A model generated the notes under the pieces. The model was not told the DNA's origin and searched no databases. It saw only the letters and a program-made list of their open reading frames with translations. Of a stretch of 64,000 nt of DNA, positions 1 to 64,000 are shown piece after piece. Position numbers and translations under genes: made by a program. The stretch lies in the NCBI GenBank assembly GCA_963971405.1, contig OZ020486.1, positions 28,233,419 to 28,297,418 on the forward strand. The letters are read 5' to 3'. This stretch comes from Psococerastis gibbosa. Lineage: Eukaryota; Arthropoda; Insecta; Psocodea; Psocidae. How positions within the stretch are numbered: position 1 is the first letter of the stretch; each line of letters opens with the position of its first letter.

Positions 1-824
1 TGGTAATTTCTTGAACCTACAACCTACAAGTCCTGGTTATTATTTTTGCCACCTATAGGTTACACCGGTAAGTCCGGAGGAAAACTTTTGAATCTGAATA
101 ATTCGATTCCAAACTTTGGCAATTACTAGTAGTTTTGGTAGCGTAGTATTGTTCCTCTAATACGTTAAGGTAGCAATGAAGAAATGATCACATACAAATG
201 TATCTTGAGGAGATTGATTGCATTACCCCTTTGAATTTTTCGTGTTTGTATTTCGGGGGAGGGGGGGGGGAGGTTTGAACCCCTCGCTACAGCATTATTC
301 GTTTTTATTATAAATCAGTTTGCATGACTGGGACCAATATGTATTAATGAGTATAAAACATTGTTGGTAACAAGTAACAACTACTTTCTACTGATGTTTG
401 ATATTTTTTGGTGTTTTGTTTCCTCTTGAGTGACTTTTGAACGTAAAGAAATATTCTACAATATCTTCAGAAATTAAATTTTCAATTGAATAATCGTATA
501 GGCTAAGAGTACCTACTCAAGATATGGAAGGGCAATTGCAAAATTCCAACAATTTAGCAATAATTTCAGTTTCATGTCTGATTTCTTACACCTTTAACAC
601 CTATGAGGTTTCTCTCTTATGGTTGTCTGTTAATCGCTAATTAAACGTAGAATACTGACTTGTGCTCGTAATCATCGTTGCATTTACATGCGCATAACCT
701 TTAACAATGCTTATCATGGGTTTTAATGTACAAATGATGTATCCTCTGTACTGTGCCTTAAGAAAAAATTGGAGTACTCCCTTTTTTCATGCAAAGTCGA
801 TTTTAACAGGAAATATTGATCGTA
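1..824. other. No gene recognised
   Basis: AT-rich; one G tract at about 256-271. Nothing coding seen. Confidence 0.5.
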
Positions 825-995
825 CAGGAGCCTGATCATGGCGATTATAATACCGGTATTTATTTAATCCCCTGGTATTAAAAATGTAAACAAGATAATT
901 TTATAATGGAAAGTGCTATTAAAATTTGTTTGTTTACATTTTTAATACCAGGGGATTAAATAAATACCTGTATTATAATCGCCATGATCAGGCTG
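825..995. mobile_element. Foldback MITE, TA-flanked (Tc1/mariner-like)
   Basis: The two arms are inverted repeats of about 65 bp (CCTGATCATGGCGATTATAA outward in both), with a short spacer. TA dinucleotides at 823-824 and 996-997 fit a TA target duplication, and termini start CAG. Related sequence occurs at 58105-58226, and a weaker fragment at about 57450-57545. No coding capacity. Confidence 0.75.
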
Positions 996-997
996 TA

Positions 998-2814
998 GCC
1001 ATAATTATTCTTGAAAAATTGCCAGAAATGCTCCTACACATTTTGATGTATGTAGGTATATGACATGTCGACTCCACTAACACCAATAATTATTGGCGAC
1101 AGTTCGCGTGAACTCAAACTCCAACTCCAAATCCAATTCAAATTCATTAATTGTGGTCATTCATTGTTAAAAAGGACTCAGAAAACTTTCTTCTGTTTGC
1201 CCTGATATTTTTGGACAACTGTACCATTGATATTTCGTGAGATTCTAAATTTTTAGATTCATATGGCTTTTCCCCCTACGATGGTTTAAAATTAAAAAAA
1301 CAAAACTGAAAAGTAAATCTAAATTAGAGAAGCAGCTTTCGTTTTTTTCTACTGTATGGACCAGAATGTATAAATATGATGTAGATGTAGATGTAGATGT
1401 ATGATCTTGAGTCGAGACCCAGACCACAATGAGGTTCTGTAGGGACAGTTTTGGTCACTAGGTTCGCTGACGACAAACCGATATCCATATTATTCAAAAT
1501 GGCCGCCGTTTGCATGTGAAAACTAAGCTCTTAGCATCTAATTAATTCTTTTAATATTTTTTATAATATTTTTACTATGCCTGGACCTTATTTCGCTGCA
1601 TATAATTTAATAGCCTATATACAGTATATTCTCCATGATTTATAGAAAAATATCACTTTAAAATAATACATCAATAAAATAATTTTAAAATATTATTGAG
1701 GCTTATGGAAAAATCAACGCTTTGATATCATTGCAAATGGTGCTGCCATCTACAAAATGACGCCACAAATAAACCTCATTACGGCCCCCTATCTTATAAA
1801 ATATATGATACGTATGTACAATGCATAGCCTATATTGTAAAATATGTATTACACATCTCCGTTGGATATGGACTTTTTATCACCCTACAGTAGCTACCTA
1901 TAGATTAAAATATTGTTATATTGGTAGTTGGTACCAATCAAGGCATATTTTTAAATATCTAACAGCACCTAAGTTGTAACAAAATTAAAACTGACTGTAG
2001 TAACACATAAATGTGTATTGTCTACTGGGTATAAAGGCTGAACCAAAACTCGAAACACACATTAGAATATGTCATATAAAAATATAATTGGCACAATGCA
2101 CATACGATAACAATACCTGCATTACGAGCATTACAATCTACATACTAAACAAAAAACAAAATACATTACTGTACCTATCAAAGATAAACTTAACTAACTT
2201 TTTTTTACTGGAACTTTATAAAAATACTTGACCAGTACGGTACCATACTCAACCTATTTTCATTGTAACTTAACATTTAGTGTCATAATCTCATAATTAA
2301 TGTTGTTAAACAGGAAGCCTGTTCAGTATTTAGCATTGAACTTATTGCAATGACCGGAATTCATTAGATAAAAGACAAAAAGTGCGGTGGAATCTTCGAT
2401 CACAGGCATCTTATATAAATAACTAAGAAATTAGCCAGCAATTACTATACAAAAGAACGCCTCGATTAATGTTAATTGGCGATTATTTAATTCCTTTATC
2501 TTAATGTAACTGTACATTAGAAGAAGTTCTTGCAGGTTAGGAGCCAAGAGAAATATGTGTTACATACAGCAGAACCTACAGTACATCTGGGTTTCCTCAA
2601 TTTTCATGCAACCAAATTTTAGAAGGGAAATTAATCAATGACTGTAATTCGGGGTGCCTTCCTTCTTAGTTTGATTAATACGTTTAGGGGGCTATTTTAA
2701 TTAACTAAATTATTTTATGATCTATAATTTTATAGAAATCGGCCTACCCATATGGGCCTATTGAACTTTACCCTGCCAACGACCCCTTCGGTTTTTTTTG
2801 AAAATATTGGTATT
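998..2814. other. No gene recognised
   Basis: AT-rich, with a short GATGTA microsatellite at 1380-1401. Open frames here are short and unconvincing. Confidence 0.5.
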
Positions 2815-2822
2815 GTTCCCGA

Positions 2823-3154
2823 CAAGGCCGTAGCCAATGGAGGGGGGGGGGGCGCAGCGGCGATATCGTAACCGATGAGGTTTTACCGCTTTTGCTTTTG
2901 CTAGTTGAAAACTTATACCAATACCCCGACTTGGGCTTGTGAAATACCAAGCCCAAAGTCAATTTGTGGTTCATGGGTTCATGGGGGTTCAAACCACCCC
3001 CACCCCCCCCCCCCCCCGAAATGAAATGAAATGGCTTGACACTAGATAGAATCGGATTTTGAGGGGGAAAATAAAAACCAATAGGGTGTGTAATATCCAA
3101 TGAAATTTCTAACCCCCCCCCCCCCCCCGAAAAAAAATCCTGACTATGGCCTTG
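2823..3154. mobile_element. hAT-like MITE with perfect 8-bp target duplication
   Basis: The direct repeat GTTCCCGA occurs at 2815-2822 and 3155-3162. Between them the ends are imperfect inverted repeats, CAAGGCCGTAGCCA at left and, reading inward, CAAGGCCATAGTCA at right. The 332-bp interior has G and C homopolymers next to the ends and no transposase. An 8-bp duplication is diagnostic of hAT-type insertion. Confidence 0.8.
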
Positions 3155-3162
3155 GTTCCCGA

Positions 3163-3926
3163 ATTAATTTTTAGACGTTGGCAAACTGGTTCAGTAGGAA
3201 CTCGATGTTAACCCACACCGACTACAAGTGTCAATGGGCAAGCTGAGACATGCTGACATTGTAACATTGCAACAGATGTTAGCTCGACTAAACAAAGTAT
3301 GGTAATGAATCATGGTAGGCTACATTATAGGTTCAGACCTAAATTTTAAGTTTACCTATTACAGTCATTGGGCATGTTCATTTCCGCGGCAGAAATATAA
3401 GATAGTTAGGCTCCCGGTAGGTACCGTACTGCACCTAGAGTCTTAAGGTGGGCCCCACTATCGTTTCTAAAGTCACAGTAAGTAATACTGCGCGGCACCG
3501 CCATGCATTTGAATATGGCTTCGTCATGAGCCTTATTTAGGAGAGATGGGAAATTCGAGCGCGGCATTTTTTTTTAACCCTGGGCCGAAACGATGCCGTT
3601 TCCTATGACCAGTCATTGAAGAAGCGTATCAGGTAGCCTCGGAATTAAAAAAATATTTTTGTCGCTCTAATGTCCCAACTGCCCCGTATACAACTCAAGG
3701 CACCGCCATGCATTGGTAGATGCTGGTGCCATCCAGTATACCTTACCGAGACTTTACAAACGATTGTGGGACCCGTTTGAAATGTGTCCGCCAAGCTGAC
3801 TAACAGATTCCGAGTTGGGTCCTTTTATGGCTATGATTAATATCGCAACATGGAAACTATTAGTAAGCCTTACTTCAATGTGCATACGGACATTATTAGC
3901 ACGGATCCTTATTAGACGATGTCATG
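3163..3926 (-). other. Downstream flank of pro-resilin
   Basis: Should hold the 3' UTR. I found no canonical AATAAA on the minus strand within this stretch, so the transcript end is unresolved. Confidence 0.4.
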
Positions 3927-6900
3927 TCAATATCGGTAGCCGGTCTCGTCTTGCACCTGCCCTTGCCCTTGGTTGCCGGGTGGGGGTGGAGGTGAATAGC
4001 CGCCCGAGTTTTGGGTAGTCAATGCGTTGAAATTATCTGTAAGGAGAATACAGCAATTGCAATAAAGAAATCTATTGATGGCATTCAAAACATAAATTTT
4101 TATATTTTTAGATATTTCCAGAAGTGGATCGATTCCATTCCCATAGCCAGCAATTCGTTCACTTTGAAATTTAAAGGATTTGCTTCAAGTCGGTCGTTGT
4201 GTTTTCAGCTCTTTCATGAATAATCCCCCATACGAGCATAACTTAGGAACACAATTTAATCATACATCATACTATTTCGTATTTTCTAACCAGGCAAAAA
4301 TGATAGCCTTACCTGATGATGGAGCTAGAGTCGGTTGTGATTGTGCATACTGGTAGCCTTCCGCACTGCCTCCTCCCGACTGAAAATCACGAGAAAACAA
4401 TTTAGAAACCAAAAAGAACAAAATCAAATATAAGTAAGATATAGATTGCTATTGTACAATGACATCAGGACCGATACGAATATTGCACCGATAGCTTACA
4501 TGCCAGCAGGATGCTAGAAATAACCTTTTATGTCTTATTTAGCTCTATATCGGTCTCACCAATAAGTGGTACCTATATAGATTCGTATATAGCCATTATT
4601 TGATGATAATGCAACATCGACAATATAAAAGCCTAGAGTTGGCAATGTAGGGATTCTAGCTACACTGTACGCCATTAATGACCACCTGACTGATACCCGA
4701 GACGAATTAATAAAAAGAAGTAAAACTATTTACTTTACAAATTTGCAGCATATGCTTCAGAAGTAGAAGGTTATACACTGGAAACATTACTAATTTTTGT
4801 AACTTCCACTGATTGTACCTACATTATGAGCATTATAAAGGTACGGTAGTCGGTACTCACTTGGCTGCCGCTTGCGCTGTAGGCTCCAGAGTTACTTCTT
4901 TGTTGTCCAGGGGAAGGACTATTTTCACCTGAAATTTGGGTTAAAGTCATTGGTTATTCTAACACAACCTGCCGTCATTAATTAAGACCATACTTCCCAT
5001 CTATCTTCCTATCTGTCTTCCTATCTATCTTCCTATCTATCTACCCCGTTTATAGTAGGCGGTTGCGGGAGCGGGTCTGATGTAAAGTAAACATAGGGTA
5101 AGCTTGTCATTCGTTGTTTACATTGGGCAAAGTGTTTCCTTCTTATGAACCATGAGAATCACGTCATTAAAAGAGACTACGTTCTGTGTAAATAAACAAA
5201 CCACAAGCTTTTCTTTTGTTCATTTTACACCAGTGACCAGATCCGCTCCCGCAAGCGCCTGCTATAAAATACCTCATTAACAGAAGCAGTAACCACTTAT
5301 TTAAAACAGCCTTTCTACAATCTATAATCTATTGAGGCCAATGATTCGTTTTCCTGTTAAGGTGCCCATTCCACCGACCGGCTAGGGCTATTTAGTATTT
5401 ACAAAAACGGTGACGTGGTAGCAGACATTCAAGACTTTCCATCAAGGTTTCCATCGATCTCGCATTGCAGAATGCAAATGACATTGACGGAAATGTTTGT
5501 TTTTCTTTTTATAGAAATCTATTAAAATGTTTGTAATTAACATATCCCATGAAGCCATTTTTTAATTTTAGTTTCTTTGTTTGTGATTTTACTCTATGAT
5601 CATTGATCAATTTTAACTATGACATAGAGGAAAACAAACATTTCATTTGCATTCTGCAATGCGAGATCGGTGGAATCGCCACCTAAGTCTTGAATGTCTG
5701 CTACCACGTCACCGTTTTTGTAAATAGCCCTAGCCGGTCGGTGGAATGGGCGCCTAAGGGTGGGTCCCAATATCGCCTGAAAAGTCTCGGGAAGGAGTAC
5801 AGAACGACATGCTCGTAGGTATGGATTTTTTTTTTGGGGGGGGGGGTTATGGTTATTAGGGAGGGGGCTTAAGCCTGAGCTAACGAGTTCATTGTATTTT
5901 TGGTAGTTTAGCTAATATGCCATTAATTTTGACAGAGGGGTTTAAACCCCTTAACCTCCCTCACCTACGTGTCTGCATGCGTGCCGTGCAGTATTCGTCA
6001 CTGCGATAGTGGGAAGTACCCCAAGTATTCGATGAATGCTTGAGTAAACTGGTCCTCAATTGTTTGCTGAGCGCTCTACAGCATTCGTACACAATTTATA
6101 TGTCGTCTGTCACTATCTATTTTTTTAATTTATTTTTTTAGGAAGAATATTGCTTCTTTCTTAGTATATAGTACCGTATCTAATTTAAAACTTTACCTTG
6201 AGAAGATGGTTTTGCTTCCCCGTTGTACTTAATTTGCGGACGGAAGCCTTTGCTGTCCGCCTGGTAGTCCACGACTTGCGTCCGTCCGTCCGGAAGAAGG
6301 ACGTTGTACTGTCCCTGAGCCGACCCGCCATCTCGACGCTCCGACTGACCGAACTGTGTCCCGAACGATTCATCATTTACTTTGTAATTGAATTCATACT
6401 GCGCTTGTTCGTTCTGTCAATAAAAATGCATGCCATGTTTAGAGCTAATAATTGTATTGAATGTAATACTAGAAGAAGTGCAGTTAATAATCCACCAACG
6501 CAGTCGATCTGACTCCCTGTTCTATATCTTATTCACCGGCAAGCCATGAGGACAAACTGTTCAACTCAAACTGCTTCACTAGAAAGTTTAAAAAAAAAAA
6601 CATTTAACTTTGAAGTGAAAATTATAATTATTGTTACTTACAGAACTAGCATCATTGCTTCCTCTTCCTCCTTGAGGACCTGTAAATTAAAAAAAAAATG
6701 TAATGTAATCATTCTCAATGTTAGTTCAAAGAAGAAGAAGAAGTTAATGTATAGCAGAACAAGTCTAACACCCTTTGTAGGGGTGACGGCGATAAATTCT
6801 TCAGGAGTAGAAGACACTCCGAGTTTACTGGGTATCATGGTCTCGTTGGAATTGTTTTTCCAAGATGCTTCGTACTCGTAGCTCGCCATGGCCTTTATTA

Positions 6901-8479
6901 ACATGGATACCGGTAAAAAATTAATTTTTACTTATTTCTTAAATTAAAGACATGGAAAAATAAACTGAAACGGGATTCGAACCCAAAACTCCACTTTGCC
7001 AGGATGGATGGTATGCTGACTACTGCCCCAATCCGTTCTTAAGTAATTCGGTGGATCGTTCGTAACATTTCACTTAATACCTTTTTTTACAAGCTACATA
7101 CTGAACGTTAAGTTCACTAACTCAATAAATGGATATATTCATATATTGTACTTTATTGCTTACCACCTCGAGGGTAGCCCTGCTGATCATTGTAACCTTG
7201 TCCAGACGCACCACCCTGCTGAGATGAAGCACTGCTTCCTCTTGGATTACTTTGCTGGCCTTGAAAATTCGTTTGAGACGAAGGGGCTCCAGGATAATTG
7301 GCAGTTGATGAGGGCCTGAAAGAAGCAGGGGTATTCTGGGAGTTTTGTTGACCAGGTTGCCCAGATGATCCAAAAGATGACGAAGGTGGTCCATATGACG
7401 GGGAAGGTTGACTACTTTGATTCGGAGGAAAGGAAGCTGTAGTAGATGAAAACGAGGGTTGGGTGGTGGAGCCCGTTTGCGGACCTGATGAGGGGGGTTT
7501 CGGTGGTCCATACGAGTTAGTGGGTGGGGATGGTGGCTGTGGAGGACCGTACGAACCGGAAGGGGTTGAAGCACTTCCTAAGGAATTTCCGTTGGAAAAA
7601 CCAGGGGGAGCATAGGGAGGGCTTTGACTATTGTACCCTGATTGCTGCTGTCCACTCTGTCCTCGAGTAGGTGGAGATGGAGGTGCCAAAGAGCCTTGTA
7701 AGTTGTTATTTGGAACATTTCTGTTAGGAGGGCCATAGTTAGACTGTGGCGTTGATTGTGATGGTGCTTGGTACTCATTTCGGGCATTGCTGTTTGACGG
7801 CTGTTGGCCGGCTGGGTAGTCTCTCTGAGGGGAGTAAGAGCCAGAAGGAGGTTGTCGACTCGCGGATGGAGGGCCGTAAGCCGCAGATGGTTGCTGAGGT
7901 TGTCGGCTCTGAGGGTTGTACGAATCGAAAGGTTGCTGGCTCTGTGCATTGTTGGATGCCGCAGATGCATCTGTTGGTCTTTGAGGAGCATTTCCATTAT
8001 AGTTGGGAGAAGGAGAGGATGGAGTTTGGTTTTGACCATTAGAGTTTGGAGCTCCATACGACGGAGATGGCGCCGATGGGGATGGGTTTGGACTGTTAGA
8101 GCTACCAAATGAAGGACCTTGTGAAGGTGGACCGTACGCCTGTGATGGCGTGTTGTAGCTTCCTGATCCAGCTGGGGTTGTTGGAAATTGATTGTAATTG
8201 TCCGGTGGTGAGCTTGCAGCCCGATTTGGAGGTCCATACGAATTAGATGGTGGCAAGTAGCTGTTAACGGGAGGCTCGGGTTTTGCAGAAGCCGCCGTTA
8301 TAACCAAAATTATTCCCACCACCTGGAACAGTAAATTAAAATGTTATTTTAACATTTATTTAAGATATTTTGGGATGGTTGGATGCGGAAAACGAATTGC
8401 TGACTAAATTCTTGTATATTCAAAGCATAGTAACAAAAATACATACCCTTGAAAATAATACTTTACATACCTTTAACAT
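3927..8479 (-). CDS. resilin: Pro-resilin, seven coding exons
   Basis: Coding exons, in minus-strand order: 8471-8479, 7164-8322, 6642-6679, 6197-6413, 4861-4928, 4313-4379, 3927-4036. All introns are GT-AG, phases agree at every junction, and the sum is 1668 nt (555 residues plus TGA). Residues 1-16 (MLKVVGIILVITAASA) form a signal peptide, followed by KPEPPVNSYLPPSNSYGPP, which closely resembles the mature N-terminus of insect resilin. Residues about 17-390 are a disordered elastomer rich in Pro, Ser, Gln, Asn and Tyr with seven YGPP and one YGAP. Residues about 408-470, in exon 4, form the RR chitin-binding domain (QYEFNYKV..., GQYNVLLPDGRTQVVDYQAD, GFRPQIKY). The tail is Gly/Pro/Gln-rich and ends ETGYRY, as in resilins. 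Known family role: secreted cuticle rubber, cross-linked through tyrosines and anchored to chitin. The start at 8479 is chosen because an in-frame ATG at 8521 lies upstream of the predicted transcription start. Repeats are YGPP-type rather than the fly YGAPGGG type. Confidence 0.93.
5049..5268. mobile_element. Foldback MITE in pro-resilin intron 4
   Basis: The inverted ends are TTTATAGTAGGCGGTTGCGG at left and, inward from the right, TTTATAGCAGGCGCTTGCGG; similarity continues to about 35 bp. The interior is AT-rich and has no open frame of note. The superfamily is not clear. Confidence 0.65.
5361..5754. mobile_element. Nested PIF/Harbinger-like foldback MITE, copy 1
   Basis: TAA lies immediately on both sides (5358-5360 and 5755-5757), the target duplication expected for PIF/Harbinger. 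Termini are GGTGCCCATTCCACCGACC and its inverted partner. An outer palindrome (to CATTCAAGACTT) encloses an inner inverted repeat (TTTCCATCGATCTCGCATTG). A second copy with the same two-tier layout is at 45874-46261 in opposite orientation. Inside pro-resilin intron 4. Confidence 0.75.
6966..7041 (-). repeat. tRNA-like sequence, probable SINE head or tRNA relic
   Basis: A perfect RNA polymerase III B box, GGTTCGAATCC, lies at 6983-6973 on the minus strand, with an A-box-like GGGGCAGTAGTCAGC about 45 nt upstream. The T arm pairs GGG/CCC around TTCGAAT, but I cannot fold a full acceptor stem, so a working tRNA gene is unlikely. It sits in pro-resilin intron 2. Confidence 0.5.
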
Positions 8480-8510
8480 TTTGGTGGTGGTTGATAGAGA
8501 ATCCAGTAAT

Positions 8511-8546
8511 GAATGATTCATTGTCTGTGTGGGTGTAGTATTTATA
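8511..8546 (-). promoter_or_regulatory. Core promoter of the pro-resilin gene
   Basis: On the minus strand TATAAATA occupies 8546-8539. A TCATTC initiator-like sequence at 8516-8511 puts its A (8514) 32 nt downstream of the TATA start, the usual spacing. The implied 5' leader is about 35 nt before the ATG at 8479. The start site is inferred, not measured. Confidence 0.7.
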
Positions 8547-9390
8547 GGTGGTTTTTATTAGCATTATCGTTTAATCGAGTAGTCTCACAATTAACCCCAC
8601 TATCGGATGCAAACAAAGAATTTCTCCTATAGTCCGCTGTATTGAGATCAATCGTGTCGGGTGCAATGTCACGTGATAAATACCTCTAATTGGCATCCTT
8701 TCGTTGCGTATCTATCACCTCAACATCTCTTAGGTAGGTAAACGTTAACGCTTAAGGGTTTATGTTCCCATTCAACTTCCATACACTGCGGTGAATACCA
8801 GAAGTATCTACCAAATTAATAATTGACAAGTGACGCCTCTTTAAAACATCCTTTTATATTCACCATGGAATGAATATTCAACTCGAACTGCAACTTTAAG
8901 CTGGAATATTCTAGTAGGTTTTTAATGTAATGTAATGTAATGTAATGTAATGTAATGTTTTTTTCTTTTGGTATAATTAATTAACAATTCTTCTTCACCT
9001 CGTTCATTTTATACTGTATTTAGGTTTAAGGTTCATTTGAAAACTGCTCTAAGTCCTGCTAGAGCCCTATATGTGTCTTATGAGAGACCGCTAGTTACAC
9101 GAAAGTTTGAAACAATTAGCCATCGATAGTAGACCAATGTTCCAAGGACAGTCAGGTTTTAAGAGGGCAAATAACAGTTTTCATAGCACCTAAAGTACTA
9201 ATGTAGCTTATTCTAGTATGCTATCTAGACTTTTATTAACCATATGAAAAGTGGAAATAGTTATTTCTTGAGAATAATACTTACCTAATTATTTGGGTTG
9301 TTACGATAACATCTCACCATGACAATGACAAGTATTAGTAAAAGTATGAATAGGGGGAATGGTGAAAGATCCCTTGGCAGAGGCTAGACA
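8547..9390. other. Upstream flank of pro-resilin
   Basis: No frame or element seen besides the (TAATG)n run. Likely to contain the gene's distal control DNA, but no specific site can be named. Confidence 0.4.
8928..8959. repeat. (TAATG)n microsatellite
   Basis: About six TAATG units with little variation, upstream of the pro-resilin promoter. Confidence 0.85.
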
Positions 9391-9532
9391 TAAATAAATT
9401 AAATAAATAAATATTGACTTGTTTTGTTCTATTACTAAGCCAACCTAGCGGAGTTAGGGCTGTAAAGCCCTCTCTTACACTCAACTAGGAAAGCACGGGA
9501 CCGCCTGCTCTACATGCCCTCCGAAGCATGGC
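9391..9532 (-). mobile_element. tRNA-derived SINE, copy a (body and tail only)
   Basis: Read on the minus strand: CATGCTTCGGAGGGCATGTA..., a segment with GGCTTTACAGCCCTAACTCC, then TTGGCTTAGTAATAGAACAA and a TTTATTTAATTTATTTA tail (9391-9413). The tRNA head is missing, as in a 5'-truncated copy. Its 5' end abuts the Helitron-like relic at 9541. Confidence 0.7.
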
Positions 9533-9540
9533 CATATATA

Positions 9541-9911
9541 TCTAATATATAAAATTTTCATGTCACAATGTTAGTTACCGTACTCCTCCGAAACGGCTTT
9601 ACTGATTTTTACCAAATTTTATATGCGTATTCAGTAGGTCTGAGAATCGGCTACTATCTATTTTTCATACCCTTAAATTTTTGTTTTCATTTCTGGATGA
9701 AATTTTTGTTTTTATTTTTTTATAATGTGGCATTAAAAAATACATACAACCCTAAATTTTTACTTTTTTATCACCAACCCCTATTTTTTTATAGCCATTT
9801 TAGTTATTTAATATTTGATATAATTATGACAAAATAATTTTTTATGCCCAATGCGTGGCCCCGAAGGGGCGAGCTACCACCCGCTGCAGGCGCAAGGGGT
9901 GCGGAACCGCT

Positions 9912-9956
<45 letters not shown>

Positions 9957-9963
9957 CAATACT
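9541..9963 (+). mobile_element. Helitron-like non-autonomous relic
   Basis: It begins TCTAATATATAAAATTTTCA (5' TC as in Helitrons), followed by CTCCTCCGAAACGGCT and GTCTGAGAATCGGCTACTAT, wording I associate with invertebrate rolling-circle repeats. Short hairpins near the 3' side (GGCCCCGAAGGGGC, GCGGAACCGC) precede a (TA)n run and a CTAG at 9962-9965, but the 3' end is not certain. Confidence 0.45.
9914..9955. repeat. (TA)n microsatellite
   Basis: About 20 near-perfect TA units in the tail region of the Helitron-like relic. Confidence 0.9.
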
Positions 9964-9987
9964 AGCAATAACAAACAATTACTGAAA

Positions 9988-10180
9988 TGATGAAGCAGTA
10001 GAATCCGGGATGATCTGGTCGATCTGAAAGAGTACTTCTAAACGTTTCGCCAACATCTGCGGTCAACATCTTCAATGAAACTGCGTAGACTTCACATATT
10101 ATTGTGTCTCAGGCGCAGCTGCTGCTGATGCTACTGCTTTACCAAGTAACTCCAGCCGTGAAAGTATTTTTGTAATTAAA
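9988..10180 (-). repeat. Hammerhead-bearing dispersed repeat, copy 1
   Basis: It opens (plus strand) with ATGATGAAGCAGTAGAATCC. The minus strand at 10075-10044 reads UUGAAGA, U, stem GUUGAC, loop CGCAGAU, stem GUUGGC, GAAAC. Stem II pairs throughout using G-U pairs, but the core C3 is U, so catalysis is doubtful. Ends with TTTTTGTAATTA. Confidence 0.6.
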
Positions 10181-10498
10181 TTAGGGATTCAAGTAGGTAA
10201 CAGTTGGTAACTTTCTGTATGATACACTGTGCAATTAGCCTCGAAAGCCACGAAGGTTATTTATTTATTTATTATTAATCCACTATTACAATTTTTACAA
10301 TTTTGCAATAAATTTTTACAATAAAATTACAATAAAATGATATAAGTACCACAAGGCTACAGTCAGCCCGTGTGCGGTTTCGCTTTTGCATATACATGTA
10401 ATGGATGTAACGGATCATATATATTGTATAGTTTACAGTATGTTTATAATAATGTACGTGCAGACTATTACAGCAAAGGCTGAATATAAATTTAGTTT

Positions 10499-10695
10499 GA
10501 TGAAACATTAACATCCGGGATAGTAGGCCGTGGTCATGCTGGAATAGTGCTTCCAAACGTTTTGCCAACATCTGCGGTCGACATCTTTAGTGGAGCTGCG
10601 TAGACTTCGAAGATTGTAACTGAACGCCCATCATCATCAACCCGGATTCTACTACTTCATCACGTAACTCCGGCCGTGGAAAGCCTTTGTAATTA
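10499..10695 (-). repeat. Hammerhead-bearing dispersed repeat, copy 2
   Basis: Minus strand 10590-10559: CUAAAGA, U, GUCGAC, CGCAGAU, GUUGGC, AAAAC. Two core guanines (G5 and G12) are A, while stem II and the first three pairs of stem I (CCA with UGG) are intact. The other side has GGATTCTACTACTTCATCA. Confidence 0.6.
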
Positions 10696-11944
10696 TGTAA
10701 GTTAAGTTTGCTCGTATGGAACTAGAAACAAGTGGAAAATAAATGGATGGGCAAAACTATTTTCATATAGCGAATAATCGCACATAGAATGTGTAAAGAA
10801 CCGGTGGGTCTATAGACAAGTGAGCCCATACATGCTTTCCTATTTATGAATTAATATAGCGGGTACCGTGGTATAATATGAGTAGTTAGACCCCTGCCCT
10901 AGGGTTAGATTTTTTACTTTCTCTATCCCAAATCACTGAATTGATCGATGGGACGACTGCGTAGCCAAGAACGGACATACCAATATACAATATTACAACA
11001 CAGTAATAATGGCAGGGTATGCAAAGCATTGAATGAATTATCCATAATTTTTTTAATACAATATTTTTAATTCAAACCCAACACTTCGTTTCGGAAAGCA
11101 ACTTGTTTGGCTCTGCTACTCCATTTAGCACCTAAAACATGCCTGAAGCTAGAAAGCATTGATATAAAGGTTCCGCAGAATCGTTATTTTTTCAGTCATT
11201 TTTCTTGAAAATTGAGTCTCTTTTAATTTTTTGCCCATAGAACCATACTATCAAGGGGCAAGCGACCTATTGGATTTTGGTTACATTAATTAATAACAGC
11301 AGCACAATCATGTGAATCGAAAGAAAATAGTTTGAGCCGTTTTTAAGAAAACCACATGACTAATAAAAACGACATTTTTTAATCGGCAGCCCTGAAGCAA
11401 CGTCCTAAAAACTCGGTTTTATGCAACTGCTTAAGTTTTAACAATCAAGTGTGTGTTCGCATGAAGAGAGAAATATGCATTGGGAATTAAAGTGAATTAT
11501 TTGATGCACGCTTTTGAACGAGTTCTCTAAAAGGCTAAGTAATTAGAAGAATGAGATAGCATTGTACTATTTGGTATGTGTGCAGGGAAACCCGTTAAAT
11601 TGCCAGATGCTGATAGCTGATAGTGGAGAGGGAAATCTCAACCATTTGCTCAGTAGCCTAATTAACAAGGAAAACAGCCCCGAGGAAAGGTGTAGAATGA
11701 ACAAATCATGCAAACTAATTTCAATCATTTCGAATTCCGACTACCTACCTGTAATGCGCAACTTCGATGAGGCAAGATTTGAAATATTATTTTATACGAG
11801 CTTATAGCGTACACCTAATAATAGTTTATCTTCAAAATAGTTTATCTACAAAATAAAGCACTATTCCACAAAATAAATAAAATTTCTATAATAAGACAGC
11901 TGTTTCTGGGGTGGACACCATCTTTAGGCAGATTTTGTGGAATT
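10696..11944. other. No gene recognised
   Basis: AT-rich. CAAGGGGCAAGCGACCTATT at about 11253 echoes the LINE family A UTR (CAAGGGGCAAGCGACCCCCC), so part of 11040-11420 may be an old copy of that UTR. Confidence 0.45.
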
Positions 11945-12293
11945 CAGGTGCGGACGCAGCGACCGGCACTGCGGGCAATTGCCCCCACCCCCCCCCCCTT
12001 GGAAGGCACTTATATTCTTTGCCTCTAAAATCCAAGTATTGCTGCACTCAAAATGTGAAAAACCCCACAATACCAGCCCTATTTTTCAAACATTTTCTCC
12101 TGGGGGAGACCCCCGGCCCCCCTTGTATACAATTGTATTAATTTCTTATGATATGTAAACTTTATTGTTCTGAAAATGCGTAAACCCCAATATTTCAGCC
12201 CTATTTTGCAAAAAAAAATCACCCGGGGGAGATCCCCGAGCCCCCTTCATATCCTCCGAACCCTCTGGCTCATGCGCGAAGGATACTAAAGTC
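11945..12293. mobile_element. Fragment of hAT-like element X
   Basis: Shares about 300 bp with 46830-47140: two tandem modules, each AAAATGCG.AAACCCC.ATATTTCAG followed by a CCCGGGGGAGA palindrome, then CCGAACCCTCTGG and CATTAATTT. A poly-C tract opens it. It runs directly into the 209-bp tandem array. Confidence 0.6.
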
Positions 12294-14152
12294 ATTAATT
12301 TAAAAGGTAGTTTGTTTTTAGTGTTCTTTGGCAGTCAGCAGCTCAGAAACCCTATTAGGACATTTTGGGATTAACGTAACACCGTTGTTTATTCAATTTA
12401 AAACTCAATCAAGTCAAAAGAGAGGATCCACCTTAATTATACAATTGGACAGTGATGATGAGCTAATTAAGCCAGTTGTCATTAATTTAAAAGGTAGGTA
12501 GGCCTATACATGTTTGACAAATGTTGTTAGTGTTCTTGGGCAGTCAGCAGTCCAGAAACCCCATTAGGACATTTTGGGATTAACGTAACACCGCTGCTTA
12601 TTCAATTAAAAACTCAATCAAGTCAAAAGAGAGGATCCACCTTAATTATACAATTGGACAGTGATGATGAGCTAATTAAGCCAGTTGTCATTAATTTAAA
12701 AGGTAGGTAGGCCTATACATGTTTGACAAATGTTGTTAGTGTTCTTGGGCAGTCAGCAGTCCAGAAACCCCATTAGGACATTTTGGGATTAACGTAACAC
12801 CGCTGCTTATTCAATTTAAAACTCAATCAAGTCAAAAGAGAGGATCCACCTTAATTATACAATTGGACAGTGATGATGAGCTAATTAAGCCAGTTGTCAT
12901 TAATTTAAAAGGTAGGTAGGCCTATACATGTTTGACAAATGTTGTTAGTGCTCTTTGGCAGTCAGCAGTCCAGAAACCCTATTAGGACATTTTGGGATTA
13001 ACGTAACACCGCTGCTTATTCAATTAAAAACTCAATCAAGTCAAAAGAGAGGATCCACCTTAATTATACAATTGGACAGTGATGATGAGCTAATTAAGCC
13101 AGTTGTCATTAATTTAAAAGGTAGGTAGGCCTATACATGTTTGACAAATGTTGTTAGTGTTCTTGGGCAGTCAGCAGTCCAGAAACCCCATTAGGACATT
13201 TTGGGATTAACGTAACACCGCTGCTTATTCAATTAAAGACTCAATCAAGTCAAAAGAGAGGATCCACCTTAATTATACAATTGGACAGTGATGATGAGCT
13301 AATTAAGCCAGTTGTCATTAATTTAAAAGGTAGGTAGGCCTATACATGTTTGACAAATGTTGTTAGTGTTCTTGGGCAGTCAGCAGTCCAGAAACCCCAT
13401 TAGGACATTTTGGGATTAACGTAACACCGCTGCTTATTCAATTAAAAACTCAATCAAGTCAAAAGAGAGGATCCACCTTAATTATACAATTGGACAGTGA
13501 TGATGAGCTAATTAAGCCAGTTGTCATTAATTTAAAAGGTAGGTAGGCCTATACATGTTTGACAAATGTTGTTAGTGTTCTTGGGCAGTCAGCAGTCCAG
13601 AAACCCCATTAGGACATTTTGGGATTAACGTAACACCGCTGCTTATTCAATTAAAAACTCAATCAAGTCAAAAGAGAGGATCCACCTTAATTATACAATT
13701 GGACAGTGATGATGAGCTAATTAAGCCAGTTGTCATTAATTTAAAAGGTAGGTAGGCCTATACATGTTTGACAAATGTTGTTAGTGTTCTTGGGCAGTCA
13801 GCAGTCCAGAAACCCCATTAGGACATTTTGGGATTAACGTAACACCGCTGCTTATTCAATTTAAAACTCAATCAAGTCAAAAGAGAGGATCCACCTTAAT
13901 TATACAATTGGACAGTGATGATGAGCTAATTAAGCCAGTTGTCATTAATTTAAAAGGTAGGTAGGCCTATACATGTTTGACAAATGTTGTTAGTGCTCTT
14001 TGGCAGTCAGCAGTCCAGAAACCCTATTAGGACATTTTGGGATTAACGTAACACCGCTGCTTATTCAATTAAAAACTCAATCAAGTCAATAGAGAGGATC
14101 CACCTTAATTATGCAACTGGACAGTAATGATGAGCTAATTAAGCCAGTTGTC
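12294..14152. repeat. 209-bp tandem array, nine units
   Basis: Units begin ATTAATTTAAAAGGTAGGTA at 12481, 12690, 12899, 13108, 13317, 13526, 13735 and 13944, exactly 209 bp apart. The first unit (12294-12480) is 187 bp and lacks the GGCCTATACATGTTTGACAA part. Internal units are almost identical; units starting 12899 and 13944 share the variant GCTCTTTGGCAGT, pointing to multi-unit duplication. No coding frame. Each unit has a BamHI-like GGATCC. Confidence 0.97.
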
Positions 14153-14561
14153 GCATTTATTATAGCTTAGGTGTTTCTGTGTGCCCTCTTTGCAACCTTT
14201 TTAATGAATTTGGTCCAGGATATGGCCGTGCACTCGTCTGACCTGCACGATGTGAGTTAGTTAGGCGATGCTGCTGCTAAGAGTGCTAACAAATAAGGCT
14301 TTATGGCCCCATGACATCATCTCGCAGTGAACTTGAAACTTATTATGGATTCAGGGCACTCCCGCACACTCTGTGGTGTTTCATCACCACTCTCTAATTA
14401 TCGGGCCGGGGTTACGGATTCACTGCAGCTATTTTTGGCCCAGGTGCACTGTAACCCCAACATATTGATTGATTGAGTTCGTTCTACCGATCACGACCTC
14501 TTACTTAACACATTAGCGCCCGTATTCAAAGCATCGAGGAGAGGGTAGATTATAACCATAT
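14153..14561. other. Flank of the tandem array
   Basis: GC slightly higher than around it. GGGGTTACGGATTCA and GGTGCACTGTAACCCC form a loose inverted pair; GGGGTTACAGTGCA recurs at 37017. No frame. Confidence 0.4.
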
Positions 14562-14655
14562 AAAGAAAGAAAGAAAGAAAGAAAATGTCTTTATATTTCA
14601 TATGGGCATTTTGGGCCTTTCGGTCCACTCTTACAATTAACCTATAAGGTTAACT
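14562..14655 (-). mobile_element. LINE 3' end (family B), copy 1
   Basis: Minus strand: GGTTAATTGTAAGAGTGGAC, CGAAAGGCCCAAAATGCCCA, TATGAAATATAAAGACATTT, then a (CTTT)n tail. The same design occurs at 41300 and 45310. The (CTTT)n tail is consistent with a non-LTR retrotransposon terminus. Confidence 0.6.
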
Positions 14656-14789
14656 TAAATATTACACAAAACTGTTACTGAAACTACAAAACTACCTAAA
14701 CTAAAACTAAAAGCGACCATTTATACACCATACATACTCATAAAATAATCATTACAAGCCCCCTTAAACTTCTTTAAACCTTTTTCATT

Positions 14790-15745
14790 GCTTTCCAATT
14801 TATACGTAGTATAAGGAAAGCTTTGTGATGGTCGAAATTTTCGATTCCGAGATTTCAACGGATTTACACGTTTTGAGGTCCCAGGAACCAAAAAAAGTGG
14901 TTTTTACAAAATTCTGTCTGTCGGTCGGTCTGTCGGTCTGTCGGTCTGTCTGTTCGTCGATTTCCGGGCAAACTACTCAGTGGATTTGAGTGAAATTTGG
15001 CATGTAGGTTCACAAAAATCATACCTCGGAACCATTTTTTTTTTTTGGGCTAACTCAATTTGGGGGGGTTTTATTTTCAAAAAACTCCAAAAAAACGTCT
15101 AAAAAAATTATTTCTCAAAAACGGCTCCAACGATTTCTTTTAAATTCTCGTAGATTGTAGTCGTTATTAATGTTGACAAAATGCGGGGGGTCGCTTGCCC
15201 CTTGATAGTTTGCTTCTGGGGGTAAAAAAATAAAAATAACTAAATTTTAATGAAAAAATGACTAAAAAATGCGAAACCTTTCTATCGATGATTTCTACCT
15301 TCAAGCATGTTTTAGGTGTTAAATTGAGTAACGAAACCGGATAGGTTGCTTTCCCAAAAAAATATTTGGTTTTGCCCAAAAAATTATTTTTTGAAAAAAA
15401 TGATAGAAAATTCGCGCTCAAATGCATTGCATGCCCTGCCATTATTGCTGTGTGGTAATTAATGTGTTTGTTTGACCTATCGAGAATTTACCTCACTTCC
15501 AGTGACGTCAGGTGGACAACCCCCCCCCCCCCCCCCCCCCGAGATATCGGAAATTTAACCATAGGAAAAATATTTGCCATAAAATTACTAATTTTCTCTA
15601 TCTAATAATTTTGATAAATTGGAAAGCATGTTCGAGTGAACTCGGACCGGTTCTTTCTGATTGGGTCCGGCAGGGAGTTCCAAAGCCTCACCACCTGCAC
15701 CGAAAAGGAAGAAGACAAACCCTGGGATGTATGGATTGGAAAGGA
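14790..15745 (-). mobile_element. 5'-truncated LINE (family A): RT C-terminus plus 3' UTR, copy 1
   Basis: The minus strand at about 15722-15600 encodes SSSFSVQVVRLWNSLPDPIR, then KNRSEFTRTCFPIYQNY and a stop. The LWNSLP motif is typical of the C-terminus of CR1/L2-type reverse transcriptases. About 800 bp of 3' UTR follow, with C and T tracts, and finish in a hairpin (GCTTTCC ... GGAAAGC) at 14790-14821. Copies at 56677 and 63505 share the UTR but not the upstream frame, as expected for 5' truncation. Confidence 0.6.
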
Positions 15746-15799
15746 TAATTTTTTTTTTCCTGGTATTCCAGGCGTGGAAAGAGGATAAAGGTCGGAAAA

Positions 15800-16366
15800 G
15801 CGGTTTAAGATAGGGTATAGGCAGGTGTATGCGTCTCAAGCACGTTATGTAATGTACGGAGGATATGTGCATTCCTTCTTTCATATAGCACAGACAAGCC
15901 GGACCTGCGCAGGAAGACCTCAGAGTACACGGAAAGGTTCAAACAGGCTTTCGTAGATAGGCAGGTGATGTATGGGAAAGAAGCCACCTCGTAAGAAGAC
16001 CTACGCCTAAAGTCAAGAAAAAGTTTCCTCAGCCATGTTACCGTGGAACCTCCAACCTGGTACCCACCCGCGCCCGTCAGCACCACCGGGATCCACTTTA
16101 AATGGAGAACGTGGGCGGTGCTGAACCAACTCCGCTCCGGTGCAGCCCCTGTGAAAACCAATAGGGCGAGATGGGGCCAGACAGACGAAAGCAACACCCT
16201 GTGCTCGTGTGGTCAGAGGCAGGATATGGACCACCTGTTCCAGTGCGGCCTATGCCCGGTCCAATGCACGAGGGATGACCTATGGCAGGCCAACAGTGCT
16301 GCCTACGACTTCACCAGATTTTGGGATGTTCGCCTGGACACGAAAAAGTATGTATGTAAGCACAAT
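15800..16366 (+). pseudogene. Non-LTR retrotransposon ORF2, C-terminal remnant
   Basis: From about 15843 one frame reads TLCNVRRICAFLLSYSTDKP, DLRRKTSEYTERFKQAFVDR, ..., KSRKSFLSHVTVEPPTWYPP, TTGIHFKWRTWAVLNQLRSG, ..., CSCGQRQDMDHLFQC and PVQCTRDDLW, ending at 16366-16414. It contains one TAA (about 15990). The C-x-C-x7-H-x4-C cluster after a WxxLNxLRxG segment is the zinc-knuckle-like tail of Jockey/Nimb-type reverse transcriptases. It overlaps no other element and lacks polymerase motifs. GC content is well above the surroundings. Confidence 0.6.
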
Positions 16367-16414
16367 ATGAGCGAAAACCCCGAGCATCAAATTAATAGTA
16401 ATAATCATTTATGA

Positions 16415-17595
16415 TTTTCTTATTTGTTCCTTAGTAAACGAAAACTGGCTAAAAAAAAGTGTTGCTTTCTGGGTCTCCCCCATTTATCGTGAAAATAATT
16501 TGGTAACATTCTATATTCGGTACCGTTTTGAATATTGAAATTAGACAAAGAACTTGACCATACTTAATATCAATCCTTTTAATGGCTAAAGAACTTGGCT
16601 TCGTCTGATATTAGAACTCAAGATGTCCAAACGCTGTTGAAACCAGAAACTTATCCGAAGTTTTTTTTTGGGATATTGAGGGTGGCTCCCACCTATATAC
16701 AATATATTGTATAGATTTGCCTATTAGGTAGCTAAGTGGATTTTGTATTCTTTTTACTAAACATTGAAAAAATATGAAGCGTAACCATAATTATGCAAAC
16801 TTTGCCTGAATACCTCTGGGCTTGAAGTGTAGTTCATAGAAGATATCAGTATCAAAATAATGTACCTGCTTTGATACAAACGAGGCTGGATAACATAACA
16901 TATCGATAGTGTGCCAAGAAAGCACTACTTCCATCGTTAGCTCCTGCAATTTTTCAGTTATATACTTGTGTTATTGGAGTTGTTAAAATCGACAACAACT
17001 ACAACTTTACTTACTACAACCAAATAGGCTCAGCTAGTGCTACTGCGGACTGGGAGTGAAGTTTATAGGAGCTTCACACTGGATAAGTGCGTTTGCCATG
17101 TGGCAATGCAATCCGCAATGCAACAATAGAGGCAAAAAGGTCAGAAACCGTTACAAAAAAAGCCAATAAAAAATATTTAGTACGTATAAGAAGTGCCTCT
17201 GCCAATTCTCCAACTCCGCGGAACAATAAAATTACATTTGAATGACTTAACAATGCTTAACAATATAACTAATAACTCAACATTACTCGTACCTACTTAA
17301 CATTAAATGCTAATAGCAAATTTTGCAATGGCATCTAAGCAATGCCTTTCTGGTGTTGCATGCAAAGAAAATGCAGGAACTGATTCTCAATAATTAGGTA
17401 TCCGAACGAATTGTCTCTGACGGATAATAGGTTAGTTCTATATATAGTCAGTCAAATATAAAACTGTGAGAAATCAGTAGTCCTCATTCATCAATCTTTT
17501 AGGGAGATTTCATATATGTACTTATTGAGACAGCGCCCCATGTTGGACTTCCGGAAAATTACTTCATAACTTTGCGTTTTTTGACCCACTTAGCC
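16415..17595. other. No gene recognised
   Basis: AT-rich unique-looking sequence. Confidence 0.5.
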
Positions 17596-17603
17596 CCCCC
17601 TTT

Positions 17604-17832
17604 AGTGCCGGATTAACCCCTGTGGGGGCCGTGGGCACAAGATATGTGGGTGCAATCTCGGTCTACCAACATTGCAACAACAAAAACACGTTTAATTTCC
17701 CTTAATTTCAAAACTTTGTTTGGAAATTGTTTTCAACTTTTAATTTATTTTTATTTTTATTAAAAAAAAAATATCTCGTTTGTGGGGGCCGTGGGCCTGT
17801 GCCCCAAGTGCCCATGGGTTAATCTGGCACTG
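17604..17832. mobile_element. hAT-like MITE, copy 1
   Basis: Ends AGTGCCGGATTAACCC and the inverted GGGTTAATCTGGCACTG. Flanks CCCCCTTT (17596-17603) and CCTCCTTT (17833-17840) match 7 of 8, suiting a hAT 8-bp duplication. The interior has GTGGGGGCCGTGGGC at both sides and an A/T-rich centre. Same family as 61841-62097, inserted the other way round. Confidence 0.7.
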
Positions 17833-18159
17833 CCTCCTTTCGTTCAAAATATTATGTATATGTATACGTATCGTATGTACCTATGTTAGTATGTCAATTT
17901 TAGGAAACACTGTAACTTCCGTAGATAAGTTATATCCGCTTTTGAAGAAACTTGGCACAAAACTGTTTCGTTAACATAGTATCTCTATATATTTATATCT
18001 CGGCTAATATATTGGTAGCAGAGGAATGAAATATTATTGATCGTATAGCTTTCCACGTGGATTTCGGATAATGGTTAATAGTTTGAGTGTGAATCTTTAA
18101 AAAATTGAACTTGATGTACCTATATTCCTTATCGGCAATGAACACTGAAACAAACATAG

Positions 18160-18370
18160 TGATGTAGTAGAATCCGCGCACATCCAAGCGTTTCATCAAC
18201 ATCTGCTGTTGACATCTCCATTGTTTGTTCCAGGATTTTTTGCCAATACTGTATGTAGACTTCGATGATTGTATCTCAGAGACTGAGTAGCAACAGTTGC
18301 CTACAGATCGACTGGAATCTATACGGCTTCATCATGTGACTCCAACCGCGTGATAACCTTTGTAATTATA
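18160..18370 (-). repeat. Hammerhead-bearing dispersed repeat, copy 3
   Basis: The ends are inverted: TGATGTAGTAGAATCC at left and GGAATCTATACGGCTTCATC at right. On the minus strand stem II is GUCAAC with GUUGAU, changed at several positions relative to copies 1 and 2 yet still pairing. The core is decayed (AUGGAGA; GAAACGC). Confidence 0.55.
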
Positions 18371-18509
18371 CTAAAACAAACAGATAGGTACCCAGGTAAT
18401 CAAACCAGAATATTTAGAAGTAATAATAAGGTTGCCACAATATTATTAACGTATTTCATAGTCCACGTAGCTCACAGTAAATATATTATTACCCATTCTG
18501 GTACACAAA

Positions 18510-18722
18510 TATCACGTTGGGAGGTCGGCAGGTCGTCCTGAAGGAGTTGCGACCTGATGACGGGGTCAGGTACAATGTGCCTACTGCAACCTGCCACCAG
18601 ACTGGTGACCTCCGCCACTTTGAAAGTTGACGAAGTAGGTCGTCTTGGACTTGACCATCGCATTCCTAGAGACTCTTCCGGCTTGCGCATCTTCATGGGA
18701 AAGGGAAATGGCTGATTTGTTG
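18510..18722 (-). other. GC-rich, exon-like segment, identity unknown
   Basis: In AT-rich surroundings, the minus strand from about 18717 reads ISLSHEDAQAGRVSRNAMVK, then SKTTYFVNFQSGGGHQSGG, with C/G-ending codons like those of the two cuticle genes and an acceptor-like CAG just upstream. The frame then meets TAG, and a neighbouring frame (PVIRSQLLQDDLPTSQ) takes over. The plus strand is also open over part of it. It could be a decayed exon, a retro-fragment or chance. I do not recognise a family. Confidence 0.25.
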
Positions 18723-19196
18723 CAGACATCGCTAATACCATGAAAACAGGAAAATAGCAACCTTACAACAAAATTGTGATCAAGTGATATGTGTGCAATA
18801 GCCTGAGATTTATTTATAACAGTACAGTACAGACATGCCGTAAGTGTACGGTCTATGGTATGTACACTATGGTAACTTGTATAAATGTACTGTACATAAT
18901 TCTGTGCACGCTTAGCTCAGTATTCGGAATGTACGGTCCCATAAATTATACCCTAAGCGTGTTCCAGCTGCAGTTCGAACTGCAACCAATTAAATAACAC
19001 TGAAAATTGTTAAAAAAATATATATATGTACAATTTCGCTATCGTTAACAACAATTATTTTTATTACAAAATTATTTATTAATGAAATTAAAAAATTAAA
19101 TCCCACATTCTCAAATTGTACATCGGAGACTACGTAAAGCAATTATTGCAATATTGTGCGTATAGCTCTTGTAGATACAATCTCGGAAGTCTGGGC

Positions 19197-19250
19197 AGTA
19201 CCGCTGAAGATGTCGACTGCAGATATGATGGCGAAACGTTTGGAAGTACT
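19197..19250 (+). ncRNA. Hammerhead ribozyme-like motif, intact core (repeat copy 4)
   Basis: Parts in order: stem I strand AGUACCG (19197-19203), CUGAAGA (19204-19210), an extra U (19211), stem II GUCGAC (19212-19217), loop, stem II partner GAUGGC (19227-19232, one A-A mismatch), GAAAC (19233-19237), GUU (19238-19240), then stem I partner UGG, bulge AAG, UACU (19241-19250). All core residues of the consensus are present, and the predicted cut is after 19240. Stem III is only the self-complementary ACGU, which would favour a dimeric form, as reported for Penelope-associated hammerheads. An extra base between A9 and helix II is, to my knowledge, tolerated in some viroid hammerheads. The surrounding repeat ends GTGATTCTACTTCCTCATTA near 19290. 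Activity is inferred. Confidence 0.5.
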
Positions 19251-19542
19251 CTTTCAGATCGACCAAAACCTGTGATTCTACTTCCTCATTAATAGGCTAC
19301 TTATAATTCTGGAAATACATGCTGCTGGTATCTATGAACCGAAACAGCTGCCTATCGGCTATCACGTGTCTTTACCGGCAGCCTGACGTACATTTTAATC
19401 TAATATTGTGCGAATCTTCAAACCCTTAAAAATATTTTGTTTTGAATGGTATAGGCTAGGTTATCTATGTGTTATCCTGACAATGAGTTTTATTTTGTTT
19501 TATAGCTTGCATACCTTTTGTTTTATCTGTTTTCAATCGCAC

Positions 19543-19680
19543 TTGACGATGGCGTGAGCCGAAACCGGTTGTGAATTTTTAATTTAATTTTATTCGTAAA
19601 ACTATACAAAGCTATTTTAACAATGAGTGACAGCAAGTTTTACAAAGTTACAAAGGAGACTATTATGTTTATAGGTTACC
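19543..19680 (+). repeat. Penelope-like terminal repeat fragment with compact hammerhead-like motif
   Basis: 19543-19569 reads UUGACGA, U, GGC, GUGA, GCC, GAAAC, CGGUU: a three-pair stem II closed by a GNRA loop. It matches hammerhead consensus except C3 to U. Flanks CAC (19540-19542) and GUG (19570-19572) can form stem I; ACCGGU is self-complementary like a dimeric stem III. Downstream ATTCGTAAAACTATACAAAG through GTTACAAAGGAGACTATTAT recurs at 40.6-40.7 kb and weakly at 33.19 kb. The link to Penelope-like elements is inference. Confidence 0.4.
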
Positions 19681-21440
19681 TATCAATATTTAATTTCGAA
19701 ATTGATATTGAATGATTTAAAAAGTTAATTACTAACAATTGATATAAAAGTTACATTTGAGCCTACGAATTATGTATATTTGGGCATTGAGCGCAGTGTG
19801 AGCTAGCAGACCTACCACTTAAATACAGTTTTTTTTATATATTTTATATATATTACATAAAAAGAGTATTGTACTCACCTTAAGCTTGCTAATCTACGAT
19901 TTAAAATAAAACCCCTACCGAAGAATGTTTGGTAAATTAAAAAAAAATCAATTCAATATTATTTTATTATAGCCTATAATTAATTCATTTTGATTGGCAG
20001 TACTGAACACATTATCAGCAGTTCGTGAAAAGTCATAATGTATGGTTTGCAATAACTGCTAATATATAAATACATATTGGCAACCATTCTTGTCGATCAT
20101 TGGTTACAGTTCTTGCCGATCATCGATCACCAATCTTGTTGTTCATTAGTTACGATTATTATTATTATTATTATATTGATCCAATACAATACGATAGGTA
20201 TCGTGTTATTTGTTTATTTGCCAATAGTGGCCATTCTTTTCGTTTACAGGTCCCCTCAATTTGTTAACATTTATAGTTATAGATCCAACATTAGGAATAT
20301 CTACCTCTCCTCTGTTATATATTTAATTCTGTTGTAGCCTATATGAATGTACTATATGTATATGGTACGAAGTAGATACCTAATGATAATTATTTGTATA
20401 TACAGATATACATGGTTTGCCTAACAGAATCAGGGGCTGGAAACGTTAAGTTCTCCTTACACCCATACAATGGTGTTGCCAGGTCTAAAGGTCATAAAGT
20501 TCGAAATAAATAAATAAATTTTTTATTGTTGTGTTTGTACTTGTAAAAAAAAAACTCCATGCAAAACCAAACTCAGATAAACTTGTCCTCTGCCATCTTG
20601 AATTATTTTGTTGCCACATAGGTTGCCTACCTACAATTTGAAAAAATTAAAAATACTACTGGATTGGCAACCCAAACATTGGTATCAGTGTCGAATGGTA
20701 GGGGGCCTCCCCCCTGAAATGGTAAATTGTAAGGCGAAGTTAACTAATAGTGAGTTGTTGTAATGCATAATTTTCCGGATACCTAATAGATGATCGTCAG
20801 GTGAACAGTGAGTGGTAAGCGGTTTGGTTGGTAGAATTCAACGCCCACGGCAAGTTGATAGCTGGAGGTTCCAAAAAAAATATTTTATGTGTACGTCACT
20901 GATTAGTGTGCTTTTAGTTTTAACTAATCACTCACTCCCAGAGAAAAAAGTGAACCGATACATGATTTCCTATTAATCAATAACTACACAGTAGGTACCG
21001 AGATGGAGGACTTATGGGCCCAAATTGTGGCCTGGGGCTCGATTCCAAGATCATGCATACACAGGGACTGAGATAGATAAAATGAGTAGTTCCATGGTAA
21101 ATAATTGCTATAGGGTTAAATTTCGGTTGTCTCGTCAGGCAGATCAATATAATACAACAATGTCGGGATGTCCAATGTATCGGGGCGTAAATTATGCAAA
21201 AAAAAGCACCTGTTTGGTTTTATTAGTCAATTTTCACCCTATTTAAAACCTAAATCGTACCTGACGTTAGAAGGCATCAATAGAAAAGTGAGACTATCGT
21301 ATAAATAGGAAGGCAAAAAGCTATAATTTCATATGACTTGGTGAAATATCAGATGGGAGTAGATTAAATACACTCACGCACCCTGACAACTTCTTAGTTG
21401 GCCCCTGAAGAAAGCAGGCAGCCGGTATCTTTTTACTTCC
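19681..21440. other. No gene recognised
   Basis: AT-rich, with an ATT run. No convincing exon. Confidence 0.5.
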
Positions 21441-21444
21441 TTAA

Positions 21445-21826
21445 GGCTGAGTGTTCAGAATGATTTGTAAACAAGAAATTATCGTACTTTTTGGACGAAA
21501 TTAATTAATTGCTCGTTCCACAGCCACAAAGGTATAAAAGGGAACAGATGAAAAAATCTTAAAAAATACGACCTTTCTGTGAAAGCTGTCTATTTCCCTT
21601 ACATATTTACAACTGTGCTACAAAATGGGTTAAAGGCTATTTATCCAATTTTTTAAGGTAATATTTCAGTTCAGAAAATATAAACTTCCTGCGATAACTT
21701 GGATTTTTTTATGAGATTTTTATCTGTTCACTTTGTTATCTTTGTATCTGTGGAATGAGCAATAAATTATTTTCGTCAAGAAATCAGTAAAATTTCTTGT
21801 CTACAAAACATTTTGAACACTCAGCC
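21445..21826. mobile_element. Foldback MITE with TTAA flanks
   Basis: TTAA lies at 21441-21444 and 21827-21830. Arms of about 120 bp are inverted, starting GGCTGAGTGTTCAGAATG and, from the right, GGCTGAGTGTTCAAAATG, and continuing through ATTGCTCGTTCCACAG. A TTAA target is typical of piggyBac-type insertion, but the termini are not canonical. Confidence 0.7.
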
Positions 21827-22011
21827 TTAAGTCATATTCTATCAGCTAATATAATAGATTTTTACAAATAACAGATTAACAAAAGTTGCTTGTAGTAGAT
21901 ACTGTAGGTCGGCATGGCAATAATAATAATAATAATGATATAATGAAACATGAAAACACGACAGCTGAGGAACCATTTTTTAATGTATCCAGGCAAAGAT
22001 TAATTAATTAT

Positions 22012-22192
22012 CTACTAAGCCAACCTAGCGGAGTTAGGGCCATAAAGCCCTCTCTTACACTCAACTAGGAAGGCCCGGGACCACCTGCTTTACATGCCCT
22101 CCGAAGCATGGTCAGAAAATGTAGCAAGTATAGGACTCGAAGCAACAACCTTACGGGTGAAAGTCAGAGTCCGTACCACTACTCTACATGTC
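22012..22192 (-). mobile_element. tRNA-derived SINE, copy b
   Basis: The minus strand shows a tRNA-like head (TAGAGTAGTGGTACGGACTC; TTTCACCCGTAAGGTTGTTG; a B box mutated to GCTTCGAGTCC) followed by the shared body CATGCTTCGGAGGGCATGTA and GAGAGGGCTTTATGGCCCTA. The A+T tail is short or lost. Confidence 0.75.
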
Positions 22193-23122
22193 ATAGAGCA
22201 GATGATAGCATATATTCTTAATCCCTGATCTAAGACTAGTATTATTAAATCCTATAAATCCTAAGAACTTCGGACACACTCAATTCTAACTAAAAATAAT
22301 AATAATAATGCGTGTATTTATAAAAAAAAAAAAACATTACAAATTTTACTGAACCGGTGCCACAAAGCCAAAAAGGCGCGTTGGGATCACCACATGAACC
22401 TATGGCCTTCGATGGCATAGTGGTAGCTTGTTCGTACTTGTGCGAGTCTCTACACACCATGCGATCGGAAACCTGTTGTAACTCAACACAGGTATTACCT
22501 ACAGAGGCGGCTGAAGAGGTTATTCAGATACATTCATTTATTCATTCATTGTATGCGAATAATCTTTTATAAAAAAATAATAATAATAACTGAATAATTT
22601 TTCTATCTCGTACCGTCCCTACTTCAGGAAGACTTGCTCTACTCATTGTTACCTACCGTACAACACCCAATAATGTACTATATTATAAATAAATTAATAA
22701 ATATTATAATAAACGGAAACACTTGTTTCCATGATTTGTGTGCAGGGCTACAAAATAATAATGATAAATAACAGCAACAAGACGTCATCTGTAGCTGTTC
22801 CAAGTATGTTTATTCGCATATTAAGCTTAAATTTGGATGAAAATAATAATTATTGTGATATCACGGAAAGCGTCAGTTAAATTTTAAGTATCAGTCACAA
22901 GCTTATTTATTAAGCAAACCCTAGGCTATAATAGAATCAAAATTGTTTTTTTTATTCAATAAAATAAAGATTATTTACATCACTACATCTTCCCTTTATC
23001 TTTCCATTGGGATTTCACTTGTTTTAATGTCAAATTAGAGTACGGCATCTATTACCTACGAGTACATACTGTAAGTAGATATGCAGAGGTAATTAAAAAT
23101 GCCCGATGCATTATGTAAATAG
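22193..23122. other. No gene recognised
   Basis: AT-rich flank downstream of the second cuticle gene, with short AAT runs. Confidence 0.5.
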
Positions 23123-23128
23123 TTTATT
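23123..23128 (-). terminator. Candidate poly(A) signal AATAAA
   Basis: AATAAA on the minus strand, about 600 nt below the TAA at 23731. It is a clear hexamer in AT-rich DNA, so chance occurrence is likely and the 3' UTR length is unproven. Confidence 0.25.
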
Positions 23129-23730
23129 CAAACGTGCAGCCATACAGGCTGTCAAAGTACAAAAAGATCACTTACAAACATTACACTAAGGCTATCATTT
23201 TGTGACACCTCCACTTCAAGAGAAAGAAAAAGCGTTTTCTCTCTCGAAATGACGTCATAAGCTAGTGAGTCAAGTTTGAAAGATTTCCACAACAGCCGAC
23301 TCTTTCCGACTTTACCCACTAGTCACTGTACTACTATCTATCTACTAAGCTACAATGCCTACTTAAAGAATACTAACAGTATCAGGGTTCCCTTAAAAAA
23401 CTTGGTAACATATTTTGGCAGTTTCTTCGCTTATGGGGGTGCATTCAACTAATTAGGCCATGCTAATTAAATTTCCAGCATTTTCAACAAAGAATTAATA
23501 AGATCTAAAAGTCCCTGAATGGACTGATAAAGCAAGTACAGTCTTTGTTCTTGTCATTATGTTTGTGACAGCTACAAGTAATGTCTTGTAGCACTTACCT
23601 GACCCCAAACATAATGTTACGTAACATCGTTGGCCGACTTTGATGGATTTTTTGAGGATTGTTTCATCTTACAGTCTATGGCCAAAGACATTCTTTGTAC
23701 AAATTTCTAACATTATACAGGCAAATTAAT

Positions 23731-26700
23731 TTAGTATCCAGTGTTGGGAGGTCCGTAGGAGCTTGATGGAGCGCTTGCTGATGGAGGAGGTCCATAAGAG
23801 TTTGAGGGAGAGGGGTAGGGTGCTGAGTTGCCACCGGGGCTGGAACCGGACCCCGTGGGGTAGGAAGGCTCGCCCTGGTAGGAGACGTCAGCGTTGAAAC
23901 CGTTCTTCCAGTCGGCGGTATACTTGACGATCTGGAGTCGGCCGTCCGGAAGTTGAACGCGGTATTCTCCCCTGATGACATCTCCATCAGATACCTGAGA
24001 ATTAAATAAATTGAACGTGTTTTAATGATTATTCTCTATTAAGGGACAGATTTCAAAATATTTAATGGTCGTGTATTTTTGATGAAATTAATTATGTGTT
24101 TCAAAAAGCTCTTCAGTTTGTGATATATATATTATCATCAAATAGGTTCCTAGCCTACCCAATAAAAATAAAATTACCAAGTGCATAGCAGCCAGTATGC
24201 ACCTACTCGTTAAATCGGACTGAACGTCACAATTGAGACAATCATGAACGATTGACAATTGAAACAAACACAGTGATGATTTATCAAAGTGGAAAGTAAA
24301 GGCAAAAAGTAAGCAAAGGGGGAAGAGACATCTTCGTGATAAACATTTACAAAATGCGGTTTTGACTGTTATAGTTCTTAATTATGCAATCTTATTATAG
24401 CCTACCGCAACTAATCGTCATGGCACGTGTAAAAGCCATATAAGGAGGGGTTTGGGGAGAGAGTGGTTACATGAAATTCAAATTAGATCAGGATTCAGGT
24501 TACCTACCACTCTTGCATTATTTACATTATAACTCGTCGTGCGCAAACAGCAACAGTGAAAAACGTCGACAGTCTACTTCAAACACATGATAAACTCACG
24601 TATAGGTGAAAGAGAAGGTTTCTCAAACGGACTACGCCAAGCTCTGTTCTGTTCTTTTTGTAAGATTTAAATTACAAATTCCTGAACATAGACCAATGCA
24701 TGGTACGAAATCATAAAACTAAATAATTCATTCGCTCTAACACACACTGTATATCTTTTTGCTCAATATAACTTTTCCCCTATAAATAAGTTTTGTTGGT
24801 GAACATACCTCATTCCTGGAGTAGTCGGTGCCAAAGTAATCGTCCTTCACCTTGTATTCGAAGTCGTAGGGCATGCCAGGCTCGTGGTGGTCATGGTCGT
24901 GGTGCTGAAAACAAATCGCAAGAAAATCTGTCAAAATTCGTAGCTATCATAAGCATATATAATCTAGTTCGTCCGACCTTTTAAGGCCACTCCTGAGATA
25001 CTGACACAAGTAAAAGTGAAGCCACTGAATCGTGCTCTTGACTTTTTCCCACGGCAGTAACATCTGATATAGGATTCAAGGTTGTTAAGGCAGTTATGTG
25101 AATCATTTAGTGAACTCCTACATTTTCCAAAATTGTCTCTCACCTCCGTATGTTAAGAAAGATCGCATTAAGATGAATGCATGAGAAAACTCACTTCGTA
25201 GGAAAAGATTGGATGCCTCACCTTGGCATTAAAATGAATGTCAATTGCATAATATTGACGGTTTTACAGTCATTTCCCTTAATTTGTATTCAGAATTGCT
25301 GTTATTTCCCACCTTCTTGATCCATTGTGAAACGTTACGTTTCTTAGGCTACGTCGTAACCCTTAAATTTCAGAATATCCAATGAATTTCGACCAGTAAA
25401 TTCGTAATGTCACTCAAGGGTGGATTTTATGAGGGCGGGTCAGAGGGTCCGGACCCCCCCCCAAAAAAAAAAATGAACTTACACTATGACTTAAACCTAA
25501 ACAATGGGTTTACAGTGGGAATTAAAAATAATCATGTTTTTTAATGTTATAATCCACTGAACCTGCCCGCTGACCCCCCTCCTTAAATTGGAGACTAAAT
25601 CCGCCCTTGCTGTCATGAGTCATGCCACGCGCGTGATCCTTCTCGTAGAACTACCCATGGGCCATGTCTACAGAGCAAGAAAACTATTCAACTACCCTAT
25701 GTGATATGTAGGCGCAGACGTTTGGGTAGCTTTCTACTAGCTTATCAATGATTTGAAGTAATTTTGTTCGTGCATGTGGTCCCTTAGCCTTGTTGCAAAA
25801 CAATATTGGCTTCAGCGCAATGCCGTACGTGTTAATATATGTTATTACTATATTAAACTAAGGATGAAAAATAAAAATAAATATATTTAATTATTAAAGA
25901 AAATTAAAAATCAGTAGGTAGTGAATAGAAGGAACCGTGCAAGGCACAGAAACATTTGTAAAAATGTCGTTAGATGCGTTTAAAAGCAGTTTTTTTTTAA
26001 ATACAATACTACAGTAGAATCTTTTATTACAGTCATTGTCTCCTGCCTCAGCAGTCTCTAGTCTCTTTTCCCACGAAGAGATTATTGTACTACAGGCTCA
26101 GATTTTCCACCCGTCAGGTTGTTGGTTCGATTACCACGCTTGCTCCGTTTTCAGGCCATGCTTAAGTGTGCATATAAAGTTGAATGTAAGAGAGGACTTT
26201 ATAGTCCTAACTCAGCTAAGTTGGCTTAGGAATAGAGCAAAGGCCATTATTTATTTATTTAAAGGGCAAGCATAGTTGAACACTATATATCAACATTCTC
26301 GGCATATACAAGTACACGTAGGCCTACAATCGTATAATCAAAATAGTCCCGCGCCTAAAATAAATAAATAAAAATATGTACCCCTAAATAATATCAAAAT
26401 CTACTTCGCTACTGTGCTACCTGAAGACGATAAGACGACATTCGGAACAATTATAAAAATCGAATAATCTCGGCTTATGCAAGTTTTCGAAGAAACAAAG
26501 TGTTCCAAATGTCATCCCATCACGATCGGTTAGTGCACGTGTAGAATACCTACTCCCAGAGTAACCTGCCACACAGATATTTTGGTCAACACGTAACTCC
26601 TTAAATTCATTTAACTCATCCCAATTTAAGAAAAGTAGGTCGAAGGGTCGGTAATACAGTAGGAGCCTTTTAAGTACGTATACTGTACTTAAATACTCAT

Positions 26701-28439
26701 CTTCTTCAAAAGTAATGAACCTTCTGGTTAATACGTCTTCCTCATTTCAAAAAGACAAGTCATAATGTCTGACATTAGTCTTAACTATTTCGGCAATGAA
26801 TACTTGTAATCATCATTAGTGTCGCGGCATTGAGAAGAATAAGAAAGGGCTGGGAAAGACTGCTCCCATTGTATCGGTCAGTCGTAATATTGTATTTTAA
26901 AATCATTAAAAAGCCATTGCTTTAAACTCCATCACTAAAATGAATATAAATTAATTATTAATTAATTAAAATAACGTGCCTACAGAATATACAATAAAGT
27001 TCAATAAGTTAACATACCCTACAATAATTAATGCTAATGATGCACTTTAAACCCCCTGCCTTCAACATTGTGCATTTCCTATACGCCTACAATTATAGGC
27101 CTACTTTTATTCACTTTTGTAATGCACGTAAGGCTGATAGCATCCTACTTATAATACTATAGTATGTGTATTGTACAGTAGACCTATCTTAAGGGTCGAT
27201 CGTTTAACCAGGAACCACTTCTCTGTTGGGACACCCAGTTAATAACTGCAAAATGAATTAAATGACCTACAGTACTATATTTATGGTGACTGTAGTGATT
27301 CGTCTGTCAATTGGGGCCCGGAGTACCTTTTTGAATTTGTTTCATGCATTGAGTTGAGGTAAATCGTGGTGACTCTACTATCCGAGCACTGAATTCATTC
27401 GAGTTGAGTAGTATTTACAATTAATGTAATTGTCACCTAACTCGCTGAAGCAACGAATAAAACTTTTACACTTACGTCCCCACCAACAGAGACTGGGTTG
27501 GTGCCGCTGGGAGCGTAAATTGGACCAGGCGAGACTACGGGCTTAGAAGAGCTGGGGGACCCGTATGTCGGTGAAGGTGGCTGGTAGCTAGGAGTGGGGG
27601 GTTGATACGAGGGCGATGAGGGAGGTCTGTAGCTGGGGGATGAGGGAGGTCTGTAGCTGGGAGTGGGAGGCCGGGGAGAAGGGGAAGCGAACGACGGGCT
27701 CGGCCTGTCGTAGTTGTAGCCCTTCTTTGGTGGTAGGTACTGGTTGTTGCCGACGATCTCGCTGACATCAGCACTGGCGAAAACTGCTAGTCCAAGGAGA
27801 ATGGACACCTGAAAAAACAGAAAAAATATTGTTAGAGCCTCAGGCAAACTATCAAAACATGCTGAGGCGATGACGAAGGGTCAGGGAAGGTTGTTGGTTG
27901 GAGTTTCAAAATTATTACCGTAGGTTCCCTAATCTTAGTCATTTCTGGGGAAGTTTTTTTTAAAAATTTTATCCAAAATTTTCATTCTAGGCTATACCAC
28001 TTCTATGCCAGCGCTGTAGTTTTCGTCATTTCATTGTGGAAGAAGAGATGAAACTCTGTGGCCCCCATAGAGATTTTTTTTTCAATGCCTGCTTTCACAA
28101 CTTCTGCTTTAAGTAATCTTAAGCAGCCTGGTGGGAGGATCGAGTCTGTTTATTAACTTGAGGCACCCTAAGGGCAGACTACTTCAGCTCAGGGAGAAAG
28201 GGAGTTGACTGATAGCTGATTATAGTGGATTCCGAACCACTTGGGGAACATGGTAAAGTCACACGATTAATTCGGAGGTGACCAGGACTCGACTCGCACT
28301 TAAAATTAGTAGTCTCAGTGCGTTATCATGTTCCACCATGTTCCCCGCAATCACTGTGCACACTATCAAGTTTGCTGCAGTTTGGAACAGGCTCTGTTCT
28401 TGTGGATTCAACTTGGAATGTCCGTTGACATACCTCCAT
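23731..28439 (-). CDS. RR-type cuticle protein with resilin-like low-complexity segments
   Basis: Coding exons, in minus-strand order: 28434-28439 (ATG GAG only, least certain), 27476-27808, 24809-24904, 23731-23994. All junctions are GT-AG and phase 0; total 699 nt, 232 residues plus TAA. Signal peptide is MEVSILLGLAVFASA. Residues 16-113 hold NNQYLPPKKGYNYDRP and Pro/Ser/Tyr repeats (PSYRPPSS, PSYQPP). Exon 3 opens with HHDHDHHEPG and begins the chitin-binding domain (PYDFEYKVKDDYFGTDYSRNE), which finishes in exon 4 (GEYRVQLPDGRLQIVKYTAD, then WKNGFNADVSYQGE), so it spans about residues 125-187. The tail has two SYGPP motifs and ends NTGY. Family knowledge: extracellular chitin-binding cuticle protein, often database-labelled pro-resilin-like. 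It shares strand, promoter layout and architecture with the pro-resilin gene about 15 kb away and is probably a relative. The split RR domain, interrupted after RNE, differs from pro-resilin, where one exon carries it. Confidence 0.88.
25414..25613. mobile_element. hAT-like MITE fragment in cuticle-gene intron 2
   Basis: Imperfect inverted ends CAAGGGTGGATTT and, from the right, CAAGGGCGGATTT; C tract plus A tract near the left, CCCCCCT near the right. Flanking similarity (TGTCA on both sides) is too weak to call a duplication. Confidence 0.45.
26075..26264 (+). mobile_element. tRNA-derived SINE, copy c
   Basis: Head with CACCCGTCAGGTTGTTGGTTCGATTACC, here split as CACCCGTCAGGTTG and GGTTCGATTACC (B box), a diverged body, then GAGAGGACTTTATAGTCCTA, TTGGCTTAGGAATAGAGCAA and a TTATTTATTTATTT tail. 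It lies in the large intron 2 of the second cuticle gene. Confidence 0.7.
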
Positions 28440-28470
28440 TGAGGTGCAACAGCATTGGTGTTTATTCAGT

Positions 28471-28517
28471 TGAATGAAAATGATTGTGAAAGAAGGTTTT
28501 ACATATATACATATATA
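28471..28517 (-). promoter_or_regulatory. Predicted core promoter of the second RR cuticle gene
   Basis: Two TATATAT blocks lie at 28517-28511 and 28509-28503 on the minus strand. TCATTC at 28477-28472 places a possible start (28475) 34 nt below the second block. The leader to the ATG at 28439 is about 36 nt. The layout matches that of the pro-resilin gene, which also supports the two-codon first exon ATG GAG followed by GTATGT. Confidence 0.55.
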
Positions 28518-28977
28518 CCCAGCATGTATTGAAACGTAATTTCAAATTTCGAGTGTTCCATTATCTTGAGAAAAATTGCAACAAAACTGACGAATTTGTC
28601 TGACAAGACAATTCAGATTATGCAATAATTCATAAGTCATAATTTCTCACACTTAAATCATTTCAGGGTTCAGTGTTATAACGCAAGCTCATGATATCCA
28701 CCTATTGTAGGTCATGGTTTCATTAAGAATAAAGTGAGGCATAGTCAATTTTTCTTAGATGGTGAGAAATGCATTGTTTGAAACCTGAAAGATCACAAAC
28801 TGCATTGATGTTAACAATATTATCCGCCTTGGCATGGTTATTAAATTTAAACACTGTTCACACGCTGACACGTGAGAGAGAGCTGCTGCCTCATGACCAA
28901 AAACAAATTAAAATTGACTGTTTGCAGGACTTGCTATTTGAAATTTTTTTCATCGATTCACAGCAGCCAAATTATCT

Positions 28978-29012
28978 TGCTATATCTATCTATATCTATA
29001 TATCTATCTATG
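28978..29012. repeat. (TATC)n-like microsatellite
   Basis: Imperfect TATC/TATA units. Confidence 0.75.
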
Positions 29013-32000
29013 TACAATCAGCTAGTTTCTGCTGGACTGACATACTTGACTATACTACGAAATGAAACAAAATTTTATCATTTTTTGGGCTGGCAGCACC
29101 GGGGCCAAGTCTCCTCAGCTGTAACCAGTAAGCGGTACGGTGGCCTGAGCATTCATGATCACACTACCGTAAAGATTACATTTCCGAGCAATTGTATATT
29201 TTCTCTTTTCCGGGTTGTTATAGTTTTTGGCTGCATGGATTGTGAATTTGTAGACCTATAATTTTTTTGGGTGGGCATCTTACGCTCCGTAATGATACAA
29301 ATTATGCTAATTATACGTCAAACTGTGTGGAGATTGTGTGAAAGTCTCAATAGGCATATTTAGCTATTTTAGCTGTTTTTGTAATTGCATGGAATTGATA
29401 TGACATTGTTACCTTTAATGTTACGTACTTTACATTAACAAATTTAAATAGGCTACTTCCGACCGCCCCAAATTATTGTCATACCCTAACTTTGTATCAG
29501 AAATAATCCATTTGGTGGAGAGATAGACTACTAGACTATAAAACGGATGGTAGAGGTTCAAGACTCAACATAAAAGGAAAACCTTTTCGCCAGACCTGAT
29601 TATACTCGTAACTATCCCAAAATGGACCCCTCACCTTCACCGGTAGGGGTAAAACGCGACTTCAGGGCATGTTACTGACCACAAAATCCCAGATAGCGCA
29701 GTCGTTAATAATGTATCCTCTACTAGTCCTCAGGCTTAGACCCTCATCGGGATGAATTACAAACAGGTATTTGTATTTAACTGTCGCGAACCTACCACGC
29801 GCATTTCCTCATATAAGAGCCCAATGACTCATAGAAATACTGTATGTCAAGGTCAGGGAAACAGACGCCTGGTCGGGCAGACGTGGTTCCTAATTTGCCA
29901 GTACAAGTCGATAAGGTTCGTCACGCGTCCATTCACGTTTAATAACAGGTCGTCATGCTTCTGATACCGTAAAACCTGGAATTATCCGATAAGACCTGTG
30001 ATGAGAATTACAATGGGATAGTTTAATTATAGGTAGGCGAGAATTGTATAGGTATTGTCTTGTAGTTTGTTGCAACATTTAAATCGGACCGTGGATGGCT
30101 CGGCTTTAGCTATTAAATTAGTGGAGTAGGTATTAGTTATCTGTCTTTTAAATATATGTGCTTTATTATGTCATCTGCATGTGCATTTAATTGTTCTATG
30201 CGCATTAAAGTTACTATTCCATTATTATATAGACACTAATTCAATATTATTTTAATTTACAATAAAATTTATTAATTAGGTTATGATTCTTGGTTTTTCC
30301 GGAAGAGGTAAGTGTCCAATATTGAACGCTCTCATGACTGAAGTCAGTATCACGGTGGGGCAGCATCAAAGTCGATTATATCTGCATTGCATTACTTCAT
30401 ATCCATAACGATTCTATTTTTTAACAATATTGCTTAAGAAGTACAATAATATAGAATATATGCAGTTGAAGATTGGATTTCAATGAATTGATACAACGTG
30501 GAGTACGTTAATTAATTTCATAGTTAGTTAATGAATCTTGAATTTGTGTCTTTAGCATTTCAATGGCTATGACGAGATCCACAGATCTAGTACATAGGAA
30601 ATTTCCGACCATCATTCCTTGGGATATTGTAAAAATTAGTCACAAAAAACGTTGTATGCTATATTTAGCAGACTAGCATTGGGTCGCTCTTGAACTGTTT
30701 GCATAACATTCATAGGATAAAGATAAAAGAGTGTGTACCGTAGTCTAATAGACCTGTGTGAAACAACTTAATAAAGTAATAAAGAGTTTCAAGTGGTTGG
30801 CTAGTATATAAATTTACGATACTATTATTATCACTTATTGGCGGTAAATCAGTGATGAATGCTGATGATCACGTTCAATTTTACAATTTGCAACATTATG
30901 GCTTCACTCATCCTCATTGATGGCAACCGCAGTTGCTCTTAAGTAGCTGAGTTGGCAATTTATAAACGTTTGTTGCTGCCATCAATGTCGAAATTATCAC
31001 CATTGCTAGCTGACCTATTGTATATGAAACGTCGTTTTCACCTCAAGTGCCTCTTGCAGTGGCGCATAATATAAAAAATATTTTTGGTGGGTCAAGACCA
31101 GATCACTTCTAGCATAAGGTCAGTATAGAAGCATCTACAAGCCAGTCACAGACAATGGGCAGACGCGTATTATCTGTAGACAACTTTCCCATAGAAATCG
31201 AAAATGGGGGGCCTCGCTCTGATTGGTTAGGCGCAAGTATTTTCCTATACCATGAAAAACTTGCCCATTAGCGAAGCGAAAACATGAAACCGCTCTTGCC
31301 TCCCTGCAATTTACAAGGTGTCGTCCATAATAAGTGTTTAACACAAATTTATACGGTCTTATTGGTGTTACGGAGAGGCAAGCTTGTGAGCGTTTATAGC
31401 TACCCAAAACAATGCTTAGCTAGAAGCTCAACATTAGCTTTCTATGTAGAATGTACTAAAATTTATAGAGATAAAGAATTCATTGCACTAAACACCCAAC
31501 ATACAGTACAGTAAACCCCACCTCCACGCCATTATTCACAAACGAATTGATAGCTTCTCTTTGACTGACGGAAGGCGTTTTGAACTAAAAACTAGCAGCA
31601 AAACAACTCATAACAACTTACTATTTAATTGATAGGATTTTTATTCATGAGTAGTCTTCAGAAGTCTTTACGCAACATGGAGATTAGAGATGAAGCCTTG
31701 GTGGGGATCCTTGGGATGTTGATGAGGCTTATAGGAAGTTATGACTAAAAAGTGACAAGAAGAAATCATTCATCTCCCTTCCTGACGAGGATTAAATGTC
31801 CAAAATTCCTTCTAACATAGACTGTGATAACAAATAGGTTCTGATGACAGAACAGGCCGAGGAGTAATTTTCTTAGAAAACACCTTCATTAAGATCTACA
31901 GTACTTATTTCGAGGGCTCAAATGAATAGTAATAGATCTATAGAATAAAGAATGGAGCTTAATAGGAGTCCTATATATATGACAGTATGGTGCTATGACT

Positions 32001-35000
32001 AAGAACCGATTAAGAATTGGAGTTGGGCAACAGCACGGTTGTCAGTAGGAAAGGAACAACTAATTATAATTAATTGATATCATACAGTTAGTTTACAATA
32101 CAGTAAGCACCGGTTACTTTCTGTATTTCATATACATAGGCTCACGTTGTATCGATGGCAGAGCAAATTTTAAAGAATTGTCAATGGGCGACAGTCTCGC
32201 TCTAAAAAAGAGGGCAGGATTTCGGAAATAAGGGGAGGGGGAGCTAGTATAAGGAGTATCCTAACGCTCAGTGAATGTCTTACAAGTATAAAATACTACT
32301 ATAGGTGTGTAATAGTAGGTTTTTAAATATCTCACATACGTCTTTTTGTGATTTTGCCCACAAACCACTATGCCAACACGGCACATCGTATAAAATACAT
32401 GACTTATTATATTCACTGATATCAGATGAAACCGCGCGACAAGATCTTATTACTGGGCAACAAATGTTTCGCACAGTTTTATGTTAAAATATGCTCTGAT
32501 CAGTGAGCGATAGTAAATAAAGTAGGTATATCTATCAATAGAAAACTATAACCACTGCCTAACACTAGCTGATAATCTATTGTTTATCTCAGTGCCCCTG
32601 AACTGAACCTATGGCGAGAGGATTTTATAAAAGCGAGACAGGATAGTTGGAGACCTAGACCCTCAGGCCAAACTCGCATTATTAGTTCGGGCGGAACGAT
32701 GTCTTCTTATATGGGCAAGAGCGGGCACCTTCTTGCAAAGAAAATAAGGCGAATGTAAAAGATGATAGTCGAGGACACGTGCGCACTCGTGATAGGTGAG
32801 GGAAACTCCCTTCGCACTCCACATTTCACTTCAGAAGAGGAGTCCAATGTCAACTTTGAACTTTCTATTTTAATGTAGCTGGCTCTGATTTATTTGCAGC
32901 AGGAAACCTGGGGCTATGAATTTTGATTCAAAATGAAATGATACTATTGCTAAAAGCTCACACGCAATGAGAAATAATTTTCGAAAAATGGAACCACACA
33001 CCAAACGTGTGTAAAAATTATGTTTCAAAAATTAAGACGTATGGTGAGTACTTGCGGAAATTTGCATAAAATAGTTTACTTCAGATAGGTACCGTAAGTT
33101 GAATGTTGAAGCCTCAAAATTAAATGTTTTATATGTTTTATGTGATATTTTACAAAGTTTACTCTCATTACAATGTGTTTAAAATATTACAAAGTTACAA
33201 AGGAGACGATTTTATATAACTCAAAATTAAATAGCCTAATTTGTTGGATTTTCATCAAAGGCCTGCGTTTATCAGCATTCATCAGTTATGGCTTATTGAT
33301 ACGTTATGATTTGCTATTTGTTCGTCATTATTACCTACTTTCAAAAGTACGCCTACCTAAACCTAATTCTTTTCTCGGCTTGCTGTGGTGTCGTAAGGAT
33401 AAGAAGGCCTTATATGATAAGATGGCAGGTGCTCATTACTGTCGTTTCGCCTATAAAACGTGAGATAAAGCACAAAATAACTTACTTGGATGGTATTGTT
33501 AAGTTGGGTGCCCATCTATAATTTATAACAGTATGGTTGTGGCATTAGTTCATAGGTCACACGTGCATTACGGTGCACAACTAGTGGTTGGTTTCTATAC
33601 TACCATCGGCATAACTACATAATTATGCTTTATCGATTCCATAAATTCTTATCTACCCATATGCAGTATCCTGGTATCACCATTAGTAGGCCAGTAGAAC
33701 TTACCTAAAAATGGTATTATTTTCAAAGTCTTTATGGCAGCATGGCCGGCAATTAGCAAGCAATGGGTGCGGTTTCATTTTTTATGTCGTAGTTTATTGG
33801 ACCAGTACCGGTGTATCAATATTAAAATGTCTCACAATCAGATCAATATAACCGCAACAGCCTACCCACCGTCATCGGAATAATTGAGAGTGTTGTACAG
33901 TATACCCTTTTTAATAATATATAGCATTGTAATATTACTAATATTACGATATAACCAAGATGCCATACAAACAAAATTAAAAAAAAATAAGTCAACAGTA
34001 ATATTGGTTAAGTTACTATATCATGCTGATTATTTGCAAAAACATGGTCCGATCGAAATGAGGCTAATGATATAATATATAGGCAAATTCTGTAATAACT
34101 TCCAAATGTGTTTTCCAGGACAGATTCAATTTATTGTTGCACAACTGACCTACATGACCCTTTTAGCGCACGAGTCATCGGCTGTCACATTTCGTTTTAT
34201 CTGGAGCTCCGTCATATTCAAATCTAACAAATGGATCTATTATATGGTAAGCGTATAGCCCTGCGGCATTTTTTCTTGAGATATTTTCATTTTTCGACTC
34301 CTCTGAGACCTTCTATGCAATGCACGGTATGTATCTCTAGCCAGGAAAATGTTTGATTGAAAATAAAAAGGAAAGGTCTCGGAATGCTGACAGCTCTGAT
34401 GATTCCAAATGATGTAAGTAATTTATTGCAGTGTTGGTGAGATTATAGGGAATGCTCTTGGCTGTTAATTTTTGGTGCTATGCAGTATTTTAATAAGTTG
34501 CCAAGAGACTTGAGTATAAGGATAAGATATTTTTACTACATTTAAGTTATTACATATAGTTGGTAATGTATAGCCTACATGTAATATGACGGGTTTCTAT
34601 GAGTCTTGCCACACCTACAGAAATACACGATATTCTATTCTATTCAGTTAGCAAGAAATGTAGTCATTATATTTCACTGTGGACAACAACCGCATAGGAA
34701 GAACAATAATAATTATTAAAAATCAGAGAGCCCCGCGAAGGCTCGAATTTGCCGCGACGTGGCGACCTTGCATATTGTTCTATTTGCATTATGTTAGATG
34801 TCTCTTTTCTAGCTTGTATTAAATTTGTTACTTCAATAATACATCACACACATTTACTAGTACTATTGAAACAGTTGTCAATTGTGTTGTCATACAGAGT
34901 GCATATGCATGACAACTGACAGGTACCGGTTACCGGTTCGGCTGTTCAAACAACATTATAAAATATTTAAGTGGATACTTCTCAACACTAGTGGATCCCC

Positions 35001-38000
35001 TGAATAAATATAGTCACTATTAAAATGGCGAATAAAGCAATTATCCATGTCATTGAAATAGGCTATATAATTGTATGACTCCTTGGTGTTTTGCCATAAT
35101 TATGCCAAATCAGTTTGGTCCTTCGACCACGGGAAAAGTGTGAAAACTAGAATCTGTAAAATATGCTAACCTTAAGATTTGAAGGTTTGCATTTGGCTTT
35201 TGATCCCTAACAGATGTCATGGACCTAGATGTAAAGATCAAACAGAGGCAACGACAGACCGGAAAGAGGATTTACAGATGTGAGAAAGCTTCGAATAATG
35301 TAATCAAAAGAAATCTTAAATGGAGGATGTTTGTTTATTTGCGTTGTGTGCAGGTGCTATGAGTCAAAAATAAAACACCAAGCGTTTCGCGGCGCGCCTA
35401 AAACTTCCTGCATTATTTGACCCGAATCAACTGAGTGCATTTCAATCTGGAAATAAAAGTAATACCAGCGGATTCGTAAACGGGTCGGCCAGGTTTGGCC
35501 TGGCGCCAGTGCCCAGTGTTACGTTCCATTATTAACTAATGGCTGCATGGATGAAGTGCACGGATGGGGGACCTGCTGTGTAACGAGTAAATACCTACTG
35601 CATTCCAGCGGGGGCCACCTACGCTACGTCCCCAACCAGAAGCGATGTGGAGCAATAGCAATAGGGAAACGGCACCATCAATTCATTTGTCAACAGAACT
35701 GGCTGGGGAATTTTATGATCTGTGGGGCAAATTAGTCCGGAGGTGGGTTGGAGTCGCACTTAGCAAACTAACCTTTAACACACAAAGTACAATTTGGTCA
35801 TGGACAAACAAAAACAATATCAATCTATTATTCCTAAATAAATGAGGATCGAAGGTCTTACCCCAGGGGAGAAAAACCTCTAATTTTGCGTTCATTTGTT
35901 CAAATTTTCTTATCTTACATGTGTCACTATTAAAGCTCTCCTAGAACCTACGAATAGACTGCACTGGGGGCCAACATCGGTTCCTAGTTGATTCCTTCAC
36001 TTAAATTGGTTTTATGTTCAGAACAAACAAAAATATTGTTTCGAGTAACAGCACTTATTCATTTAATAATCCGAAAAGTAACAAAATCGGTACAAAAGTT
36101 ACTCACCTCCTTGATGGCTATACCAACGTCCAACCCTTACCCAATAACCGGCCCTGCCTCCTAGCTTCTATTCCTGAACTGATCCTTAACAAGGTGAGCA
36201 TAAAAGTCCGAAAGCTCATTTCGTATATTCTTTTTTGAAAAAGATAACATCCATCTTTAAAAAATCTTTATTCCCTTTTAGAGTTGAGTAAGGCACGTGG
36301 AACTGGAAGCATCTATTCGCCGCGGCCACGCGTTCGTACGAGTATAGGACATCGAAGCCCGCAATTTACAATGGGCTGACGACATGTCCTAGTCATTAAG
36401 GCTTTGTATTAGACCCCGCCGAGAGGTACCTCTTGTCATATGTTTGGAGGTGACCTCTGACCGGTCAGGTGCTTCAGGTAGGCACGCGCCACATGCCACT
36501 GCATTCCAGTCCTATTATAACATGGAAGACATCAAAATAGAATAGGTAATCTTTGTAAAACGAATATCTGTATAGAAACCCGTATTTAATAGTGCTTTTT
36601 GTAGATAGTGCTCCTGTTTACATGGCTTTTCGGGGATATGACTTGGATTAGCGGAATCGTCTCTAAAGGCCATCGTTATAATTTTACTAAAAGAATCCCC
36701 TACCGGGTGCTCATTAATTAACTTCTTCGGGGATCAAAGCCATCAAATGCACAATCCTTTAGTTCTTTTGATGGATCCAAATGTTAAACACAATTTGATT
36801 TGTATAGTATTGTAGGCCTAAAAGTGTCTTTTCAAGATTAAAGATGTGTTTATGTAAACTATGTAGGTACCTGAATGACTGCTAGACTGCACATAACTCT
36901 AAGCAAGAATTCAAATGCAGATTATTGTAGCAATAGACACCAACTGGCGGCATGCTGAGGTTTTTTCCCACAAGTTGCAATAATAAGAGGTAAAAGCCAA
37001 GAAAGGGTTCCTCCTGGGGTTACAGTGCATTGGATTGCGCAATGGCCTCTCTAACTAACTGGTCACTACTCTTGTGTTACTCAACGCCTACCACCGCCAA
37101 TTATATAATTAAACAGTGATACCGTGCTGATTTTGGCGCATTACCGACTATTAAAGGAAGAGCGAGTGGGCTTCGACATTGCGGCCCAACACTGGCAATC
37201 ATGTCAATTCCTTTGAGACTACCTACTCCTACAATATTTACTGTATCCTGTATCGCCTGTCGGCATGTATCTTATTACACACTATAGAAATCGCCTGTAT
37301 CAAACTTTAAAAAAATAAGGCTAACATACAGGTGTCAATAAAATGGTTAGGAATTGCAGTGGTTCAGTTTTGATGTTGATTGTTTCGGATAGTGGGATAT
37401 GTTTACGATTTAAACAACCTATACAAAGACGTGCAATTCAAGCGAACATTCCAGTTCCCTAATAATAATTATGTGTAATAATTATTTAAAAAAAGGTACA
37501 ACTGAAACTTTTTATTTTATTTTATCTACACGCACATGTACATTTCAAATCTAACTTAAGAGGCTGAGAGTCAGATATGATGATGTTGAGCTCAGACGAA
37601 ACTAAGATGTCGGTATCTAACTTGTGAAAGGCAACAGAAAATTGCAAAGTTCATCTCGGGCAGGAAATGAGCGGACAATAGGGCAGACGCGGATACAATG
37701 AGCTGATACCGTCGTATGATAAAATTGGAAAGTTATGAATAAATTGCGCGCTCTTGATATTCTAATATTGACCGCAGACCTTAGCGAAAACTTCATTAGT
37801 AGTGATTCATTCAAGCCAGAAGTATTAGAGAATGGGAAGTGATTCGATGTGAATAAATGAGAGCTGTTGCTAGGAAGTGCGTTGTGGAGGATTGGGACGG
37901 CCACTGACCGACATGAATAATGATAGTATCGCTGTACTTGCTGTACTGGTTGCTTCTACAGTACTGTCGATCGTTTAATTTGAAACTATGGTGTTCATAG

Positions 38001-39345
38001 ACGATGAAACTTGCATAAAATTATAAAATAATGACTTCTTAATATTACTAATCCAGCCTAGCGGAATGGATAGAGAAAATGAAGAGAATCAAAAAGATTC
38101 GGGTTTTTTCACGATGTATAGCACCTAATAGCCAGTGTTGGCAAAAGTCATCCTTTATTGTACTTCCGTCTCGAAAAAAGACCTTAATCTATTTTAAATG
38201 TCCTATTTGGCACGCCAATAGCAACAGGATTTTACTTTTACTTTTACTTTTTTTTAAATTATCACGTTCTGAATCGGAATAATATTGAATACACAAAATT
38301 AAGACATGATCCAGCATGCAGGGGTTGACTCTTATACCATTCCAGCCGTGTGGGATGATAACTGAAATGGTCCGAAAATGTACCAAATGTGGGACTTGAA
38401 TCAACAAGTAACAACTTTTTGGTTGATTCAGAGTAGAGTCCCCAATAAAATTATTGAATTGAGCCTGTTTTTTAAGGGCAGATGCCCATTACTAGCAACA
38501 CCAATGTGCATTTATAATTAATTGGTCCAATATCAACGAATCGTTTTAAATAACATCACCGTGTCCTGATTTGGGGCTAATTTAGAGCCATAGTCTGATT
38601 GAAAAATTTCATTTGTCTAATTATCCGGCGATGCAAAAACTAAGGAATTTGCCAGTTTCTTCTCAATCAGTTGCCCGACCTTGGGGTCGTAAAAGACCGC
38701 GGTATGCGACAGAGGCTCTGGTTCACGGTCAGGGTAGTCCACCACGAGAACTTGATTGAAGACGCTGTACAACTATAGTAGAATATAATAGGTCTGGCCA
38801 ACAAATCAAATAAAGGGCAAGTCTTTGGAACTGTCTTGAGGAGCAAAAAATATGCAGTGTGACAGACAAGCGAGCAATTTAACTTGTCTATTAGACTAAC
38901 TAGAAATTCTGTCATTAAGCATAGAAAAATTACGACAGAAAATATTTAAATTACCTCATAACCTAATATGCCTTTGGTGTACAATGAGATAGTCTTCTAC
39001 AGCTTGAATATCCTAAATTTGTAATTACTTGCGTCTTGCTGAGGGGTAGCATTTTCCAGCATTATTTTGTGATAAGTTGGAAACAAGTTTTTTGGCATAA
39101 AGAGTGTAGTTTACGTTCTAAGGTCGAAATACGAAACACCTAAAGTGCAAATGCGGTTTGGCTGCTCGAATTCTCAAATTGTCGCTCCAAATTATGCCGC
39201 CAAAATTTAAAAGGTTTTAGCAAGTTTTTCTACTTTTATTTTTTTTATTTAAAGAAAACATACTTATTTGACATGACCGACTGTATTATGTTGTACTGTG
39301 TGGCCATTGACTATTGAAGGTTGGGGCTTTGGAAAATAAATTTTC

Positions 39346-39385
39346 CGGGGAGGGGGTAACTTTTGTTACACCCCCCTCCCCCGGA
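39346..39385. repeat. G/C-rich perfect hairpin
   Basis: CCGGGGAGGGGGTAAC and GTTACACCCCCCTCCCCCGG form a long G-C stem with a 3-4 nt loop. It may be the core of another hAT-like repeat, since its wording resembles the tracts at 46840 and 2850. Confidence 0.6.
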
Positions 39386-40604
39386 GAGGTGCCTCAAAGA
39401 AACCCTGAAGGTGCGCAATTCGCAGATGTCACGTCCTCAAATTTTCCTTTTTGTCTGCTGTGTGCCTCACCAACAAATTTCTTCCCCACTAGCAGTCACG
39501 GACAAACAATGGTTAATATACTCATAGGTATACTTATAACATTTGGTGCCACGTTAAGTGTTATGCCCAACAAAATACAATAAAACATGATTGACTGTTT
39601 CTATTAAGCATGCAGGCGTTCATAAAAGGGCCCCATTGTGAATAAATAGGCATAATAGCAGAAGAATGTATTCATGAAAGAATTCTATTCGTCATCCCGC
39701 GACACTCGCTGATTGATTTTACGTAACCTTTGAAGTAAGTGCAAACAGGGCGAGCTGATCCTTCCACCTGATCAATCCTGTCAACTTGATATGCGTAAGG
39801 CCCCTTCACGTCTGCAATATATAATGCCCGTCCAGGTAATCGATTGGCAGAACGTCGAAACGTCCACGCCAGAGCATTGACGTTAAAAAGACCGTATTTA
39901 TGGGGAGGGGTCCAGGGGTCCGAACCTCTCCCACCCGTCGTGAAAAATTAAAAATTACTTGCTGCTTCATACAATACGAACTAGAAATATGAACAACATG
40001 AAATATAAACATACAAAAAAACGAAAGATGACTAAAACTGTAAAATAACTTCAAAAGTTCAAAAGAAATAAAAACGCGGGATATTGCGTTAGCAGACGTC
40101 TTTAACTAGACTTTCCGCAAATCTATAGCTATGGCCTTGGATTTTAAAATATATTAACCGTTGACTTAATATATTCAGCTATGGGCTCGCAACCAAAAAT
40201 TTAATTAATGTTAAATAATATTATCCGGTAGTACCTATTGATTAATGTTGACGATTTTTTGGTCATTAAATTATCTGTTGATTTATTAGTGTGATAACCT
40301 GTTCATCATCGTATTCAACTGCCCAATAACCGTCCCCAATACGACTGTCAAATCCCAACAAATCCGAGCAAATGTTTGCACATGCTGACAGGCCCTTGGC
40401 AATTTCTCCACAAATGTAGTCTATAAAGGTATCACAACCATTAATCACAGCAACAGGATAGAAATTGATTCAAGATTGCTTTATGATGTGCATTTGCTTA
40501 AACCTGAAAATGGCTTTAATTTTTAATATTTCTCATACATTTTTTTTTTTTTTAAACCGTGTGCACCTCTTTCTGGTGGGATTTTCTGATTAGTTCCCGA
40601 GTAA

Positions 40605-40748
40605 GTTACTCCAAAGGTTAAACATAATAGTCTCCTTAGTAACTTTGTAAAACTTGCTGTCACTCATTGTTAAAATTAACTTTGTATAGTTTTACGAATA
40701 TTTTATTATTATTCGTAAAACTATAAAAAGTTAATTTTAACAATGAGT
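40605..40748. repeat. Head-to-head inverted copy of the 19.6-kb repeat
   Basis: Arms 40662-40700 and 40710-40748 are 39-bp inverted repeats with one mismatch and a 9-nt spacer. Each arm reads outward TATTCGTAAAACTATA.. to AACAATGAGT. The left side continues the homology to the 19.6-kb copy for a further 50-60 nt (AGTCTCCTTAGTAACTTTGT); the right arm stops at GAGT. Confidence 0.75.
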
Positions 40749-41299
40749 ACTCCAAAGGTACATAATAAGACAATGGAATCCATAACATGTCATTTTAAAG
40801 GGCCAGTAAAAATATCCTACTTACTCGACCCGTTATTAAAAGAAATGAAACATCATTGTTTCATCGATTTCAGGAATGAATTGTACGAACTGTTCAATTG
40901 GAATGAACACAATGGTTCATTTAATTTAATTGCTGGGCAGCCAGTATAATTTCTATTCAGCATACAGTATACTATCAATAATCGCTTTGAGTCTGAGCGC
41001 GGCGAATGAGCTTCTATCAAGTTGTATCATATCATTCCATTCATGGACTGGACCAGTATTGGCATTGTGTTTTTATATCACATTATAAATCTATGGCTTA
41101 TGTACATCTGGAGTCTGAATGGAGCAATTACAGTAATGAGTAATTAATATTATGGTGCTATAAACCGCAGTCGTACAATATATCTATTCAATGAACCACT
41201 AGCGAGTGATAAGACATTGATAGGCAAACTGAACAGTGAATAATAATTATGTTTGATACTTGCAACTTTGGTGGTTTGAATGAAACACAATGATGCAAT

Positions 41300-41384
41300 G
41301 GGTTGGTTGTAAGAGTGGACGGAAAAGGTTCAAAATTCGTCCATATGGAAATTAAAGGCAATTTGTTTTCTTTCAGAAGCGCGC
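41300..41384 (+). mobile_element. LINE 3' end (family B), copy 2
   Basis: GGGTTGGTTGTAAGAGTGGA, then AAAATTCGTCCATATGGAAA and TTTGTTTTCTTTC. Diverged from copy 1 but collinear; a 5'-truncated stub. Confidence 0.5.
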
Positions 41385-41663
41385 ATAAGTGAGGTAAAAA
41401 CTATTAAATGCAATAGTTAATCTTTGAGTCGATTAATAAATTGGCTCTTAGCTCCGATTGACCTCACTTTTTGATAAAACAAAAAATACTACAGCAGAAC
41501 TAGGACATTTATGGTGACTTTACCTCCAGATATGAAAGGACTAGCCGCATGTAGAACTCTGTGCATATGCCCTAGCCGAATGCAGGCATAGTACGGCACT
41601 GCTATTTTATTTTTCTACTGTTGATAAATAAGATGTTGGTGTGTGTTATATTTTGGTGGACCT

Positions 41664-41724
41664 CTTTAGCCCTAACTCCGCTAGGTTGGCTTAGTCATAG
41701 AACAAAAGGTCAATTCTTATTTAC
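41664..41724 (+). mobile_element. tRNA-derived SINE, copy e (3' fragment)
   Basis: Only the 3' end survives: TTTAGCCCTAACTCCGCTAG, TTGGCTTAGTCATAGAACAA, then an AT tail. Consistent with 5' truncation. Confidence 0.65.
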
Positions 41725-42559
41725 AGGCAAAGTAACCAATTATTCGTATTAACCAACCAAAATTTAAAAAAAAAAAATCTGAATGACTGCAACGAGGCTA
41801 GCAGGGGAGGGGGGATCAGATCATCACTGGCGAAAGACTCTGATTATTGGTAAACATATTGTAATACAGCTGAATTGGCAAATATTTTTATGACGAAGAT
41901 TTCATTCATTGAGACAATAGTGCCAAAACGGAGCAACACTTTGATCAGATCACGACTGGTTGCAACAATCCTCAAGTCACGAATTTGTTCAATCAGTATA
42001 CTTTACTAATAGCTTTGTTATTAATAAAATCTATGAGTATTACAAAATTAAATAGCATTATTTTATATGAATTCTCTACAGAATTTAATTCTTTAGAGAT
42101 TATTATCACGAAATTAGTACTGTGATATTAACTTTGTGGTGAGACATCGTGCATGGAAAATATGAATATATCGTACTATGAGGCTCCGTAATCTTGGAAA
42201 GATATAGTTTGGAAGTTTTATGTGCAACTAGTATTCATTTTACACACTGACATTTCTGCACGAAGTAGGCTAGATTAGTTACAATAATCAGTGCCATTAG
42301 AATTTAAACCAATATTGCATGTTTATACAATGAGGGTTAGCTAGTCGAACGACACCAAACTATTGTATAAGCCGTGGGAAGAATTCGCAGTTAAATTAAG
42401 AAACAAGTTCCAAAAAAATCAAGGTCATTGCCATGTAAATGCAACACGATTAAAACACGTTATTACAAGAATAAATTCATTGGCGGATTGGGGCCCCCCA
42501 ATATTTCTGAGCAAGCACTAGATAGAATCAGCTTTTTAGACGGAAAGCACCATAAGGAC

Positions 42560-42773
42560 ATGCAGAGTAGTTGTACATACTCCGACTTCCACCCGAAAGG
42601 TTGTTGGTTCGAGTCCCACACTGGGTACATTCTCTGACCATGCTTCGGAGGGCATGTAAAGCAGACGGTCCCGGGTCTTCCTAGTTGAGTATAAGAGAGG
42701 GCTTTATAGCCCTAACTCCACTTTTTTGGCTTAGTAATAGAACAAAAAGACAATATTTATTTATTTATTTTTT
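42560..42773 (+). mobile_element. tRNA-derived SINE, copy d (most complete)
   Basis: The head has CACCCGAAAGGTTGTTGGTT followed by CGAGTCC, giving a perfect B box GGTTCGAGTCC and an A-box-like AGAGTAGTTGTACATACTCC. The body has CATGCTTCGGAGGGCATGTA, then GAGAGGGCTTTATAGCCCTA, TTGGCTTAGTAATAGAACAA and a TTTATTTATTTATTTT tail. No coding capacity; such elements depend on a LINE for movement. Confidence 0.8.
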
Positions 42774-45309
42774 ACAGAAGGAAACTCCCAAAACCCACTG
42801 TTTTGAGTAATTTAATACGTTATGGTCTATAACATTGGCATACTAGACTTAATACGTAGATTTCGCCCCATCCTACCCCCCCCCCCTCACATTAAAATCA
42901 TCCTATATCCGCATATGAATCCATTTTAGTCTACTAAATTCAGTTTTAAACTTATGTGTCTCAAGTTTATCCGAAATAATAGCCAATAGTGTCGTCTCTC
43001 CGGAGTCATGTTAAGTGGAACGTGAGTTCCACTCATATTAAAAGCAAATCGGGCAACCCCTACCCGTTTTTGTGCAATGTAGAATTTCCACTTAAATATC
43101 AATCATAGATTATAATGAGGTGCCATAATGCAGAAGAAAAGCTCCTCGACATTTTGATAAATACTTGGTAGTCCCTCACAAACAGCGTTTGGCAACAGTT
43201 TTTGAAGGTGTGAATAAAATGCAAGGTTGCGTATTCCAAAATTATCTATGGTTTGGCGGCGATACACAACACATAAAAATTTAGAAGAGCATTTCTTCTG
43301 TTTTAGAACACCTCAATTAAGGCTCTATAATCAATATTTTAAGAGATTTTTTATTTTGCGGAAAAAGCGTTTACCGTGGGGTGTCCGAATACTGGTTGTC
43401 CCTTAATAATCAAAATGGATCCTACGTTATCTGTGCTAATGGCTTTTATTTTACAGTGTAAAGGTCAATTTTTCAAGAGCCCTTGAATTAATAATTACAA
43501 TAATAGACTAATAGAGATATATTGTAGTAGAAAGTCTCTGTGCGAAGAATTCACAAGGGTAATCGTGATTATTTTTGCCTGACTTGCAAATGCAATGTAG
43601 TGAATTAAAACAAATTAGGTATCGATGGGCCCCTCCTTTCTCCTTGGTCCGGGGTCCGCTGATCCTTCATATATTGTAACTTTAGATGGGTAATTACATG
43701 TCAATCTCAACTATCTATACCCTTTTGATATGATCAGATCAGTGGTCTCAATTACCGTGTACATCCATACTGGGGTTGTCAAGAAATGATAAGAGTCTGT
43801 CAGAGCGTGCGATTACGTGATGGGAGTTGGCAGGAGGGTGTGGAGCGTTATTAAGTTTCTATGATACGGGGACAAATAAATCCCAGCCTTTGGCGGACTT
43901 CATTATTTTGTAAAAAACACAATAAAAGGAAAAAAGCCAGCATGGGCCTAATGTCATATTGCCCTGCATTCAGTATTCAGGGACATTTTGGCGATAGACC
44001 CCAAATTAGGGGTAACATCGGTCCCGCAACGCTTTGCCAGGGAGTTGGGCGATGTAGTCCCCATTTAGGCGTGACTAAGCTTGTGTTGTACCTCGGCCTG
44101 CTATTGGCTGAGCCAAGTGGCCCTAATATAATGTTCTAAAAAAAAAAAGGGGTGGACTATTTTGCGACAAAAATAGCAACGGAATGGTGAAAAATGTGCG
44201 AGTGGACAGTAAATAGTTTTAAGAATCGCATTTACTAATACTACTACTTACGGCTGTATTTTATGTAATGTATACGCAGTGGGTATATTATTTGGGATGT
44301 TATTAATTTTTTCAAACTTTATGACTTTAGAACAGCTTTGTAGCGCTTTATTAAACGATTAATGAAAGCAATTGTGCAGTACTACACGACAGGGGCATTT
44401 GGCCTATCTACAATACTTTGTTAAAGTTTTTTTCTTTTCATTAAATAACATAACTGCAGAATAACAATTTGGATTCTCCCCACAAAATAAATAGAATGTA
44501 ATTTCAATAGAATATGCGCAAAAATAGTAAATAGCAAATTGTGAATGAACCTTTTTACTTTATGTCTGAAGTATCGAAAGCGACTGACTACAAGCTTTTT
44601 CTTTTTTTTTCTTTATTCTACCATTAAAGCTTTTCATTTTATTTGAAGAAGCGGCCCGTTTCAACTGTCGGTATATCTGCAAAACTATCTCCTTTTTACT
44701 CGTGAAGATATTACTTGAAATTAATATTAAAATTTATGAATTTATGAACCAACCTGTAGAAAATGCATGTTGCTGTTTGTTATCCTTTTTGGGAAATAAT
44801 GAATGAAATGAAGTCTGGCACTTAGCACTATGAAAACACAACTAACACAGGTCCCTGAGGGAAGTACACTATAAACTGTTGGGCCAAGAAATATGTAAGA
44901 GTCTTTTATAGGATTATGCGTCCGTTTTTGCCTCCCTCATATCAAACTGCAGGAAAAGCCATTGAGGGTCTTCTCATTCGAATTTGTCCGCTTATGTTTA
45001 GCTTAGGCAGTGAAAGAACCGCTGGTATCTTCTCTGCAAATGCCCGTCTTCCAAGAGTACCGTATACTTAGCTTATAGCGTATCCAGGATACAGGTTGGG
45101 TGCAGTCGGTACCTACCGGCAAATCAAAGGAGATGGGGATACGCGTGTTGGGACGCTTACTTACTCGTGTGATGCACGTGTAAAATGTGAATTGTGGTCT
45201 AGAATTTTAATATAAGACCACTTGAATATTGATAAATTTATAAAATATATATTTTATTTATATTATATATGGTATTATATTTATATATTTTATTGATATA
45301 TTATATAAA
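42774..45309. other. No gene recognised
   Basis: AT-rich; a C tract at about 42878-42887. A 92-codon plus-strand frame at 43861-44139 resembles nothing I know. Confidence 0.45.
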
Positions 45310-45390
45310 TGGGTTAATTGTAAGAGTGGCTCCAAATTCGCCCATGTGGAAAATTACGAAAATTAATTTTCTTTCTTCCTATCTTTCTTC
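45310..45390 (+). mobile_element. LINE 3' end (family B), copy 3
   Basis: GGGTTAATTGTAAGAGTGGC, AAATTCGCCCATGTGGAAAA, then TTTTCTTTCTTCC. Short 5'-truncated stub. Confidence 0.5.
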
Positions 45391-45873
45391 CTTGAACTAC
45401 TGCAAAACAACATCTTCAGGTATTCCAATAAGTTTCCAATTTTTATGCTCTACTTTACGGCTTCTATTCAATTATATTCAATTCAATTTTAATGGTTTTG
45501 TATATTGTAGGTACCTTACTAATTATGATTAATATCTCCTACAACTTGCTAAAAGACTTGATAATATCAATTTAATGTCCATCAATAAGTAAAGATTATT
45601 ATATCAAAACAGTACAATTCTTAGAGTCTCCGAAGTTGATGAGTATGGGAAATCGTGGCAACATATGATTCCATTATACAATTATAAATGGTCAAATGTT
45701 TTTAGGAATTAAATTAATTTCTCTTAGGGGCCTGCCTATCGAACCTTGATGAGTCCATTAAGACTTTAATTTCCTTACATTGCGGAGACAATCAATTAAA
45801 CCTATACACTTAAATCTATACGGTAGGAATCAAACTTAATCACTGGAATAGACATAGAAAATAACTGACATAA

Positions 45874-46261
45874 GGCGGGGATTCCACCGACCGGCTAGGG
45901 CTAAATACAAAAACGGTGACGTGGTAGCAGACATTCAAGACTTAGGCGGGGTTTCCAACGACCTCACATTGCAGAATGCAAATGACATTGACGGAAATGT
46001 TTGTTTTCCTCTATTCCATAGTTAAAATTGATCAATGATCATACAGTAAAATCACAAACAAACAAACTAAAATTAAAAAATGGCGCCATGTTAAGTACAA
46101 ACATTTTAATAGATTTCTAAAAAAAGAAAAATTCTAATTTCCGTCAATGTCATTTGCATTCTGCAATGCGAGGTCGGTGGAAACCCCTCCTAAGTCTTGA
46201 AAATCTGCTACCACGTCACCGTTTTTGTATTTAGCCCTAGCCGGTCGGTGGAAAACCCGCC
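45874..46261. mobile_element. Nested PIF/Harbinger-like foldback MITE, copy 2
   Basis: Flanked by TAA (45871-45873) and TGA (46262-46264), a near-perfect three-base duplication. Outer ends are GGCGGGGATTCCACCGACC; the inner pair starts GGCGGGGTTTCCAACGACC just after GACTTA and ends before TAAGTCTTGA. The central unique segment is reversed relative to copy 1, so the copies are inserted in opposite directions. Confidence 0.75.
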
Positions 46262-46436
46262 TGAGCGAACCGCCAGGTGCACAGACTAGGGACAGGAACG
46301 TTAGTGTACGGAATTTCAGAGAAACGTAAACTCACATAATTTAATGAAAATAATTTGGGGGGGGAGGGTTCTCGGCTCCCTTCTTTTCAAAATTTGGGGT
46401 GCTTGAGCCTCTGAGCAGTGACACTGCTGTTATTGC

Positions 46437-47229
46437 CAGCGGCGTAACGATAGGTTTTCGAGGGGGGGTGGAGTGTATAATTTGGGGCCCATTGTCATAA
46501 AAATGTAGGAAAAGATGACGTACGCAGTTTTTAAATTACTTGGCATGACCATCATAGTGTTCCTTGGGCAGGCACCCGAGGGCTCTGGAGGCGCGAAGGG
46601 AATTTTTTAAAAAACAAAACAGGCCTTTCTTCTTTCTCAAACAGTGAAGTTTTACGCATTAAGGTTTAGATTTTACAGACGAAGATTATTACTGCTGGGT
46701 TTCACGCATTTTGTCAGCAAAAAAATTTAGATTTTTGCAGACGAAGACATTATATTGCATTATTTAGAGCATTTAATGTGCGAGCGACAAGGGGGGCCCC
46801 CAGGAATTTTGTATTACTATAGTATCAGGCGCTGATCTAGGGGGGGGGGGCTATAGCCCTCCCCCCCCCCATTAGGTTCCTCAAAATGCGTAAAACCCCA
46901 CTATTTCAGTCCTATTTTTCACAATTTTTCTCCCGGGGGAGACCCCCGGGCCCGCCTTATGCTCAATTGTATTAATTCCCTACAATATAGTAACCTCATT
47001 GCTCTGAAAATGCGTAAAACCCCAATATTTCGGCCCAATTTTTCAAAAAATTTCTCACGGGGGACACCCCCGGGCCCCCTTTCATGTTTCCGAACCCTCT
47101 GGGGCTCTGGCTCATAGGTAAAGGTCATTAATTTGAAAGCTGCACCCAATTTTTACACTTTTATGAAAATGGTTGGAGGGGCGCCAAATTATACACCGCC
47201 CCCTTCGAAAACCTATTGTTGCGCCACTG
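46437..47229. mobile_element. hAT-like element X, fuller copy
   Basis: The ends are inverted: CAGCGGCGTAACGATAGGTT at left and, inward from the right, CAGTGGCGCAACAATAGGTT; TTTTCGA and GTGTATAATTTGG follow on both sides. CAG.GG termini suit hAT, but no 8-bp duplication is visible. The interior carries the repeated CCCGGGGGAGA modules and a G/C-tract hairpin at about 46840-46870. No transposase frame. A lone end of the same type (GCGGCGTATGTAAGGGGGGC, minus strand) is at about 51215-51242. Confidence 0.6.
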
Positions 47230-48529
47230 AAAAGTGCCTCCCCCTTTTAAGAGGTCTGGGACCACCTCTCGTTATATTGGTAATTTTTTGCAATTCATCT
47301 TTTTTATTCGGATTAAATCTTTGGCCCCCTCCTTGGTCTCATTCTAGATTCGCGCCTGTATAGTATAATTAATAACGTATTTATAAATATATTCCTTCAG
47401 CGCAGGGGAGTATCGGCCGAAGAAGAAGAAGAATATTGCCTATCGAAAATCGTTTGGCATTGTTGGCATAAATCATTTCAATTGGTCCTAGCCATTACTC
47501 ATGTCATAGTCAACGAGACAGTAGTCAAAAGCCTTTGTAACATCAATAATTTACTTTAGTTCGAAATCTGTTACAGAAGTAAATCAACAATGTTAATCAC
47601 TCTTCAAGCATTTGCTTCCCCATTGGGTACTTTTCTACTGGTTGGTGGATGCCTATAGTTACCGCGATATGTCAGTAACCTAACCGCGGAAAAACAGTAA
47701 ACTTCGTCTACTGCTTTGTTACTGCGATAATGGGGTTATCGACGGAGGGAGGCCCACATGAGTACCTATTCTAAACATCTTTCTACTATACAGATAGGGA
47801 AACCCAAAGAATTGGAACATTCCAGTTGACAATTGACCAATGTATTGGAGGAGCTAAGCTGCTAAACGAATTGAGCAGCTAATGGTCGAAGGATAGATGC
47901 ATAGGTATATTTCAGTAGTTCATTAGCCTCCTGAACCTTTTAAGCCATCATAAATTTTGTAGCCGCCGCGCCCAATATAGGTGTACTGGAATCTACATAC
48001 GACGGAGGGGGCAGAGACCTTTGCCCTTGCAAGGACGTCAAGCAGACCTGGTCGACATTCCTCAATACCAGCGGAAAGTTTTCATTTCCTGGGGAGACGC
48101 ATACGTCATTTTAATTAGTCCTTTCCTTGTTGCTTTTCCAAAATCCTCTGTGGGAGGGCTTGCCACGCTTAGTATTGTTCACGAACTCCGCGCGTTTTAG
48201 ATGGAGAAGATTGAGCTTAGCGGGAGAGACAATCTGTCTGTTTTTCAGAGAAGACGAAGGGACTGGCTGGGAAATTTCAACTAGCTGCCCAGCCCTATGG
48301 CGTCTTCGTTGGCTTGAAATAACTATTGGAGTACCCCGCGGTGAACATTAGTCTTACAGCTATAGCAAACTTCGCTAAAGAACTGGATTTGTAGTCATAT
48401 TGCCCTTGGCAGCTCTATGGGCCCTCATGACCTAAGTCTCTCGCCAGTGCACTTTTTTTTGGAAAGGTTAAATCGCATACAAGCAATTTAATGAATGTAT
48501 CTGATTATTAACCTTATCAATCGCCTCAC
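47230..48529. other. No gene recognised
   Basis: Moderate GC at 48000-48360 but no family recognised. Confidence 0.45.
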
Positions 48530-48645
48530 TAAGTAATAGTAATAGGTACTTTTATCGAGTTATGACACGTCTCCGACCACAAGGTGTGTAAAGACTCTCA
48601 CAAGTATAAGCACGCTACCACCTTGCATACGAAGTCGCAACTTAC
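48530..48645. repeat. Diverged interspersed repeat, copy 1
   Basis: GAGTTATGACACGTCTCCGA, GTGTGTAAAGACTCTCACAA and AAGCACGCTACCACCTTG match 63024-63095 (GAGTTACGACATGTCTCCGA, GCGTGTAAAGACTTGCACAA, AAGCACGTTACCACTTGG). Class unknown. Confidence 0.55.
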
Positions 48646-48936
48646 TACTACTAGGTGGACAAGGACTCAACTGTTAGTTACACAAATTCTCAACCGCGGT
48701 ATTCCCACTGGAAAGACATTAACATATTAATTTTACTAATGCTTTACAAAAGGAGCGAAGTCGGAAATGGGCGGATTCTGTAACATGCTCCCTATAACGT
48801 TATATTGTACAATAGAATACTTCATGTAGGCTACACATTAACTTCTTTTAACTACTAATTCTTCCCTCTGCCAAATGTTCTATTGAACAACTAACTGTCC
48901 TATAATCACATTTTTAGTAATACTGGACAAAGAAGT

Positions 48937-48938
<2 letters not shown>

Positions 48939-48969
<31 letters not shown>
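48939..48969. repeat. T31 homopolymer
   Basis: An uninterrupted run of 31 T. Read on the minus strand it is a poly(A) stretch 4 nt after the stop codon of a 97-codon frame (49267-48974), so it might be the tail of a retrocopy. Confidence 0.9.
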
Positions 48970-48972
<3 letters not shown>

Positions 48973-50845
48973 ACTACTGTCCTGTCAACTCGTCCCAGCG
49001 TGCCCCATAACTTATTGAAACGCATTTCCGTGAAGTATGGTTCGGAACAGCGGCTTTTTTTTTTAATTTTTCACTATTTTGACTGTGGTTTGACCCATAC
49101 CCAGAGCAGAATTGAAGCTGAAATGGCAGATCCTCAAATTTAAAGAAGACCAATTTAGTGACCCTTACAGAGAGATCTAATAAAGAACACTTTTCTTGAT
49201 GAATTCTAGAGTCCACCCACAACCATTTACTGAGCATGCATTCTTTCAGAATTCTTATTAAGTCCATTCCATCTCAACAAGGCAATTAATAACGGATCTT
49301 TAAACTTCCCAAATTGAACGCTTCGGAAATTGGGGTAGGCTGCTAAATTTTTCAAATACTACTAATAACTTGCTTAACACTTAGTTTTTTTGAATAAACA
49401 TCCAGTATAGGTATACCCTATGTAGGTGCGCATGCCTAAAAATATCTACAAAACTAAAAACAATGATCACAACCCTGGTTCCTAGCCCTTCGTACCATAA
49501 CTTGTTTTCTAAAATAAAACCCCAATGGTTTGGGATATACAACGATGCATCTTTTAACGCAAATTCGTATTATGATGGTAAAATAATTATTGTGGTAATT
49601 AGTGATGCAAAAAAGGACAACTGCAACGAGTTTAATGATAATTAGCCACATCCATCAAATTTACTAACGTTCCCTTAAAGTGGTTTTGTTTTTAGGTTAC
49701 CTGCTATAGTGCCTACAAGCTACAATATAATATACCATAGTGGCAAAATTCACGACTTCATGCGCTCCCTTTAACAACTGGATTAGACTGGACCGTACGT
49801 AAATATACCTGCTGTACATCGATGCTGTACTATGCCTATTCGGGTATATTTCAGCAATATTTGGCTACATTAAAGATTTTTTTTTAAAAGAATTAGGACC
49901 AGTAATTGCATTTCAAGAAAGCAAAAAGTTGAACACAGTTTTCATTTCATTTGCCCCTGAACCCAAAGCCCATGTAACTGTTATATTATAAATTCCGACT
50001 TATAATAAACTTGGCCTGTAGGTTTGACTAGTCAGTAGCCAGTAGGTACCATGAGCAATTTCATAAACCAGCTAGATCCGTCAAACAGGGCATAAAATGG
50101 CCACGGGTCAAAGAGGAAGTGTCGCACCACTGCACTGCTGCACTGTCGCTCTTCGTAGTAGAATGTTCAATTGGAAATTGTAACAACTATACTGTATTTT
50201 TAATACCGCATTATTTCTTTGATCTAATCTGAGCGAAAGCCCGGCTAAAAGATCACATTTTACATTTTTTTATTTAAAAAAAAATCCTTCATTAATTTGG
50301 TAACCATATGCACACAAAGAAAGAAAACCAGACAGCATTACCATCCCAGGCTGCGGCATTCCTAGATGATAATTTATTGAAAGTGCCCTTCAAAAAAGTG
50401 AAGAATCATGGTTTTCCCTCAGGGGCGCACACAATTGATGTGATGGTAAGCCCCCGAAACATAGAGGTAACACATAATCCTGTCAAGTTTATTGTTGATC
50501 GACAAAGCCCATCAAGGGCAAAACTTTAAAAAAATATTTCGTGGGGCAATTTAACGCTTTATGTCTCAATAGCTGGTCCCTATGATTTGGGCAACATTAT
50601 TCTATACATTCCGACTTCCGTGAATAAAGAGTGAACAATATATTTAATTTTTATTGTATAGAAATGATAGGGGGCGCCTGTCTGCTGCGATAATGATTAT
50701 CTATCCCAGCGACGAAGAATACTTGTAATAAATTCAAATGTACCTGCTGCATTCATTATTCACAGCGTTTGCACCCCGGTATACAGTTGTACGAAACTTT
50801 ATTATATTTAATGTATTGCAATTGTTGCAATTTTGTAAACACATA

Positions 50846-50995
50846 TGGTTGCAGATTCCTCGAAAACGCTGGAAACTGACCTTCGCGAGTTGGGAATCCG
50901 TCAATGGGGGAGCGTTGTACAAACCCGAGATGACTGGAGCCCTGGAGGAGTATTGTCGAGCAGACCAAAACTCATCAAGAGCCAGAAGATGAAGA
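50846..50995 (+). pseudogene. LINE reverse transcriptase C-terminal fragment
   Basis: One frame reads VADSSKTLETDLRELGIRQW, GSVVQTRDDWSPGGVLSSRP. The pattern DLRELGIRxW...A/VQxRDxW is the usual extreme C-terminus of several LINE polyproteins. Only about 50 codons survive. It could instead be a chance frame, as I cannot align it here. Confidence 0.45.
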
Positions 50996-50999
50996 TATC

Positions 51000-53900
51000 G
51001 TTGTGGATTTTATCGGTTGATTGTGCAATTATGCGACTAATTTATTTATTTATAATTTATATATAATTATTTTATGTTCGCAATAACAACTCAAAATAAT
51101 TTAAGACCCTCATGATTGTTGTATAGGTACATTAGATCCGGCAAATTATGTATTACAGCAACTCATATTAAATACTTTCGTCTCACATTTTCTCATTTCA
51201 AGGGGGGGGGGAGAGGACTGGGCCCCCCTTACATACGCCGCTGGGTTATCATCGAATTCTCATTGGGGTTTGAGTAAGTCTCAAATAAGCCTAACTAGGT
51301 ACCCTCTAATTAAGATAAATTTAAACACAGTGGTTAAGGATATTGTCACGGCAACTAATTAGTGTTCATTGTTACATGTGCTAAGCAGGTGGGAATTTTT
51401 TTGGGCCTCCAAATTCATGACACAATAATTGAGAGTTTACCTGTGCAAGCGTTTTAACCCTGCGGTTCTTTAACCTTTCCTGTTGGTGCTACGGCTGCAA
51501 CATGATTAATAATGATCGCGGACTAATCATGGATCTACCGGCCTATCTTAGAGTTCGTATATATAAAAATATGGTATATATACGTATACAGTATGTACGG
51601 GACGGGACATTCACTTCTGGGCCCAGCCTACTATGACCACTCATTGAAAAGACGGAGCAGATGATTTTCCCATTGAAACCTACCTGACAGCAAAAGTTTT
51701 TTGGCAAGGGAGAGATGATTGGATTTGGATGGTGCATTGAATTTTGATTTTACACCATAATTAATTCTAGTTAGTTCATTAGTTCATTGGCAAATACGAT
51801 AGAAAATTTCAATAAAAATCAAATTAATTTTGGAAAATTACGGGGCATAAAATAAACCAGGGCGGTGTTCATCACTCTCCAACGATATTTCGTTTTGGTA
51901 CATACTCCGAAAAGAAATTAATTGCTAGATATGAAACCTTTAATTTGGCATATAATTTATTAGTGCCAAAGGCGTAACCATCACAAACGAGGAGTTTTAA
52001 TTCGTTTAAACTGTGCGGTGAAGGTGCACTAGACTGCAATGAACAATCGTATCCACTGGGCACAGGACTATAAGAGGATGACATAACTGGTTCAGTCGTT
52101 GCCAAGTCATTTACGCAGTGATCCTCTAAATAAGAATCCTCAAGTAAAGCAAAATATAGGACACTCAACTCATCAAATTTACCTTCCTAGCACAGAAACC
52201 AATGCAAGTCATCGGCATCACCTTAGCTGTGCATCGTCATGGTGTTATAAGAAAAACAAAAATTAGGTGGATTGAAAACGACCTTGTTGAGAATTCGATA
52301 CCACGGGTGTATCATTAGAACATGGACTATGGAGATGAAATAGGTCATTAGTGTGTATCGTGGGTAGGGGATAAAGACGTACTCCCCGGCGCTATGTGAC
52401 TCAGCTGCGTCGATGGCCTTCGCTCGGTACCATCTTCCGAGTCCAAATACGACATTTTTACAATTATATTCTGTTTTGATTTAATTCAATGACTTCAAAA
52501 ATAGTTTCACTCAAACCGCATCCGGATACGTTTTCTTAAAAAACAATGACCTTTTATAGGATGATGTCCTGCGAGGACGTTGGTTTATAGTGACGCAATA
52601 CTTAGGGACGCTTAATGCGTTGAAGCGTGATGCTTCCAAAATATTGTGCGGTCAAGGCTGAACATGTGGGATAACTCAATTGCAGCTGTGGCTTATAAAC
52701 ATTTTACTGACAACAAATTTCTAAGGAATTCGTTTTTTCGACGTTAAAATAAATTATGGTTACAAGTATTTAACCACAGAGGAATTAAGGAATTAATGAT
52801 TACCTATCATTGTATGATATAAGTATGTACGGCAGTGTAATTTTAGCTGAGTGATTGGAATTTAAACCTTTTACTCTAGTATAGTCCAGTCTAGGAGAAG
52901 GGCGGTAAAGACCCGCACCCGCCTTATATTTACAGCAGGATATGAACGCATTGTGACTACATAGTCTCGGTGAGATTATTGTTTTTAATATTTAAAAAAT
53001 TAGGAAAGGATGTTTCTGACGGTCGAGCTGTAGATTTTAAGTGCACTTTTTTTAAATTTTACATCTAATTAATCTCTAATCTAATAATGGTGACGACATC
53101 CTTCTTTTTTTCTTGTTCTTTTCTCTCTTCCTCCCTTGTTTCTTCTATAATTAATTTTAAGCATCCATCAATAATTAATACAAGATTTTTGTTTTTTAAG
53201 GTTAGCATGAAAAGTAGACTTTATAGTCTTATTGTTTGCCTTTTTTTGCAATAAAGTCGTTTTCAATTCAATACAATTAGGTAATGTACTCTTCATCAAT
53301 CTTATGATCTATTATCTCTTTGAGTTCTAAAATTATAAGCTGTTTTAAATTAACGGGTCAATCCTTTGGGGCCCTCCTACCACCTACTAATGTAACATAT
53401 GCTCTAATATAATGTTGAAAATTGTTATTATATTATTGTTGTTATTATTGATCTTGATCAATTTTATATGTAGAACAAATCCAGTTGATTTATCTATCGA
53501 GAGGGTGATGTTCTGTGAAAACTAATTGTTATCGGATTTGTTAGGAAATTTTAGTTTAATAAGTTGCACTGTGACTTCACTTCGTGGGTAGAAATCATCA
53601 CAGCAGGATGATTCTAGAACAAATATAGTAACTAAGTATGCAATTGGTGCGAATTACTGTGAGGCCACAGGTCATAAATCGCCAGTTAGCGGCCAATGTC
53701 TAATCAAATGGTTTTACTGGGAGTCTGGATCTATTGTGTGGGGGGCTGGTCAAAGAAGCAGTTGTCTGGTGCATTGTCTTCACTGACGGTCATCTGGAGC
53801 AATTTTCTTCATCCAACGCATGGGAATGCCCTCCTTGTTTAAGAATTGCCCAACTCTCGGTGCTTTAGGTGCCTCTTGGTGCAACCTGTTGAAGACTTTC

Positions 53901-56676
53901 TCACATATCCCTCAGTTTCCTGTAACTTACGCCCTGCGGTACCTATTTATATTTACAAATTATATGAATATTGTTTATTAAAAACTATTGTTGGAGTTGG
54001 AGTCCCACCATCGTTTGGAAGGTATCTGCAAAGAATACTTTCTTCCTATGGCTGCGCCGCGGAGTATTACTCTCCGAGGCTTTCAAGTGGTTATGGGTTA
54101 AAGGTACTGGAATCATGAAACCTCTATGAGCCGATCATTAGATTCAAATGACTTCTTAGTGCCATAACGGAACGCACCATTGAGGGCATCAATTGCAGGG
54201 ACCTATCAAGGAAGACATCGGCAGAACACCTCCAGCAATATATGAGATGAACCTCCTTGGAATTTAGAAGAAGAAAGAATTGGAAAGATTTGCTGCAGAC
54301 CTACAGGTAGATTGCTACTAAAGAAGAAGATTAACCGAAGAAGAAACTCAGCTCAAATTATGTTTGGTACGGTATGCTAGACCGGAACCATGCTACTCTC
54401 CTCAATTAAACCATGTTTTAAACAATTAATTAGGAACAGCAGTCTCACATGCATGCTACTTCCACCTAAATTTAAAAGGGTATAATTATTATTGGCAATT
54501 CCGACTTTAATATTCTATAATCTTTTGCAATGTACAGTATAGTTTTCAATCTATATTCATTTGCATGAATACCAACCTCCAATGGGAGCTGTTGAAGCAA
54601 ATCTCTGTTCCCACATTAAAGTCCTTGATTCAAATTTGTTTGGGTGTGCAGTGCGTAAGGGTTCTAAAGTAAAGTAAGTACGGTAAGACGCTACCTCAGC
54701 AAGAGCCTTCTCAACCGCTCCAATTCAACCCTTTCTAAGCTAGTTGTTATTTCATTTCAGGAGAGGGGGAGGAGTTCAATACCAAAATGGCCCCGAAACC
54801 CCTATCTTAACACTGGTGATAATATTAATCCTCGGAGGTTTATATTTAATTTAATTTTTTTCATTTAGGCCTACTATATTTTTCATCGAGAGTGGTATTT
54901 GGATGTATCATGAATTTGTTATAAACTCTATTGAATTCAGAATTGTATCTTAGGACAGTATTGACACAACAATTTTGTCATCCGCAAGGTTTAATCGTAG
55001 AGTAGGCTCAGAAGTAGTTGTCGATAAACTGCAAATGATCGTTGCATTACTGCGGTGAGGCTGAACCTATAATTCTAGCCCAACTTTGGAACCCATTACC
55101 AAATAGAAATGTTGCAAAATTAAATAATCAAATCGACTATACCTAACGAAAGAGTGAAAGAGTTGGTGCAAAAAGCAGAACACTTGTAGGAGTGCAGTGT
55201 TCAGTAAACCCACGTAACAATTCTGTGGTTCACCTACATGAAGGTCAATATGTTACGCTCCCTGGCCGCATTGAAATGAAGGTGTGCTCTTCGATAAACA
55301 AGAAAAATCATACTTTCGTTTCGAACTGTATGCTCTCTTTACATAATCAAAACAAGACAGACATTTCATTAAATTGGCAGTTATCCAGTGCATCTAGTCT
55401 CTCGTGGGTGGGACTGTTGTCAATAGCGCGCACATGGCAGATAGCGAATGGATTCAATCCAAGAATTGGACACCCACTATATAGTACTGAAATTAATTCA
55501 TGTTATGCATTATGCACTGCAGTAGTCAAGCCCATATATCATGGTAGGCCTGGGATTGATGCACTTACTAAAAGTGTTGGTTGCGTCACTTTAAAAAAAA
55601 ACGCCGTGGCATGACAATCTATTGAGGATCCAGGCCTAAGTTATGGTAGAGGATCCTCTAACTTGACCACTGCACTATTTGGGATGTTGTGGTCAGGAAC
55701 ATGTCTGACGGATGAGGCCTGTCAGGCCTGCTTTTCCGTTGGTGCTACGCCTGCAGATGTAATTTTTACTCAAACCTTTGTTAATAGAGTTGAATTTGTG
55801 AATATTTCAGCGTGTGATGAAGTGCAAGCGTGGGAAAATTAAAGGGCACAGCGTTATTTAATTCGTTAGTCTCAGAAGCGGGTAGGTTTGTACCTCATTA
55901 TCACTTATACTTACCTACTATTTCGACCTTCAAATTTATATGCTATAAGTTTCTAATAATTCCACCAAAATAATTTCTCTTTTCACTTCACATAAACTAG
56001 TTCAATAAAAACCATTAGCCTAACGCGTGCCAGTCGTACTGACATGCATGAAATTTGATATTTTGCTGCTTGGAATCAACGGAAATTCTGGGCTAAGACA
56101 TTATGTAAGCTGCCTTTTAATTACTTGGTCTCGTTTTTGATCCAAATGATATTGCTGGTGATTTAATAATAATCTGCGCCTACATAAAGTCGCCTAGCTC
56201 ATAAGATTATCCCCAGGAGTTCCACAAGAATCCGTTCTGTAATAGAGTGAATATATCAGTGAGATTGTTTCACTTCTGGTTTTTTATTATTATTTTTTAT
56301 AATTAGATGTCTTTTAAATCGGAGTTTCATAAACATGGGAAAAAGTCATCGTTGCGACGACGGGACATCAGACCATTTCCAATTCTGGACAAAATTGACT
56401 GCTCAGACGTTTCCACTCCAATGTTATAATATTACGGAATCTGCGGTTGGACCATACGCATCTTGGCTGTCAGTATAATGTCTCCTGAGTTTTTACACGA
56501 TGATTTCACTCAGCTCTTTTCAATTGGGAGTTTTTCACACACCCTTCGCCTCAAATAATATATTGCACAGTATGATGGATTAAAGGTTCCTCCTCTTCTC
56601 TCCTTATTGATCAACTTGAAAAGAAGTAAATTTATCTTCTTACTCCTGCTGTGAACCTGCTATGGCGACTATTTTT
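51000..56676. other. No gene recognised
   Basis: The longest plus-strand frame here (55192-55614, 140 codons) has no recognisable motif, uses no consistent codon bias and is not supported as a gene. A lone hAT-like end lies at about 51200-51245. Confidence 0.45.
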
Positions 56677-57445
56677 GCTTTCCAATTTATACGTAGTATA
56701 AGGAAAGCTTTGTGATGAACCAAATTTTCGATTCCGAGATTTCAACGGATTTACACGTTTTGAGGTCCCAGTAACCCAAAAAAGTGGTTTTTACGAAATG
56801 TCTGTTTGTCGCTCTGTCTGTCTGTCTGTTCATCGATTTCCGGGCAAACTACTTTGTCGATTTTCATGAAATTCGGCATGTAGGTTTGCAAAAATCATAC
56901 CTCGAGACCGTTTTTTTTTTATGTTGGGCTAACTCAATTTGAGGGGGTTTTTCTTCTCAAAAACTCCAAAAAAAACGCATAAAAAAGTATTTCTCAGAAA
57001 CGGCTCCAACTATTTTTTTTTTAAATTAAAATATATTGTAGTTGTTATTAATGTTAATAAAATGCGGGGGGTCGCTTGCCCCTTGATAGTTTGCTTCTGG
57101 GGGTAAAAAAGTAAAAATAACTTAAAAATAATTTTTCTGCGAAACCTCTCTATCGATGATTTCTACCTTCAGGTATGTTTTAGTTGTTAAATTGAGTAAC
57201 GGAAGCGGACAGGTTGCTTTCCCAAAAAACTATTTGGTTTTGTGGAAAATTTTTTTTTTTTTAATGATAGAAAATTCACGCTCAAATGCATTGCGTGCCA
57301 TCATTGCTGTGTGGTAATGTGTTGGTCTGACCTATCTAGAATTTACCACACCTCCAGTGACGTCAGGTCGACTACCCCCCCCCCCCCTCTATTTACTAAT
57401 ATATAAATTGGAAAGCATGTTCGAGTAAACTAGGACCGGTTCTTT
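56677..57445 (-). mobile_element. LINE family A, 5'-truncated copy 2
   Basis: Collinear with 14790-15656: same terminal hairpin, CCCCTTGATAGTTTGCTTCT and TTCAACGGATTTACACGTTT (plus-strand wording). It starts within the last codons (AAAGAACCGGTCC), which now contain a stop, so it is a dead fragment. Confidence 0.75.
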
Positions 57446-58104
57446 ATCATAACCTGGGATTAAAAATGTTAACAGAACAATTTTGAATAAGTTAACACTT
57501 TCCATTATAACATTTTCTGTTTACATTTTTAATTATGTTAAGTTTAAAAATATTCGCGATGGTAGGCCTGCTGTACACAGTGTACATTTATGTAATTGTG
57601 ATTAGAGGTAGTACATAGGCCTATCTACTCATTGCTGTACACCGTAATTCTCGACGCAACTAATAGCAATGGGCTAGGTAGCCAAATCTTGAGTGTCAGA
57701 ATCTCAGATAATGATAAAGAAGGGAGGCTACATTCACCAGTATGTTATAATGAAAAGAAATTTGTAACAAGTTGAGTGACAGAGACAAATTTATGAGCTT
57801 GGAATAGGCTACGTACCGCTACCGCATTGCAATTTGTCAGATAACGGAGCGCCGCACGTCGCGTGTTAGACACGCATAACAAAAACCTGACAGGCCTTGC
57901 AAATATCGCTCTTTTCATATACCGTCCATACTAACAAGCCTTCCAGCAATTAGTATGACATGAACACATGAAATTCAGTAGCCTACTATGCTAGGCAGCA
58001 AAGGACTTATACTCTATAGTCTATATACTACAGACTGATGAGGTCTAACCCCTGTGGGCCGAGTATGGGGATTGGTATTAGCATACTCCTGGAGGGGTTA
58101 AAGC

Positions 58105-58226
58105 TGTGAACAAACAAATTTTGAATAGCACTTTCCAGTTTACATTGTAAAATTATCTTGTTTACATTTTTAAAACCAGGGTATTATATTAACCCCAGTA
58201 TTATCATTGCCATGATCGGGCCGCAG
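58105..58226. mobile_element. Partial copy of the TA-flanked foldback MITE
   Basis: CTTGTTTACATTTTTAAAAC, CAGGGTATTATATTAACCCC and ATTGCCATGATCGGGCCGCAG followed by TA match the right arm and centre of 825-995. The left arm is missing. Confidence 0.55.
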
Positions 58227-61200
58227 TACTAACTGAATAAATGCACTTTTCTGTATATTTCTCCAAATAATATTAAATGTTTGTTTGCTTTTGTTCTCCA
58301 ACACCTGCTTTTAGAATTTCTGCTTTTATAGGCAACGAAGTCACGAGTGATTTATTTTTTTCTATTTCAGCATTTACAGTATAGGGATATCTTTCCCCAA
58401 ATATATCATAGCTACTATACTATGTATATACTATGGTTCCTTGTCTTTACGAATTTGAATAATTAAATTTAGGTAACAAAAGTAAGAAACATCAAGGCAA
58501 CACCCATGATGATAATATTAACTGAATAACTGAATACCATCAGTCGCATCAATTATGAATGTTCTATTGAAAACTTGTCGGCCTTCGTAAAGCCGCAAGT
58601 TCAAGTTTTATCGAATCAAACCCACATTATTTCGTAAACATCTCTCTACACCGGATTACTCTTTTCACTTTTGTCAAAACTTATCCAATATGACATCTCT
58701 AACATGTATCCCAAAAATATGGAACATCCATTAGTGCTACTACTCAGAATGGGTTACATTCATCATTTTCTTTTAAGATATGGAGTTGACTTTTAATCTC
58801 CTCATCAATCCTCCGGCTCCAGCTCCAACAGGTTTCAAAAATTACATTACATGGCTTGGCGCCTGGCGAATGCCACTTCTCCAATCCCTCCTATTGCATG
58901 CCTCCAGAACTCTTAGCGTTAGTACTACCTGCCCATTTAGTTGCTCCAGGCTCATAGCTAATTCCCAAGCGCCTTATTGTCATGAGCTCAACAATACCTC
59001 GCCCATTGTAAAATCGCACCGTGACAGAGGTCTTGATGAAATAACTATTATTACGTTTAATATGAGCATACGCTTGCAGGTGATACTAAATGCAATGCCA
59101 AAGACAAGACCCATTTCCTGCACAATGCACCTCAAGTGTCGTCCTTGACCAATCCAATACAGCCGATCCATTGAAGGGAGGCTCTGCCCATCATTTCCAG
59201 CAGAGTTCCAGAACCAGGTTATCGAAAGTGGATCGGTGATGAAAATCCGCGGGTGGGGTCACGATGCGCCTTCACTGGAAAAACACAATCGAATTCAGGT
59301 ATATTCAAGGCCATCGTTCTTCTTGCGAAGAATGAATGCTTCTGAAATACTTTCATGCCGACTAATAATTATTTGAAAGAGAATCCCTATACTTCCTACG
59401 TAAGCCTGCTTATGTTATGTGTACTCTATAGTACAGATCCTGAGGGAAATCACTATAATATAATATCAGCACTATAGGCCCGCTGGTAATGTTTGAATAA
59501 AAATAAAAACCTAGAAAATATACTAACTTAACCTATTTATTGGGTATAGTCTTGATCAGGAAATGCATCAATGAGGCTTTCATCTCGGTGATTCGGCGGT
59601 TAGATTTGCAATATAGTTTTTTTTTAACTTCTAAGAGAAACCCCGTATCTGAAAATAATAAAGGCAAGTCGTAATTTCACAATTGGATAATAGCACTAAT
59701 AGCAGTCTGGATGAGAGGTTAAGAAGACTGTTTCAACTGGAGAAGATTGCAGTTCATCTTGGCGCAGTTCACTTCCTTCTACTCCGACGCGATCCATTTT
59801 TAGCGCCTTCCCGGATTGATGTTTGCGTCACTTAAAGTAATCGCTTGCCCTAATTAGAGTGCCATCAACAATGCAAAAATGCCAAGGCCAAGGTTCGCAA
59901 AGACATCCGTGAACAGCCGTTAATTTGGACAATCGATTAAACTGAGCTACACGGTAATGTTACAGCCAGCTTGCTATTGTTACATAGGTAATGTTACAAA
60001 CAGCTCATCCTCTTCTTTACCAGCCCGAATTAAACGTTAGAGCTTATTTTATATAGGGTTCATGTACAATAAAATTCTACATAACATCGCGATTATATTC
60101 ATAGTAGAATTTAATAGGGGCTCAATTATTCAGCCCTGTTTTTTGCACCTCAATGTATAACAAATGAAAATGAAATAATGTATTTATTATAATTATATTT
60201 ATTTTATTTAGCGCCGTACACTACCAGGCGACCGAACAATAACAGATATTATTTTTGTATTAATAACTGACGACTATCCTACTAATTAATGAAGGAAAAC
60301 AGTGCACTTACAGAACCAATACAAATTACATATATAAATGGAGACACAATTAAGCAATTATTTTGTTTAATCCGCTTTTGGTTACGCGGATGTTGATGTA
60401 AATTAATGTGAAAGAGGGTGGAAGCTGTAAACTAATTTCATAACAAAATATCATTTGATAGTCTCGCCCTGTGTTTTAATAGTTTGGTAAGAAAAACACT
60501 GTAAGTAAGTAAGTAAGTAAGTAAGTATAAGTATATATATAATTGAACAATCAATAAAAATCGAAGCATAAATCCCCAGCACTAAGTACAAAAATGACTT
60601 GTCACGCTGGGGTCAAAAGTTAAGTACAATACATAATTTAACATTATTATTATTATTTTAACTTACTATCCAAAAAGTATAAAATTGAGTAGAATAAAAA
60701 ATAAAAAAATTCAATTAAACTTGTAGTCTCTATAGGTTCGATGGGCACAAAGTTATTTGAGAAGAGATCTATGAAGAATTCTGAAATATTTGAAGTAAAT
60801 GTTTATTGTCAGCTTTATTTATAAAATTTTTAGATGAATTTAAAAAAAAAGGAACCTATAAAAATATAAACTTTAAATTAGGTGCAGAATAATTTTATAT
60901 TCGTCTCGTTTTTGGACTTTTGAATTTTGTAGATAGGCTACTTTGTTACAAGAGTCCAAGGGATTATTTGGGTCAAAACACAAACCTGAAGAAACTATAA
61001 CTACATAATGTAAATTACAAAATCATAAGTATATATAGTTGGAGCACGTTTACTTCCTACTATCCTCGTTGCAACAATGCTAATGTAAATTTTTGCAAAT
61101 CAGGTAGAATAGGTAGGCAATCAGGCTGAATGGGGGCTGCTCCTGTAATAAAAGTAGACAAAATTACTAGGTATCGATTTGAATCTTTCTTAGTGCGATT

Positions 61201-61840
61201 TGACTAGAGAAAGCTGAGGCACCTCGCAACGCCATTGGATTTCCAGTTTACAAAATATTTATCGTTGGTTAAGGATGAAAGACGGCCTCTCATAGATGAG
61301 TTAAATTATTACGTAACGGTATTTAGATGTTTGGGTCATAATGTAACAAGTGCGAGTAAACAAGGACGAACGAAAGAAATCCCCTCGCAATATCGTTAGC
61401 GACGCCAAAAACGTTAGTGTGTTGCCTTAATTACGAACCTTATTCGTTACCGAGTATTTTGACCATTAGTACAGGCTGGTAGATTGTTATTTTTCAAGTC
61501 AGTAAGAGTAACAGATGGTACATTACTAAATTGGTGTCGAAAGCGCGGCTCAGTTCATGTACCGAGCATTAGCCACTAATTCATCCCCACGAAGGACTGT
61601 CTATACATGTATACACATGTCGCACAGACATCGAGCGCTTGTTGAGCGGACCCGGCTCGACGTCTAATGCTCTTCCTATGTGTGAATATAGGAAAGGACT
61701 TAGCGACTTTTGTAGCATAAAGGTTATATCGGTCTTTCTTCAACTTAAAATTTTGCAATAGGTCGATGACGCCATCTGCTATCTGTCTCTTTCTGATTCA
61801 TTTTGGCAGCATCAACACATTGAATGCCCGCGCTATAGGC
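58227..61840. other. No gene recognised
   Basis: A 122-codon plus-strand frame at 58780-59148 lies in a GC-richer island, but the opposite strand is also partly open and neither product is recognised. Confidence 0.45.
60501..60528. repeat. (GTAA)n microsatellite
   Basis: About seven GTAA units. Confidence 0.85.
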
Positions 61841-62097
61841 CAGTGCCGGATTAACACATGGGCACTTGGGGCACAGGCCCACGCCACCCCCCCCCCCAAA
61901 TTCCTAGAATTCCGGCCCCCCACAAACTATACTTTTTTTAATAAAAAAAAATGAAAGTTGAAAACAATTTCCAAACAAAGTTTTGAAATTGGCGGGAAGT
62001 TCATTTTTTGTTATAATGTTGGTAGGCAGAGTGTTCACCCACGCCCCCCAGCACATATCCTGAGCCCACAGCCCCCACAGGGGTTAATCCGGCACTG
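61841..62097. mobile_element. hAT-like MITE, copy 2
   Basis: Ends CAGTGCCGGATTAAC and inverted GTTAATCCGGCACTG. Flanks CTATAGGC (61833-61840) and CTATAACC (62098-62105) agree at 6 of 8. Internal GGAAATTGTTTTCAAC-type and TTTGTTTGGAAATTG text is shared with 17604-17832 on the opposite strand. Confidence 0.7.
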
Positions 62098-62842
62098 CTA
62101 TAACCAGGAGAGTGTAGAATCGGGCGAATTTTCATGCATCCACATACTTCAGGAACTGTGCATGCATGTTCTAACACAGTTCCTGAATAAAAGTAGTCAA
62201 TAGTGGTAGGTACATAGGAAGACAACCTGTTTACCCGTTCGTTGTCCTAATACCAAAATGGAGTGCAACTTAATTGAGAGCATTTTAGGAAAATAAATAA
62301 GGTAGGTACTTTAAGTCATACATAAATTAATTACGGTACGAAACTGTATTGTACGTTGAGATCCAATATCCTGCTGACACGCATCAAGCATTATTAGGCA
62401 GTAATAAATACACTTTTCTTTTCTGCAGGGGACATGTTAAGACATGCCCACTTGTAAATCGGCGTGGGTGAAATTTTCTAGCCGCATTAAGGTGAGGTTT
62501 GGGGGAAATGTCACGGCCACAGAATGCAGCATTGAACGGTTGCAAATGCCGAACGTAGCTCACGACCTACCATGTGGGGAGCGGGCTGGCCCTCCTCAAA
62601 TGTGTGAGCGCCGTGCGAACAGGTAGTAAATACTGCTGGTAGCATTGAACTGCTCTACATAATAGCCCTATTACTGTCTTCATGCTCGTGTTTAATACCT
62701 ATATTGAAAGAGATCAGTACTTTATGGCACCTAAATCGTGTGCAGGCATTATCATCCAGAACCTGTTTATTATGGGGTAAAAATGCAACGCATTGGAGAT
62801 GGATTGGGAGTTCATCATTTGTCGGGAAACTTATGGAATGTG

Positions 62843-62843
<1 letters not shown>

Positions 62844-62882
<39 letters not shown>
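62844..62882. repeat. (AAT)n microsatellite
   Basis: About 13 AAT units, the longest trinucleotide run in the window. Shorter ATT/AAT runs are at 20155-20172 and 21919-21937. Confidence 0.9.
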
Positions 62883-63014
62883 TTGTATTTATCTTCAAGT
62901 AGGTGCGGTTTACAATTACAATTTAAGTACTTTTTTATATTTTTAAAGGTTAATCGTATCCAATCAATTTAATTAATGGATACGATTGACCTCTTCAGTC
63001 GGCTCTGTAGGTTA

Positions 63015-63100
63015 GTACCCGTGTTGAGTTACGACATGTCTCCGATAGCATGGCGTGTAAAGACTTGCACAAATACAAGCACGTTACCACTTGGCGATTT
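63015..63100. repeat. Diverged interspersed repeat, copy 2
   Basis: Partner of 48530-48645. Weak similarity continues upstream (AAGGTTAATCGTATCCAATC against AAATCGCATACAAGCAATTT). Confidence 0.55.
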
Positions 63101-63504
63101 GGAATACCACTTGTCACACTCAGAATACCACTAATTGGGACCTTTTTAGATTAGAGTATTCAGAGTGGACTTATATCAGAAGGGAATTATAGATAAGCTT
63201 ATAAGATGGTATACCAAACATAACTTATAATAGAGTATGAACCTTAACATAGATACAACATAATAACATAGGGACAACTTAACAATACTGAGGAAAGATG
63301 GCTTCGGGTAGTATGAAATCGTACTTACACGTATTATGTATTATGTATTACGGGTGTACTCAATTTGGTTTGGGAAAATAAAATGAAGAGAAACAATAGC
63401 TGCATCAATATCTGTATATAGGTGTATCTGTATTACCGTTTGAAAAGGAATACTGCACCGACAGCTCCGCTATATTCTAAAGGGTGGTATGTGGCGGTGT
63501 GAAA

Positions 63505-63927
63505 ATGGTTTATTTTTGCCCCCAGAGCCAAACTAACAGAGGGCAATTTTATTAGAAACGACTACAATGTACTATTTGTGAAGTTAAAAGAAATCGTCGG
63601 AGCCGTTTTTGAGAAATCAACTTTAAACCATTTTTTTTTTTTCAGTTTTTGGAGGGTAGAATCCCCCAAACTTGATTAGCCCAAAGTAATAAAACAAATC
63701 TGAGGTATGATTTTTGTGAACCTACATGTCAAAATTCATCCAAGTCAAATCCAAGAATAGTTTGGCCACAAATCGACGAATAAACATAAAGACAGCAGAC
63801 AAATCGTGAAAACCACTGTTTTTGGGTTTCTGGGATCTAAAAACGTTTAAATCCATTAAAATCTCGAAATCGAAAATTTCGACCATCACAAAGCTTTCCT
63901 ACTACAAGCGTTTAAATAGGAAAGCGA
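63505..63927 (+). mobile_element. LINE family A, 5'-truncated copy 3
   Basis: Opposite orientation to the other two. It begins in the UTR at TTTTTGCCCCCAGAGCCAAA and runs to CCATCACAAAGCTTTCCTAC and GGAAAGCGATAA. More diverged than copies 1 and 2. Confidence 0.7.
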
Positions 63928-64000
63928 TAAATAGGTACTCTGTAGGTACAAATAAATTACTAAGACAGACCCCGATCCCCGAAATTATTTGTTTGAAGAA

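Follow-up and report, generated by a model that had tools for sequence, protein, structure and literature searches.

Positions 19197 to 19250 on the plus strand of a 64-kb stretch of the Psococerastis gibbosa genome (herein the window, meaning the whole stretch of DNA analyzed) have the appearance of a hammerhead ribozyme. The locus raises two questions: whether this likeness is more than fortuitous, and what kind of element carries it.

The motif in the window and its relatives

Direct reading of the window places CUGAAGA, GAAAC, the GUU triplet and the seven stem I pairs where a first-pass annotation had reported them. The features of the motif are the following.

19197..19250, plus strand: hammerhead ribozyme motif, from direct reading and a helix descriptor; cleavage predicted after 19240
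19197-19203, plus strand: stem I 5' strand, AGUACCG
19204-19210, plus strand: core box CUGAAGA (C3 to A9), with 42-45 of 45 aligned segments (37 loci) agreeing at every position
19210..19212, plus strand: AUG, the ORF start codon in relatives; its A is A9 and its U the unpaired "extra U" at 19211
19212..19232, plus strand: stem II and loop II, GUCGAC (19212-19217) with GAUGGC (19227-19232)
19233-19237, plus strand: GAAAC
19233-19239, plus strand: GAA and the self-complementary ACGU (dimer-type stem III)
19240, plus strand: U17
19241-19250, plus strand: stem I 3' strand, UGG-AAG-UACU, with an AAG bulge; seven stem I pairs in all, including one G-U

The hammerhead core is complete, as had been claimed: C3U4G5A6N7G8A9, G12A13A14, A15.1-U16.1 and H17 are found both in the window and in the related segments described below. 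The annotation was also accurate in giving stem II six positions with five pairs and one A-A mismatch, and in describing stem III as a short self-complementary ACGU of the dimer type. Stem II has the G10.1-C11.1 pair, with one extra U preceding G10.1, and is kept through compensating changes between families described below. A bare core is not rare; CTGANGA N{6,34} GAAAC has two matches in the window against 0.64 expected. A descriptor comprising stem II, a palindromic or hairpin stem III and three stem I pairs has this site as its sole match in the window, whereas 300 first-order Markov versions of the same 64 kb yielded three (∼0.01 per copy), a result that is indicative only, because the descriptor was written after the motif was known. 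At that rate, chance matches are to be expected over the 409-Mb genome, which favors a first rival explanation: a chance likeness inside a repeat, with its conservation arising from protein coding in two frames.

The repeat around the motif is indeed dispersed, giving at least 42 matches when used as a query against the 409-Mb genome (40 of 925 candidates scored); a better preserved copy gave at least 114 (40 of 3114 candidates scored). The copies (family 1) share a ∼180-bp unit, most with an inverted partial unit upstream. Within the window, the following stretches belong to family 1 or to a second, similar family; they are named here as pLTRs of Penelope-like elements (PLEs), an assignment argued in the next section.

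9986..10122, minus strand: family 1 pLTR fragment whose core, UUGAAGA, lacks C3
10498..10621, minus strand: family 1 pLTR fragment, core CUAAAGA and GCAAAAC, with an inverted partial arm at 10638-10696
18180..18297, minus strand: family 1 pLTR fragment, strongly decayed
19173..19290, plus strand: 5'-truncated, decayed family 1 pLTR copy, unit position ∼23 to ∼150, its right end near the tail-less boundary
19465..19672, plus strand: pLTR copy of the second PLE-like family, with a hammerhead-like motif in which C3 is replaced by U
40619-40748: another stretch of the second PLE-like family

The copy that holds the motif is 87% identical over 19173-19265 to the unit at L004:1479-1669 (blastn), and its alignment over a further ∼25 bp, up to TCATTA, was judged by eye. 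A full core is found in none of the three minus-strand fragments. Elsewhere in the window, 2846-2983 (plus strand) matches U4 spliceosomal RNA (57 bits against an Rfam gathering score of 46), and a 389-aa ORF in a bacterial-code listing occupies 7153-8322 (minus strand) with no Pfam match at E≤0.01; six window ORFs compared with Pfam gave no match at this threshold.

To describe the family we aligned 45 segments from 37 loci, the window included; L009 (the same place as L004), L039-L042 and matches not spanning unit positions 44-108 were left out. The positions of GAAACGUU are kept in 41-45 of the 45 segments, and the majority sequence, CCACUGAAGAUGUCGACCGCAGAUGUUGACGAAACGUUUGG, forms six of six stem II pairs (GUCGAC/GUUGAC) and three of three inner stem I pairs. 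Two details of the annotation therefore describe the window copy and not the family. The A-A mismatch is real but private to this copy, the majority sequence having all six stem II positions paired; in the window copy, unlike its relatives, a 2-nt insertion together with substitutions has damaged both stem II and the ORF frame. The seven-pair stem I with its AAG bulge is likewise present here, but family 1 has three inner pairs beside the core and outer pairs in some copies only: the first outer position holds a letter able to pair in 6 of the 45 segments (A in the window copy, L002 and L005; G in three others) and a U, unable to pair, in the other 39. We infer that the window copy belongs to an older layer of family 1. 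It is a decayed fossil that probably does not cleave, and it is unlikely to have any useful activity.

Architecture and coding partner of family 1

The arrangement of family 1 was tabulated for 36 copies (L002-L008 and L010-L038). An upstream inverted arm, head to head with the unit, is present in 27 of them; the 3' end of the unit lies at position 180-184 in 23 of the 36, and the outer end of the arm at 146-150 in 16 of the 27 arms. The two fixed ends are thus ∼32 bp apart and define the PLE "tail", whereas the inner end of the arm varies from unit position 1 to 107 in this tabulation. A pLTR, an adjacent inverted partial pLTR and a tail of 30-40 bp, the arrangement characteristic of PLEs, are therefore all found in family 1. 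Candidate target-site duplications of ∼9-13 bp were noted by eye at L010, L011, L012, L013 and L017, and one is doubtful at the window copy.

Arm inner starts were also compared with the hammerhead cut site, which corresponds to position 89 of the unit. When BLAST ends are used, 6 of the 27 arms start at 82-90; under a strict rule of six consecutive matches, one starts exactly at 89 and two at 86-92. The remaining starts are scattered between 1 and 113. Another five inner ends lie near the loop II palindrome, starts at 69 being accurate only to about 68-73. The 27 starts give no clear sign of an excess of element junctions at the cut site; ends at 68-73 and 82-90 are possible self-priming or template-switch spots, their positions being rough.

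An upstream internal sequence, used as a query, gave at least 86 matches (40 of 903 candidates scored) and led to 20 further loci, of which L055 is the same place as L019. Several ORFs at these loci contain LYGLPKIHK, GSPISPVVANFYME and YVDDTF, which we take to be RT motifs, and several have a GVY...YIG motif (L063, L074 and others) and ...NFNRKEEGLKVNRIWYPALKK. All three ORFs scanned match Pfam RVT_1 (L070, 1e-10; L074, 5e-11; L063, 4e-5), the L063 match being a partial RT below the curated cut-off. A GIY-YIG-type motif, GVYRIPCSCGEVYIG, is visible in the ORFs, and the Pfam GIY-YIG family gave no match at E≤0.01 in the same three. The ORFs of L074 and L063 run into the pLTR, so the RT ORF is linked to it; no family 1 unit was found in the L070 locus, and the L070 ORF had no tblastn match in the 64-kb window. 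Among 25 segments from the RT-linked loci, two of which repeat segments of the 45-segment alignment, the majority sequence is the same 41 nt, though the stretch that follows has changed.

The start of the ORF is seen in L076, a different copy from those that supply the RT evidence (L070 and L074). Here the unit continues without a stop into MSTADVDETFGSSLSLRPRPISPDSTGSSFDSGRESLCSYIVRLYGEEVHH..., reaching the stretch that lies 5' of the RT in other copies. The ORF (MSTADVDETF...) has no earlier Met in frame, and its AUG is the A9-U-G of the hammerhead; cleavage would therefore fall 29 nt inside the ORF. The unpaired U that had been noted before stem II is present but is not a mere extra nucleotide, being the U of the element's AUG. 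Of five upstream stretches, L076 is the one with an ORF that begins at this AUG: in L080 the layout is alike but the frame changes, in L078 the ORF is 5'-truncated and adjoins an inverted pLTR, and no unit was found in the upstream stretch of L079.

In some relatives the motif also contains a stop codon, a UGA located in the 3' half of stem II. It terminates the incoming ORF (...SSTEDVDRRC, then stop) in six ORFs from 5 of the 20 RT-linked loci (L063, twice; L067, L068, L072 and L073), where the frame arriving from the endonuclease side crosses the pLTR before reaching it; the count covers the two longest frames per locus, at most 420 letters each. Since this UGA and the next AUG both lie inside the ribozyme, tandem ORFs would overlap there by 20 nt. 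Related copies thus read the region in two frames, as the chance explanation holds, and the conservation of the region in family 1 may stem from these overlapping coding frames.

These observations bear on two other readings of the carrier. One is a non-autonomous metazoan retrozyme, a small element that forms circular RNA and bears a type I hammerhead: the copies are short and mostly non-coding, and passages of PMC7229834 describe animal type I hammerheads as often residing in retrozymes. The hallmark of such elements, direct tandem repeats of ∼170-400 bp without an ORF, is not what the family 1 loci display. No direct tandem array of the unit occurs in the 36 tabulated loci and no complete direct tandem in the stretches examined; the arrangement is instead head-to-head inverted with a tail, and copies continue into an ORF with RT and a GIY-YIG-type motif. 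On these grounds the retrozyme was rejected as highly improbable. The other is a DNA transposon with terminal inverted repeats (a MITE), which the inverted flanks around the unit at first resembled. It was rejected as scarcely credible, given the variable inner end of the arm, outer ends that differ by the tail, and the linked RT ORF. The carrier of the motif is the pLTR of a PLE. The proposed link to PLEs accordingly held, as copies lead into an RT ORF within a PLE architecture, but the description of the carrier as small and non-coding did not: it is the pLTR of a coding element and overlaps the start of its ORF.

Covariance models, folding and further families

Searches with Rfam, the check that the annotation had proposed, found no hammerhead. 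The window gave no hammerhead match at the gathering level, none of the Rfam families matched 19000-19700 at E≤10, and the genome-wide searches with RF00163 and RF00008 gave no hammerhead match (weak below-cut-off matches appeared in 11 of 14 and 7 of 14 control prokaryotes); 7 and 5 loci compared with the Rfam hammerhead models were also without a match. With Rfam models, then, the outcome that the annotation had named as refuting its reading occurred in every search. The chance explanation would account for this silence. The same models miss L076, L080 and L084 as well, in which core and stem II are intact, and we therefore read the result as model insensitivity and not as absence; Rfam was set aside as arbiter for this reason. 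Its models seem insensitive to hammerheads in which stem III is tiny and one nucleotide is added.

Folding energies do not single out the motif, the free energy being no better than that of shuffles. Constrained to the hammerhead, the predicted energies against the free minimum are -9.4/-18.3 kcal/mol for the window copy, -11.1/-15.1 for L022, -11.0/-13.5 for L076 and -13.6/-16.4 for L084, so that the monomer hammerhead fold lies 2.5 to 8.9 kcal/mol above the minimum, with the window copy the worst.

The pattern CTGABGAHGN{5,24}CGAAACGT has 874 matches genome-wide (442 + 432) against 6 (3 + 3) in a reversed control, an excess that argues against a chance likeness; the pattern bars A at position 7 and therefore omits the window copy as well as family 1 in its usual form. 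The first 100 matches, all on contig C1 and classed by string rules of our own, comprise 24 that are family 1-like, 58 of a third family (CUGAUGAUGGGAGUAGCACCCACUCCCGAAACGU), 6 with CTGATGATGAACCTGTATACGAAACGT in which stem II does not form, and 12 others. Family 3 also speaks against chance, since it has the same core with other codons and a six-pair stem II of other letters (GGGAGU/ACUCCC). Among the first 100 matches, 81 are 34 nt long (54 of them distinct; the 19 of other lengths were left out), and 440 of their 486 stem II positions are paired, whereas 2000 shuffles of the 3' arms averaged 353 and never exceeded 384; few independent changes underlie this pairing evidence, because the matches are mostly from two families. 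Only two inner pairs are seen in stem I of family 3. From its AUG (MGVAPTPET...), one family 3 copy in L081 is open over the 80 codons covered, and the frame is shorter in the second L081 copy and in L084. The two L081 copies lie head to head (L081:706-1098), and where they join, beside stem I, there are short tandem repeats, GGCTTAGTCCTGAGAAGGGCTGAT. A further match, L083 (C1:44153300-44154100), reads CUGAGGA-AG-GCCCAAGUUGGGC-GAAACGUA, forms five stem II pairs after an insertion of 2 nt and possibly represents another family.

A covariance model built from 21 family 3 sequences (R1) matches five of six family 1 loci at E≤0.004 and the sixth, L002, at 0.41, so the proposed check, fruitless with Rfam, succeeded with a model from another family. 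The same alignment used as a sequence-only model, with no base pairs, matched none of the six, and R1 matched neither of two family 2 loci. Its best match in the window is 19204-19239 (16.7 bits, rough E of 0.036), where alignment is confined to the core boxes plus a single pair of stem II, so that the match is no evidence for stem II of the window copy; the second best, at 14.7 bits, spans 13 nt and has no stem.

Family 2 is abundant and shows the same layout as family 1, inverted arms included. Of 1749 first-look candidates in the 409-Mb genome 40 were scored, and the best 39 non-self copies are 95-97% identical to the window copy of this family. The motif reads CAC UUGACGA U GGC GUGA GCC GAA ACCGGU U GUG, with its helices kept; all 12 copies read lack C at position 3 (U in 11, A in one), and the corresponding AUG is directly followed by a stop (AUG GCG UGA). 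A PLE-like family has therefore spread without the standard hammerhead core, a further point in favor of the chance explanation.

Known Penelope-like hammerheads and a possible role

Minimal type I hammerheads of PLEs in general were reportedly described by Cervera and de la Pena in 2014. According to excerpts of PMC6155905, all available PLE sequences show hammerheads, usually minimal ones without helix III. Those described there and in passages of PMC7229834 share with the present families an almost absent helix III and a place in PLE terminal repeats; the present families are further ones, and the overlap with AUG and UGA is recorded here. The satellite and retrozyme hammerheads of newt and axolotl, in the same excerpts (PMC6155905, PMC7229834), have a very short palindromic helix III like that of family 1 and cleave better as dimers; they differ in belonging to direct tandem, non-autonomous repeats and in having reported loop 1-loop 2 contacts. 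For anatomy, the portion of PMC3846280 on Penelope of Adineta vaga describes a ∼200-bp pLTR containing the first ORF codons, an adjacent shorter inverted pLTR, a 31-bp tail and a target-site duplication, much as the ∼32-bp tail and variable inverted pLTR of family 1, whereas the word "ribozyme" is absent from its main text.

The closest counterpart is PAc, a Poseidon-type PLE of Anolis carolinensis (Frangieh et al. 2024, PMC11167929). As sections of that article report, PAc has a hammerhead at the pLTR-ORF junction that cuts 26 bp inside the ORF and needs protein for cleavage, its C3 and G8 mutants behave as expected of a hammerhead, insertion in vitro does not require cleavage, and the two fixed ends and inverted pLTR of the Anolis element are explained by two RT start sites. 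PAc and family 1 are alike in the hammerhead at this junction, the 30-40 bp tail and the RT ORF, which includes GIY-YIG in PAc and a GIY-YIG-type motif in family 1, and the cut predicted for family 1, 29 nt inside the ORF, is close to that of PAc; the host and the sequence are different. PLE hammerheads are thus already known, as is the position of the AUG from PAc. The main-text section of PMC11167929 says nothing of a stop codon lying in stem II; this is weak evidence of absence, since many journals were not covered. That family 1 has its motif at the same element position as an experimentally tested ribozyme also tells against a chance likeness, and we consider that explanation very unlikely.

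In our view the site is, with high probability, a 5'-truncated, decayed pLTR of a Penelope/Poseidon-type PLE, in intact members of which the pLTR-ORF junction can fold as a minimal type I hammerhead. The sequence itself shows the anatomy, a conserved core and stem II, and an ORF start and stop that lie within the motif; cleavage, action as a dimer, tandem transcripts and, by analogy with PAc, cleavage assisted by protein are what we infer for family 1. An intact motif would consist of stem I (CCA/UGG), CUGAAGA, the extra U, stem II (GUCGAC/GUUGAC), GAA and ACGU. A tandem PLE RNA would most probably carry one such hammerhead at each pLTR-ORF junction, and the ACGU of two copies could pair to complete stem III. 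The incoming ORF would halt at the stem II UGA, and a cut after U17, 29 nt into the next ORF, would divide the multimeric RNA into units and part each AUG from its ORF.

A more speculative proposal, which we regard as doubtful, is that the hammerhead acts as a stop-start switch. Folding and cleavage would compete with translation, because the UGA and the next AUG both lie inside the ribozyme, and cleavage, perhaps with help from the element's own protein, would turn an mRNA into template RNA by severing each AUG from its ORF.

As for the window copy, it is an ordinary fossil of a transposon. The results suggest that the Rfam hammerhead models miss hammerheads of the PLE kind. For the elements, the families described here extend the PAc-type layout, in which the start codon begins with A9, to further PLE families and add that the stop codon of the incoming ORF also lies inside the ribozyme. 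The spread of family 2 without C3 agrees with the insertion of PAc in vitro without cleavage in the sections of PMC11167929 cited above, and with these two cases, one of them a neighboring family, the purpose of the PLE ribozyme becomes testable.
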